Source of the DNA: Desmodesmus armatus
Taxonomy: Eukaryota > Chlorophyta > Chlorophyceae > Sphaeropleales > Scenedesmaceae
Length of the DNA: 64,000 nt
Reading direction: 5' to 3'
NCBI GenBank assembly: GCA_007449985.2
Contig: VIIQ02000166.1
Location: 55,391-119,390, forward strand
The notes beneath the pieces were generated by a model. That model was given only the letters and a program-made list of their open reading frames with translations. It did not search any database and was not told the DNA's origin. This document shows positions 1 through 64,000 of the stretch, one piece after another; the first letter of the stretch is position 1, and every line of letters starts with the position of its first letter. Position numbers and translations under genes: made by a program.

Positions 1-1140
1 CGGGTGACGTTGGTGGCGTTGCCGGCTTGAAGAGGGTTCAGGGTGTGGCCAGGACCACACTCAAACGGCGTTGGGGTGGGGCTGCTGGTGTTGGTGTTGT
101 TGCATGTGGCGGGCACTGGCAGACAACACACCTCGCGGGTGACGTAGGTGGCATTGCCGGCTTGAAGAGGGTTCAGGGTGTAGCCAGGACCACACTCAAA
201 CGGCGTTGGGGTGGGGCTGCTGGTGTTGGTGTTGTTGCATGTGGCGGGCACTGGCAGACAACACACCTCGCGGGTGACGTTGGTGGCGTTGCCGGCTTGA
301 AGAGGGTTGAGGGTGTAGCCAAGACCACACTCAAACGGTGTCGGGATGAAGCTGCTGGTGTTGGTGCTGTTGCATGTGGCGGGCACTGGCAGACAACACA
401 CCTCGCGGGTGACGTTGGTGGCGTTGCCGGCTTGAAGAGGGTTCAGGGTGTAGCCAGGACCACACTCAAACGGCGTCGAGATGGGGCTGCTGGTGTTGGT
501 GTTGTTGCATGTGGGCACTGGCAGACAACACACCTCGTGGGTGACGTTGGTGGCGTCGGCTTTAAGAGGGTTCAGAGTGTACTTAGCACCACACTCAAAC
601 AACGTTAAGGTGGGGCTGCTGGTGTTGGTGTTGTTGCATGTGGCGGGCACTGGCAGACAACACACCTCGCGGGTGACGTTGGTGGCGTTGCCGGCTTGAA
701 GAGGGTTGAGGGTGTAGCCAAGACCACACTCAAACGGCGTTGGGGTGGGGCTGCTGGTGTTGGTGTTGTTGCATGTGGCGGGCACTGGCAGACAACACAC
801 CTCGCGGGTGACGTTGGTGGCGTTGCCGGCTTGAAGAGGGTTCAGGGTGTAGCCAGGACCACACTCAAACGGCGTTGGGGTGGGGCTGCTGGTGTTGGTG
901 TTGTTGCATGTGGCGGGCACTGGCAGACAACACACCTCGCGGGTGACGTAGGTGGCATTGCCGGCTTGAAGAGGGTTCAGGGTGTAGCCAGGACCACACT
1001 CAAACGGCTTTGGGGTGGGGCTACTGATGTTGGTGTTGGTGTTGTTGCATGTGGGCACTCGCAGACAACACACCTCGGGGATGGCGTTGCTGGCGTTGGC
1101 TTGAACAGGGTTGAAGGTGTTGCCCGCACCACACGTAAAC
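1..1140 (-). repeat. 135-bp tandem repeat encoding 45-residue Cys-rich units
   Basis: About nine head-to-tail units of 132-138 bp, marked by the recurring plus-strand string ttgccggcttgaagagggtt (about 18, 153, 288, 423, 687, 822, 957, with diverged units near 555 and 1094). Translated on the minus strand without stops, each unit reads roughly FECGPGYTLNPLQAG, then NATNVTREVCCLPVPATC, then NNTNTSSPTPTP: four cysteines (C, CC, C) and up to four sequons. Length changes are multiples of three. Units nearest the hinge are the most diverged; the others are almost identical at DNA level, which suggests recent duplication or gene conversion. The array continues beyond the window. Confidence 0.9.
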
Positions 1141-4100
1141 GGCTCATTGCCAATAAAAGTACCAGTAGCATTGAAGAAGCAACATGTGCTGCATGTGGTG
1201 CAATTTGTGTTTACTGGTGGTCGACAAGCTTGGAGGCCAGGGCGCGTCCCGCAACCTGGAGGTCGTGGCCAATTACAAATCTGGTTGTTTGCTGGCGATG
1301 GTGATGGTGATGGTGATGTTGATGGTGATGGTGATGGCGATGGCGATGGCGATGGCGATGGCGATGGCGAAGGCGATGGTGATGGCGATGGTTGGATACT
1401 GACAAGATCCTGCACAAAAGACGTGTCAAGGTGGCTCATGAAATCAGCATGATGCGTTGGCATGTGCGTGTCACACGGCACTATTTGATACCCCCCTTTT
1501 GTACTCAACTGCACGTACCACAACATGCTCGATTGTTTGCATCCACTTTGACACACGCCCCTTTGACACGTGTTCATTCCCAATGTCTTTTCTTACCTGG
1601 GGAAGAGCTTCCAATCCCACATCCGATGCAACAAGTGCGCCATTAGTTGCGCGTGGGGAGAAATCCCAATTGAAGATGATGACAAGACGAGTTGTCACCT
1701 TGCTTGGCTTGAATTCAAAGTCTGGTGCGCCATATGTCCACGTACGGTAGTGCGCGAGACGTGCAGCCGGTAGGAAGCTCACAGGGCTGACTTTGTCACG
1801 ACGGTAGCCTGCTACATTTGCTCCATCACTCCAAGTAGGGAAAATCTGGTAGTAATCAGACATATTGTATGCTGGAACCATGTAATCTCTGTTGAGGGCA
1901 GCACCATCATTATTCACATAGAACCCTTCACACCCAAAAGACTCGTTGCGCACGTGCAAGCCCTTGCTCGGATCAGGCACGTCCAACATATCCAGGCAAC
2001 CAAACGGCATGGCCCAGAATGTCCATCCAGGGTTGTAGTAAGCTTTCGCATCCATGGGAATAAAATCATTTTTTGACTTGACGGTTGCACGTCCCTCTGA
2101 CGTGTTGAGCACAGAACTCACTGTCGGGGTGTAAGGGGGGCCATACTCCACAAAGGTTCTCCAACGTGAGGGACCATTCCTGTTGAGTGTCTTGTCCCAT
2201 GTCTCCACTGAGAACACATCAACCTCCTTTCCTTGGCTGTATAGCAAGGCTACAGAGTGCAATGTGCCAAGTTGTGGGTCAAAGGAGTTACGCAACTGTA
2301 TGGAGTGGGGCAGGTTTTGTTTCTGAAGGTGATGACTATCGAGCCATGCAGCTACTACAATATGCATGCCATTTGTCATGTCATGCCAGTGTGATCGTCA
2401 TATCATTGTCATGCTTGCGTCCAATTGACAATGTCCTTGCGCTCTAGGTACCTTACTTTGCCAAAGGTCTGCTGCCCAGACAAGGCAGCCACCAAGATTG
2501 CCTTCATTCAGGGGGGCTCCTGGGAAAAGGTACTCAGTTTCTCCCACAAGGGCGTCGGCGTTATTCCCATCAGGGTATGTCACATTGCCCTCACACGGAA
2601 CACGTCTCAACAACTCCTCGTACATCGGTGCCTGCGAATGCCCTTGCGATTGAGCCTCGGCCCACGCCTGAGTATTGTAAGTATTTGATACCAGAGGGTG
2701 GCCCAAAAAGCTCCTGTTTGTCACAAAGGGTGCATCCCGACATCAGTATGGTTGATGCTAGAGCAAGGTTGCACCAAGTATGTGACGTGATAGTCCCAGG
2801 TTTCTGTTTCCCATCTCACGCAAGGCAACGGGCCACTTTCTGGTGGAGCAAGCAGCAAGGTCAGGCACTTGGCCGCTGGGATAGCGACAGCAAGCATGCA
2901 CATTTGTTGGTTTCCTGATACTGCTGGTTACCTCACTATGACTTACAACAAGCTTTCTAATGTGTATGGGGTCATCATCATGTTCATTGTGCAAAAGCAA
3001 CAATCAAGGACGGCAACGGATCCCAGTGGTCCCCTCCTATCCTTTTTAATTCACTCACTGGTTCTTCTGGCATCCTGCTGTAGAATTGTGTCATTGTGTG
3101 CAGTTGCTGCACTTGAAACCTTATGTGCTTCCTGCACCCTCCCACCCAATGCTAGGAAGAAGAGTGGATCGCCCCCCTCCCCCTCCCCCCCCCCCCCCCC
3201 CCGCCCCCCGCTAGCCTGCCTAGCTGTCTAGTGATGTTGCAGGACAGCTCTGGACGCTGTAGCTTGAGTGTGCTGTGATTGGTGATGACGTTAAGCTGCC
3301 CCGGAGGAGCCGGTTGAGGTGCAGCAGGTGCTGCTGCTGTTGGTCCATCTTGTTGGGCTGTCAGCTGGTGCTTCAACATCAGCAGCACGCCTGCTCCTCG
3401 TGACCACTTCGAATGAAACAGACACCAAAGCTAAGAAGATCAGGGCTAAGTGACTGTCCCTAGCGAAGTACTTTGCATGTTGCCTGTCCGGATGGCGCGC
3501 AGCTTGGTGTGAGTGACGTCTCGAGACACGATCTGATCATTTTGTGAATCAAACGTACTGTTTATGACTTGTTCCTTGCATATGACTGCGTTTCGAGCGT
3601 GTAATAGTCATTTGTTATTGGGCAGGACAAGAGCATCACCTGCTCGCCTGCACCACTTGAGCACTTGAGCAAATATGCAAACATAGTGCGGAAATGTGCT
3701 ACGTCAGTATCAGACCGATCACAGCACGGTGTGAATTTAGCAGAGATTTATTCGATTTTCGGCTTCCTGGACGCACTGTCTCTGCTCCTGTGAGGCTTTC
3801 CGGTCGTTGCTGTGAAAAAAAGGCTACAGAAAAGAGTTTTCGATGATGTTTTGCCATGGGCAGAGCATGCACATGCGGGCATGTCAAAACGCATTTTCAG
3901 GTCAGGTCTGCATATGGGCTAAACGCAAATTGTACTTTGGCTTTTGGTGTCTTGAATGCACACACGGAGTCACAGGGCTCGCGCACCCGTGGTTGCTGAG
4001 ATCCGGTGACCCCCCAAAACTGCTAGATGACCTTTTACTGGGATCCGTAACCACCCCAGTGTTGCTCAGTGGATACCCAACCGAAAGTGCTAGGTTGGAT

Positions 4101-7100
4101 ATTGCATTGAGTTTCCCAAGGCTAAAGGATGGGCAAGTCGCTTAGTTGCCCCGGGCAATTTGTACCCTTGGCGATAGCCGGCAACAAATCCCGAGAGGCC
4201 ACTTGTTGTTGGCTACATGTTTTGGCGCCAAGGCCATCCCACCCCAAACGATTTGGAGACAAGTCTAAATTTAGCAAAACACTTGTTATTGGCGACCATG
4301 GCCTCCCACCCCATTGACATTTGGCAACATAGCGACAAAGGAAAGTAGAACACTTGCCTTCCAAACACAAAATAACCAAGATAACACTTGCCTTTGCTGT
4401 TTTCTGTGCTTCTGGAGGGATGTGTCTGTCCCCAAACCCTAGCTTGTGATCAGCAAGAACTGAATGGCGTATGCAATTGTCATGTTACAACCGTCCCAAC
4501 CGTCTCAAGCCTACGTTTGCCACCAGCACAGGACAAGGTTTTGTTTCCAGCTGCCCATTGCTGCAAGCCGAGGCTATCTACGTCAACCGGCCAAGAGCGG
4601 TCTGAGATCACCAAGGTAATCAAGGGAGTCGGGTTCACATACACCACAAATTGGTGGCTTAGACGAGATCACACGGTAAATGGGTGGTGAACAGAGCATC
4701 ACCTCAAGCTTGCCGTGCCAAAAGCCCTGTAGCTCAATGGCGGAGCCACAGTGTTGAAATTGTGAGATCTGGGTTCGCATCCCAGCAGGACAACCCCGGG
4801 TCCCCTAGGGGGGCCTATACCCCAAGGCAAGTGCAATAAAGGGAGAGGGATCCCTTGATGTTGACTACTGCCATCAAACGGTGCAGAACACAGCTGGAAC
4901 AAACACGGGGCCCATCATTGGTTGGACTACCCTAGGGATTCAAGGTCTCCTCAGGTCAGGTCTGTGGGGATTCTCCCAGTGGGTCAAGGGTGATACCTTA
5001 CACCAATCAGCTACTGTGTCAAACACCAACCTCCAGCCAGAATTTCGGTGGGTTTACAGGCCCCCAAGTATGGGCATGTGAGGGGAGTGCACCTAGGTGG
5101 GGCGCGAGTGCCACTAGACCCCCATGCATGCATGCAGCCGTCCTCATAGGACGCGAGGCTAATGGAAGCAATTCTATAGCGTAACTACACCAAGGGGGTG
5201 TGTAGGTATCAGATCAGGATGTAGCAAGTAACAGGTAGGTAACAGGCCACGCGCCAGCCTGCGTGGCCCGTTGGTCAGGGTCACGCTGCTTGCGTGGCCC
5301 TGCCCAACGGGTTTTGCAGCTGGCAAGTTGAGTGCAACACATCTGTGCCAGCAGGTTGAGTGCAAAGGTTTTGCAGTTCCGAACCGAGCCGGATAGCGGG
5401 AAACGATCGACCATTTGAATACCAGGACAGACATGTTGTTCCCTGTCGACATGGCCTAGCTTTGCCCTGATCGTCTTCCCCAGGACCATCCTTGCTACAT
5501 CCCTGGGGTACTTCAGGCCCTACCGTTGACCGGCCATGGCACCATTGGCTTCAGTTGGTGCAGCGCATCCCGATGGGACTGGAGGTTGTTGAAAACCGCA
5601 AAGCCTTGCCAGCAGACTCATGTGCCAAGGGGGTGTCTCTGTATCTTTATCTTTTTTTTTTATGTGCCGCTCATTACCGCCACCCCAATCCCCTGACATG
5701 CGTATGACAAATCAAATCAAATCAAAGTTACACCTGTAGCTATGACGGATTACAATTTCACCAGTCGACAACAAAACATGATTGTTGCGGTGCTGTTGTG
5801 CGATGGCAAGTGCTGAAAACTGCCCCAATGTGTCATTCCCGCCTGACGAGGGGCAGAAGCACCGGCCGGTCTGGGCATACCCCAGCAGCAACACGCCAGC
5901 AATCACAGCTAAACAGTAGCATCACTGCAGTAACGCATCCCCACAGATGCAATATCGAAAACTGGGTTCATGTTGCTAGCACCGACAGTGCTGCTAGGTT
6001 GTGCCGTACGTATCTGTCATCAGGGAGTAGGAGATGAGACACACATGGTGGCTGAGTGTGAAACTTATGACGCTTGTGAGACGCTCACATGCTGCGCTTT
6101 TTGCCGACTTTGGTGGCTGCAGGGAGTTTCCAAAGTTTCTGCAGCCTTCATGAATCAGCCTGCCCACCGTGTTTCTCTGCGTGAGTGTGGCCAGCACGGG
6201 TGGGCCAACCCCCCATTGGAGGTCTTGTTTGCTGACGGGCCATCAGCTGAGCATGCTGATGGCCCGTTCTAAAGCCATCAGCATGCTTTTTTTTCTTTGT
6301 TTTTCATGTTTTTTAAAGATAAAAAAAACTGTCGAGGTTTGCAAAGTCACATTGCCACAAAGGGTTTTTTATATTCCTCCACGGAGGTTTTTGCCCGGCA
6401 TCCATTCGGAGGGTTGTCCATCTCGTGCACTTAGATAGTACGCTTGGGGATTTTAGGGTTGGTTTTTATCTTCACAAAAGCGTCAGGCTTCTCTGTTTTG
6501 CTCCTCAGTATGTTGTTCCTTCTGGGTTATTGTCCTATCTCCGTGATATCAGTGAATGGCTGGCATGAGCTCTTGAGCTTCATAGCTACAGGTGTAACTT
6601 TGATTTGATTTTTTTTTAAAGGAGGGAAGGGGAGATGGAACTGCCGCTGCACATGCTGCCACTGTGCTGTCATTCCCTCATTACTGGATACTTTCACCAC
6701 ATAGTGGTACTCTCCAGACCTAGTTAACTGCCGAAGCCGAAGCTTGGTATCACCACGCGTAAAGGGTAAACCACCGAAACCCCTTCACCACTGCAAGCCG
6801 CTACAAGGGTGGGCGGACATCACAGCCTGGCCAGTGTCTTTGCCAGCATTCGATCCCCAGACCTTGCGATCTGAAGACCACCGACATATTGTAATGGGCT
6901 ATCGGCGGCCCATTTTTTTTATGTTGCACTGCTGGCGAGGGCTTGTCCCTTGAGGCGTCCGATATGTGCCTTAGTGCGCTCTCAGCTCAGTACTACGATG
7001 TTTGTTCAGATGCATTCTATGATGCTGATGCCCACGAGCCTCGTTGGCTCCCTACGGGATGTTTAGGCTCGGCCTAAACCATGTAACAGCGACAGTAACA

Positions 7101-10100
7101 AAAAAGGCTTTGCCACATGCATATGGGTATGCATATGGTTCATTAGCATGATAATGTATTAAAATGCGTTAATCAGCAGTGAGAACATCCATCCAGTGTT
7201 CAGGCCCCTTGAAACATGGAGTGGGCAGGCCTCTCGGCATGCATAGCCCGGCCCCTGCTCCTTGTAGAGCACGTTTTGCTGTTGTTCACACAACAGCTCG
7301 AATCGTTACTTCGGTAGCGTTTGAGTGTTACACACTTCCATACGCCGGTACTGGTTTACAGCAAGCTTGAACTCGAACAAAGACACACCATTGGTGTGAC
7401 ACCAAAGCTGTAAGACACTTCGTTGATGTCCACAAATCCCAAATTTACAGCTGAGCAAACTGCGGCACAGGAACGGGAGGCTCGCAGAGCAGCACGCTCG
7501 ATGGCACAAGCAGCAGGAGCAGCTGGTGGTGGAGCAGTCCCTGAAGGCCCTCCTCGCTTCAGAGACCAGCAAATAGCATTTCTGGCGAGCAGGCTTCAGG
7601 CAGCACCAGCCGGCCAAGGCGGAAACTCCCTGTACAATCAGCGCAGGAGTGAGGAGCTGGCAGATGATAAGAAGCTCCTGCCCGCCCCAGAGCACCGCCT
7701 CCCCATGCCAGCATTTGTGCTACAGCAGCTGCCTGCCGCCTACAAGGACATTTTTAAGGGAGACATCTCCTTACTCCCACTGTCCCAGATGGCAGTGAGC
7801 CCTGTGCTGCAGAAGATGCTTGATGACACCCCCAACGGCCTGGCCCACCCAGGGTCCCTCAAGTATGAGGCCGGCTTCGTCGGCACCATCATCTCCATTG
7901 TGGATCTGGGTCAGCAGCTGGTCAAGGACTACATAGCACTGCTCAACAGCATTCACGAGGCGCGGCACAGGCAGCAGCCACAGCGACAACTCCCCTCAGC
8001 AGGGAGTTTGACTACATCTTCGGTTGGATTGAGGCCATCACCGCAGGCCAGCTGGCATGCATCGAAACCTTCGTGGGAGAGGGTGGCAAGCCTGCCATGG
8101 ACAGCCTCAGCAGCAACCTGTTTGGCAGCACCCAGCGCTTCACCTTTAGCACACCAACCACCCTGCAGCACGCAGCAGCTCTGGATGCTGCCATTCTCAA
8201 GGAGCAAGTGAAGGACGCGGCGGCACGCGTCGTCCGCGGCAGCAGCACCAGCAGCAACAGAGGCAGGGCCCGTGGAGGTCGTGGCGGAGGACGCACAGGC
8301 GGCTTCAGCGGCCGCGGCAGCAGCTACAACAGCATGAGGGCTCCGGCACCGGTGCTGGAGCCGACATGACCTAAGCTCAAGGTGTCCTCACCGGGCAGGC
8401 CGCCTGTCCGGAGGACACCTTAAATGGGTGGGGGCCTAAACCCACGGTGGGTTTAGGCCCCCACGTAAGTGCCAGCCTTTGGTCACCTGTCCGCACACCC
8501 TGGTCGTTCATGCAAACCAGGGTGGGCACACGCACACGTGTGTTCTATTGATCACTCTCACAACATTCATGCCTACTCACACTTTCCCAGCTGACACCCC
8601 CTTGCCCAGGCGCTTAGGGTTGTGTGTCGAGAATTGGCGTGCTATTGGGGCTTCCCCCACTATCATATCTTGGTTGAAGCATGGTGTGCCTGTTGAGTGG
8701 CTTGGTGGTTGCCCCCCCACCCCCCTTCTACAAGTCTGCTTTGCCCTCAACGCACGCTCAGCAGCAATGGTGGCTGCATACGGAGGCTCCTCGCTTCATC
8801 AAGCTTGGTGTCTTGACCCAGTTAGGCACTCATCCCTTGCATTGCTCCAACGCATTTTGTGTGCCAAAAGGTGACTCCTGGCGCCTTGTGGTGAACTTGA
8901 AACCCCCCAACAAGTTCAATGTCGCACACAAGTGACGCTTGGCAACCCTGCGGTAGCTGCAGCGGTATGACATGTCTGATGCATGGGCATTGAAGGCAGA
9001 CACGCAGGATGCATTCTACCAGGTGCCCCTGCACCCTTCAGCCCTAGGCTATTTCTGCTTTGAATACGCGGGCTGTTGCTATCAAATCAACTCCCTCCCC
9101 TTTCTTGTTTGTGTTCCCAGATCGTGCCTCAGCTTCTGCTGGTGCTGAGTGGATCCATGCGCTCATGTACTGGCTGGGGTTCACCCCTCACCCCAAAAAG
9201 TCAATCTGGGAGCCCACAAAGCAGCTGGAGCACCTGGGCCTTACTGTAGACCTTGCTTCAGGCACGTTCACAGTTCCCTCTGTTAACCGTTAAGGGCGGG
9301 CTTAGTCCGGGCTTTTTTGGCCCCAAGACCCCTTGAATGCGAATTGCAATAACTTTGGCTGCTAGGCTGGCTCGTATGGCTCGCAACTTGATAGTTGCAG
9401 CTAAGCTCAATAAGCGGCTTGTCCGCAAGCGGGAGCTTGCGTCCTTTTGTGGGTATGCACAGGCTGTCCGCCTGGCAGTCATGCCAGCCAACCTCTTTCT
9501 ACGCAGCCTTTATGAGGGTTGCAGTACTGTCACTGGCTGGCGCGGCGTACTGTCACTGACTGGGACGCATTTGGTTGTTTCTGAAGAGACTTCAGGATAT
9601 GTGTGTGGCTGATAGGCAACGGCCCGTAGTATGTATGTGCCTTGTGGCAGGCTTGAAAAAGCGGGGTTCAAGAAGGCCCTGGCAGGACCCAAGTAGCTTC
9701 GGCATGTATCTGTGCAGGGGCATTTTGGGCATACCCAGCAAGTTTCAAAACATCCGTTAGAATTCAAATATACTACACACACACCCTTGGTGTAGTTACA
9801 CTATAGAATTTCTTCCATTGGCTTCGCATCCTGTGAGGAAGGCTCATCATATGCGCATGTATGGGGGTCTAGTGGCACTCGCGCCCCACCTCACGCCCCT
9901 CATATGCCCGAGGACATACTTGGGGGCCTGACACCCACAGCAATTTTGGCTGGAGGTTGGTGATTGACACAGTAGCTTGGTTGGTGTAAGGTATCACCCT
10001 TGACCCACTAGGAGAATCCCCTCAGAACCGACCTAAGGATACCTTGAACCCCTAGGGTAGTCCAACCAATGATGGGCACCGTTCCTGCTCCGGTTGCTGC

Positions 10101-13100
10101 ACCGTTTGATGTCATCATCAGGGATCCCTCTCCCTTCATTGCACTTGCCTTGGTCAGCAGCCTGGCTCTGGTACAGTCTCCCTAGGGGACCCGGGGTTGT
10201 CCTGCTGGGACCAGTAGCCCCCACTTCTGGTTCAACGAAACCATCCTTTCCCTTGTTCAGGAGGCGCACCAATGACACAACCGATACTCACATGTATGAA
10301 AGCTTTTGTAACTTCACCCAGCTCAACGGGATCGTTCCATACAAGCCGCCTTGTCCAGACAAGTCGGTGAAGTCACTGCAGCACAGGGTGTGGCAAGCAA
10401 TACACTAAGTATGTGATGACTTAAACTCTGTTGAATTTTGTCCCTGGTGGTGCAACATCAGTCTCGTATGTCAACCGGTGCACGTTAAAGCAGACATGTT
10501 GCCGCATTGCACTGGCAACAGAACATGGCACTACAACAAGCATATTGCCCCCAGGTGTACTGAAGGCCGTGTAAGCTAGTACACACATGACCTCCAGGTT
10601 GGGAAACGTGACATCATCTGTGTCGTTTTGTTTGAAGCCCCATGCTTTAGGCAGTGTGCCATATAGCATCGCAGGCCACTTGTCTGTTGGCTGAACGCCT
10701 GACTGAAGCATATGATCGTTGAAAGGCTTGTTCCCATGCAAAGTCAGATTGAAATTGCTTGGGTCTCGGAACAGTGCCCCCATAGAAAGAGGAGCCGTGA
10801 TGCTGTTGTTCCAACCACTTGTGTCACTTGTGTCACTTGTGACAGTTGAATCACCTTGACCCGTGACAAGATCACTTAAATTCAGCAACGTTCGCCAGGC
10901 ACTGGTATTCCGAAATGGCCAGACTGCCTGCTCTGTGGTTGGATGTGTCCACGCCCAAAACACATAGCGTCCTTTGGAATACTTGTCAGGGATGGATGAT
11001 GCATCACGCTCCCATTCCTCAGGCCGATCAACATCCTCCCACACCACTGGGAGGGACAAGTTGCGCATTATCCTGCATGTTGAATATATTCTCGGGTCAG
11101 GGGGGGGCAGTCCAGTCAACTTTGGACACTAGGCTGGACTTTGACTTGGTATTTTCAAAATTGACTTACATTATAAATAACATATGGTAAGAAGTTGACG
11201 GCAATCTGAGCAGGTTGAAAACAGGGGGTTGGGTGGGTGGGTCAAGCTGGGTTACAGTCACACCCCTCCCCCCCCCCCCCCCACAACTGCCTTCTGGGAC
11301 CTGGGTTGGGCTGTCCCCATGTGTCTTACGTCTAGCACAGGCCCTCATCCACCTCGGTACAACTTGGAGGTTAAAGCTGACATATAAAATGTTAGTTTTG
11401 CATCTTCAAAAGCCGGATTGAGTTGCGACTTTTGCAACAGGGTGGGCATATGTGTGATGGTCACTGAAAATTTGCTTCTTGCGGTGACTAGGGTGGCGAT
11501 TTCAGCTACCTGAGCACGCAGGATAGTTCAACTAACATGTACGTTGATGATAAAGCAAAGAAGGCCGCCGCGTAGTTGCGACTTTGGGAGAGAGGACCTG
11601 ACCATGATCATGAGCCTCTGCTCGCAGCTGCTGCATCTGCACGCCCCCTGCATGTCACCAAGGTTACTGATAATATTTGTTTATCTTATGTACGCGTCAG
11701 CAGTGCTGCATGTGCCCGGCTGCTTTCCCACTGGGCACACCCAGCTGGCAGGACACCGTCAGCACAGGGCTGATGGGGGGTTCACCACAAGTTGATCAAA
11801 TGGGCGCCGTGCAACCTCGAAATATGTTCTCAATAGTCAGCAACACATAAATTTGACGTAAAAACACATGGGCACTGGTTGCCAAACTTTTTGCCTTAGA
11901 CAGGGTTGGACCTGTGGGGGGGGGGGGGGGGTACAGTAACTTCCTGGCATGCTGTCAACTTCTTGTAGGAGCATCGGATGAAGCTGGGAAGTAGCGCATT
12001 CGAAAGCTATTGACAAACTGAGTTGATATAAGCATGTTCTGAGCATCTTTAGTTACCATTCACCCCTGAGGCTGCCCATGCCAGTACTATAGCCGTGGCA
12101 CGGTGCCCGGCACCAAGTCAGCCCCCATGATGCCAGTACCCAGACATGCGTCACAGGAGTGCACAGACCAGCACCAAGTCAGCCCCCAGCACCAACAGTC
12201 CCTGTAACCCTGTCCCCTGGGTGACCGTGACCCACCAGCTGTGGTTTGGAAGTACCACATGCTGTCTCACTGGCAGCAGATGCACCCAGACCACCACAGC
12301 CGACAACAGAGGTGCAGCAGGATTGGTGTGTCCTGCTACAGACTCTGAGCAGGTGTGAGGGCACATGTAATTGAACATGCATGCTGATTGGTTGTACCAA
12401 CTGTGTTGTTTCATGTGTGTTTCTAGGGCTTGTCTGCACAGCAGTGCTTTGATCACGTTGCTGACCGTTGCTGCCATGCTCCACAAGTCTCTTGACTGAT
12501 AGAACACAACAACACCCTTGTGGCCATCAGAGTACCTCAGCAAACATATATAATATCACTTTGGGCCAGTTACTAGACGTTCAGAGGACATTTAGGGGTG
12601 GGTGGGGGGTGGGTGGGTGGGCGGGGGGTCCCAGTTTCAACTTCTTACCCTAGTGTCCGACAACAACCTAGCGCCCCCCCCCCCCCCTGCTCGGGCCAAA
12701 AGTAGTGAAAAGCATCAGCATGTTGGCATGCCTCTGGTGCTCGACCAGAGGGTGGACACTCAAAAACGGTCCATGATATGACGGCACACCAAGTGCTGGC
12801 CAGGGACATGTGTGTTGGCCAACATGCTCCATCATTGCCACACAACAATGGTTGGGTTGAATGCAACAGGCATAATCAAACACAACCTCAATCCCTCAGC
12901 ATGTTCTTTAGTGACAGCAGAGGGGGGTCCGCTCATGACGCTATACATCAATTGTTCAGCTATGAGTACCAACCGAAAAGTGTTCCTTGCAATCTCTCAG
13001 CACAGTGCATGACTTGCAAATGCAACAATGCATGTGCCCATGACACCAGCTTACTTTACTTTCTACTTTGAAAAGCCCTTCTCAGCCCCCGCCCCCTCCT

Positions 13101-16100
13101 CCCGGGTTCACCACAACCAGTACACCGCACACTTGATAACCCATGTCTAACTTTGGGTTGAGAGAGAGAGAGGACGGGGTGTGTGCACTTCCATGCAGTG
13201 CAATCCACCTACCTGATTTGCCTGATACCATCGCGCCAGGACGTGACAGTGTCGTTGCAGTCGACTTCAAACTGCTTTAGAGATACCGTATGGTTGGAAT
13301 GGAACCAGCTTTGAACTGTTGCATTCTGTGCAAAGTACCTGTCCCAGATCCGCGAGCAAGGATTGTCGAAGTCAGGGAGACTTTGCGTAAGAACATTGTT
13401 TGTTTCGTCTGCCTGGTAGGTGTGCACCGGGAGCTCTTTGGTAGCCAAAGGAAGTGTCGTGATGTTGATGGCGTATCCAGGCGCATCGTCCCAGTTGATG
13501 GCGGCATCTCCACCCAGGCGAGTGTCATCGTGCTGGACGAAAACATGGTTGTTGTACACCCTGAGGAGCAACCAAACCGACATGCGCAGTGTCAAAGTCA
13601 TTGTGGCAGGGTGCCAGATGCGTTGGGTCAGCGCGACGGATTATTCAGACATCAGGCCCGGTGTGAGCATCCCATTACAACCCATACACTGAAGGTTTGC
13701 CGGCGATGTGGGTGTGGGAGGGAAGATTTGCAGGGTGCGGCAAGGCAGGGATGACGCAGCATATGGCCCAAGGGCATGCTGCAATTTGAAAGTGTCCTAT
13801 AGCAAGCAGACTTGGGTTCTGAGTGTAACACTGAGCGGCTCAGTAGCCGTACATGCCGCAACAACCAAAGCAAGCACACTGAGCAAGGGGCAGCATAGTG
13901 GAGTCTGACTGGGGCAGGAGCTGGAGGATTCCTACCAGGAAGTACAAATACTTCACTGTTGTTTGTAGCTACAGAACGTCAATTATAATGCCCCATGGCG
14001 TCAATGATTCATGGACCTCTACAACATAGGTTGTCCAGCCCATTGACTCCAGACTCTGTGACCCGATCTGTACACCAACGGAAAGCTTGCCAGGCCCCTG
14101 GACTGTTTCAATGGTTCCCAGCTTTGTACAATCCTACACTCGTTGTTGTACGAACTTGCAGCAGCAATTGCCCAGTCAGGTCACTTGCACCAGAGCATTC
14201 AGTGTGTTTGGCTCTAGTGCAGATGACGTATTGCATCATCAAAAGGAGGCCCCCCCAGTGTTGTTCAGCACTCAGGGCCCATTTCCAGAACGCGAACCAC
14301 ACAGGGGGTCCACCACAAACCTAAGCCCAAGGGGGGGGGCAAATACGCTTCTACCTCTCCCCCTGTGTCATTTGTAGGCTATTTGGCGCACATACCCCTC
14401 CCCCCGTGTCGCTTTTAGGCTGTTGTTGGGTACTGCTGCTCCCCCTTTGGACAGACAGCTGGACCCCTTACGCCCCTGACTATTGAGGCGTGTTTTTCAA
14501 TCGACCCCTTCCCCCTTGCGAAGATAGGCTGCGCGCTCGGCCGGACCCCCCCCCCCCCCCCCCCCCCCCGGGCTTAGGTTTGTTGTGGACCCTAGATCGC
14601 TCCTGAGACAGCGCTCCTGAGACTCTGTTCGAAAATCAGGCCTTAGGGAAAGTTGACACACGGTTCTGAACGTTGGTTGTATATAGAGTATATGTATATT
14701 GGATCGATACCTTTAGGTAGAGATCCTGATACAGCGCATACGCCTCACCCCCCCCCCCCCCCCGCCACACACTCCCTGTGTCGACACACACACACACCCC
14801 TTTACACCCCCCCTACACACACAAACACGCCCACGCCCACGCCACGCCCACGCCCCCCCCCCCCCACCCCCCCCCCACCCCCACCCCCACCCCCACCCCC
14901 ACCCCCACCCCCACCCCCCCCCCCCCACCCCCCCCCCCCACCCCCCCCCCCACCCCCACCCCCACCCCACCCCCACCCCCACCCCCACCCCCACCCCCAC
15001 CCCCACCCCCCCCACCCCCACCCCCCCCACCCCCACCCCCACCCCCACCCCCACCCCCACCCCCACCCCCACCCCCACCCCCACCCCCACCCCCTCTGTG
15101 TGCATGCAATCATTCTGGCTTCCCTGTCTCGCACTTACAGTCCGCCACACTGATGGCATGTCCCATTGCACTGCTGATGGGGTCGCTTGTTGTCGAACGC
15201 TTCTTGAACAAGGTAGCACCTGTCGAACAAAACATCTGTCCGTGTGCCAAACAGGTGGAAGTACCAGTTCTCTTTCTGGCAGTTGGGGTAGCCAGTGGTG
15301 TTGCCAGTGACGTTGCATTTAACAATGCTTGCGGTATTGTCAACAAAGTCCCAGCCAGAAGAGTGGACCGTTGATTTTTCCACCAGCGTCTTGTGCCAGT
15401 AGTCAAAGTAGACAGGCGGGATGAAACGTCCTGTTAGGACATCGCTGTAGTTGCTGTGGGGAGGGGGGACGAAATTCTGCTTGGTCATCACCGATATGCA
15501 GTTCTCCTCCGTGTAAAGGGGAAAAAGCTGCAACTCATCAGCAAGCCGCATGTAACGGCTAGGATTGGTGCAGTTGGGGCATCTGAACGGGAGCCGTGTC
15601 ATATTCCATGGGGTGAGAACCTGCAGCACTTTGCGTCCACCTGTTTTGTGCACTCTGTGGCCTGGCAGTCCAGGCCCATGCTCTTGGATCAAGTCCCATA
15701 CTGCTGGTGCGTGCCCAAAGGACGTCCTCATGTCTTCATGGTAAGGGCTGTACTCCCCCCTGTGCCGAAAGCGCCAGTCTGTGTTGGCTGTGATATTCAC
15801 AATCCACTCACTATTATTGCGGCCAGCTGCAAACAGGGTGAAACGAAACGCACAGAACAACATTCAACTGGTAGGTTGAATTTGCAGGCAGCCAGTGTTG
15901 CAACCACTGTGAAATACACACACACTATAAGTTGAAGGATTACTTGTTAGATACTCATGGCCAGTGTTTTTTTAAGGTTTGGACCCTTGGCGATAGTTGG
16001 CGAAAAATCCCCAGGGGCCAATTTTTTTTGGCGACAGGTTTGGCGCCAAGGCCATGCCACCCCAATAAATTTGGCGACAAAGCCAAGTACAGTAAAACAC

Positions 16101-19100
16101 CTGTTTCTGGCGATACAGCCTTCCCACCCCAACAAAATTTGGCGACACAACCACAAAGTACTCTTGACTCCTGCTCTTGTTGCCTTATGTGCTTGTGCTG
16201 CTGGTGGCTGTCCCCTGACCCCTTTGATGGCGATGCAGTACCCCTCAGCGCTACCTTGTCATCAGCAGGAATTGAATGGCGTATCCAAGAGTCACATGTT
16301 GTATGCTCCAACACAGCCATCTCAAGCCTTCAGAAAGGTGATGCAGGATGCAATCAACACACCATAAACAGAACGAGGAGATTGGCAGCTGCCCCTGTGG
16401 TACAAACCGTCGCTTTTCTAGTGCGATCTGAGATCGTACAGGTAGCTATCGAGCTGGAGCATCACAGGTTGAGCTGGTGGCTTCAACGAGATCACACGGT
16501 AAAGACGTGTTGAATAGAGCACCATTTCAAGCTTGCCGTGACGGCACAGCACCCGACAGTTGGTGGTCAAGCTGTAGCAACCAACAGTAACAGGCAGGTA
16601 CCAGGCCACGCGCCAGCGTGCCCCAGGCCGGCAATTTTCAGCAGCTGGATTTTTGGCGACACACAGCATGCGCACCACCATTAATTTGTTTTGGCTACAG
16701 GTTTGGCGAGACTGGGGAAGTTCATGAGTCATGGCCCACATGTGTGTCGCCCAAGGGCCTATCCGAGCTGCACATGTCACAGTTCACATGCACGATATAC
16801 TTGCAGGATGGCACATGTTATGCATGCCTCTGAGCACCTCACCACTAAGAAGTCAGCAAGGTCCTGCTTGTGACCTGCTGATCGTACAGGACACCAAACC
16901 AGCTGCGCATTTGACTAATGGGTGACTAAAAGGCCCGTCTGGTGTCACGGAAGGGGGGGGGTACCCTTATTTGGAGATTTCATACGTGTGGGCTTCAAGA
17001 ATAAGGATGGACATGGCTGCCATTTCAATATGCTTATGACATGGGGTTACGAGGTCCGACAACAGCTATGTGCCACCTTCGACAACTCATGACTGACTTG
17101 AGCAGTCAACTTCAGATCACATCACTTGCGGCGCTGCTTGTGAGCGCGAGTGCTCACAACTACCCGCTTTGTCAGCCTGGCGATGGGCAGCAGCAACAAC
17201 ATCCCAACAGCCAGCAACGACGAGTGTGCCACAGTGGAACAGCAGCCCAAATGAGCACCCCCGCCCCATGATTTAGCAACGCTTAGCAGGAATCGATCCA
17301 GCACTGACGCCACCTGGGCGAAAGCTGTCCTGTAGCCCGTGTGCATCTCTTCCCAGCGCGATGCAACACGTGTCAAAGCCCTCAAGGACATGTGTCTAAA
17401 TGAACAGGTTGCCAAGAGGGTGGTTGCATTGCGGTAAGGTAAGGCGCTTGGCCTGGTCTATGAGATGTGCTTCCAAATGCCTTGAAATGGAACTCACACA
17501 TGCAAACATCGGCATACGACGTACGATATGTGTCCAGTCACCCAACACACAACAGCACAAAGGGAACTCACCCATGAGGTGAATGTTGAAGGGGATGTTG
17601 CCATCTGACCAGGCATGCATGCTTATTTGCTGGTGTAGGTTCCTGCAGCAGGAAGTGATCAGCCAATCGTGACGTGTCAATGACAGGTTTATGCTGAAAG
17701 GGGACTTGTCCTTGGGGATTTTAAGGCTGGTTTCCATCCTCACAAAAGCGTCAGGCATCTCTGGTCTGAGCCACAGTGTTTGTTCCTTCTGGTTTGTTCT
17801 GCCATCTCCGTGACGCCAGTGAATGGCTGGCATGAGCTCTTGAGCTTCATAGCTACAGGTGTAAATTTGATCTTTTTTGGAAGCACACCCAAGAGCCAGT
17901 TACCTATCGAAGCATGTTCAACAAAGCCAGGAATGAGGGCATCCCATGGTGGCTGCTGCGTGAGTCTTATTCTTTTCAGAGTGTTAACGACACATATCAT
18001 GATTGTCCCCAATCCGGACTAGGGGGAGAAGAGAGTGTAGTAGAGTTGGCACTGGTGACAGAGACAGAGACCCAGTTCCCCACCACGACTTGCAGACAGA
18101 TACATGTTCAGGTGCTTGTTGACAGACTATCTGATGCAGGCGCACTCACAGACGGTGTAGGTATACTCACAAATAGTGAAGATTCTTCATTTTGCCCCAT
18201 ACACCCGGCACGCTGCCCTTCAAGCTGCTGTTGCCTGCTCGCTCAGCATAGCCAAGCAGCTTGTCCTCCACACCAAAGTCACTGCACTCACCCACACATG
18301 GTTAATGAAACTGATGCAGTCTTGGCATAAGCACCCAGTACGACAATGAAAAGCATAGTTGCAGGTGTCACACCTCAGTGATGCACTGCCTGTTGCAGTA
18401 CACAAGCAGTAGGGCCGGGGGATGTCACAAGCATTCATGACCGTGCTATCTGAGAGCAGACTTACATGACCTCGATGTAGGGGAAAACTTCAGCCCACTC
18501 CGAGGGTAGGGTTCCCTGAACAGGTGACAGCCACTTGTTGTACGTGTTCCAGGGTGTGGGATCACCTTCCGGGATGTCGCCCGCAGAGTCGTAACCCCTA
18601 TCTTCCCCTTGGTAGGCACCGCCCATAATGGGCACTTGCGAAGCAGAGGCATTTATTCTGCAAAAAAACACGCAACAACATTGAAAGGACTTGCAAACTG
18701 ACTTTGCAAGCACCTGATGTCTTAGACAGGGACCATATTGCTGTAGAGGAAGATGCTGATGGTCCGGTCAGGACACCCCCCCCCCCCTTGCGGGGGGGGG
18801 GGGTCAATATTGAAGAAACAAGTCGCTGGTTGCTGGCCAGACACAGTCAAACCTTGTGCTACTCATCAACAAAGACTAAAATACAATGCTATCAGGACAG
18901 TGCGGCGTTGCTCGCGCAGGTGAAGATGATTGATCAGGGGTGCAATTGAGATCCCTTCTGGCACAGCTCTGAAAGACACTGCTGAATGGTTGGCAGCGTC
19001 TCGACATACACATCAGGTGTAACCAGTATGAATATGGCAGGCATTATGCTCTTACAGCACGTACAAGACGCTTGAAACAGTCTTTTGGTCCATCCGGTGA

Positions 19101-22100
19101 TTGTCACTCGGCTGTGACTACTCGGGACTAATCCCGGGTGGCAGCGGCCCACCCGCTTGCCAGCCTTGAAATATTTTTCGTCATACTGACATAGTACGCC
19201 CATGCTGCTCGGGATTCAGATTGCATTATGCCGCGTGATTGCGATCGCGAGCTGTTGAGAGGCAATTGGGGAAAGTCAGGGGACCCAGCAGATGGAGATA
19301 AACGTACTGCAACGTTGATTTCAGCACGAAATGCACAGCGTGCTCAACCAGTGCTCATGCATACGCAGCAGCAAAGCAGTGACCCCGTCACTGCTGCATC
19401 GAGCAACCGGTCTGTGCAAAATTGCTGCGATGCTGGGAAATACTCGAAAGGCATCTAGCGCATGCCATAGTGGGTGTGGAGGGTTTTTGCACAGAGCCAG
19501 GCCTCTCCCCTCCCCCCCAAAAGCTGAGGTCCATGTCGCACTGACGCCAGCTGGGCGATAGGCTCTATGCTTTGTGCGGGGCATGGTGTCCCCTTGTGTT
19601 GTAAGCTGACTTGTTGTGGTATCCGCCAAGTCAGCTAGCTAGTCTGGCTGCCAAGTAGACAGCTAGCCCCCTGTAGGGTGCTGTTCTACAAATTGCTAAG
19701 TGCTACTAGGGAAGGATGGTATTGATTGGCGTCCCAGCAAACAGGGTTGGGGGCTGCAGGTCCAGCACTTTTGCACAAAACATGATGTATCATGCCTGGG
19801 TTGGTGCACCTGCACCTGCACAGGCCAATGGTGCTGGGGTACAGGCAGCATTAGGGCCTGCTGAACCCTGCTGTGCCCTGCTGCTGCTGGCTGGGTTGGG
19901 CTGAGAAACGATTACCCCAGTGGGTTCTGGGTTCGCACCATCCAGCAGATCCAGCAGCAGCAGGTGCCACTCCAGAAAGGCCAACATCACGGGTTGAGTA
20001 AAGGTTGTGCAGGCAGCCTGAACAGCACCTAAAGTGTATAGAAACCGATGCTCAGCCGCAGCAGGGTCTTGGTAGCTGAGAAAATCCCATACCATCCGTG
20101 TAGGCAGAATGTAGGCAGCTGCTTGACTGCCTTATTTGCTGCAGCTGACAGTGGAGCATGCATGGAGGAAAGCTGATGCTTTCCTGCCCTTGCTTGCTAA
20201 GCCAAGGCAAGACAGACGAGCATGAGATGAAGGCATTTGCGTGCGCAGCAGCAGCACCAAAGGCCTGCAGCTGGGGGGGGTCTAATGGAAAAAGGTACAG
20301 CATCACATCTATGCTGGTGCATAGCTGCTGCATCATGCACCTTTGCAATTGTGCAGCAGAGCGCAAGAAGCTGCAATAAGGCATGCAGCCTGTTGCAGCC
20401 CGTACAGGCAGCACAGAGCACAGCATGCTAATCGAGGCTGTTGTAGTCACCAACTACCGACCCATGCTGCAATATGTCAAATTCGCATGCCACGGACGCC
20501 CTGGGCGCTTGAGAAAAGATGCAGTGATAGATGGCGTTGCAAGTAGGGACCACTACTGCAGTAGTTGTGCTGGCAGTAACTGAATGCAAGCTGCTATGCT
20601 AAATATACTATCCAAGCCACAGTTCTACAGCCAGTGGCTGCGACTGCGACACACTGTCGCGCTGGGTGCAAGTCATCACGCTGCATCTATTGCCACTGCT
20701 GTTGTGGCTGCCTGCGACTGGCTGCTGCACCAACGCCATGCTGTGCCTGGATTTTCTATGCACGTTCCAGGCCGACCAATACATAGCACTTGCACTAGCC
20801 CATACACATGACTACACCTCTTCTAAAGCCCGTAACATGCATTCAGTGTTGTCAAAGTCTTGACCCCCTTTGCTTCATGAGGGGGAGGGGGGAGGGGGGG
20901 AAAAGACCCCTTTGCTGCACATCGAGGGGAGGTGTCAGAGGGGGGCATGCAACTAGGTGCACTGCCGCGCTATGGTGGGAGCCATGATGCCTGCATGATC
21001 CTAGCAGCTAAAGACACATGCGTACAGGAGAAAAGGGCCCTTAAACAGACCAGCTAACACAAGTACACCACCACCACAAAAGAGGCAATTAGACACCCAG
21101 CCAAGGCGTACAAGCCTACGGATCTTTGTGTGAGCTGATCTGTAAGGAAGGGTCAACACACACAACTTAATGCACTTGGGACCAGGACAACCACACAGGA
21201 TTCTGTGAAAGTCGCCAATGTAAGGCAAATATTGAGATTGTTCTACAAATAACCGTGCAGGACAGGATGCAATCACTAAAAGCGTCGACTGTCCACAGGT
21301 GTTTGTCACTAGTCATATCTGCCCGTGCTGGCGCTTCTACACCACATGTTTGTTATCAGGATACGCATAGCACCACGCGGGCAGTATGGCGTAGTACACA
21401 CGCGCACACACGCACACACACACGCACGCACGCACGCACGCACGCACGCACGTACGCCCCCCCCCCCATCCTTCCCCTTATCCCCAGCCCCCCCACCCGC
21501 CCCGCCCCAACCCACCCTAGACAAATAACGCTGGCAGCAACTGCATAGCTACAACCATCAGGATGGGACTTGCCAGGTTCCCCGCATCCTGTGGCCCAAT
21601 CATGAATTGTGCCACAATCCTCGACAAAGTTTGACATGTCTACGGGCTCACCTTATGACCCGCATGCTTTCTCCAAACGCCCTGCGTTTCTCCTCACACT
21701 TCTCCAAGGCCATGGGCAGCTTGCCCGCTTTTTCTAGCCGGGTGCAGGACCGTAGGAAGTCATTCAGGCTTTGCGGTGGCCGACCAAGCCTTTGGGCATA
21801 CACAGCTGCATCAGTGATGTTGTTGTAGCGCCAATCCTGACTTGTGTCATTGAAGTCAATGAATGCTATGTCTGTAAAGCTCCTGCACAGAAAAAAAAGT
21901 AAGCAAACAAACAAGGTATCCCTTCCTGTGCATTGAGAAGCTCAGTGCACAACATCTGCAGCAGTTCTGACGGCAGGATAGAAACTTGCATGCAAGTGTA
22001 TGTCAGGTGTATTGGTTGACACAGGTTTTGACTGCTTCACCACAGTGGATATGTCAGGTTTGACTGCTTCACCTGCGCCCACCCAGTCCGCCGTGCAACA

Positions 22101-25100
22101 CCCCACTCAAAGACCCCGACATATTCTTCGACATTCATTATTCAATCATGATCAAACTCCATTTTCAAAAACAAAAACAGATACACAGTACAGTTCAGTA
22201 CAGTAATTGTGACAGAGTCCCTGCCCCGGCACTAGCCAGCGAGCCAGGGGCTATTTTTGCCACTTACAACTCCTGCAGCTCAGTGATGAACACCAATTGG
22301 TCCACAAGTCGTGCAAACGGCATGGACCCTGGGAAAGTGCACGGTAGTGTGTACGTGTCGTCGTAACCTTGTCCACTATTGGCGCTTCCATCCACACGCT
22401 TGTCCCACTGCCCTGGTGTGCGGAAACACCTGCCCTCCAGGTCCCAAAAGCTCGTGTCCGCCTGGCCGACGCCCATTGTAGTATTAGGGGCATACAGCCC
22501 CCGGCCTTGAGACCACAGCAGACCTTCTGTCATGCAAGGGCTCAACCTCCAACTGTGTGCGTGCCAAGCATACGCTGAACTGGGCAAGGCTGCTGCCCGC
22601 CCTAGCTTGTCGGTGCGGTGATAACCAACATCATAGTGGCGGATGCGACTGCATGGCAGTATTGACAAACACAAGGTTGGTTGCTGCAAGCTCCATATGT
22701 GTGCATGGCCTCACACTGGAGCATATGTTGCAGCATGCACTTGCTTGGGGTGCAAATGCTTTTCCGTAGCATAATCCAGTGAGATGCATTGCAGTAGCAG
22801 CCGGGCGCAGCAGCACGCATGTCCACACCACAAAAACACAACAAACACCCATACTGACACTCCCTAATGCCGGACGCGCCTCAATTTGGTAGTGCAATGG
22901 CCCCGAGACGATGGCTTTCACCAGAGACTTCAACAAGGATGCTGCCTCACACCTGTCCCCACTTACATGTATGGCACAGAGTCATCTTGAACTGCACTGG
23001 TGTCAACTGGGTCCTCCCATGTCGTTGTAATGTTGGGCTCTGCCTTCCAACATTGTATCATGGGACATGTGTCACAACCAGGGCAAAATTCGCCGCATGC
23101 AGGATACGACATCGCTGCAGAAAAGGAACACAACATGAGGTGTGTGTGTGTGTGTCATTGATGATACATGTGGATAGCACATAGTGACTCACTAGTAGTT
23201 AGTAAGCAAGCAACCTCATGAGGCACATAGTCCCTACACGGCCCCCAAGTATTCCCCTGGGGAGGTGTGGTTGCGACTGCTGTTGCCTTAGCCCTAGAGC
23301 ATGCATGTGATGAGCCATCTTCAACGGATGCCAGGCCAATGGGCCAATATAGGACTACAAGAATAGTCAAACTTTGACGGAAAGCAAAGGGGTCTCCCTG
23401 CATGACCAAAAAGGAAAGCACTGCGTTGTGTGTTTGGGGGGGTGGGGTCACATCCCTGCTTGTCATGCCACAGCAAATGGTGATGTGGTCAACACCACAA
23501 TGTTGTGATGGCACAACCCATGCCACTTGAGCATGACTGCACCAGCAGCTTATCCCACCACTGCTCACCATAACTGTCCTTTGGGCTTGACCTGTTGGTC
23601 AATGTCCCCAACAGATCAGTGTCGTTGTATCCATTGTCAAAGTCATCTAGGCACCTGGGGCCTGATGCTGCTGCCATCTCTGGTGAGAAACACCGGAATG
23701 TGAACGGACACTGCAGGTGCCTGTGCTGTACGACACTGCAATTGCCTGCCACACCCAAGGCGCTCGAATATGAGTTGTTGTGACAGGAGATAGTGGTGTC
23801 GTTGTTGCTCAGGTGTGTCACATATACCGTAAAATGAGTGTTGGTCCTCTTGTTTCCTGCAAACTATGTGCTCGTTGCAGTTGCTTGCTGGTGACTGGCG
23901 GCAGCAGTCGCTTGACTGGGTGATGCAACAGAGGTGGGAGGAGTCTGCAGTGCAGGCCGCGCTGGCTGCCCTATTCAGGGCCCGGTGGCGAGGTCTCACC
24001 CAAGGTGACCCGCGTTCCGCCCCTTCTATCGGCATTCACAAGCTTACACATCATGCATGGGTCTACCCGCTAGATCCTGGCTTCAATCCCTTCTCAAGGG
24101 ACGATGCGCCTCCGCATATCAAGTTGTGCCTGCCCTTTGATGTAGCGCGTAACCTTGCCCAGTTGCGTATTGGTTCAGCCCACCTTGAAATAGAACAGGG
24201 ACGTAAGCGAAGGGTCTCTGTGCCCCGTGCTGACCGCCTGTGTCGAGTGTGTTGTGGAGAGGATGCTACCCTGGCCCACCGCCAAGCTGTACTGGCAAGG
24301 ACAAGAACTAGTCGTAATGTGGAAGACTTGAAGCACTTCCTGTTGGAGTGCCCTGTTTACGATGATTTGCGCGCCGCTTGCCCGGCCTTCCCCCTGTCTG
24401 ATGCTGTGGTACTGGACGACCCTGAATGTGTGCGATCAGTGTTTCAACATGGAGAGCAGTCTGCGTTGGCATACACTCTGTACAAGATGAAAGTGCGCCG
24501 GGCGCGCCTTCTTGGGCTGACTTTGGGCATCTGACCTGACAAGGGGTATTTCTTGGTGCTGCTGCATGCTGGATCCTAGCTGTTTGCTTCCCACTTCTGT
24601 ACAAGGTTGTCGTGTTGCCTCAGGATGTCAATGAAGTCTCCTTTGCTGTCTTGCTTTGAATCAGGCTACTATCTGGTGTAGGTGGTGCAAACCACTGACG
24701 GGGATCGGGGTTTTTCCCCACCTTAGTGTTTCAACCGGTTCAACCCTGGCAGGCAATGCCATTGATGTGTGGCGAATGTGTCTGCGTGTAACATTTTCTT
24801 CCCCAAAATTTCCATGCACACGGTAGGTAGTGTTGTATCGCTGTGTCACATTGAATGGCTTTGTGGCAAAGTAAAAGCCCCTACTGGGAGCGGCGCCCTC
24901 GGCACCAAACGGCTGGGACCAGTTGCTGCCAGTCTGCGGCCAGGCTTGCAGCAAGAAGCTTCCAGGTACCTCTGTGAGGTTGTCATACTTGATGCGGGTA
25001 CTGCCCATGTAAGAGTATGCTGCAGTGCCATTTTGCACTGTTGCAGCGTCCACTAGGTTGGTCTGCCATCCATTAGTGATATTGTACTGAAGGACATGGC

Positions 25101-25875
25101 GTGTCCCATTCCCATCAATTGACCAGGCTGATGGCCAGAAGGTAGTGTTGGGCCATCGTGGCAGTACATTCAGGGTGTGATCGGTGCCAGACCACACCTG
25201 CACATGGGGCCTCGGTGGATCCAGCTCACACTCTGGTACCTGCAGGAACACAAGCTCTCAAAGCAGCACTGCAGCTATGGCTAAAATTACTGCAGCATGT
25301 ATTACTCACCTGATTAGGGCAGCCAAACACACACGGGTTGTTTGGTCTCTTGTTGCACCACCAGGTGTAATGTCTGTTTCTTTTCTGGCTGCAACTGCTG
25401 GTCAGCGGTTCAGACGTGTTGACAGCTGACACATTCCAGCATGATGAGTCATCCCGGAAGCGGCTGTCGAATTGATCAAGGCCATAATCGTGCATGTACA
25501 CTGCAAAACTTCCTATTGTGCGGCACACACGGTCTGTGCGGTTGTCTGTGCGGGGCTTGAGGCTTGCACGTACAGGCAGGCTGTCCACCGTGTCAAGAGC
25601 CCCAAAAAAATGCATCAAGGCAATGTCTGCGATGGTTGCAGGTATGTCATATTGGATGCTTGAGCAATAGGGGCAAAAGGTGGCAACCTCCAACACACGC
25701 ACAGGACCAGGCAGCACTCACAGCGGTACAAATGCTCCAGCGTGCTGTTGTTGTCCCTATCCATCCGAGATGTATAGTTGGCACCATCCAAACTTCCTGC
25801 ATACCCGCATGTAAGGAGACTGCATGATGAGACCAAAGCCACCCAAAGCACTGTTGATCTTTTCGACAACATCAT
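1..25875 (-). CDS. giant secreted N-glycoprotein with Cys-rich repeats (5' part, runs off left edge)
   Basis: Family not recognised. The start at 25875 opens a signal peptide (MMLSKRSTVLWVALVSS, then LLTCGYAG). Exons, 5' to 3': 25722-25875, 25310-25626, 24722-25239, about 23500-23826, 22967-23114, 22268-22648, 21652-21882, 18466-18657, 15139-15810, 13213-13560, 10587-11072, 2452-2713, 1597-2295, and 1-1409 (open). Most junctions have CAG acceptors and GTAAGT/GTGAGT-like donors with matching phase, mainly phase 2. The product in the window is about 2,000 residues, dense in N-x-S/T sequons and cysteines, with no kinase, cyclase or membrane segment visible. It ends in a Pro-Ser hinge and a Cys-rich tandem array, which suggests a cell-surface or wall protein. 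Weak points: both borders of exon 4, the donor of exon 3, the acceptor of exon 9 (15826 is the stronger AG but breaks phase), and the GTGTGT donor at 10586. Two adjacent paralogous genes are the alternative. Confidence 0.6.
1295..1392 (-). repeat. hexanucleotide repeat encoding Pro-Ser hinge
   Basis: (GATGGT/GATGGC)n on the plus strand. On the minus strand, in the frame of the giant glycoprotein gene, it reads as alternating Pro-Ser and separates the globular part from the Cys-rich array. Such hinges are common in algal wall glycoproteins. Confidence 0.8.
3171..3209. repeat. poly-C tract
   Basis: Nearly pure C run inside the 7.9-kb intron (2714-10586) of the giant glycoprotein gene. Similar runs occur at 11268-11282, 12676-12688 and 14546-14569. 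Confidence 0.85.
4150..4722 (+). repeat. dispersed repeat A, copy 1
   Basis: Imperfect direct copy of 15975-16545. Shared landmarks are ttggcgatag, tttggcgccaaggccat, gaatggcgtat, gcgatctgagatc-like, gagatcacacggtaaa and caagcttgccgtg. In this copy a SINE interrupts the repeat, which resumes near 5213 (gtagcaagtaacagg). No coding capacity was seen. Confidence 0.75.
4724..5206 (+). mobile_element. tRNA-derived SINE, copy 1
   Basis: The tRNA-like head has an A box (tagctcaatgg, 4730-4740) and a B box (ggttcgcatcc, 4772-4782) at tRNA-like spacing. About 420 bp of unrelated body follows, ending near ctacaccaagggggtgtgtag. The body is repeated in opposite orientation at 9773-10213. Repeat A copy 2 (15975-16620) serves as a near-empty site, supporting insertion after ttgccgtg. 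The head does not fold as a functional tRNA gene. Confidence 0.8.
6234..6268. other. hairpin-forming inverted repeat
   Basis: gacgggccatcagc and gctgatggcccgttc are near-perfect inverted arms around a 7-nt loop. They lie in intronic repeat DNA and no gene end is nearby. Confidence 0.7.
6442..6600 (+). repeat. dispersed repeat B, copy 1
   Basis: Imperfect direct copy of 17710-17869. Shared strings include cttggggatttta, cacaaaagcgtcaggc, tgttccttctgg and gaatggctggcatgagctct. No coding function recognised. Confidence 0.75.
7423..8369 (+). pseudogene. Gag-like ORF of DIRS-like element, frameshifted
   Basis: Reads from 7423 as an Ala/Arg/Gln-rich protein with a conserved-looking core (MPAFVLQQLPAAYKDIFKGD; SLKYEAGFVGTIISIVDLG). 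The frame changes between about 7975 and 8004, and the sequence continues in another frame (EFDYIFGWIEAITAGQLACI) to a Gly/Arg-rich basic tail that ends at 8369. The basic RGRARGGRGGG tail fits nucleic-acid binding. The shift is read as damage; a programmed shift cannot be excluded. Confidence 0.6.
8379..8464. other. two adjacent strong hairpins
   Basis: Hairpin 1 (8379-8422) pairs aaggtgtcctc with gaggacacctt and has an inner pair ccgggcaggc/gcctgtccgg. Hairpin 2 (8428-8464) is a perfect pair of gtgggggcctaaacccac with gtgggtttaggcccccac around one base. They sit between the Gag-like and RT-like parts of the DIRS-like element. Confidence 0.85.
8479..9536 (+). pseudogene. DIRS-like reverse transcriptase/RNase H remnant
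   Basis: RT blocks appear in several frames: PRFIKLGVL and SNAFCVPKGDSWRLVVNLK (about 8790-8910), LKADTQDAFYQVPLHP (about 8990-9040), and GAEWIHALMYWLGFTPHPKK with KQLEHLGLTVDLASGTF (about 9147-9280). The catalytic xxDD block between them is absent; the sequence jumps from INSLPF to FLFVFPDRAS, so it is internally deleted. 9337-9536 resembles the start of the RNase H region (RKRELASFCGYAQAVRLAVM). Confidence 0.65.
9773..10213 (-). mobile_element. tRNA-derived SINE, copy 2 (inverted)
   Basis: Reverse-complement copy of the SINE body at 4780-5206, sharing for example gggatccctctccctt, ccaaccaatgatgggc, ggtgtaaggtatcaccctt and gcgagtgccac (by strand). The tRNA-like head is truncated or diverged beyond tcctgctggga. 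With copy 1 it brackets the DIRS-like remnant in opposite orientation. Confidence 0.75.
14304..14592. mobile_element. MITE, family GGGTCCACC, copy 1
   Basis: Terminal inverted repeats gggtccaccacaaacctaag and cttaggtttgttgtggaccc bound 289 bp with no coding capacity. The interior has gtgtcatttgtaggct and gtgtcgcttttaggct motifs and G/C runs beside the ends. It lies in the intron between exons 9 and 10 of the giant glycoprotein gene. A second copy is at 42316-42585. Confidence 0.8.
14746..15094. repeat. CCCCCA-type low-complexity tract
   Basis: Over 300 bp of C-rich sequence, mostly (CCCCCA)n from about 14846. It lies in an intron whose donor (GTAAGT) is at 15138-15133, so the minus-strand transcript would carry (TGGGGG)n just downstream of that donor. 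The long Pro/His and Gly/Trp ORFs across it are translation artefacts. It is not a green-algal telomere repeat. Confidence 0.95.
15975..16545 (+). repeat. dispersed repeat A, copy 2
   Basis: Imperfect direct copy of 4150-4722 without the SINE. Inside it, ggcgacaggtttggcgccaa and related strings recur three times, giving a loose internal periodicity. Similarity continues to about 16620 (accaggccacgcgccag), matching 5240-5260 beyond the SINE of copy 1. Confidence 0.75.
17710..17869 (+). repeat. dispersed repeat B, copy 2
   Basis: Direct copy of 6442-6600, located in the intron between exons 8 and 9 of the giant glycoprotein gene. Confidence 0.75.
18772..18804. repeat. poly-C/poly-G hairpin
   Basis: gaca followed by a C run, ttgc, then a G run and gtc: a near-perfect self-complementary sequence in an intron. 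Confidence 0.85.
21399..21470. repeat. CA/CGCA microsatellite
   Basis: Alternating cacacgcacaca and (cgca)n followed by a C run, in an intron. Confidence 0.9.
23860..24536 (+). pseudogene. 3' end of a LINE (non-LTR retrotransposon) polyprotein
   Basis: Plus-strand ORF of about 220 residues ending at 24534. The C-terminal part has a zinc-finger-like pattern seen after the RT domain of many LINEs: CRVCCGEDATLAH, then KHFLLECPVYDDLR (C-x2-C ... H-x4-C). No RT or endonuclease is present, so this is a 5'-truncated copy. It lies antisense in an intron of the giant glycoprotein gene and abuts exon 4, which may explain why that exon's borders are unclear. Confidence 0.65.
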
Positions 25876-26631
25876 GTGTGGTGTAACATATGATCCATAA
25901 ATCCATAGCAGATCGTAGCAGTATGGACGGCATAAAAACATTACAATAGATGTCTCCTGTTATGTCAGAGTCCATCCTCCATCGACAACAACAAACCGGT
26001 CCGAAGATGGCGTCGATTCATTATGTAGGCCTTCAAGCACGCACATGCCATACGCCTGCCGTAATCAAAGGCAGATAACGGGATAAGAGTCCAGTGCAGA
26101 TGTATGAGGGAAAAAGCCTGCCAAAGCCCCGAAGGGTTGGAACTGATCTTGGATCAAGCACGCGACTTTCGACCAGAGTGCATCAGAGATGCCCTGATGC
26201 GCCAATATTTGGCTTTTTAAACGGTTTCATGATCAAATGGCTGGCATCCCTGTGCTGAAAGCCTGACCCACAGCTGCAGACAGCACACCTTCCCGCTGTT
26301 GGGTTGCAGGGTTCAACCCTGCACCTTCCGAAGGTGCCCCTGTTCACACCAATTGGCAAGGGGTGTTGCCCCACGGTGGGTGTCAGGGCTTTTCAGGGCC
26401 TTTTTCCCAAGGGCTGCCCGTTCACCCCCTTGACTTTTCACACTGTGGCAGGGATGCATCCCGGTCTGCTCACAGCCACCGGCCCTTTTGAAAGGGATGC
26501 CCGGTGGCCCCCCAAAATGCTTAAAAGGGTACTAGAACATGGCATTTTGCTTATATTGTACAGATGCTAATATGGTAGTGCATTGGTATTTGAACGCTCA
26601 AACATCATTAGGCGGAACTTATTGTGAAACA

Positions 26632-26728
26632 AAACAGTGTTTGAGGCAACAACTTGTTGCCGGCCCTCCCACACTGTGAACAAACAGTGATTGAGGCAAC
26701 AACGCCCCTCCCACACTGTGACAGTCAC
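26632..26728. repeat. tandem duplication, about 50 bp x2
   Basis: aaacagtg(t/a)ttgaggcaacaac followed by cctcccacactgtga occurs twice in a row; the first unit has an extra ttgttgccggc. Confidence 0.8.
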
Positions 26729-27592
26729 TGACTCGCACCACTTGTGCAGGTATCACAACCCCATCGTGAAACGCCATCTGGGCAAGCTGCAGTCACATAC
26801 ATCTGCCCAGGTCTACTTATAGCGCTGGAACTATAGTCGCAGAGCACTGCTGTCAGGGTAGGGAGGAGTTGACAGGGAGCACTCAGCAGTAGGGGACAGC
26901 AGCAGGTGATTGATGGAGCCTGTCAGCATGTTGACCACAATACGGTATACAACTATGGAATTATACTATCTATGCACTCTCTTTGGCTGCTAGCTGTCTA
27001 CGTGTCGCAGTTTGGACCTGTCCCCTACAGCACCCTGTGGTGACTAAGCCAAATTCAGGCTCCCCCCAAGCAGTGACTACTGTTACAGAGGCCTGTGGAG
27101 GGCCCTGCAGCTGCTGCTGCAGCGCAGAAAACCATGGTCGATAACGTTTTGCAGCAATGTTTGCATGCTGCGGGCTTGCCGTGCGTTCTAAAGGGCCTAG
27201 GAGGATCTGCAATCTGCTTTAGGTTGAACCTGCACTCGACCTCAGGAGGCCCCTAATCTCGACTTAGACGGTAACGGCCCTGGTGCTTCGTTGAAAGTGG
27301 CACAGAGAGTTTTTCTGGTAGGGGCGAAATCCACCGGCATTTTTTCAGGGGGTTATTCCGGCTCAAGAGCACGCCCCAGGGGTGGGGGCATTGGGCCTTG
27401 CAGGGAGCCTGCTGCCAAGCCTGCAATATGCCTTGAAAACAGGGCAGTTGGGGCCTGAGAAGGAGGGGGGGGGGGCCATGGGGCGTTTCTCAGCCTGATC
27501 CTCCCAGTCGATGCCCCTAGGGTTGGGGGCATTTTGGGAGCCTGACAGAGTAGCTCCCTGTGTCACTTTCAAATGATCCCCACCCCTAGCAT

Positions 27593-28170
27593 GCAGCACT
27601 TGCAAAGGGGGTGTTGACTCCTCTAACTTCCTGTCACACCCCTTGCAGCGGAGGGGCAAATGGTGGGACTTGGTGATTCTGTTTGCACAGCTGTGTTGTA
27701 CATGGTCTGAAAGGGAAAAAGCAACATGTGGAACTTTTAACTCCCGTAAGCTCCCAACTTCCATGATTTTGGGCCATCCCAGGCAATTTTAAATCTTAAC
27801 TTCGCCCCCAGAGCGCCTTTTCAGGGAGTTAGGGGAAGTTAGGGACCCAATCAAGGGAGTTAGCATCTCCCCTAACTCCCTGGCTTAACCCCCCGGGGGT
27901 TAGTAACTCCCTGCAGATGCCTTGCCACTAACTCCCACTAGCTCCCAACTTCCATGATTTTGGCCTGTTCCATTGACATTTAACTTCCAACTTCCGCTGA
28001 TTTCCCCCCAAAATATCAGGATGTTAGAGGGAGTCAGTGTGCACACAGCCTAGTGAAGCCTTCTAAGATGTGTCTGCCATTCTGAATTCCCTAGCTTCCA
28101 TCGTTTTCCCTTCTGCTGCAAGGGGTGTGACAGGAAGTTAGGGGAGTCAACACCCCCTTCACTTGCACTG
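27593..28170. mobile_element. inverted-repeat element, about 580 bp
   Basis: Arms of about 75 bp at 27593-27667 and 28098-28170 are reverse complements at roughly 85% identity, sharing gggggtgttgactc and taacttcctgtcacacccct. The interior is built from gttagggagttagg-type sequence without coding capacity. Class unknown; the true ends may lie a little outside. Confidence 0.6.
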
Positions 28171-29043
28171 CTGTCCCTTGCAGGAGTGTTGACAAGCTGC
28201 TGCAGCAAAGTGCGGGTCACGCACCGCATTTTGTAAGCTTCAAGCCGCTGACTTGCTTCGTACGTAGCTTGTGCTGTTACAGATCCTCGAAGCTGCCTCT
28301 TGTTTGAACTTGATCTCCAGATCAAACACTAGAAGATGCTGACACTTGCAGTCCCAAAGGCCCCGCAGGGGGTTTCCAGGAAAACGCTCCGTATTAGTCG
28401 GGAAAAAGTCTAAATTACAACGGGACGCCCGTTTTGCGAAAATCCACCGGGACCCTTACCTCCAGCGTATCTCTGTGACTCCTGTGCCAAACCTTCTTTT
28501 GACCGGTTTGCCTGTTCAACCATGCCGATTGTGAGTGTGTTTTGGTGCTCAAAAACCCAATTTCACCGGGATCCCGGCCGGGCTGAAGAGCCCTGGTGGG
28601 TGTTGCCACTTACACCGCACATCAGCAGCTGTTGAGGTCAGGTGTTCAATTGTGAATGATAGATGGTTGCTGGCTTACAGACTACAACTGTTGCAACAAC
28701 AGTTGTCGCTTGGTATGAGCCGCCACTGGCAGCCTCACTCTTGTGTGACTTACTGCATGGCAGCGCCGGGCGTGCACGACAGGCTTACAGTACCAGAGCA
28801 GTGTTCAAAGCTGTGTGATGGCCTGTACTCTTCAACCTGGCCAAGCAGTGTACTCACACAACGTGTGACGTGTAGTCACTGTGACCTAATAGGTGATAAT
28901 CACAAGGAAGCTGCTAGCAGCTGCAGCAAGAAGTGACTGTGCTGACTGGTGGCTGCCACTGTACCAGTCTATGCTATTTGCATGACTGATGCTTTGGTAC
29001 TCACAGCTGTAGCCTTACACAGCAGCAACAAGTGACACCGCAC

Positions 29044-29201
29044 CTGTAGGTGACCCCGTGTGTGTGGCACAGCAGTTGTTGTTGCCTTCCGGCAGGGAAC
29101 CGAAGAGGACCGTGGGTGAGGTGACGGAACGGTGGGTGCACGGCTCCCGTAGGGTACCGGTAATATTGTAGTAGTCGTAGGTATCACGAGGATAGGGGTA
29201 C
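29044..29201 (-). other. orphan exon candidate of a secreted glycoprotein
   Basis: 158 bp on the minus strand between an acceptor (CCACCCCTGCAG) and a donor (CCTACAG|GTGCGG). The open frame contains YPYPRDTYDYYNITGTLREP, a sequon and two adjacent cysteines, similar in flavour to exons of the giant glycoprotein gene downstream. No neighbouring exon was found. It could belong to an upstream relative, be a remnant, or be chance. Confidence 0.3.
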
Positions 29202-29587
29202 CTGCAGGGGTGGCAAGAGGTGCTATGCTGCTGTGGTGCCTTCGGTGCTGTGCTGCGTGTCATGGACAACCCACTGTCCTCACACTGGTCGGTCAAGAGG
29301 CTCTAGAAAGGCTCGGCTGAGTGAACTGAACACTTGCAAACTGGTGCTGTGACTTGAGAGAGAGACAGGCTCAGTCTGTGTGAAAGATCAGAAGTGGCTC
29401 GGTGAGGGCAGCACCGTATACCTATAGTACCCAAACTCAAGAGTGGCTGTAAGCTGTTTATAGGATTATAGGATGATAGCTGCAGGGAAGCAGACAGCCT
29501 GTGGCTGTTTCTATAGGCTGAAACACTCAGCTGTGAGTTCACTGTGTCAGAGTAGCTGGAAAAGCATTGAGGAAGTCAGTTACAGAA

Positions 29588-30568
29588 TTAAGGTCAGACA
29601 TACGCATTGATGAGGGGGGTTTGGGGATGCAGATTCCTTGCAGCACGAGCCACCTAAGGTCCATAGCAGCTCTTCCAAACGTTTGAGGGTTTCTCTAGCA
29701 CCCCTGTACGTGTCTGTTAGGGCCCGGCTTGCTTCCAGCATAAGTTCAGGGCAGGACAAGAGCGATCGATTGCATTGAACACCGACTTTTAGTCGAAGTC
29801 ATTACAGCCGCCTTAAAGAAATGAAATTACTTTTCTAAACTTATATAAGTACCCCGAAGCGTTTTTGGACCCTGCCCAGTCGCGTATGAGCAGTACATTT
29901 CCAGGACTGTCTGATCCTTCCAGCAGTACTGCTGTCATGAGGCAGAGCATTGACATATTGGCAGCGAAAACAGATTGAAGTTGGTTGGTTGATCATAGGA
30001 AGGTAAAAAGCTTCACTTTGAGTGAAAAGCGCGGCTGCAGCAGGTGCTGAGCACTGCCCGACAGCAGGGCTGGGGGGCACTCTTTAGCCAGTGGTAGGTA
30101 AAAATTGTAAAGAGGGATTGGAATGCAAATTTGAGGGTGCCCAGAATCACACATGTCACGGTGGCTGACAAAGTCTGGCCAGAATCTGTTGAGCCAATTT
30201 CATGCAATATGCTGGCTTAGTTTTACCTCGCTCCTTGACGCAGTTTTTACCAGACCAAGTCATATCTCAAAATTGGCTCAACAGATTTTTTTGCCGCTGC
30301 AGCTGTGGGTACATTACGTGTGATTTAGACAATGCACAAATTTGCAGACCAATCGCTCTTTACAATTTTGAGATATGCCTATGGGTCACTTTCCTGCAGT
30401 GCCGCTTTCACAGCCGCGGTTTAGTAGGCAGCAGTCCCCTAAACCCCCATGCACCACAGGTTTGGCCATGTCATGACCCAAGGTTACCAGGGGTACAGGC
30501 ACATTGGGAAAGGAATGCCTGGGGTGTGAGAATGCACACCCCCATTTATTGCGTATGTCTGACCTTAA
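29588..30568. mobile_element. TTAA-flanked, piggyBac-like non-autonomous element
   Basis: TTAA at 29588-29591 and at 30565-30568 flank 973 bp whose ends are inverted repeats: GGTCAGACATACGCA is identical at both ends, with weaker similarity for about 12 more bases. TTAA duplication is the hallmark of the piggyBac superfamily; no transposase is present. A foldback (30098-30375) is nested inside. Confidence 0.65.
30098..30375. repeat. long imperfect foldback
   Basis: Arms near 30100-30202 and 30266-30370 are reverse complements, sharing aaaattgtaaagag, gattgg, gcaaattt and atctgttgagccaattt, around a loop of about 65 bp. Confidence 0.75.
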
Positions 30569-31254
30569 GGGCTGCTTTGTAGCATAGAGTCATATGTGAC
30601 ACCACTAGAAAATTGAACGCAGTTGCCCCCTATTTACAGTGCTGGGCAAGCCACACCCTCGTGAGCTCTTCATCATGAGCTCTTCATCACGAGCTCTTCA
30701 TCACGATTGAACTATGTTGGTGTGTGCCTCATGGATTGCTTGCATGTGACTTGCACGTTCATGGTACACGCATGCGCTTGATAAAATATCACGGTGCAAC
30801 CTACTGACAGGCAGGGGCAGCTGTTGCAAAAAATCGCCTCTCCTCGCGCTTCAATTACACATCAGCCACAACCGAATGCACACCACAAGATGAGACCCTG
30901 ATGAGCAACCCTTGCGTGAGCCACACCAATTGAGACCACACAGTCCACAAAATAGGTCCACAAGACGGGCGTAGTGCTAGGAATAGCAGAGCTTGGTGGC
31001 GATCCTCCTGCACAACACAGCACAACAGATCAGCGCCACACCTGGTGCAGGTATGCTGCAAACTCTGCAGTCATTCAACAGACCCTTCAGGCCCTGCAGC
31101 ACAGTCTGCAGCATTCGCTGACCCAATGACTTGCAGATCAGTTGCCCCTTGTCGGAGTACACCTGCTGTTGCAAGGGTGCACACAAGCATTGCCACAATA
31201 CAGCCACTGGCATCCATGCACCTACCCTCAGCAACGCCAGTGTGCCCATGTTGC
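30569..31254 (-). other. 3' region of the eL15 gene
   Basis: No ORF of interest. A TGTAA motif on the minus strand near 30640 is a possible polyadenylation signal of the volvocalean type, which would imply a 3' UTR of about 600 nt. Confidence 0.4.
30663..30704. repeat. 14-15-bp tandem repeat x3
   Basis: gagctcttcatca(t/c) occurs three times in a row. Confidence 0.85.
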
Positions 31255-33145
31255 TCAGCGGTAACGGCGCAGGCTGGGGTTCTGGTTGCGGCGGTAGGTT
31301 GCACGCACACTGGGGCGAGCCTTGTGGTAGTTGTGGCCCTTGCCACGCAGGCCACGATACGTCTTGCCAGCACTGGTCAGGCCACGCAGCTCACGGTGCT
31401 TGTGCACAGGGTTGCAGATCCAGTTTGCACGAGGATCCTGCACGCAAACAGGCATGGCAGCAGCATAGTGGCCCCGCCAACATGTCTGCACTATACGACA
31501 CCCTCAACAGGGTGGAAGAGGGTGTAACCACCTAACAGTTGCGATTGAAGCAGCTTGGTCATCTGACAACCCTGAACCCTTCAACAGACAACATTCATGC
31601 CCACAGCAATCACCACGCACACCTTCACGAACAGCCGTCAGGGTCTGCCCCTTGTGAAGTGCAGCCCATGCTGCACCCCCACACCCTTGCCCAGTGTCCA
31701 ACTGCCCTTCAAACCAGCCTTCCCCAATATACCATGCACTCACATTGCGCACAGCATTGTGCTGGGGGTCCACAAGGATGACTTCGAAGTACTTGTACGT
31801 GGAATCCTGCGGACCAATGCGGACCAAAGCAGAGACAAGTTACAAATCCTGACATCATCTTTGTGCAACAAGCCAACTGCAACCCCATGCCGGTGACCCC
31901 TCCCCCCGTGAAATGCCCCCACACTTGCGGCAACCAACTGGCGGCAGAAAGGACCCAGGTGCTTGGCAATATGATTGAGGAGGCTGTATGCAGCAAGTAG
32001 GAGCCTTCAAAACAAGCATCAGCCGCTTGACAGCATGCCACGATGATAGCAGCCTAGTTGCGTAGAATACATGTACCATCTCCAACAGAACACGGGCAAC
32101 CCCTGTCGTGCATATGATGTGCTGCATGCTAGCATCACCACCACGCCAACTGCTAGCACTAGCACCATGCTAGGGAAACCCAGCTTTTGGCCAAACAACT
32201 TGCTGCTGGCTCCCTCACAGGCCTACCTGGTTGACCCAGTAAGAGTTCAGCACGCGCAGTGCACCCAGCTTGCGCCCTGCGCGCTCCTCAGCCATGGAGC
32301 GGTGGTTGCGGTTTGGCTTCAGCTGGGTAATACCCTGGTTCACGGGCTTGCCATACACAATGCCCTGCAGCAGTCACCACAGGCACCAAGCACACCGCGC
32401 TTGGCCCAGCTGATTGCAACTGTACAAACTGTACCACAGCCAGCACATCAGGTCCACCCATCAGAAGTGGCTTGTCAGCATCGCACACTTTGCTGTTGAA
32501 GCAAATTGCCTCATGTTGCTGCTGATAACAATCTTGTTTGTTTGATATTGCTGCTGCGCATGCATGCCAAGTCGGAAACTGCTTGGCTGCTTGTGAATGA
32601 CAGCACATATGGCTGCCACACACGTGCCCATATGACATTGTCAGCATTGTAGCAGCAGGGGGGGGGACACGGTGGGATATGCCAGCAGCCAGTGTTGTGT
32701 CCCGTGCACTGACCTTTGAGACTGGCCTCTTACGACCACCACGGCGAACACGCACGCGGTACACAACGAAGCCCTGTTTGGCCTTGTACCCCATACGCCT
32801 GGCCTTGTCAGGGCGAGAGGGCTTTGCCAGGCGGATGATGCTGGGCAGCTGGCGGTACTCCCAGCATCTCACACGCAGCAGGAAACGAAGCACATCACTT
32901 TGCTTCTTCCTCCACAGCTCTTCCACGTACTGCACAAATGGCCCCACAGCAGCAGCAGCAGCAGGAACAGGAACAGCAGGATCTGGGTGGCAGCACACAC
33001 AGGCTCTGGCGTGGAGCTTCCTCCGTTGGCCAAACACCTTCGGCAACACCATATAGCGATGACAGCAGCACGCATCGCGCATTAGCATCAACAGGCATGC
33101 CAAACAAAAGCACGGTAGATTGCGGCTGACCTTGTAAGCCCCCAT
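31255..33145 (-). CDS. RPL15: 60S ribosomal protein eL15
   Basis: Five exons: 33131-33145, 32714-32929, 32227-32364, 31744-31806, 31255-31437. All junctions are GT-AG and phase 0. They join to a 204-residue protein, the usual eukaryotic eL15 length. It starts [18 protein letters not shown] and keeps the family blocks [48 protein letters not shown] and [20 protein letters not shown], ending in RRYR and TGA. Exon 1 codes for only five residues (MGAYK). eL15 is a structural protein of the large cytosolic subunit that binds 28S rRNA. The gene is intact and divergent from CNOT11. Identification is essentially certain. Confidence 0.97.
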
Positions 33146-33376
33146 CCTTGCCGCTACAGCAACAGCGTACCCAGGTCCAGTTGAAAAGGAACGTTTTGAC
33201 GCCCCCAGTAGCTTTGACTACGAAGTTGCTGGCAGCCCTGAGACCTGTCTTGAAAACCACTTTTGGTAAAGCAGTAGAATCGGCTTTTGTATTTATACAC
33301 AGTTAACAATTACCCATTCAAATATTAATTTGCGCCTGTGACACTGTGAAGTCTGCTGCATTGGTTGAAGGCACTG
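33146..33376. promoter_or_regulatory. divergent promoter region between RPL15 and CNOT11
   Basis: About 230 bp separate the eL15 start codon (minus) from the first usable ATG of the CNOT11-like gene (plus), so they probably share a bidirectional promoter. A TATA-like stretch tgtatttatacac lies near 33287-33299, better placed for the plus-strand gene. No other element was recognised. Confidence 0.5.
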
Positions 33377-34947
33377 ATGCTCAGACAGTTGCATGAACTC
33401 GGATGGGCAAGGCCCAAGCCACATGTAATGCAAATACAGGCCTCAGAGTGGCAAACGCTGTCTTATGGGCCCCACTCCACCTTGCTGCTGGACAGCACGG
33501 TTGTTTTGAAGGGTGCACAAGCAGAGGTGCACACAACAGGCATGCTCGGTGCACCGTACAAGCGCTGCTGCCGCGTGTTGTGCGGGGTTGTCATGATGAT
33601 GAGGCCATTCTGGCAGTTGAGTCTGTCCTGCTTTCTGACGCAGGCTTGCGATGATGCATCCAAGGCACTTTCTGGGCCCCTGCTGCCATTTCAGCAGCTG
33701 GTGATGCTGGCGCACATGGACAACGACCCGCATCTTGTGCATGCGATGCAAGTGAAGCCACACCAGCTTGCAGCGCTTGTAGATCACAACCCCATGCTTG
33801 CATCCGAAGTGCTGATGCGCATGCGTTGGAGCCGTCGCGTTGAAAGGTTTCACCAGGTGGGAGCAAATGCAGGATTTCACCATTATACGCACGTGCATGG
33901 TGTCTGCACTGTTTGGTGCAGTCATCAGGCCCACGATTGCGTGTTTATACAGTACTGTACGATAGTTGGGCTGACTGCACTGTTGTGTCAAGGATAGCCT
34001 TGTCTATGCCGCACTCAGTGACTGTGGTGAGGTTCCGTTCCCTCATGCCATTGAACCCCTCCTTATGCCATTGTATCTTGACCCCCTCCTTGTGCGTTCC
34101 TGTGCCTGCCCCTGCTGTTGGTGTGGCTTGCAGGTGCTTGGGCAGATGCCGCTCAGCCTGCACAGCATGGAGGTTATCAACAAGCTGACAGCGTCTGGGT
34201 GCCTGCCCCCGGATGTGCTTCAGGTGTACATCAGCAACTGCATCAACGCATGTGATGTTATACCGGTGAGCTGGTCACTCGCACCTGTGCAGCCACGGCT
34301 GGTTACTCCAAGGGATATCACATCTGGAGGATCGGGTTAGGCTTGTGGCCTGCTTCGTAAGGAAAGCTGCCTGATTACACGTGCATGTATACATGCATTG
34401 GTAGGCATTGAATTTTGAACCATGCCATGCTGGTGCCTCTGCAAGCGATGCTGTGGTTGCAAAGCATGCATATGTACTGTGGTGCTGGCGCGCCAGACGC
34501 TCAGGACTGTTGTGTTTGCTGCATTTCTCCTTGAGCATGAGTAAGAAGCTAAGCCTGGCTGCCCAGTGCACCACTTGCTCCTGCATGTGCAGGCCTGTGC
34601 AAAGACCTCACCTGTTGTACTGGCAGGCACTATACTTACGTTGACAGGTTCGGTTGCTCACTGCTGCGCCTTTGTCGTCGCAGGACAAGTTTATGCAGAG
34701 CCGCTTGGTGCGCTTGGTGTGCGTTTTCCTACAAAGCCTGCTGCGGCACAGGGTGATCAACCTTGGAGGCCTGTTGTTGGAGGTACAGGCCTTCTGTGTC
34801 AGGTTCGGTCGCATACGTGAAGCGGCCACTCTGTTCAGAGCTTTGAAGCAGTTGGAGCAGGGCGGCGGCAGCCCAGCAGGTGCAGTGCCAGCGACAGGCC
34901 ACCACAGGCCAACAGCAGTCTTGCAGAATGAGTTAGTCAGCGCATAA
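33377..34947 (+). CDS. CNOT11: CCR4-NOT complex subunit 11-like protein (CNOT11)
   Basis: Four exons: 33377-33526, 33644-33856, 34134-34265, 34684-34947 (TAA), all phase 0, giving about 252 residues. The C-terminal CNOT11 domain is clear: [79 protein letters not shown], and [20 protein letters not shown]. The protein family docks with CNOT10 on CNOT1 in the CCR4-NOT deadenylase complex, a nuclear and cytosolic mRNA-decay regulator. The protein is about half the length of the animal one; the N-terminal part is weakly conserved, and the true start may lie in an unseen upstream exon. The donor after GAG at 33526 was chosen for phase. A TGTAA at about 36024 may be the poly(A) signal. Confidence 0.85.
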
Positions 34948-36276
34948 AAGGCGGTAAAGATTGTATCGGTGCTGTGAGACCTGACTAGGGCACTACTGGG
35001 CTGCATCATCCACAGATCACCACTACAGCAAGTGGGTGACAGTGGGTGTCCGGAGAAGTGTGTGCATGTCCGGAGAAGTGTGTGCGTGGCGGTAAAGGAT
35101 ATTGAGGAGTGATGTGGGCTGGCACATACGCTTTTGTGCAGCACCCCTCCTTGTTTTTCCAACGCCCATTAGTCTGGCCAGAAGAAGCCAAGCTAGTTCG
35201 TGGCTGTGGTGGTGTTGCGGTCGGGCGCATTTGTCCAGGCAAGCAGCAGTTGCCCGAGAGTTCTTCAGCCTGTTGATCTCTCTTGTGGCGACTACATGCA
35301 GCGTATGCCCGTGCTCAGCACGGGCTGGTGTGATGCCATGGCAAGTGTTCTTGAGTGTGCCCATGCCCCATCGGGTGGCGAAAAAGGAGCAGCAGTGCTG
35401 CGTGGCAGTCAAAGAGCTGCAGCAGCGATTGTGCAGGAGAGTGCCAGACAGCTCACTGGATCATCCGGTGACCCCAAATTCCGCGTCACAGACATAGGAT
35501 GCGACACAAACGGTTTTCTGGGCGGTGTCAATATGTGGTTGCAAAGCAGCTGTTGCAGTGACCTGGCACAGCTGCTGTTTGGGTGCACGAGCTGTGCTCC
35601 GAACGAGCTGTGCTCCCTGATTGGGTGCTGCGCGCTTTGTGCTTGCTTCGGGGCACTGGAGCGACCTGCTAAGCAGAGGTTCCCTGAATCCTCCTGCAGT
35701 TGTTTGAGGAGACATTCGCCCAGCAGCACGTGTGGTGCAGCTACATGTGGTCTGTTGTGTTGGGCACAGGTGCTCTGCAGCATTGCCAATGGGTCTGACA
35801 GTGCAATACAACCTGGCCTTCTTTGGACTTGATGAGCGCTTTTGTGTAGTTGGATCGCCGACACGGCATTCAGTCCCTTTTTCTTGTTGCGACATGCGCT
35901 ATTGTGCGGCCACAACCGGCCCAGGGTTGGGGAGGCTGCAAAGCTTTCCTAGGTTCGCCTGGTGCTGCTGTTTTGGCACCTAGGCAGATTTGTTGCTTTT
36001 GCACAACGAACCTGCTGGCAAAATGTAACATGATGATCATGATGAAGCAACAGTGAGTGATCTCTTCCTGTGCTTGATTAAGGGTGATGGTCACAAAGGT
36101 CGGTCATGTGATCGGTAGGCTAGCCCATGTGAACTTCACCAGTGCTATACTTGTGACACCAGTCTACAGTCACAATTCAAGACAAAATATCACCATGACA
36201 ATCATGCCAACCTTGTTGCTGTTGTACAGATATGATGGTAAAGACACAGTCGATCTAAGCTCAACAGCACGCTTGA
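34948..36276. other. convergent intergenic region
   Basis: Lies between the stop codons of CNOT11 (plus) and the OPR gene (minus), and probably holds both 3' UTRs. Long ORFs near 35200-35915 have no recognisable domain, no consistent splice structure, and overlap on both strands; they were not annotated. A short direct repeat gtccggagaagtgtgtgc occurs twice near 35048-35086. Confidence 0.5.
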
Positions 36277-39200
36277 TTATGCCACAGCAGCGAGCGTGCG
36301 AAACACAGTGCCTGCTGCACCACCCGGCTGCCTGTTGAACAGGTAGCATGAGCCTGGTGGGGGCTGGCTGCCGGACTTGTCCGTCAAGCCCTCAGTACAG
36401 TGCATTGCATCCTCTGTGACATATGCACTGCTGCCGGCGGCAGCACTCTCGGCACCATGCACTACAGCACGCCGGTGCAAATGCTGCAGTGCAGCCAATG
36501 ACTTCATCAAGCTGCCCAACTGTGCTGGATCAAGCTGCGCGGACCGTAACTCCACAAACAATGACACCTGCTGCAGCAGCTCATGCCCCAACGGCATGTT
36601 CAACACCATGCAAGCACGCAGAGCCACACCCAGCTGCCTGCTGGTGAAGGCGTGCAACTGGGACCCCAGTGCCTGCCCAAATGCCGCCACCCATGCTGGA
36701 GGCAGACGCCTGCCCTGGCCTGCCGTCACTTGCATGTAGCCCCAGACAAACGACGTCAAATCCCGTGCTGTGAAGGAGCCAGCTAGCAGCAGCACCTGGC
36801 TGCGCAGCAGCAGCTGCTTGAGGAGGCACGGCTGTGCAGGCCATGAAGGCTGCAGCCGCGCCAGTGACCACAACAGCAAACACATGTCCCCAGCAGCAAG
36901 CCCCTGCGCACTCTGCGCCAAGCGAGTATTAAGGGCCTGGGCCCACGCAACACCGACGTGTGGCCTGAGCCATGCTGCTGCCCACACACAGTGGCACAGC
37001 TCAGCAGCCTGCATACTGTGCATCCCATCCCTGCTGCTCCCAAACAACAGGTCTACTGTTGCTGGTGGCGCAAACACATCGCACTGGATGCTGTGCCACT
37101 GCTCCAACCCTCCACATCTGTTCAAACCTCGCAGGTGGCTGCACGCGCTGCTGCTGGCCCTGCTGCCCACGTGCCACTGCTGCAAGGCGGCCTGCTGCCC
37201 ACTCAACAGGGGCACACAGTTGAAAGCTGTTGGGCTGTCAGTAGCCCAACCACACTTGCAACCACGCTCATGCTGCTGCGTGCTGGCAGAGCCAAGGGTG
37301 GCGGGAGCCAAACAGCCAGCCGTTCCAAGACTGGGTGCCGTCCACCAAGACAAGTATGGGTGCTCCTGCTGTTGGTGCTGCCTGCAGTGTACTGCGAGGG
37401 CGCGCAGCATCAAGACAGTGCTCGAGGGGCTGGCTGCCTGCAACTGATTTATGTAGGACTGCAGAAGCGCTTCATGCACCACCGCTGGCAGGTGCAGCTG
37501 TAGAACAGCACAGCCCCACAACAGCTTTGACACATCATGCGGCCTGCATTGCACAGCAGGCAGATAGCCAGGCATGGGCAGTTTGACATCACTGATGCAT
37601 GCATGGCAAACAGCTGCCAATCAGGCACTACTGAGCAGGCTGCATGTTGGGCTGCGGTTGACCTACATGACCTTCAAGGGGTGCTGTAAGCAGCACCAGC
37701 CCAACAGCAGCCTTAGCATGCTGCCGGCAGCAGCTTAGCTGCGACACACAACCCACAGTTGCTGACTAAGGGTGATGCGTTCCAACTGAAGCTCCCCACC
37801 ACTCCCCCAACCCTGGGGCAGAAAGGCAGTTCAAAGATGAGTCCCACCCGTCCCGGGTGCGCACCTGAAGTTGGGCAGGTGCTGCTGCACGTGGCTCTGC
37901 AGGGCTGCTGCAGCTGCTGGGCTGGGTTTGAAGCCCACCCGCGACAGCGCGTGCATCAGGGTGGCGAGTGCTGGTGGGTCATGCTGCTGGTGTGGCGCCA
38001 GAAATGCCTCCAGCAGGGCCTGCACCCAGGCTGCAGGGGGCCGCACGCGCAGCCGGCCGCACGCGCGCAGCACCTGGCTCAGCTGCGTGGCGGGCAGGCT
38101 GTGCAGCTGGCGGCCCAGCGCCGACAGGCAGGCAGCACACAGCGCAGCAGGGGGGCGCACTGGGAGGTACGCCATGCCACACAGCAGTGCGGCACACTGC
38201 GAGCTGCTGAGCTGCCCGCTGATGCGCAGTGCGGCTGAGTAGAAGTGCTGGCACCAGGAATGGTGAGGCGTCAGCCGCAGCCTGTTGACAGACCAGAGCA
38301 GCATGCAGGCGCTCTGCGGCTGCAGCCCCAACAGGTGCTGCTCACACACATGCAGCAGCAGCACCGACTGCTGGGCAACAGCGCGCCTGAACGCATCCAA
38401 GCGACGCTGCTGGTCTGTGGGCCGCTGCCTGCCAGGTGCAACACACGCGCCGCCTGCTATGGTTGCGCAAGCCCACAAAGCTACTGCGCAGGCCTTGATG
38501 CCAGCCGCGCTCCCGGCACTGGCAGCAGCTGCTGTGCTGCGACTTTGGGGCACATGGCTGTCTGGTGTTGCAGCCTGCAGCTGCACAGGGGACGGGCCTT
38601 GAGTGTTGGGGGTGCTGCTGCCCCAGCTGGCTAGCAGCAAGGACAGCAGGGGCAGCAGCCACATGCGTGCCAGCGCTGGGTGCTGCAACCTTGCCAGAGC
38701 CCAAGCTGACTGAGCTAGGGCCCACAGCCGGACATCCTGAGACTCTGAAGTCTGCACAGGAGGTTGAAGCTGCTGCTGTGCTTGGTGCTGTGTGCCACAC
38801 AGACCTGGAGGGTCTGGCTGACCAGCCTCAAGGGTACGGACCATAGCCTGTCAGCAAGCTGGCTGGCTGACTGTTGCCGTACCTCTGTGAGCGTGTAGTG
38901 CTTCACCAGCGAGTGCAGGAGGCAGTCCAAGATGTCCAAGCCCGGCTGTGGCCGCATCCTGGCCAGCGCACACAGCACTGTGGCCGTGGACTGCCCACTG
39001 CTGTTGTGCACCACATCAACATACTGGGCCACCAGCTGCTCCACTTTGCAGGAATCGGGCAGGTGCTGCAGCTTGGCGAGGCACCACAGGGTAGTTGACA
39101 ACTCACGTCCGGTGCACAGGTGCAGTTGTGCCAGCAGAAGCTCCAGCAACAAGCGCACAAAGGTGTTCGACTGCTGCTGCAGTCGGCACCCTGGCGTGTC

Positions 39201-39587
39201 ATGGCTCTGCTGCTGCAGGCGCCGAGCACACACAGTCAATGCTGCACTGATATGGATGGGGTTGAGCCTGGCCTGCTGCTTGAGGCACACAGCTGCAAGT
39301 TGATTCAAGTCCAAGCACTGTGCAATTTGCCTCGTTAGGGCTCTTTCAGCCGATGCATATAGCAGCCTGAAGTGGGACGACTCTTCAACTTGGAAAGTAT
39401 CCACACTACTGAGTTGCGAACGCAGCACGTTGGGTTGTAAGCTCGTTTGTGTTACTGCTGCTGCTACTGCTGTTCCGGAGAAGAAGGTTGCCGTAGCCTG
39501 CACTGAACGATGCACGGTATGGCTTTGAGTGCGTATGCAACGCAGATGAGGATGGCCGAAGCAAGGTGGGACTGAACAGAGTACCAT
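36277..39587 (-). CDS. octotricopeptide-repeat (OPR) protein, probably organellar
   Basis: Three exons: 38883-39587, 37865-38751, 36277-37591. Junction 1 is phase 0 (LTE|TSE); junction 2 is phase 2. They encode about 968 residues. The sequence is rich in helix-pair repeats of the OPR type, for example LWALAQSAWALARLQHPALA, RPPAAWVQALLEAF, LPPAWVAAFGQALGSQL and SRQLGVALRACMVLNM. OPR proteins bind specific chloroplast or mitochondrial RNAs and act in stability, splicing or translation. The Arg-rich, acid-poor N-terminus (FGHPHLRCIRTQSHTVHRSV) fits an organelle transit peptide. No RAP domain was seen at the C-terminus. Target RNA unknown. The acceptor at 37592 was chosen by phase and is the least certain junction. 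Confidence 0.75.
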
Positions 39588-39850
39588 AGGTGGGAAATCG
39601 ATCCAGCAACAATGGATGTGGTCGCTCTATTTTTGGCCACCAGATAACCGTTTTCGCAGACACAAGTTCATCTTGTCCGGCCACAAACAAGAGAGACATA
39701 CCATAGAGAGCTGCAACATGTGAGCGTGATGCGCTTAGTCAACAAGTCAAAAGACTCGTCCTCCAACACTTGACATCACCCAGCTGGTTCAGCAGATTAC
39801 CATAGCAATATCCCACTTGGCAACCTTGACAGCATCAGACCAAACAGACT

Positions 39851-39851
39851 C

Positions 39852-39882
<31 letters not shown>

Positions 39883-39883
39883 A
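39851..39883. repeat. poly-C followed by (CA)n
   Basis: Simple repeat in the short interval between the OPR and quinolinate synthase genes. Confidence 0.9.
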
Positions 39884-39927
39884 GCTTACGCTCTGTACGG
39901 GTACTCTACACATTATGGTCAAGGCTG

Positions 39928-42900
39928 CTATGATGCATTACGCGATGCTATATCTGACACCATCTCGGCACTGAACCGTTTGTGCTGCGTGAAGTACCGC
40001 ATGTGCAAGATAGGCTCACAGCCAGCCTGTGCCACACTCTTGCCCCCAACCATGTCGGTGTATGTACGCGGCCTGAAGCCTTCGAGCAGCGCCTCGCCTG
40101 CTGCATCACCAACCCGCTGGGCCACCATCATGAGAGCTGCCAGGCTGTTCATCTTCATGTAGGGGCACGATGCACAGCCACCCTCCAGCGAGCAGCCCTC
40201 ACCCCCTGCAGGACCAGGCACCAGCGCCAGACCACCTGCCAGCTCCCCCACGGCTGCTGCCTGCCCCACACCCCCAGCCGCTGACACCTGCTGCTGCGGC
40301 GTGGTCACCGAGCGTGGGTTGACGGGGAACACCACCTCCACCTCCATGTCATCCCTCCCTGCAGCCCCCAGCAGCGCCTGCACCTTGCGCACGATGCTGG
40401 TGATCATGCCCGCCTCAGTGCCCAGCACAAAGGTGAGGCGCTGCCCGTATGGCTGCTGCAGTGCCTCCTGCACCCTGCCCGCAATGAAGTCCAGGATGTT
40501 GCTGGTGGAGCCCACCACTCCCATGCCCCGAGCCTTGGCCCGCATCGCAAGGCGGAACATTTCCCCAGGCACCTCGAAGTGGGCAGTCAGGTAGGCATCC
40601 CCATACGCCTGCAGCAGCACACAGGAAGGCCTCACAGGAAGCAGGAGCATGGCCAGGCATGCATCAGCAGGACTGCAGCCACTAAAGTAAACTGGTTCAT
40701 ACAACTTATGCATGCACAAAAAAGTGATATGTGTGCTGCACAGGCTCAATGGTGGGTGCCCTGCAGGCGCTGTTGAGCCTGTGCATGGCTCAACTCATCA
40801 TGGGTGCATGGTAGCACAAAAGCTTGGGCCCCTGTTCCCCTGCCACACACACAGCCAAGTTGGCAGGGTCCAACAAGGTAGAGTCCTGGTTCAGTCGAAC
40901 ATGATGAAGTCCATTGCAATGCCCTTTTGTGCACACATCAGCATGCAAATGTCTGCTTGGACTGCAACCCCACCTGCTGCACCACCTGGCATGTCTCGCC
41001 CCCAAATATGTGGTGCACGACGCAGGTGCCATCTGTGAAGTGATGCAGGCGTGGCAGCAGGCTGCGTATGCTGTCTGCTGTGTGTGCAGGGTGCAGCGCC
41101 GCCACCTCCTCATCAGGCAGTCCAGCCAGCTGGGTGAACAGCTCCGCCAGATTGAGCCCCATGTACGTGTCAGGGCCGTACCACACCGTCACGTCAGGGA
41201 CCTGCAGGCAAACAAAGGCAGCAGCTGTATATGTGTGCTTCTTTGTCAGGCAAGTTCACTGATAGTTTGCTGAACGGCATCATCGGCCAAGGGTCACCAC
41301 ATCTGACGCACAACTCACACATCTGATGCACAACTCAAGCTCACTATGTTGGTGTGACTCATAATTTGGTTGCATGTTTTGATTTTTGCTTGCATGTGCC
41401 TTCATGGTGATAGTATGCTAGCTAAAGATTTGACCTCTGTGCCTAACACACTCACCAATACTGCCCGTACTGCTGACTACACTGCTGATTGATCAAATCA
41501 ACCAGAGGACCAAACGTGGGAGGAGGCAGAGAGAGGATGTTCATCAAAAAAAAAAAAACCAAAAACAGCACACCATACAATGTTCAAAACACCTCACACC
41601 AACACCTCACACCAACACCACAAACAAAAGCCAAGGCTACATGCCTGCAGGACCACAACACATGGCACAAGCCAGCACAGTAGGGCCCAGCACAGCATGG
41701 CATGATGTTCACAGCACTGCAGCTTCGCACAGCAGGCAACCGCAGTGCAGGACTATACAGCCCCTTCCCCAAGGCACGGCATGCCGTTGCACAGGCATGG
41801 CTACACCCTACCTGAGCAAAGGCCTGCAGCACAGTTTGCACCACATTGCTGCTGGTGCATGTGATGGTTGGGACCAGGCTGTGTGCCATAGCCTTTGTGC
41901 GCAGGCTGGTGTTGATGTAGACTACGTGCAGGCTGCGAGGTGTTCGCGCCGCCTCCTCCAGGTAGGCAGCGTAGCCGGGGCTCTCAGCAGCCTCAGCAAG
42001 CGAACAGCCAATGGCATCAGATGACATCCGGAACACCTGTGCAACGCACAACATGGTTGCACTTACAGGGCGGCTGAACGTGTGCTGAACAGTATCATGT
42101 GCAAGACATGTGGTGAGCTGTGGGGAACCAACAGCTTCTCCAGATGCCACCAATGCAACGGGGGCAGACATGGCTGGCAGACTCTATCAGCGGACTGCAA
42201 ATGTTGTCCCACACAAGCTCATATGCACTGCACAAGCTGGCAAGCGGTACCAGCCATCAAAAACATTGACAGCTAGTCCTACTCAGCCCCTCATCCCCTA
42301 TCACATCTCAGCAACGGGCCCACCACAAACCTAAGACCAGGGGGGGGGACGCACAGCCTATTCTTCGGAGGAGGGGAGGGGTCAATCGGAGGACGAGCCT
42401 ATTTTCGGAGGGTGGGGAGGGGTGCAGCGGCCTGTCCCAGAGGGAAGCAGCAGTACCTAACAACAGCCTAAAACCGACACGGGGGAGGGGTCCGTGCGCC
42501 AAACAGCCTAAAAATGACACAGGCGGAGGGGTTGAAGCATATTTGGCGTCCCCCCCCCCTGGTCTTAGGTTTGTGGTGGACCCCCAACATGTCACATATT
42601 TCATGCAGGTGCCCCTCCTGCATGATCATCCGTTACATTGATGGGGCGCTTGCCGTTCACCTGCCCAAGCACCGTCTGCGTGCCACGCAACCCACCTGCA
42701 CGTGTGACAGGCCGGCCTCGTCCAGTATGGCCCGCACATTCTCGCTCATGAAGTCCACTCCCAGCACGGCAATGGTGCTGCAGCCTGCTCGCGCCATCTT
42801 AACTGCAGCGTCAGCCATGACTAGGCTGTCACTGATGTGAATGTGGGGCCAGGACTCAGCCGCTGCAGCCAAAACACCTTGGACCTGCACATGCACAGAA

Positions 42901-44605
42901 ACAGTCACTGCCGGCCCCAAATGCTGGCCAGCGCACCAAAGGGTTGTGGCATAACTCCAGCAATGCTGCTGGCCTGAAAGGCCCACCAAAGTTGCCCAGC
43001 CCACCATTTGTCTTGGCTGCTGCTGCCACCCTTTGCCCACCCCCCTCTCTACACACACAAGCTCCCTGTCTTCCTACCCCCCCCCCCTATGTTCTCACAT
43101 ACAAACACGTTGAGCCACACCACGTTCATGCCTTCACCCCGTCAATCAGAAGTTCCTATGACACCTTACTACCTCTTGCAACCTCTTCACTGTGCCTGCA
43201 GCTTTCACTGCGCCTACAGCTGACTCTGCCTGCAGCTGATTCTGGGGGTTCCAAGAAAGGGCTACAGCGCTTCGTTGCCATGCAGGGGGGGCCTCTTTCA
43301 GTCTCAATTTCGGCTCTTTGCAGTCGTCAGTCCATCTCAGCAACGCTTCTCTTGGTTGATGCACTCCACGGCAGCTTGCCTGTCCTTGAGCACTTGGATG
43401 CTATGTAATGGGATGCTGTAGGACCCATGTGTGCAACACACCTGTGGGTCCATGTAGAAGTGCGCCACCACCCCAATCTGCTTGCTGCGCAGCAGGCTGG
43501 CCAGCTGCTGCACCTGCTGGCTGTCAGGCTGCAGGTACTGCGCCTGCACCTCAGCAAACTGGCCCTGTGGCTGCACCTGGTCCGCCCGTATCAGCAGGCT
43601 GGGGAACTGGGGCAGGTCTGTAACCAGGCGGCGGGTGCGGCGCTGCAGCGCCTCCAGCAGGTTGGCCAGGCCGGCACTGCGGCTGCGTGTGAGCACCGCA
43701 GGGCCCAGGCCCAGGCGCGGCAGCAGCGCAGACGCCTCCAAACCAAGGATGTCGGCAGGGCGCAGGCCCGACAGGCAGCTGACCAGCACAGCTGCCAGCC
43801 CCGCTGTGACAGCACTGTCACTGGCGGCACGCAGCCGCACGCCGCCCTCAGGCTCAAGCTCAGCATCAACCCACACCTGCGAACACACACAGGCGCAGGT
43901 GTTTGAAGATCCGGCAGTCATGATCAGGGCTGCAGCCTCAACACAGCAGACCAGGCCTCATCATGCGGATTGCTATTGGGACATGCTTGTCATGACAGCA
44001 TGGTTCCTGGGCTAGCATCATATGTACCGAGATTCACTGCTTGCTGCCCATCGTCCGACCCTGGCTCAGCAGCATGTGCAACGACACTGACGCTTCCCGG
44101 CCCGCCGGCTGCGGCATGTAGCTTCGTGCTGGTACCAGAGCAATTCACCTGAGCTGAACAGCCTAGCACACGGTTGGCATTTTGTTTCAACTCCTCAGGG
44201 AACGACGGCAGCTGCTCTGCATATTGCAGTACGAGCTGATACCGCTCCTTGGCATCAGCACAGGATTGGAACTGCAACACAAGCTCATCCACACGTGCAG
44301 ACAAACACTGCTCCTGCACATTGGAAACTGCTCTTGGCTGGGCACATACAAAGGAACGACAGCAGGAGCCAGGACGCAGCAGCAGCAGCAGCAGCCCATG
44401 TCAGCAGGCGGGGACGCAACACACCTGCACCTGCACGCATATGGAACGGAAACCTATATTCACTTGTGAGGTCTACAGTTGTTCAGCAGCTGCAACATAC
44501 CTGATAGCGTGGTGCTGAGCGAGGCAGACTTGGGGCAGCAGCAGGAACGAGAGGGGGCCTTCTGTGGCAGGCTGCCTGCTGCGGGAGGAGCGGAATGCGA
44601 TGCAT
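39928..44605 (-). CDS. QS/SUFE3: SufE domain-quinolinate synthase fusion, plastid type
   Basis: Seven exons, all phase 0: 44501-44605, 44149-44313, 43442-43876, 42696-42884, 41812-42036, 40974-41201, 39928-40608; 675 residues. Exon 1 encodes a basic, Pro/Ala-rich transit-like peptide starting MHRIPLLPQQAACHRR. Next is a SufE domain whose sulfur-acceptor cysteine sits in NRVLGCSAQV, then a NadA domain (SKQIGVVAHFYMDPQ, ISDSLVMADAAVKMA, PTITCTSSNVVQT, LTAHFEVPGEMF, VLGTEAGM, EGCSLEGGCASCPYMKMN, GCEPILHMRYF). The enzyme condenses iminoaspartate with dihydroxyacetone phosphate to quinolinate for NAD synthesis, using a 4Fe-4S cluster; the SufE part activates plastid cysteine desulfurase. Architecture and length match plant QS/SUFE3. 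A MITE lies in the intron 42037-42695. Appears intact. Confidence 0.95.
42316..42585. mobile_element. MITE, family GGGTCCACC, copy 2
   Basis: Ends gg(g)cccaccacaaacctaag and cttaggtttgtggtggaccc are inverted repeats matching copy 1 at 14304-14592. The interior shares cagcctaaaa(c/a)cgacac-like and gaggggt motifs, in reverse orientation to copy 1. It sits inside an intron of the SufE-quinolinate synthase gene. A CAAC on both sides may be a 4-bp target duplication. Confidence 0.8.
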
Positions 44606-45652
44606 GAACCCAATTCAGCAACAAAAGTCACTGCGATAGCTATTCAGCCACGAATTGCTGGCTGACTTGGTTCGGACGCAGGAGACGCTGAGCACCAAAT
44701 ACAGATCCAGGCACAAGAGACAACTGCTTACTTTGTGACAGCAGTAACCCTTAGGGTACGTTTCTACTGGGGCTGGTTGCAACGCAGTCGTAACTGGACG
44801 GTCGCAAATAATCCCGGTTGCAACTCAGGTGTCACGTTTCTGCTGGCAGTCGCGTCACAGTGTCAGCAGTAGCGTCGCAGCGCTTTGCTGGCTCTACAGA
44901 GTGTTACAGGCCAAGTCGCGCCCGAAATGTTTGATCATATAGTTGTTGTCAGCTGGTTTGTCAATTTGAAAGCCTGGACGGAAGCTGAGTGACAGTCAGC
45001 TGGCAAGCTGGCACAGTGTGCCAGGCACACAGTGGCAGGGCCAGGCACTGCCTTTCATGTTTTTCGTTATGGATGGAAAGCATATTCACTGATATTTGAG
45101 ATTGGATGGAAGTCGTCTTGACAGTGTCACAGTGACACAGCAGCAGCAGCTGCTGCAGCTCACTTGTGGTGGGGCCCCAGGTGACTGCTGCAGTCAAGGC
45201 TGACTGTAGGCTGCTGTCTTGCTGAGGAAAGCCGCCCATAATATTGGAACAGTGTCGACAGCAAATTGACAGCAGTGTCAGTCCCTTCTAGAGGCACCCT
45301 CAGGGTGCACAGCTGCCGCAGCAGGGCCCCAGCACTGGCAGACCATCCTTTTCATATGTTCACATGTACCAAGGGAATGACTTTTTCAGTCACTTCCTAC
45401 AGAAAGGGAAGAAATCGCTTCGGAACCAAAGAAGGGTAGCTTTCATGACTAGCTGCACTGCTGCTTCTTGCTGTCTTACACACATGGCTTTTCAAAAACC
45501 CCAATTGCACAGACACAACAGCACAACACCAGACATGAATGCGAGTCCATATGTCTCTACGATGACGAGATTGTAGTACAGGCCAGAACCACGAGCATTG
45601 TCATGACTGCCTGCCTGCCTGCCCACCACCACAAGGCAAGGGTTGTCCACTG
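44606..45652. other. intergenic region between QS and ACL5 genes
   Basis: Holds the QS promoter and the ACL5 3' UTR. There are repeated (c)agtcg(c/t) words (44785-44890) and a short palindrome-rich stretch (gacagtgtcacagtgacac, 45119-45138). No gene supported. Confidence 0.5.
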
Positions 45653-47863
<2,211 letters not shown>

Positions 47864-48041
47864 TCTTGCAACGATATATATGCCAGGAGGTTGGTTGCTG
47901 AAGATCGGCAAGTTGGTATTCTCTTTCCACCAAGCAGTGTCTATTTATGTTCCCTTTGATTTTTTTGGCTTGAGGCCTGCTGTAGGCTGCCCGTGAGATT
48001 GAAATACCGCAAAATTCTCAATTGGCGGAAGCCGGTCAACG

Positions 48042-48853
48042 TTGACTGAAGCTTTCCAGCAGCTGTATTCGGGGTGGACCCAAAAAGGCCGCATTGAATG
48101 TAACAGAAGTATCGAGACCCTGTCCCTGCCTACGTCGCCTTCTCCTATGGGTCGCCCTCGTTCTACATGTCACTACGTGCATCCCCGTGTCTACATCTTC
48201 CTCTGGACTGAGTGGGTGTTCGGTGTGCTGTTGCAGGTAATATATTGGTGATGACTGGGTGCTGGTGCTGGTGGTGGAGCCTGGTGGACACATGAGCACT
48301 TCATTCGGGTGGCGGCCCCTAGATGCATTAGCATAGATATGTAATCTGACGTTAACTGTAAAAAACCTGTGCTGTGTCCGCTGCTTGTTTTCCTGCTGCC
48401 CTTTCGTATTCCCCATCGTATGGCCTTGGTTTCCCGGTTGGCTCTCACATCTTCTTTAGGCCAACCCAAGTGCCAGTGTACTGGATGCATGTGATTCTGT
48501 GTGCAAGCTGTGGAACACATGATGTAATAACGAGGGGTTGGAATATATCGCTGTTTGCACAATTTGTGTGCCCGTGTGGAACCCGCACTGAATTCGGAAA
48601 TACTTTGATTGTCAGAGAAGCTTTATGCAGCCCGTGGGGCAGCTGGTGTGGCTTCCATCAGCTGTGCTGGCCCAGTGGGAGGTCCGTGACCTGCTGCTGC
48701 TATTGTAAGAGGGTCACCGATCCCAAAAACTCGACAAGGTACTCAATCACGATCAGTGATGATGAGACGTGTGAGCAGCAGCCCATGCAACGTAGGATGG
48801 AGCTCCCTCAAACGTGGTGTTCCACACAGAACACCCGCGTCTTCAAGGCATGA
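48042..48853 (+). CDS. possible spliced gene, product unknown
   Basis: Low-confidence candidate divergent from ACL5. An open stretch (about 48042-48236) ends at a donor CAG|GTAATA, and a second open stretch starts after a good acceptor (ctcacatcttctttag, about 48459) and ends at 48853. The second part holds paired cysteines (ILCASCGTHD ... QFVCPCGTRTEFGN) that could be a small zinc-binding module, and more cysteine pairs later (SVTCCCYCKR). The phases of the two parts do not match, no start ATG was settled, and no family is recognised. Non-coding transcript or remnant is equally possible. Confidence 0.25.
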
Positions 48854-49143
48854 TGATGGGTGTATGTTCTGCTTTTGACACGGACTTCAGCAGCCAACAG
48901 CCATTTGACAGCAAACTGAGCAAGCTTTGCATGATGTATGTTCACTGTTCACTGTCCTGTGATGTGCATTTTGCAGCGACCTGAAAGGCAATACCCAAAG
49001 CCACTGCAGCTGATAGGATGACCCACGACAGACATGCAAGACATGCATAGCCCGCTGAGTCAGCACTGACCAGGTGTGTGCATTGCAAAGTGAACCCACG
49101 CACAAATGTCACACATGTCGGGAGCCAAAGAGACATGAGCAAT

Positions 49144-49679
49144 AAGCTAACTATTGTTTTGAATGTATAGGGGGGGGGAAGGCGGACGCCCACCGGCTGG
49201 CCACACCCGCAACAGCCGGGTAAACCCGCTGCCGGGAGCCCGAAGCAAAGCCTCACACCGATGGGAGACGCCTAAACGCCCCTTGTTTCAGGAGGTGCCC
49301 AGCGCTCGGACCAAAAAGCATGGGAGTAGAACCCGCACACCTCCTTGGTGTACTACAGCACAGGGCCGCGCACACCCGACCAGCCGAAGCCAGCCGCCCC
49401 GACAAAGGGGTATGCAAGACAGCATGCACAGAAGCAGACACACAACAGAACCCCACAGCAGAACCCCACCCACCCCGACAGCCACACCACCCACAACCGA
49501 ATCGCCACTGCCCTACATATACACCCCAGCCATGAGGTCTGCGAGATCACCCGTGGCAGCCAGCGCCCGTGGGGGGTGCAGCTGCTGCGACTGTTGCTGC
49601 TGTTGCTGCCGGCCGTGCTGCTTCTGTCCCCCCGCACCATTGCCGCTACTGCCCCTGTCCCGCCTCAAGCTAACTATTG
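49144..49679 (-). mobile_element. retroposed insertion with 13-bp target-site duplication
   Basis: The direct repeat aagctaactattg occurs at 49144-49156 and 49667-49679 and flanks a 510-bp insert. On the minus strand the insert ends ctatacattcaaaa next to the duplication, the arrangement of a LINE- or SINE-type retroposon. Its body is G/T-rich with a PolIII-box-like gtgcgggttctactccc and a GC-rich 3' part. No intact ORF recognised. Confidence 0.75.
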
Positions 49680-51807
49680 AGCGGAACAGGTAGCTGGCTC
49701 GGCCACCTCTTGTGTCTTCAGTGATCCCACTGCCTTACGCAGCAATGCTCAGCGCGCTGAGCAATTTTGACAATACTGAGCACACCTCGCACTGTGGGGT
49801 ACACGATCCACGCAAGCCGGGCCACGGGGGGGGGGGGGGGGGGCGGGGTCACACACACTGATCCCAAGCCACACAAGCCTGCACCTGAACAGGCGGACGG
49901 GCAAACACGATTTTGTCTGCCAAGCATGCCTCACAATACTCATTGTCCAACTCAAGCGCAAACTCACTGTGCTTAGCGCTACTTCACCCAATAAAATTCA
50001 AATTGCATCAAGCTGTGATCACACCAAGCTGTGTTCTCAATCTTGCCCTGTTGACAGAATGATCAGGACAGCCATCAGATCGTACTGTTGACAAATACGG
50101 TAACAGCCACCTCGCTACAGATGTCAAAAAGATACCTGCAACCCTGTCCATAGGGTTGCAAATCGTCACCTGCCCACCTCTGCTGCCAAGCGCACACAAC
50201 ACCCATACTATACTCCAGTGAAGCTCCAAATCTGCAGATCCTTCTCTGCTGCACACAGGCAAATGCTATCCATGGGAGGCCTCAACGACCAGTTTCTGCA
50301 ATTGCAGAAACACAGCGACGACATCAACACTGTTACAACACGCCTATCAGTCCAAGTGTCTTACACACTCCCTACTTCTCCCCTACAGACTACTACTAGG
50401 ACTGCCAGAGATTCCGGCAAGGACAGGGTTGAGGGAGCACTTGGGTCGAAACCCCACAGACGTTCCCGTGTCACTGCACTGACCGCCAAAAACATAGCTG
50501 GTTGAAGCCTTCTCCACGCCACAGTAATGTGTCATCAGCTGCTGCAGCAGAACCAGCAGCAGGCAACAGGATACGACACGTGACTACAGGGCACACCAGG
50601 AGACTGAACATTCAACATGCGGTTTTGCCTTCTCACCAAGCATCAACCTCGCTCAGGTGATGCGATATGGCAACAACACACTATGAAGCTTGAGATCTGC
50701 CCTCACACAGGGTACTGTGTAGTGCACTGGTGCAGGCCAGCGCGGGTCGCATGAGCTGCAAGCAATAGCTACAGAGGTCCATGCTACAACTCACACCAGC
50801 GGAGCGGGCTGGCTGCCAAGCAGCATTTGTTCAACAGGTGCGCTGACGCAGTGTTGACCCAATAGCATTGCTGCTTGGGGGTACACTCACGCACACCCCA
50901 CAAAGCCAGCTTGATGACAGGCAGCAGCACAAGTAGCCTTACCTTGTAAAAACCACAGGTAGAATGGATTGGCTGCAGGGTTGGGGCCCTTTCTCAAGCA
51001 GCGCCGTGACCTGCTCCAACAAAGCAAGTGGACCATCAGAATCACCTGACACGAGCAGCAGCTACACTGACCGATTCCTGCTGAGTGAGCAGTAATCCTC
51101 ACAGGAAGGTTATGCTGTGTACAAGGCTATACAACACATGCCTTAGCAGAATCAGTGTGATAGTTGACTAATCATGTTGAGTCAACAAGGACTCTGGGTG
51201 ATATCAGATCATGCCAGATACTGCTGCGTGGCAGTGCTATTATTGGTGGTTAAGTGCTTGGGAGTTGTATGCGATGAGTTTGGTGCTGCGATGCACAGGA
51301 TCACTGGCGGGTTCAGGGTTTACCGCCTGCAGTGCCGATTCCTTTGTGCCGCTGTGGTGCTCTGTGCGTCGCACTCGGCTTTGACAGTGCTTGGTGTAAA
51401 CTTCTGGCAGTGTTTCCCGAGTACTCGCTCATTTGAATCCCCAATTCAGAGCGCACAGGTGCAGCAACCAGCCCCAGCAGCGACCTGTGGTCGAACCGGG
51501 TGCCTGAACATCACTCATACATTCATACAGCGCATCAACACTTTGCAAAGGACTACAAGTGAGTATCTGCTACCCTCAGAGCAGCCAGCTGGCTGCGAAG
51601 CATCATTGCTGCAAGCTTTAGGCAGCAAACCACAAGCCGAGTGCCACATTTGCATTTATACACTTGTAGTAGCTCGCTAGTGCTCAACTGCGGGCGCTAG
51701 TGAAAGGGCCACTAGTGGGTGGTGGGCGCTGCCACGTGCCTGGCTACTGGGGGCATCGCGGCGCGTCTAGTAAGCATTAAGGTGTTTTAAATACTATTAT
51801 AGTTTAC
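49680..51807. other. region left of the Ty3 element
   Basis: No supported gene. It holds a poly-G run at 49826-49842. One long ORF (51174-51680) has a hydrophobic N-terminal part and a donor-like ACAA|GTGAGT near 51556; it may be a leader exon of the element or chance. The left end or left LTR of the retroelement should lie here but was not recognised. Confidence 0.4.
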
Positions 51808-54800
51808 TTGCGTGGGTTTTTGGGAAGATCCACTGGTGCATTTCAGAGCTGGCCCATTTCCAGGCTGGCTTCTTCAGCGGGCAGGCGTGGACAGCAGCCA
51901 TTTCCAACGTCTGGATCGCTTTCGGAGCAGTTCCAATCGGTGGTTCGGCAAGCTGTTGGTCAAGTGCGTGCGTCGGAGGAAGCAGGTGGCGCTGACAACC
52001 AGGAGAATTTGGGCTCTGGACTGATCAGCTACTCTGGTGACCAGGATCAGCACATTGGCGAGCAGCAGGAGGACAGCACTCTTGTTTTCACCAATCCACT
52101 CTTCGAGCAGGCCACCAGCAGCATGGCTGGCCTTGGCAGTCTGTCTTTTGGGGGCAAGCTGGACTCTGGAAGCAGCAGCAGCAACTCCATGATACCAAAG
52201 CTATGGTCTGGACAGCCTGGAGTGGATTCCTTCGGAGAATGGCAGCGTGCTGTCAGGTGGAACCAGGGCCAAAAGCGCAATGCAGCCATGGACAAGAAGC
52301 TGGACAAGCACTCTGGTGAAGAGATTGCCGAGATTGCCCAGTTGACTGTCATACGCTCCGATGGTGCCAAAGCAGTGGAGCAGGCTGGGCAGGTCTTGGA
52401 GAAACATGTCAGGGCTGCTGACCAGGGCTGGTATCCTCCACAGGAGCTGGAAGCAGCTGCTCTGGAGTTTGTGCGCAAGCGTCACCCCAACAGTGACTTG
52501 GCAGAGCAGACGCTGGCAGCATTGATCAAGGAGAGGTATGAGAAAGTACACATTGCTGCGGTTGCCAAGGGCTGGGCACTTGAGGACAGTGTTGGGCTGG
52601 AGCAGGCGCTGACAGCAAACTCTTCGCCACTTGTGCAGCAGCAGGACTCAACTGGCAACAGCAGCGGCGGTGGCGGCGGCGGCCTGCCTCCTGCAACAAC
52701 AGATCCTATGCAAACTGCTATGCTGGGCTTCTTCAAAACGCTCAGTGACAGGCTGGTCAAGAGCACGCAGGACAATAAATACTTCATGACTGTGGGGATG
52801 AGGAAGTGGAGCCCTCACAGCTGTGTCATGGAGCTTTTCTGGTGTATGATGGACGCAGCATACGGAGTGGCCAGCAGCAAGGAGCAGGCTGAGTTCTACC
52901 AGCTGCAGAGTGAGGGTTCCCAGGGCAGCAGGCAGGTGCAGGAGTTTGCGCAGCGCGTGGCAGTGCTGTATGAGAGTGTCAAGACACTGGGCATTGTGCC
53001 AGCAGGTGCAGACATTACCACCTTCTGCAAGGGTCTCAGCAATGCCAGCAGCAGGCAGTTTGCACGGCAGCGCAAGGAGGAGTACTATGCGTCCAACAGA
53101 ACTCACATTGCGCTGGAATCACTAGCTGACCAAGTTCAGCAATTCGAGAAGAACCTCCACCAGGATGGCGTGCTGGCGCAGCAGGCATTGATTATGGTGG
53201 GCAACAGCAGTGTGGGAGCTGGAAGCAGCAAGAACGCCCGGCGCGCAGGTGAGGAGAGTACACTGGTGCAGACGCTGCTGCGTTCTCGCCGGGAGAATGA
53301 GGCTACACAGCAGTACCTCAGCAAGATGGGTGCGCGTGAGAAGCTGCTCATCACCAAGGGCTTTGACATGGCGGAGATCGACCCCAAGGACCCCTCTGCT
53401 GTCTGCCTGGACTGTCCTGCAACAAAGCGGCCACACCTGAACCAAGACTGCAAGGGCAGGCGCATGGCGGGGCTGGCTATGGCAGCAGCGCAGGAGGGCA
53501 GCACTGCCAACAAAAGCAGCAGCAGCATTGGCAGCAGCGCTGGAACCTTGGACGTCAACACGCTGGCAATCATGGTGCAGCAGGCAGTGGCTATGGCAGC
53601 AGCAGGAGCAGGCGCAGCACCGGCAGGACTGGGGCAAGGGCTGCCAAGGGCTTACAACAAGCCAGAAAACAGCAGGGGTAACAGGGGCTATGGTGGCAGC
53701 AACGGCAGGCAGCAGCAGTACGCAGGGCCACCTGGCTTGGGTGTTGGGTCAGCAGTTATGGCGTGTGTCATCTGTGGCTTTGCCAAGGGCCACTCAGATG
53801 GTGTCTGCTATATGGACAAGCCAGAGCTGGCTCCAGAGAAGTGGGAGGGCCCCACGGAGCGTGCACCTGAGCAGGGGATGGTGCACTACATCTCCCGCTG
53901 CATGCAGCAGAAGCTGAAGCCACGGCTGGGGCGTTGCAAGGAGCTGCTGCGGAGGATGATGCAGAGCAACAAGCTGCCGCCAGCTATGCAGCAGTTCATT
54001 GGACAGCACACACAGCAGCAGCGGTACATGAACATGGCTTATGGCGCAGCAGCAGAGCCGTATGGGGCTTATGCAGCTTACATGACAGGCATGGGGTCTG
54101 CTGGTTCCAGCTACTGGCCCATGGGCGGCTCGGCAATGCAGCAGCCAATGGCAGGGCTGCCACCCTCTCACACACCGCTGGCTATCACTGGTGCAGTTGG
54201 CGACAGCACCGGTGAACAAGCAGCAATGATGGTGCTGCCGGATGCAGGCGGGTATGTGAGTGAGGAGCAGCAGCAGGAAACAATGCACTTTGGGCCCTCT
54301 TTCTGTTATGTGGGCTTAGCAGACTGGCAGCAGGATCTGGCAGGTGGGCTCTTTGACTCAACGGGACATGAGTATGCACTGGTTGGGACACGTGCACAGG
54401 CAGGAGCTGGTGCAGTGCAGCAGGGCAGGGTTGTCAGGCAGCCTGTGCCCAAGGGCTTCCTACCACCCTCAGCTCTTCCTACAGACCTGAATGCCATGCG
54501 TTCCATGCCACGCATCACCAATGCACTGGTTGCTGGCTTAGGAGAGCTGGACGGCACCAGCAGGGGGCTACTGCACACGCTGCTTGACATTCAGCGGTTT
54601 GTGGCGAGCAGGGTATCTGCTTTTGGAGACCTTCTGGGTGTGCAGGAGGCTGGTGGAGCACATGGTAGCAGCAGTGCACAGCAGGGAGGGCAGCAGGCTC
54701 TGCAGGAGGCAACAGCAGCAAAGGGTACTGCCAGCATGGTGTCCAGCAGCAGTTCTGGGCGCTGTGGCCCTGTTGCAGCAGCGGCGGCAAGCAGCCGCAG

Positions 54801-56550
54801 CCTCCTGGAGTCAGTCATGCTGCAGTATGGCTTCAAGCCAGTGGCAATCGATTACACCCTACGCCAGTCAATGCCTGTGACGCTGGACTTCCTGGTGGGC
54901 ACGAACAAACAGGAAGGATTGACACTAACAACCCCGGATGGGCGTGATGTGCTAGTAGATATGGCGTTCCAGGACTCAGGTGCCACACTGCTGCTGTTCA
55001 CTGAGGTGGCTTGTGGCGAGTGGGGTACTTACATCTTCAGAACAAATCAGGTGCCGTCTGTCAAGGGCATTGATGGGCTGCCGTCCAAGAAGATTATCGG
55101 CAGGACAGGACCGCTGGTTCTCACACTTGCCAAGGGACACCCACTGGCAGCAGTCCTGCCCGTTCCGTGTGCTTGGGTGCTGGAGGGAGACGCGGGTGGC
55201 ATGTTTAAGGTGTGCTTGGACAAGAAGACACTGCTGCCGGTGTTTGGGTATGTGGATCCAGCCCTCAACATGCTATGCTTCCGTCCCAAGGCAGCACAGG
55301 GCAGGCTTGACATTATACACGGCATTCCCGTGCGTGGCTATGTCAAGAACGGCAACAGCAGCATCAGCAGTGGCAACATGGCGGCTGCCACCATCTGGGA
55401 GGAGGACAGCAGGGACACAGAGGAGCTTGAGGGCTCAGCAGCAGCAGTGCCGGGCATCAACTACAGGCCGTTTACTGCAGAGGAGAACACTCTAGCCAAT
55501 GCAGAGCTCGAACGGCTGCTTCAGGCAGGAGTTATCACAGAACTGGATGCTGGGCCATTTGAAGTGAACGATCGCTGGTACTTGGACCACCTGGGCCTGA
55601 ATGGTGGTGTGCCACAGCAGGTGCAAGAGGACTTGGACAGCAGCAGCTCCACTGGGTCAACCGCTATGCCTGAGCTGTGCACAGGCAGTGACAGCGACAG
55701 TCTCCCAGAGCTGGTGGATGCTTACAACCCAGTGACTGCTGACATCGAGTATTTCAGCCCTCATGGCAGTGCAGCAGATGCTTGGCTGCAACAACAAACT
55801 GGGGGTGAGCACAACAAGCGCAGGCGCCGGCGTGGGCGCGGCCGCAAGGGCAGGGGGCGGCAGCAGCAGCAGCAACAGCAGGAGCAGGAGCAGGAGCAGG
55901 CAGAAGCACAGCAGCCACTGGAGGAGCCAGCAGGCAAGCTATGGGGCTTTGACTGGTCCAAGGCTGCTGGTCAGCTGCTGCCGGGCATCAGCTGGATCAC
56001 GACACACATGGTGCTGCTGCTGCTAGGCATGTTCCACTTCTTTGTGGACTTGCCGCTGAGGAAGTACCCCTCAAAGATCATGCGTGGATTGGTCAGCATG
56101 GCGGGAGCAGCAGTGCGCCCAGGCAACCCCATGCGCGCAAGGGAGTATAATGTGGCAGAACCTGTGCCCACTAACAACCTTGGCGACACACGGCGCGCAC
56201 GCAAGCGTCGGCACAACAGAGGGCCCAGGCCAGGCCCTGGCTTGCAACCGACGGCAGAGCAGGACGCACCGCAAACAAAGGTCTCTGTGGTCGCCACAGT
56301 GCGTCACTCTGGCAAGGTCATCACTGCGCGCACAGTGCTGATGTGCCTACTCTGTTTCTTCTCAGTGCTGTGCTCCACAGCAGCAATGCAGGTTACCAAC
56401 AGCATTGGGGCAGCAGCCACTGGATCAGCACTGCAAGCTGGCTACTTTCCCCTGCCACATGGCGTCCCACCACACCTCAACATGCACTTGCTGCAGCAGG
56501 AGCTTGCCAACCTGCATTGCAGTAGGTTTCGCTGCTACAGCAGAGCATGA
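51808..56550 (+). CDS. ORF1: Gag-aspartic protease polyprotein
   Basis: 1580 codons from a TTG after the in-frame stop at 51778; the first ATG is at 52123 (residue 106), the likelier start unless an upstream exon exists. Residues about 307-460 resemble a Gag capsid (LYESVKTLGIVPAGADITTF, LESLADQVQQFEKNL). Two zinc-knuckle variants follow: CLDCPATKRPHLNQDC (533-548, C-x2-C-x6-H-x4-C) and CVICGFAKGHSDGVC (653-667, C-x2-C-x5-H-x4-C). The retroviral-type protease has its active site in MAFQDSGATLLLF (Asp1056). A basic KRRRRRGRGRKGRGR patch precedes two hydrophobic segments (about 1397-1417 and 1509-1527). Protease in the Gag frame, and membrane-like segments after it, are unusual for Ty3 elements. 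Its last 146 bases overlap ORF2. Confidence 0.85.
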   Translation: MRGFLGRSTGAFQSWPISRLASSAGRRGQQPFPTSGSLSEQFQSVVRQAVGQVRASEEAGGADNQENLGSGLISYSGDQDQHIGEQQEDSTLVFTNPLFEQATSSMAGLGSLSFGGKLDSGSSSSNSMIPKLWSGQPGVDSFGEWQRAVRWNQGQKRNAAMDKKLDKHSGEEIAEIAQLTVIRSDGAKAVEQAGQVLEKHVRAADQGWYPPQELEAAALEFVRKRHPNSDLAEQTLAALIKERYEKVHIAAVAKGWALEDSVGLEQALTANSSPLVQQQDSTGNSSGGGGGGLPPATTDPMQTAMLGFFKTLSDRLVKSTQDNKYFMTVGMRKWSPHSCVMELFWCMMDAAYGVASSKEQAEFYQLQSEGSQGSRQVQEFAQRVAVLYESVKTLGIVPAGADITTFCKGLSNASSRQFARQRKEEYYASNRTHIALESLADQVQQFEKNLHQDGVLAQQALIMVGNSSVGAGSSKNARRAGEESTLVQTLLRSRRENEATQQYLSKMGAREKLLITKGFDMAEIDPKDPSAVCLDCPATKRPHLNQDCKGRRMAGLAMAAAQEGSTANKSSSSIGSSAGTLDVNTLAIMVQQAVAMAAAGAGAAPAGLGQGLPRAYNKPENSRGNRGYGGSNGRQQQYAGPPGLGVGSAVMACVICGFAKGHSDGVCYMDKPELAPEKWEGPTERAPEQGMVHYISRCMQQKLKPRLGRCKELLRRMMQSNKLPPAMQQFIGQHTQQQRYMNMAYGAAAEPYGAYAAYMTGMGSAGSSYWPMGGSAMQQPMAGLPPSHTPLAITGAVGDSTGEQAAMMVLPDAGGYVSEEQQQETMHFGPSFCYVGLADWQQDLAGGLFDSTGHEYALVGTRAQAGAGAVQQGRVVRQPVPKGFLPPSALPTDLNAMRSMPRITNALVAGLGELDGTSRGLLHTLLDIQRFVASRVSAFGDLLGVQEAGGAHGSSSAQQGGQQALQEATAAKGTASMVSSSSSGRCGPVAAAAASSRSLLESVMLQYGFKPVAIDYTLRQSMPVTLDFLVGTNKQEGLTLTTPDGRDVLVDMAFQDSGATLLLFTEVACGEWGTYIFRTNQVPSVKGIDGLPSKKIIGRTGPLVLTLAKGHPLAAVLPVPCAWVLEGDAGGMFKVCLDKKTLLPVFGYVDPALNMLCFRPKAAQGRLDIIHGIPVRGYVKNGNSSISSGNMAAATIWEEDSRDTEELEGSAAAVPGINYRPFTAEENTLANAELERLLQAGVITELDAGPFEVNDRWYLDHLGLNGGVPQQVQEDLDSSSSTGSTAMPELCTGSDSDSLPELVDAYNPVTADIEYFSPHGSAADAWLQQQTGGEHNKRRRRRGRGRKGRGRQQQQQQQEQEQEQAEAQQPLEEPAGKLWGFDWSKAAGQLLPGISWITTHMVLLLLGMFHFFVDLPLRKYPSKIMRGLVSMAGAAVRPGNPMRAREYNVAEPVPTNNLGDTRRARKRRHNRGPRPGPGLQPTAEQDAPQTKVSVVATVRHSGKVITARTVLMCLLCFFSVLCSTAAMQVTNSIGAAATGSALQAGYFPLPHGVPPHLNMHLLQQELANLHCSRFRCYSRA
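56405..56550 (+). other. ORF1/ORF2 overlap, probable +1 frameshift region
   Basis: ORF2 is open in the +1 frame relative to ORF1 from at least 56405 (TTG, not ATG), while ORF1 stops at 56548-56550. ORF2 has no convincing ATG before its conserved RT-leading region, so it is probably expressed as an ORF1-ORF2 fusion by ribosomal frameshifting, as known for Ty3. The slip site was not pinpointed; an intron is a less likely alternative. Confidence 0.6.
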
Positions 56551-59500
56551 TTCTGGCCAAGTGAAGTGGTACCAGGCCGACCCAGCAGCTCTGGACCAAC
56601 TTGGGCCCGATGGCGCAACAGAAGATGTGCATGACGCCAGATGGACAGTGCACGATGAGGGCAAATGGATCTTGGGCAACCACCCAGATGCATCGCCTGC
56701 ACAAATGGACCAGCTGGTGCAGATGCTGTTGGAGGAGCGAGGGGCATTTGCTTACAGTCTGCAGGACTTGCCTGGCTACACAGGGGACGTAGCTGACTTC
56801 AAACTGATCGATCCCTCCAAACGTATGTGGAGCGCACCCAGACGCTACACAGAAGAGGAGGTGAAGTTTGCCAAGGAGAAGGTGCAGGAGATGCTGGATG
56901 CGGGCATCGTAAAAGAAATTCCAACGACCTGTCCGCATGCTTCAGCTATCACGTTGCCTATGAAGCGAGCACCCGACGGTAGCTGGACCGACAAGCGGTT
57001 CTGCATCGACCTGCGCAACGTCAACGGCAACACAGTGGTGGACAGTTACGGCCTGCCACTACCGGAAGAACTGTTTAGGCGAATTAGGGGGCACAAATTC
57101 TTGGTCAAGGCGGACTTTAGAGCGGGCTTTTGGCAGCTCAACCTGAGCGAAGAGGCGCAGCAGCACGTGGCCTTCCACGCACCCGACAGTGGCAAGCGAC
57201 TGACCTACACGCGGCTGTGTTTTGGTCACGTGAACGCCACGGCAATTTTCCAGCGGGTTATGGAGAAGGAGCTGGCAGCAGCTGGTTTGTCTCACTGTGC
57301 GGCGCCGTTCGTCGATGACGTTATCATGTGGTGCGACACCTGGGAGGACATGGTGACCAACTTCAGAACACTTCTACAGCATCTCAAGACAGTGGGCTTG
57401 CGCCTGCACCCTGCCAAGACAATCGTGGGTGCAGACTGCTTGCCTTACCTGGGTCACCTGGTATCAGCCAAGGAGTGCAAGCCGGAGCCAGCCAAGATTG
57501 CAGGCATCAAGGCACTGCAGCCACCCACCAGCCTCAAGCGCCTGCAGGCCCACCTTGGCCTGTTTAATTACTACAGGTGCTATGTGCCCAACTTTGCCAT
57601 CATTGCCAGGCCGCTTTACAAGCTTATGGAGAAGGGTGCGCAGTACATCTGGAGTGATGACTGTAACCAGGCGTATGAGGGGCTTCGAACGGCGCTGTGC
57701 AAGAAGGGTTTGGGGCTCAGGCAGCCTGTGGATGGGCGCAGTTTTCATCTGTATGTCGACTGGAGCAACACGGGCATTGCAGCTGTGCTGAATCAGGAGG
57801 CGGAGGATGGGACGGAGTACATGGTGGCCTGTGCCAGCAGGTCCCTCAATGCAGCTGAGCAGAACTATCCCGCCTGGAAAGGCGAGATGATGGCAGCAGT
57901 GTGGGGCGTCAAAATGTACAGGCCGTACTTGCACTCCAGGGAGTTCTATCTCCACAGCGACCACCGGGCGCTGTTATGGCTGCTGACACAGAAGACACCA
58001 GTGGGGCAGCAGATGCGTTGGATTCTGGCACTTCAGGAGTACCGCTTCTCACTGGTGCACAGGGCAGGCAAGTCAAACCCAGCTGATGTGCCTAGCAGGG
58101 AAGCCAGTAGCTGTGTGGCAGACACCACTGGAGCCAGGTTGGACACGGAGCTGCATGACTGGGTGCCCACTGTGCTTCTGCCAGACTGCAAAACAACGGA
58201 CCCACTGGTCTACACACATGACAGTCTGGCACTGGAGCTGGGCATTGGCAGCAAATCAACAGCAGCAGCTGGAGTGGCAGCAATGGCTTATGAGGAAACA
58301 CCTGGTGACTGCCCAATCCTTCACAGCCCAGCAGCAGCGCTGGCGGCAGAACCAGCAGACAGCTACAGTCATGAACAGCTGGAGCACGAGGCGTTGTGTT
58401 GTCTACTGTGCAGCAACGAGTCTGCAGTGGACACATTCGCCCCAACCGCCGACTCATTGCTGGGGGGGGAGACAGCAGGACAACTTTTTGCTGACGATGG
58501 CTGCTGCGTGGACACACAACACCCAGCAGTAGCTTGGCGGCAGCATGACCTACAGCAGGCAGCATCGGCGTGGGTCACATTGGCAGGGCTACAACAGCCC
58601 CAACCGGACAGCTTCCAGCCAGGAGTGTACACAGGTGCATTGGACCCCTGGGGCGTAAGGGAGACACAAGGGCTGTGCACGGCTACTGTGGCAGACACGT
58701 TCTTCCCGGCAGCGCTGCAGCAGGGCATCGTGCTTTATGAGCCGTTTGGTGGCATCTGCGCAGGGCTGGAGATGGTGCTCAGGAGTGGCATCACAGTCAA
58801 ACAGTACCTGTACAGCGACATCAACCCCATGGCACAGCGGGCGGCGTTACACAGGATCAGGGTGCTGCAAAGCATGTATCCCAAGCAGCTACCGGAGGAT
58901 GCTTTGGCTGGCAGTTTCAGCATTCTTCCCATGGATGTGAGGCACATCACCACACAGCAGCTCAGCAAGGCTGTCAGCGAGGCACCAGTCAAGCAATGGC
59001 TGGTAGTAGGAGGCTGGCCCTGTCAAGACTTCTCTGCAGCAGGCAAGTCACAGGGGCTTCGGGGTGATCGGGCTCAACTGCTGTTTGACCTGGTCAGGGT
59101 AGTGGGAGCGTTGCAACAGCTACTCCCACACCAGCCCCCAGCCTACCTGGTGGAGAATGTGCTCTTGCAGCAGCACAGGCTGAGCAGCATCAGTCAGCAT
59201 GACTTCAATAAAATCAAGGCGTGCCTAGGGTTACCTGTGGTGCTGGACGCAGCACAGTTTGGCAGCCTTGCACATCGGGCGCGCAACTTCTGGTCCAACC
59301 TGGTTGGGCCCAGTCAACTGCGAGCAGCTTTGGCATTTGTCAAGAGGCCACCCGCACGCAGCGTACAGCTTGCCTTGGGACCTGGCAGGACCGCGCAACC
59401 TGTCAACCGACCAGACGCTGCTCCTCTCTACCCCTGCAACGCACCAGGGCAGCCTCGCGCAGCCTGGCCTACCTTGGTCAGCAGCGCACGCTCCTACGCC

Positions 59501-62155
59501 TTCAGGCCTGGCCAGCCTGGCAGTGTTTTGGACACAACGGTGCCTGCTGTAGTCAAGTGGGGCGAGCCAACAGCAGAGGAGAGAGAGGTAGCTCTGGGCT
59601 ATCTTCCAGGCAGCACAGCAGCAGCAGGCCTCACACAAGCGCAGCGGTGTGCGTTGCTCGGTGAAAGCATGGATGCCAACACTTTGCAGGTGCTCATGGC
59701 CATCGCCAAGGCTTGGTTCCTGCGGGGCCTGCCTACCTCTACTGACTTGGCGACACGTGCATTCAGCGCACACGAAGGGGAACTGGCGCAGGAGTGGCCT
59801 GGCAGAGAGGCAACTGCAACCCCACATGGCTATCAGCAGCAGCTAGCCATGACAGCTGGCTACCAGGAGAACACTACGGCTACGAGCCAAGGTGACATCT
59901 GGGCCGACGATAAGACCCTGGAGTACATCAGAACAGGGCAACTCCCACAAGACCTGGCAGCCAGCCAGGCAGCACGTATCAAGCGACGTGCACGCTCATA
60001 CTACTTCAAGGACCAGCAGCTGATCAGGAGGATGCCAGATGGCACCGACAGGCTGGTACCTCCACCACAGGCGCGTGCTGGTCTCATACGGCAGCAACAC
60101 GAGATGTGTGGGCACTTTGGCAGGCGGCGCACCTCAGCCATGCTACTCAGTAAGCACTGGTGGTATGGGTTACTGGCGGACGTTGCAACAGTGCTGTCAC
60201 GCTGCGAGCACTGCAGCAGGGTGCATGCCAGCTTCACCGCCAAGCCGGAGGAGCTGCGCCCCATTCCAATCAGCAGCATGGGTTTCAGGTGGCACGTGGA
60301 CACAGCTGGGCCACTACCCAAGAGTGCAAAGGGCAACAAGTATGTGCTGGTGTGTGTTGAGGCATTCAGCAAGTACCTGGTGGTGGTGCCGATGGAAAAC
60401 GACAAGGCGGAGACCACTGCATACCACTTCTTGCACGGTGTATTGGCACACTTTGCAGCACCAGGGCAGGTGGTGACAGACTCAGGGACAGAGTTTGAGG
60501 GCGAGTTTGCCAAGCTCCTGGAGGATGCGCTCATCGATCATGCCATCATCAGTGCAGACCACCCTCAGGCCAATGGTCAGGCAGAGAAGGCTGTGCACAT
60601 CGTCAAGCGGGCGCTTACCAAAATGGCAGTGGCAAGGCACAGTGTCAAGCAGTGGGATGAGGACTTGGCATGGCTGGCACTGGGCTACCGCTGCTCTCCA
60701 CAGGCCAGCACAGGCCACAGCCCGTACGAACTCATGTATGCACGTCCACCGGTCATTCCACCTGCAGTGAAGGAGCTTGTCAGCACACCCCTGGACATCA
60801 GTGCTGAGGCGGCTGTCAAGGACCTACTGCAGCGTAAGGAGCGGCTAAAGCAGCAGGTGCCCATTGCGCTGGAGAACCTGGCGATTGCACAGCACAGGGA
60901 TCAGCGCCGTTACCTGCAGCTGCGTGCGCCTGACTACAAGCCACGCGTTCACAGGTTTATGGTGGGTGACTACGTCTACACTCAGCAGCTTAACCGGGCA
61001 AGCAAGCTACAGCCCAGGGCCAAACCCCTCATTCTGCGAGTTCTGGAGGTGCGGGACTCTGGGGTACTGCACCTGCAGGGGCGCTGTGGCCGGACCATTG
61101 AGGTGCACATGTCTCACTGTGCACCCTGCCACTTGCCTGATATCGACGGCGGCATCGACCCACTGCTGGTGGACAACACAGATGATGTGGTCTGTGAGGT
61201 ATGCAGCACCAGCGACAACGGGGCCGAGCTCATGCTGTGTGACGTGTGCAACAGCGGATACCATACCTACTGCTTGCAACCACCACTCAGCAGTGTGCCT
61301 GACGGTGTGTGGCTGTGCCCGGAGTGTGTGGACGCTGGCTACACAGAACAGGATGCTGCTGGCAGGGAGCAGCAGCGGCAGCAGCTACAGGAGCGGGAGG
61401 CCAGGCCAAACATATTCCCCGGCGCGCAAATGAAGCGCAGGGACGAAGCAGCACATGCGCTGCATGGCCGACTGGTGCTGAAGGCGTTCACGGATCCAGC
61501 CACCGGGAAAGGCAGGAAGTACTGGGGCAGGATCTACTTCAAGGATGCTGAGTCACGCCCATACTACTTCCGAGTGGTGTACGAAGATGGGGACTCTCAC
61601 CACGCCACCATGGCAGGCATCAAGCGCTACCTGCAGCCGGAGGATGCAGTGCTGCCACCTGGGGCCAGCATTCCTACACCAGAGTCACTGGCAGCAGCAG
61701 TGGCGTACGCACGACAGCTGGTCAGCAGGGTTGCTGGCGGTTCAGTAGCTGTTCCTTCCACAAGGGTCTCACCGGCAGATGTGCAGTTGCTGCAGCTTAC
61801 AGTGCAGATGTCCCTGGTTCAAGCCCTGGTGGACCCACTAACACTCAACACCCAGTGGCAGCAGGTTTTTGCTGGGCGACCGTTCACTGTGGGCTGCGGG
61901 CCTGTACAGCACGGCGCTACAGCCATCATCATTACACCTACAGCACCCTTTGTGCTTCATGCAGTTTTCACAGCACTGCAAATGAGGCCATTGGTGGTGC
62001 TCTGTTACGTGCCTTCACTGGCGTTTCCAGCTGACATCCACCCTCTGTTCAGTGCACTCAAGCAGCAACGGCGAGCAGCAGCATTCAGGGGCAAGAATGG
62101 CTGCTGGCTGGTGCTCAGTAGGCAAGGCATAGACATCGACAACTGGCTGCATTGA
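56405..62155 (+). CDS. ORF2: RT-RNase H-DNMT-integrase-PHD-Tudor-like polyprotein
   Basis: 1916 codons, uninterrupted, TGA at 62153. RT: LVKADFRAGFWQLNL (Asp237) and FVDDVIMW (303-305). RNase H: LYVDWSNTGIAAVLNQ (Asp452), ASRSLNAAEQNYPAWKGEM, LHSDHRALLWLL. A linker of about 160 residues follows, then the cytosine methyltransferase (777-1110). Integrase: HEMCGHFGRRRTS ... CEHC zinc site from His1232, then Asp1299 (WHVDTAGPL), Asp1359 (VVTDSGTEF) and Glu1394 (NGQAEKAVH), and a C-terminal SH3-like part (VGDYVYTQQ). PHD finger at 1597-1641, Tudor-like domain at about 1688-1750, then about 165 residues of unknown function. All catalytic residues looked for are present. It would copy and integrate the element; the extra modules suggest chromatin marking and reading. 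Confidence 0.9.
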   Translation: MGQQPLDQHCKLATFPCHMASHHTSTCTCCSRSLPTCIAVGFAATAEHDSGQVKWYQADPAALDQLGPDGATEDVHDARWTVHDEGKWILGNHPDASPAQMDQLVQMLLEERGAFAYSLQDLPGYTGDVADFKLIDPSKRMWSAPRRYTEEEVKFAKEKVQEMLDAGIVKEIPTTCPHASAITLPMKRAPDGSWTDKRFCIDLRNVNGNTVVDSYGLPLPEELFRRIRGHKFLVKADFRAGFWQLNLSEEAQQHVAFHAPDSGKRLTYTRLCFGHVNATAIFQRVMEKELAAAGLSHCAAPFVDDVIMWCDTWEDMVTNFRTLLQHLKTVGLRLHPAKTIVGADCLPYLGHLVSAKECKPEPAKIAGIKALQPPTSLKRLQAHLGLFNYYRCYVPNFAIIARPLYKLMEKGAQYIWSDDCNQAYEGLRTALCKKGLGLRQPVDGRSFHLYVDWSNTGIAAVLNQEAEDGTEYMVACASRSLNAAEQNYPAWKGEMMAAVWGVKMYRPYLHSREFYLHSDHRALLWLLTQKTPVGQQMRWILALQEYRFSLVHRAGKSNPADVPSREASSCVADTTGARLDTELHDWVPTVLLPDCKTTDPLVYTHDSLALELGIGSKSTAAAGVAAMAYEETPGDCPILHSPAAALAAEPADSYSHEQLEHEALCCLLCSNESAVDTFAPTADSLLGGETAGQLFADDGCCVDTQHPAVAWRQHDLQQAASAWVTLAGLQQPQPDSFQPGVYTGALDPWGVRETQGLCTATVADTFFPAALQQGIVLYEPFGGICAGLEMVLRSGITVKQYLYSDINPMAQRAALHRIRVLQSMYPKQLPEDALAGSFSILPMDVRHITTQQLSKAVSEAPVKQWLVVGGWPCQDFSAAGKSQGLRGDRAQLLFDLVRVVGALQQLLPHQPPAYLVENVLLQQHRLSSISQHDFNKIKACLGLPVVLDAAQFGSLAHRARNFWSNLVGPSQLRAALAFVKRPPARSVQLALGPGRTAQPVNRPDAAPLYPCNAPGQPRAAWPTLVSSARSYAFRPGQPGSVLDTTVPAVVKWGEPTAEEREVALGYLPGSTAAAGLTQAQRCALLGESMDANTLQVLMAIAKAWFLRGLPTSTDLATRAFSAHEGELAQEWPGREATATPHGYQQQLAMTAGYQENTTATSQGDIWADDKTLEYIRTGQLPQDLAASQAARIKRRARSYYFKDQQLIRRMPDGTDRLVPPPQARAGLIRQQHEMCGHFGRRRTSAMLLSKHWWYGLLADVATVLSRCEHCSRVHASFTAKPEELRPIPISSMGFRWHVDTAGPLPKSAKGNKYVLVCVEAFSKYLVVVPMENDKAETTAYHFLHGVLAHFAAPGQVVTDSGTEFEGEFAKLLEDALIDHAIISADHPQANGQAEKAVHIVKRALTKMAVARHSVKQWDEDLAWLALGYRCSPQASTGHSPYELMYARPPVIPPAVKELVSTPLDISAEAAVKDLLQRKERLKQQVPIALENLAIAQHRDQRRYLQLRAPDYKPRVHRFMVGDYVYTQQLNRASKLQPRAKPLILRVLEVRDSGVLHLQGRCGRTIEVHMSHCAPCHLPDIDGGIDPLLVDNTDDVVCEVCSTSDNGAELMLCDVCNSGYHTYCLQPPLSSVPDGVWLCPECVDAGYTEQDAAGREQQRQQLQEREARPNIFPGAQMKRRDEAAHALHGRLVLKAFTDPATGKGRKYWGRIYFKDAESRPYYFRVVYEDGDSHHATMAGIKRYLQPEDAVLPPGASIPTPESLAAAVAYARQLVSRVAGGSVAVPSTRVSPADVQLLQLTVQMSLVQALVDPLTLNTQWQQVFAGRPFTVGCGPVQHGATAIIITPTAPFVLHAVFTALQMRPLVVLCYVPSLAFPADIHPLFSALKQQRRAAAFRGKNGCWLVLSRQGIDIDNWLH
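58733..59735 (+). other. C5-cytosine DNA methyltransferase domain (DNMT3-like) inside ORF2
   Basis: Residues 777-1110 of ORF2. Motif I: YEPFGGICAGLEMVL, followed by GITVKQYLYSDINP. DVRHIT precedes motif IV: VVGGWPCQDFSAAGKSQGL with catalytic Cys873. Motif VI: AYLVENV (Glu917). Motif VIII: AQFGSLAHRARNFWSNL; the AHRAR-FW-N form is that of DNMT3-class enzymes rather than the bacterial QxRxR. Motif IX-like: WPTLVSSARSYAF. Motif X-like: EEREVALGYLPGST, then LTQAQRCALLGESMDANTL. All elements are in the usual order, so this is a complete catalytic domain, not a fragment. It lies between RNase H and integrase. Target preference is unknown; the recognition region between VIII and IX is short. Confidence 0.88.
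61193..61327 (+). other. PHD finger inside ORF2
   Basis: Residues 1597-1641 follow the Cys4-His-Cys3 PHD pattern: CEVCSTSDNGAELMLCDVC, then NSGYHTYCLQPPL, then WLCPEC. PHD fingers usually bind the histone H3 tail. It directly follows the integrase C-terminal SH3-like region, the position occupied by a chromodomain in many Ty3 chromoviruses. Confidence 0.9.
61466..61652 (+). other. Tudor-like domain inside ORF2
   Basis: Residues about 1688-1750: GKGRKYWGRIYFKD followed by YYFRVVYEDGDSHHATMAG and IKRYL. The W/Y-G-x-I ... YxVxYEDGD pattern is typical of Tudor-like folds in plant and algal chromatin proteins. Assignment is by pattern only. Confidence 0.5.
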
Positions 62156-62335
62156 GCACTGGATGCTCGGTTCATTATCTCGGTCCGGTTTCGCTAAGAC
62201 GGCGCAGTAGTAGCTTAGCACCAAGGGGCTTCAAGGAAGGGGGGGCATGATAGTGCATACTGCAGGCTGACTAAGCAGGTGATTAGCTGACACGCTCAAC
62301 CTTCTGTCCTGCACTGCTAACCTCTCCACTGTGCA
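62156..62335 (+). promoter_or_regulatory. inter-ORF region with purine tract and splice acceptor
   Basis: Contains the purine run aaggaaggggggg (62233-62245), followed by catgatag, and further on a branch-point-like ctgctaac with acceptor ctctccactgtgcag|g ending at 62336. The first could be a polypurine tract, the second could join ORF3 to an upstream donor in a subgenomic RNA. Confidence 0.45.
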
Positions 62336-63260
62336 GGGCGTGTTCTCATTTATGCCCGACACAGCACCTGGTGCCAGCAGTGTAATAGAGGAGCAGCTGG
62401 ACTACGGGGAGGACTCCTGGGAGGAGTTGCAGGAGCAGCCAGTCAGTGAGGAAGTGGCACTGCTAGGATCTGGAGAGGAGGAGTTGCCTCAGCAGCCAGA
62501 CAGTGAGGGTGCAGAGCAGCCGGACTTTGGGGGCGAGGGCTTGCCTGAGGAGCCCATGCAGCAGGACATAGCAGCTCACATGGACCTGCCTGCAGCAGTA
62601 GCGGAGGACCCAGCCGGCCAACTGGTCACGAGGGTACGCGCAATCTACCATGGGCTTCGGCGGGACAGGGATGAGCTGAGGGGTATTGACAGGAGCTTGT
62701 GGCAGCTTACACTAGAGCAGCAGCGATGGGTGGAGCGCGAAGCAGCAATGGACGTGCTTGGCATCACCCGTGTTGCATGTCACCTTGGCGGCTATGCCAA
62801 CGGGATGTCAGAGGACCTCACAGTTGCGGCAAGGCGGGCAAAGGAGGCAGACCAGCACATGCTGCAGAATGCAGATACAGACTTGGAGGCAGAAGCAGCA
62901 CGGGCAGCTGCAGCAAGGGAGGCTGCAGCAAGGGAGGCTGCAGCAAGGGAGGCTGCAGCAGCTGAAGCACTTGCAAAGGAGGCAGCAGCGAAGGCAAGGG
63001 TGCAGAAGGGAGCATACGCAGGAGCGCAGCGGGGCCGCGGCCGCAGCACCCTGCCGACAACAGTGAGCGCAAGCCCAACACGGCAGCAGGGCCGCAGCAA
63101 GGGCCGCGGCAAGGACGACAACCAGGACCGTGGTGGTCGCAGCAGCAGCAAGTACGACATGGACGGGCCTCCCAAACCGCAGACGTACCTGAGTACGAGC
63201 TCCCTCCTTTGGGCTTTACCCGCAACAACTGCAGGGTGGGCAAGGACGGTTATGGATTAG
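62331..63260 (+). CDS. ORF3: accessory protein, unknown function
   Basis: 309 codons from GTG; the first ATG is about eight codons in (FSFMPDTAPG). No family recognised. Domains seen: an acidic Glu/Pro/Gln-rich N-terminus, a predicted helical middle (AIYHGLRRDRDELRGIDRSL, QQRWVEREAAMDVLG), an Ala/Glu coiled-coil-like stretch with a 15-nt DNA repeat (AREAA x3, about 62915-62960), and a basic Arg/Gly/Lys/Ser-rich tail (GRSKGRGKDD). The basic tail suggests nucleic-acid binding. It occupies the env position of some retroelements but has no signal peptide or membrane segment. Open sequence continues in other frames to a donor-like GCAG|GTAATG at 63420, so the 3' part may be spliced or frameshifted. 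Confidence 0.5.
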   Translation: MQGVFSFMPDTAPGASSVIEEQLDYGEDSWEELQEQPVSEEVALLGSGEEELPQQPDSEGAEQPDFGGEGLPEEPMQQDIAAHMDLPAAVAEDPAGQLVTRVRAIYHGLRRDRDELRGIDRSLWQLTLEQQRWVEREAAMDVLGITRVACHLGGYANGMSEDLTVAARRAKEADQHMLQNADTDLEAEAARAAAAREAAAREAAAREAAAAEALAKEAAAKARVQKGAYAGAQRGRGRSTLPTTVSASPTRQQGRSKGRGKDDNQDRGGRSSSKYDMDGPPKPQTYLSTSSLLWALPATTAGWARTVMD

Positions 63261-64000
63261 CAGGAGTTATGGATTACCAGGGCACGTGGTTCCCAGTGGC
63301 AGCACACGACCCAGCGCACAACCCGGAGAAGAACCCAAACTTAACGACACATGCCCAATCTGCTTCCTGCGAACAGCATACAAGCAGGATCGCTGGCATA
63401 CCGTTCCAACACCCGGCGCAGGTAATGATATGGCAGAGACAGCAGGTGCTGCCGCAGCAATTAGCAGCAGCAGCAGCAATTGCTGGGCCGTCTGGATTGG
63501 CCTTTGGTAGCGACAACAGCTTTTGGCAGCAGTGGTTTAAGGCCGTCTGGAGTGGCCTCTCTGGAGCGATGGTTTTGTGCCAGCTGGGGGTGCCCAGACT
63601 GGCAAGCAGCTTTGCAGGAGGTTGGGAGCAGCAGTTGATTTATTGGACATTGTGGATAGTAGCTTGGCCTTTCACATGCGAACGATGTGGGGGCATCTGT
63701 CCTGCTTGCATGTTGGTTGGGATTTAGCAGCAGTGAGCGCAAAGGGCCACTGTTTGTGCTTGTCAAGCTCAGTGAATATGCTTCCTGAGTAGTTAAGTGA
63801 GTGCTGCATGACTCACTTGTGTGCAGCAGATCCAGCATGGCTGGGTTTTGTTTGTCAATTATGTGTGTGTGTTTTATTGACTGTGCAATGCACAAACATC
63901 ACATGCGTTGTAGTGTGTGTGCCCAGCGTCTGGATGTGCCTAGATGCCGTGGTGAGAAAAGACAAAAAACAAAATGTCTGTTGACTGTGTTGTGTGGTCA
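63261..64000 (+). other. right end of window
   Basis: A second frame remains open to 63727 and encodes a cysteine pair (TCPICFLRTAYKQDRW in one frame, ending at a GCAG|GTAATG donor). Beyond 63730 only low-complexity TG-rich sequence is seen. No repeat of sequence left of 51808 was found here, so a right LTR, if any, is outside. Confidence 0.4.

Follow-up and report, generated by a model that had tools for sequence, protein, structure and literature searches.

We propose that a Ty3-type retrotransposon of the green alga Desmodesmus armatus carries a DNMT3-like cytosine methyltransferase that was captured once, has been retained under selection and acts on the cDNA of the element itself. In this view, the cDNA would be circularised and then inserted by the integrase; for this reading as a whole we put the probability at a little under one half (about 0.48). 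The copy described here lies in the window (the 64,000-nucleotide stretch that was analysed, C162:55391-119390 of the 115.8-Mb assembly). The contig stops at window position 64000, about 160 bp short of repeat B1 by comparison with the copy on contig C13; the 3' end (B1-A2-B2) is therefore missing from the window copy and was read on other contigs.

Gypsy elements with a DNMT3 domain and split repeats are of a published kind; in the literature searched we did not come across this chlorophyte lineage, an account of how old it is or the present interpretation of its ends. We recognised no description of a chlorophyte Ty3 DNMT3 clade in the literature; absolute priority is not claimed. In the portions of these sources available to us, an opinion paper reports Dam- and Dcm-encoding Ty3 and DIRS elements with green algae among the hosts (PMC6338049), a survey finds no DNMT3 among MMETSP green algae (PMC9998398), and the retroelement DNMT3 named in a recent survey is that of streptophytes and dinoflagellates (PMC12344493).

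A predicted methyltransferase within a Ty3 Pol polyprotein

The window copy begins with repeat A1, preceded by host DNA ending in AATCACC, and contains three open reading frames (Table 1). For A1, 40 exact full-length matches are listed in the genome, the window copy included, with 40 of 80 candidates scored. The order of reverse transcriptase (RT), RNase H and integrase in ORF2, together with a D,D35E integrase whose triad was assigned by eye, places the element in Ty3/gypsy; Pfam found no chromodomain in ORF2. No Pfam family exceeded its cut-off in ORF1 and none was found in ORF3, which contains a 15-bp tandem repeat and is rich in Ala, Arg and Glu. ORF2 lies in the +1 frame at the overlap with ORF1 (window 56342-56550), an arrangement that would call for frameshifting or a separate start.

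Table 1. Features of the element copy in the window.
Feature	Position	Strand	Remarks
Repeat A1	51047..51634	+	588 bp, starts TG; left end of element
Putative self-primer donor GCACTCGGCTT inside A1	51371..51381	+	predicted RNA 5' end
Putative primer-binding site AAGCCGAGTGC at A1 border	51634..51644	+	
ORF1, gag-like	51808..56550	+	motifs read by eye
ORF1 CCHC-like knuckle	~53764	+	our motif reading
ORF1 DSGA protease-like motif	~54973	+	our motif reading
ORF2 (pol)	56405..62155	+	+1 frame relative to ORF1, overlaps ORF1; open for 1916 codons
Reverse transcriptase (RVT_1)	57008..57457	+	ORF2 residues 202-351, Pfam
RNase H (RT_RNaseH)	57737..58042	+	ORF2 residues 445-546, Pfam
Predicted DNMT3-like C5-cytosine methyltransferase	58733..59735	+	ORF2 residues 777-1110
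Predicted catalytic Cys873 of methylase	59021-59023	+	
ENV motif of methylase	59153-59161	+	residues 917-919
Integrase zinc-binding domain (H2C2)	60059..60226	+	ORF2 residues 1219-1274, Pfam
Integrase core (rve)	60287..60586	+	Pfam; D1299, D1359, E1394 (D,D35E), triad assigned by eye
PHD finger	61193..61327	+	ORF2 residues 1597-1641, Pfam E 9.8e-12
Weak Tudor-like stretch (PTM_DIR17_Tudor)	61466..61600	+	ORF2 residues 1688-1732, below Pfam cut-off
ORF3	62331..63260	+	low complexity; 427-aa open frame in copy C13

An earlier note on this DNA had claimed a complete set of C5-methyltransferase motifs between RNase H and integrase in an uninterrupted ORF, and had proposed a profile search of ORF2 as a check. 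The Pfam search returned DNA_methylase (PF00145) over residues 866-962 (E 2.2e-10; bit score 40.9, cut-off 22), and motifs I (EPFGG, 779), IV (GWPCQ with Cys873), VI (ENV) and VIII (AHRAR, 956) all lie where they had been placed, so that the claim is confirmed. An AlphaFold2 model of residues 740-1115, built from a 40-sequence alignment, reached a pLDDT of 95.9 and a pTM of 0.93, superseding an earlier model from eight sequences (pLDDT 49.5). DNMT3A and DNMT3B are the best solved matches of the predicted structure, DNMT3 enzymes are nearest among solved structures by sequence as well as by fold, and the motif order is unpermuted. By its motifs and predicted fold, it is a complete DNMT3-like cytosine methyltransferase domain. 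Two protein searches gave no match whose name assigned it to a DNMT class, and the PHROGs and NCBIfam profiles gave general DNA-methyltransferase families only. Bearing on a possible viral origin of the methylase, one contig with phage-like ORFs (in our reading) in a viral collection showed 29% identity over part of the methylase, and viral predicted structures also matched it (best E 9e-15).

The presumed catalytic cysteine is present in all 116 sequences with a residue at the site, with three gaps, in an alignment of 119 (the window copy and its homologues, ten from the same genome; eight of 126 matches were dropped for length). The usually invariant proline before it in motif IV (window 59018-59026) varies: among 193 relatives it is Pro in 116, Glu in 65, Ser in six, Ala in four and Asp in two, with at least 11 Pro/Glu changes mapped on the RT tree. 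Glutamate at this position could alter activity. In Tetrabaena socialis, three Pol proteins of the same clade (P0199, P0198 and P0204) have a degenerate methylase core; that of P0199 lacks PCQ, so gaps at the cysteine are not all truncations.

Behind the integrase, ORF2 encodes a PHD finger that did not feature in the earlier note's list. Its best solved matches include CHD4, the KDM5 family, PHF12 and BAZ2B. The PHD fingers of CHD4, KDM5 and BAZ2B read the histone H3 tail.

Copies, selection and probable capture of the methyltransferase

PF00145 has 64 matches in the genome, of which 37 rows carry the score of family F1 (44.8 bits) and 16 of these 37 the full 1937-aa open frame; the 37 rows overstate the number of distinct insertions, as some contigs share a flank (for example, C558/C559 and C581/C582). 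Contigs frequently break within copies, as would be expected if an assembly artefact or a chance ORF were involved, but the same open frame recurs in those 16 rows, several families encode the domain and a public protein search returned 115 homologous proteins. We consider an artefact to be a negligible possibility, and the misjoin that the earlier note had allowed for is rejected, the domain being far from unique to the window. Relative to the copy on C13, those on C654, C589 and C629 and the window copy differ by 1, 2, 3 and 13 substitutions, respectively, in 13-14 kb (indels uncounted), from which we conclude that F1 multiplied very recently.

Two further families, F2 (C78, C774, C167, C379 and others) and F3 (C180 and C589), have methylases with 52-58% identity to that of F1. 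On C180, two related F3 elements (L022-L023) lie close by in opposite orientation. Elsewhere, P0004 and P0037 encode the domain set; we read their names as having the form of transcriptome-assembly accessions. The same genome also contains a methylase-free Ty3 family with a chromodomain recognised by eye (L062, C78:25500-33999), with a 1442-aa ORF that is complete in 17 rows; taken as a methylase-free control, this chromovirus showed no direct repeats within 8.5 kb.

Paired identities of methylase, RT and integrase are 58/49/50% for F1-F3, 61/61/65% for F1-F2, 55/53/53% for F2-F3 and 88/91/95% within the F3 pair, which makes the methylase about as conserved as the core enzymes. dN/dS is 0.11 for F2a/F2b and 0.12 for F3a/F3b, at dS of 0.71 and 0.78; it is higher, at 0.24 and 0.37, in two pairs of very young copies (dS about 0.03). 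From these substitution patterns the methylase appears to be kept under purifying selection. Could the domain nevertheless serve a structural purpose or bind cDNA, with catalysis weak or absent? The replacement of the motif IV proline in 77 of the 193 relatives and the degenerate Tetrabaena cores would fit such a role. Against it, in a wider set of 215 sequences the cysteine is found in all 193 with a letter at the site (22 gaps), motif VI retains its Glu in 192 and its Asn in 191 of 195 sequences, and within the F3 pair the methylase dN/dS of 0.09, slightly above RT (0.06) and integrase (0.04), is far below 1. We therefore regard a non-catalytic domain as quite improbable.

The methylase is present in 125 and absent from 30 of 155 sampled RT-bearing proteins, and on an RT tree rooted on the chromovirus from the same genome its bearers make up 125 of the 129 tips of one clade (support 0.87); the sample is biased towards methylase bearers, as two of its three source protein searches were queried with the methylase, and one source contributed the best 120 of 159. 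The four methylase-free tips are P0163, P0164 and P0165, which also lack the integrase, and P0201, in which the integrase follows after 203 residues and which has likely lost the methylase. The order RT, methylase, integrase holds in 63/63 proteins passing the coverage filter for all three, and patristic distances of the methylase correlate with those of RT (r 0.79) and integrase (r 0.76), values reached in 0/500 permutations each. Given that the bearers form a single RT clade, albeit in a biased sample, that the domain order is constant and that dN/dS is low, one old capture of the methylase is likely. The named members of the clade, Scenedesmus sp. PABB004 and Tetrabaena socialis, point to a wide spread. 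A profile search detects the PHD finger in 135 of the proteins collected.

Two sets of ends and a proposed path to integration

Full copies in all three families have the layout A1 - internal - B1 - GC - A2 - B2, with A and B of 588 and about 50 bp in F1, 527 and 194 bp in F2, and about 492 and 81 bp in F3. Among 41 A repeats of F1, 22 are of the form host|A1|internal, 17 are B1-GC-A2-B2|host, none is reversed and two are odd (C77 without B2, C590 with a truncated B2). The elements start with TG and end with CA. A 4-bp target duplication flanks six of eight complete elements (C13, C589, C654, C559, C78 and C180), that of C180 (GCTG) being ambiguous, as it may run on from the repeat border; the complete copies on C629 and C645 have none. 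Consistent with this length, in contigs that break within copies 12 of 17 distinct 5' flanks end in four bases that also open one of 14 3' flanks, compared with 1, 1 and 0 of 17 at shifted positions and 3, 0 and 1 for 3, 5 and 6 bases. The removal of near-duplicate flanks was crude: C88 was dropped (its CTAG matches C36), while C645 and C646, probably one site, were both kept.

Identical LTRs at both ends together with a short target duplication would mark a Ty3/gypsy LTR retrotransposon; here TG..CA ends and, in most complete elements, 4-bp duplications occur, but A1 stands alone on the left and A2-B2 on the right. The split direct repeats A1-B1-A2-B2 are those of DIRS/PAT elements, whereas the DDE integrase and 4-bp duplications are not. 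We reject a tyrosine-recombinase element, as Pfam scans of ORF1, ORF2 and the three ORFs downstream found no such enzyme.

A second set of ends can be predicted from the sites of reverse transcription. A stretch inside A1 is complementary to the A1 border over 11 nt in F1 (GCACTCGGCTT) and 12 nt in F2. Of 2000 random internal 16-mers, one and none, respectively, pair over such a length; no such complement was found at the A1 border of F3. By analogy, this is a putative self-primer layout. Tf1 has a self-primer of 11 nt. The likeness to the self-primed Ty3 elements Tf1/sushi and Tcn1, as far as the portion of the source available describes them (PMC6317226), lies in this 11-12-nt complement at the 5' border in two of three families; the present element differs from them in its split repeats, its methyltransferase and the lack of a Pfam chromodomain in ORF2. 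A G7 tract (GTGGGGGGG) lies 0-1 base before B1 in F1, F2, F3 and the F3 copy of C589, where it is placed as a putative polypurine tract preceding the repeat. These two positions would define B-GC-A as the repeat of reverse transcription, with its predicted ends shifted by one B length from the integration ends (TG-A...B-CA).

The A2|B2 junction varies among near-identical copies: C683 carries four or five additional bases there, C591 a 30-base piece from the region just after A1, and C59 19 bases of B, while one-base differences may be sequencing noise. C27, with GCTGAC after B2, was considered as a B2-GC-A remnant and dropped, as GCTG also ends the 5' flank of C528 and may be a target duplication. 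The B1-GC-A2 border has a palindromic core, GTCAGCTGAC in F1, GTCAGCTGTC in F2 and GACAGCTGTC in both copies of F3. A CpG stands one base before the cut CA in 4/4 att sites, CG(T/A)CA-GC-TG (C13, C78, C180 and C589; loci L011, L020, L023 and L025, respectively). According to the part of PMC1180852 available to us, prototype foamy virus integrase cuts both strands of a palindromic two-LTR junction after CA, which leaves 5' overhangs of 2 nt. The CA-GC-TG palindrome, here a putative cutting site, resembles that junction and differs in being internal to the repeat rather than at an LTR-LTR junction; the predicted cDNA end is about 50-194 bp away.

DIRS split repeats are proposed to be templated on the internal B1-A2 region. 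Were the same to occur here during reverse transcription, no end-joined two-LTR circle would arise; the order A1..B1-A2-B2, as in Ngaro, PAT-like and VIPER elements, and the single topology across the 41 A repeats both fit. Yet A2|B2 varies in near-identical copies exactly at the cDNA ends predicted from the primer site and polypurine tract, and the element has a DDE integrase and 4-bp duplications, with no tyrosine recombinase found. DIRS-style templating thus seems unlikely, if far from negligible. Given the offset of the two sets of ends, the A2|B2 scars, the palindromic border and the foamy-virus precedent, we prefer a model in which the circle is closed at A|B and the left palindrome is where it is opened. 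Against this circle stands the fact that either palindrome could be opened, while the other product was seen in 0/41 A repeats; our guess is that the palindrome used is favoured by its shorter distance from the joined ends (about 50-194 bp, compared with 490-590 for the other). A linear intermediate could explain C629 and C645, which lack a duplication, and C77. The latter (L028) ends at A2 followed by CTAC, and the 5' flank of C535 (L051) also ends in CTAC, possibly through insertion via a linear cDNA end.

Based on these observations, our model is as follows. First, reverse transcription would start from the self-primer at the A1 border, with the plus strand primed from the G7 tract, to give a cDNA with B at its left end and A at its right. 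Joining of these ends would then close a circle and produce the A2|B2 scars, and the methyltransferase would mark the free cDNA or the circle, which would come to resemble host DNA. Finally, the DDE integrase would cut the palindrome where B meets A in the left repeat and insert A1...B2, with the PHD finger reading histone H3 at the target.

Possible role of the methyltransferase, and related elements

Methylation of the element's own cDNA is likely, we infer, and marking of the free circle is our first choice because an unmethylated circle would stand out in a presumably CpG-methylated nucleus. The interpretation offered in the earlier note, of an element that could methylate its own cDNA or its target, is partly supported. 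The CpG observed/expected ratio is alike in the element (0.41-0.52, window copy) and the surrounding host DNA (0.42-0.58; about 0.5 for the window), with no self-specific mark visible. Loss of the methylase in P0201 and of the catalytic motif in P0199 suggest that the enzyme is not strictly needed.

The main rival is that methylase and PHD finger act on chromatin after integration, marking the new copy or its surroundings and so hiding it or limiting copy number. Such a role would suit a polyprotein that unites a reader, the PHD finger, with a writer. Between two F3 copies, 42/124 transitions and 17/85 transversions fall at CpG (sites counted if either copy has CG), where CpG bases make up about 8%; this transition excess and the CpG-poor genome are in line with CpG methylation. 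However, no result links the enzyme to an integrated copy, some other PF00145 matches resemble exons of ordinary genes (e.g. C146), in which case the host may methylate its own DNA, and F1 has multiplied recently rather than staying limited. Action after integration is thus a serious alternative that we nonetheless think improbable, and marking of free cDNA remains our preferred reading.

The earlier note had referred to the capture of methyltransferases by retroelements, and these cases are indeed published: KnitGypsy-Dnmt3 of Klebsormidium nitens, a Gypsy Pol with DNMT3 and DIRS-like repeats, and dinoflagellate SymbioDIRS-Dnmt3 (de Mendoza et al. 2018, PMC5890265; as described in the portion available). 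When expressed in yeast, the SymbioDIRS enzyme methylates CG, and the KnitGypsy enzyme showed no activity, a result that the authors called inconclusive (PMC5890265). With KnitGypsy-Dnmt3 the present element shares a DNMT3-type domain in a Gypsy Pol, purifying selection and A-coding-B-A-B repeats; it comes from another host lineage, and the two are likened by described features, not by sequence. No Klebsormidium sequence was recognised among the matches listed in the protein searches. Target duplications, TG..CA ends, a self-primer, scars and a PHD finger were not found mentioned for KnitGypsy in that portion of the paper. SymbioDIRS-Dnmt3 likewise has DNMT3 in Pol and A-coding-B-A-B repeats, but has a tyrosine recombinase and a dinoflagellate host, in contrast to the DDE integrase here. 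DIRS, PAT and Ngaro elements, as covered in the part of PMC6681497 available, share the split direct repeats and in some cases a methyltransferase; they have the tyrosine recombinase not found in the present element.

Our findings suggest that a retrotransposon can keep a cytosine methylase as a long-term core component and not a passing passenger. As cDNA ends, joining scars and integration ends leave separate records in the copies, circular cDNA as an integration substrate becomes testable, and the many near-identical recent copies of one retroelement are suited to that old question. A bolder proposal, which we hold to be unlikely, is that in this Ty3 lineage the DDE integrase normally uses circular cDNA, opened at the repeat-internal palindrome, with the methylase core to the circular stage. 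If true, methylase capture would track circular cDNA in unrelated retroelements, namely DIRS with an adenine methylase, SymbioDIRS-Dnmt3, KnitGypsy-Dnmt3 and the present clade, and methylation of the CpG beside the cut CA could gate the integrase cut.
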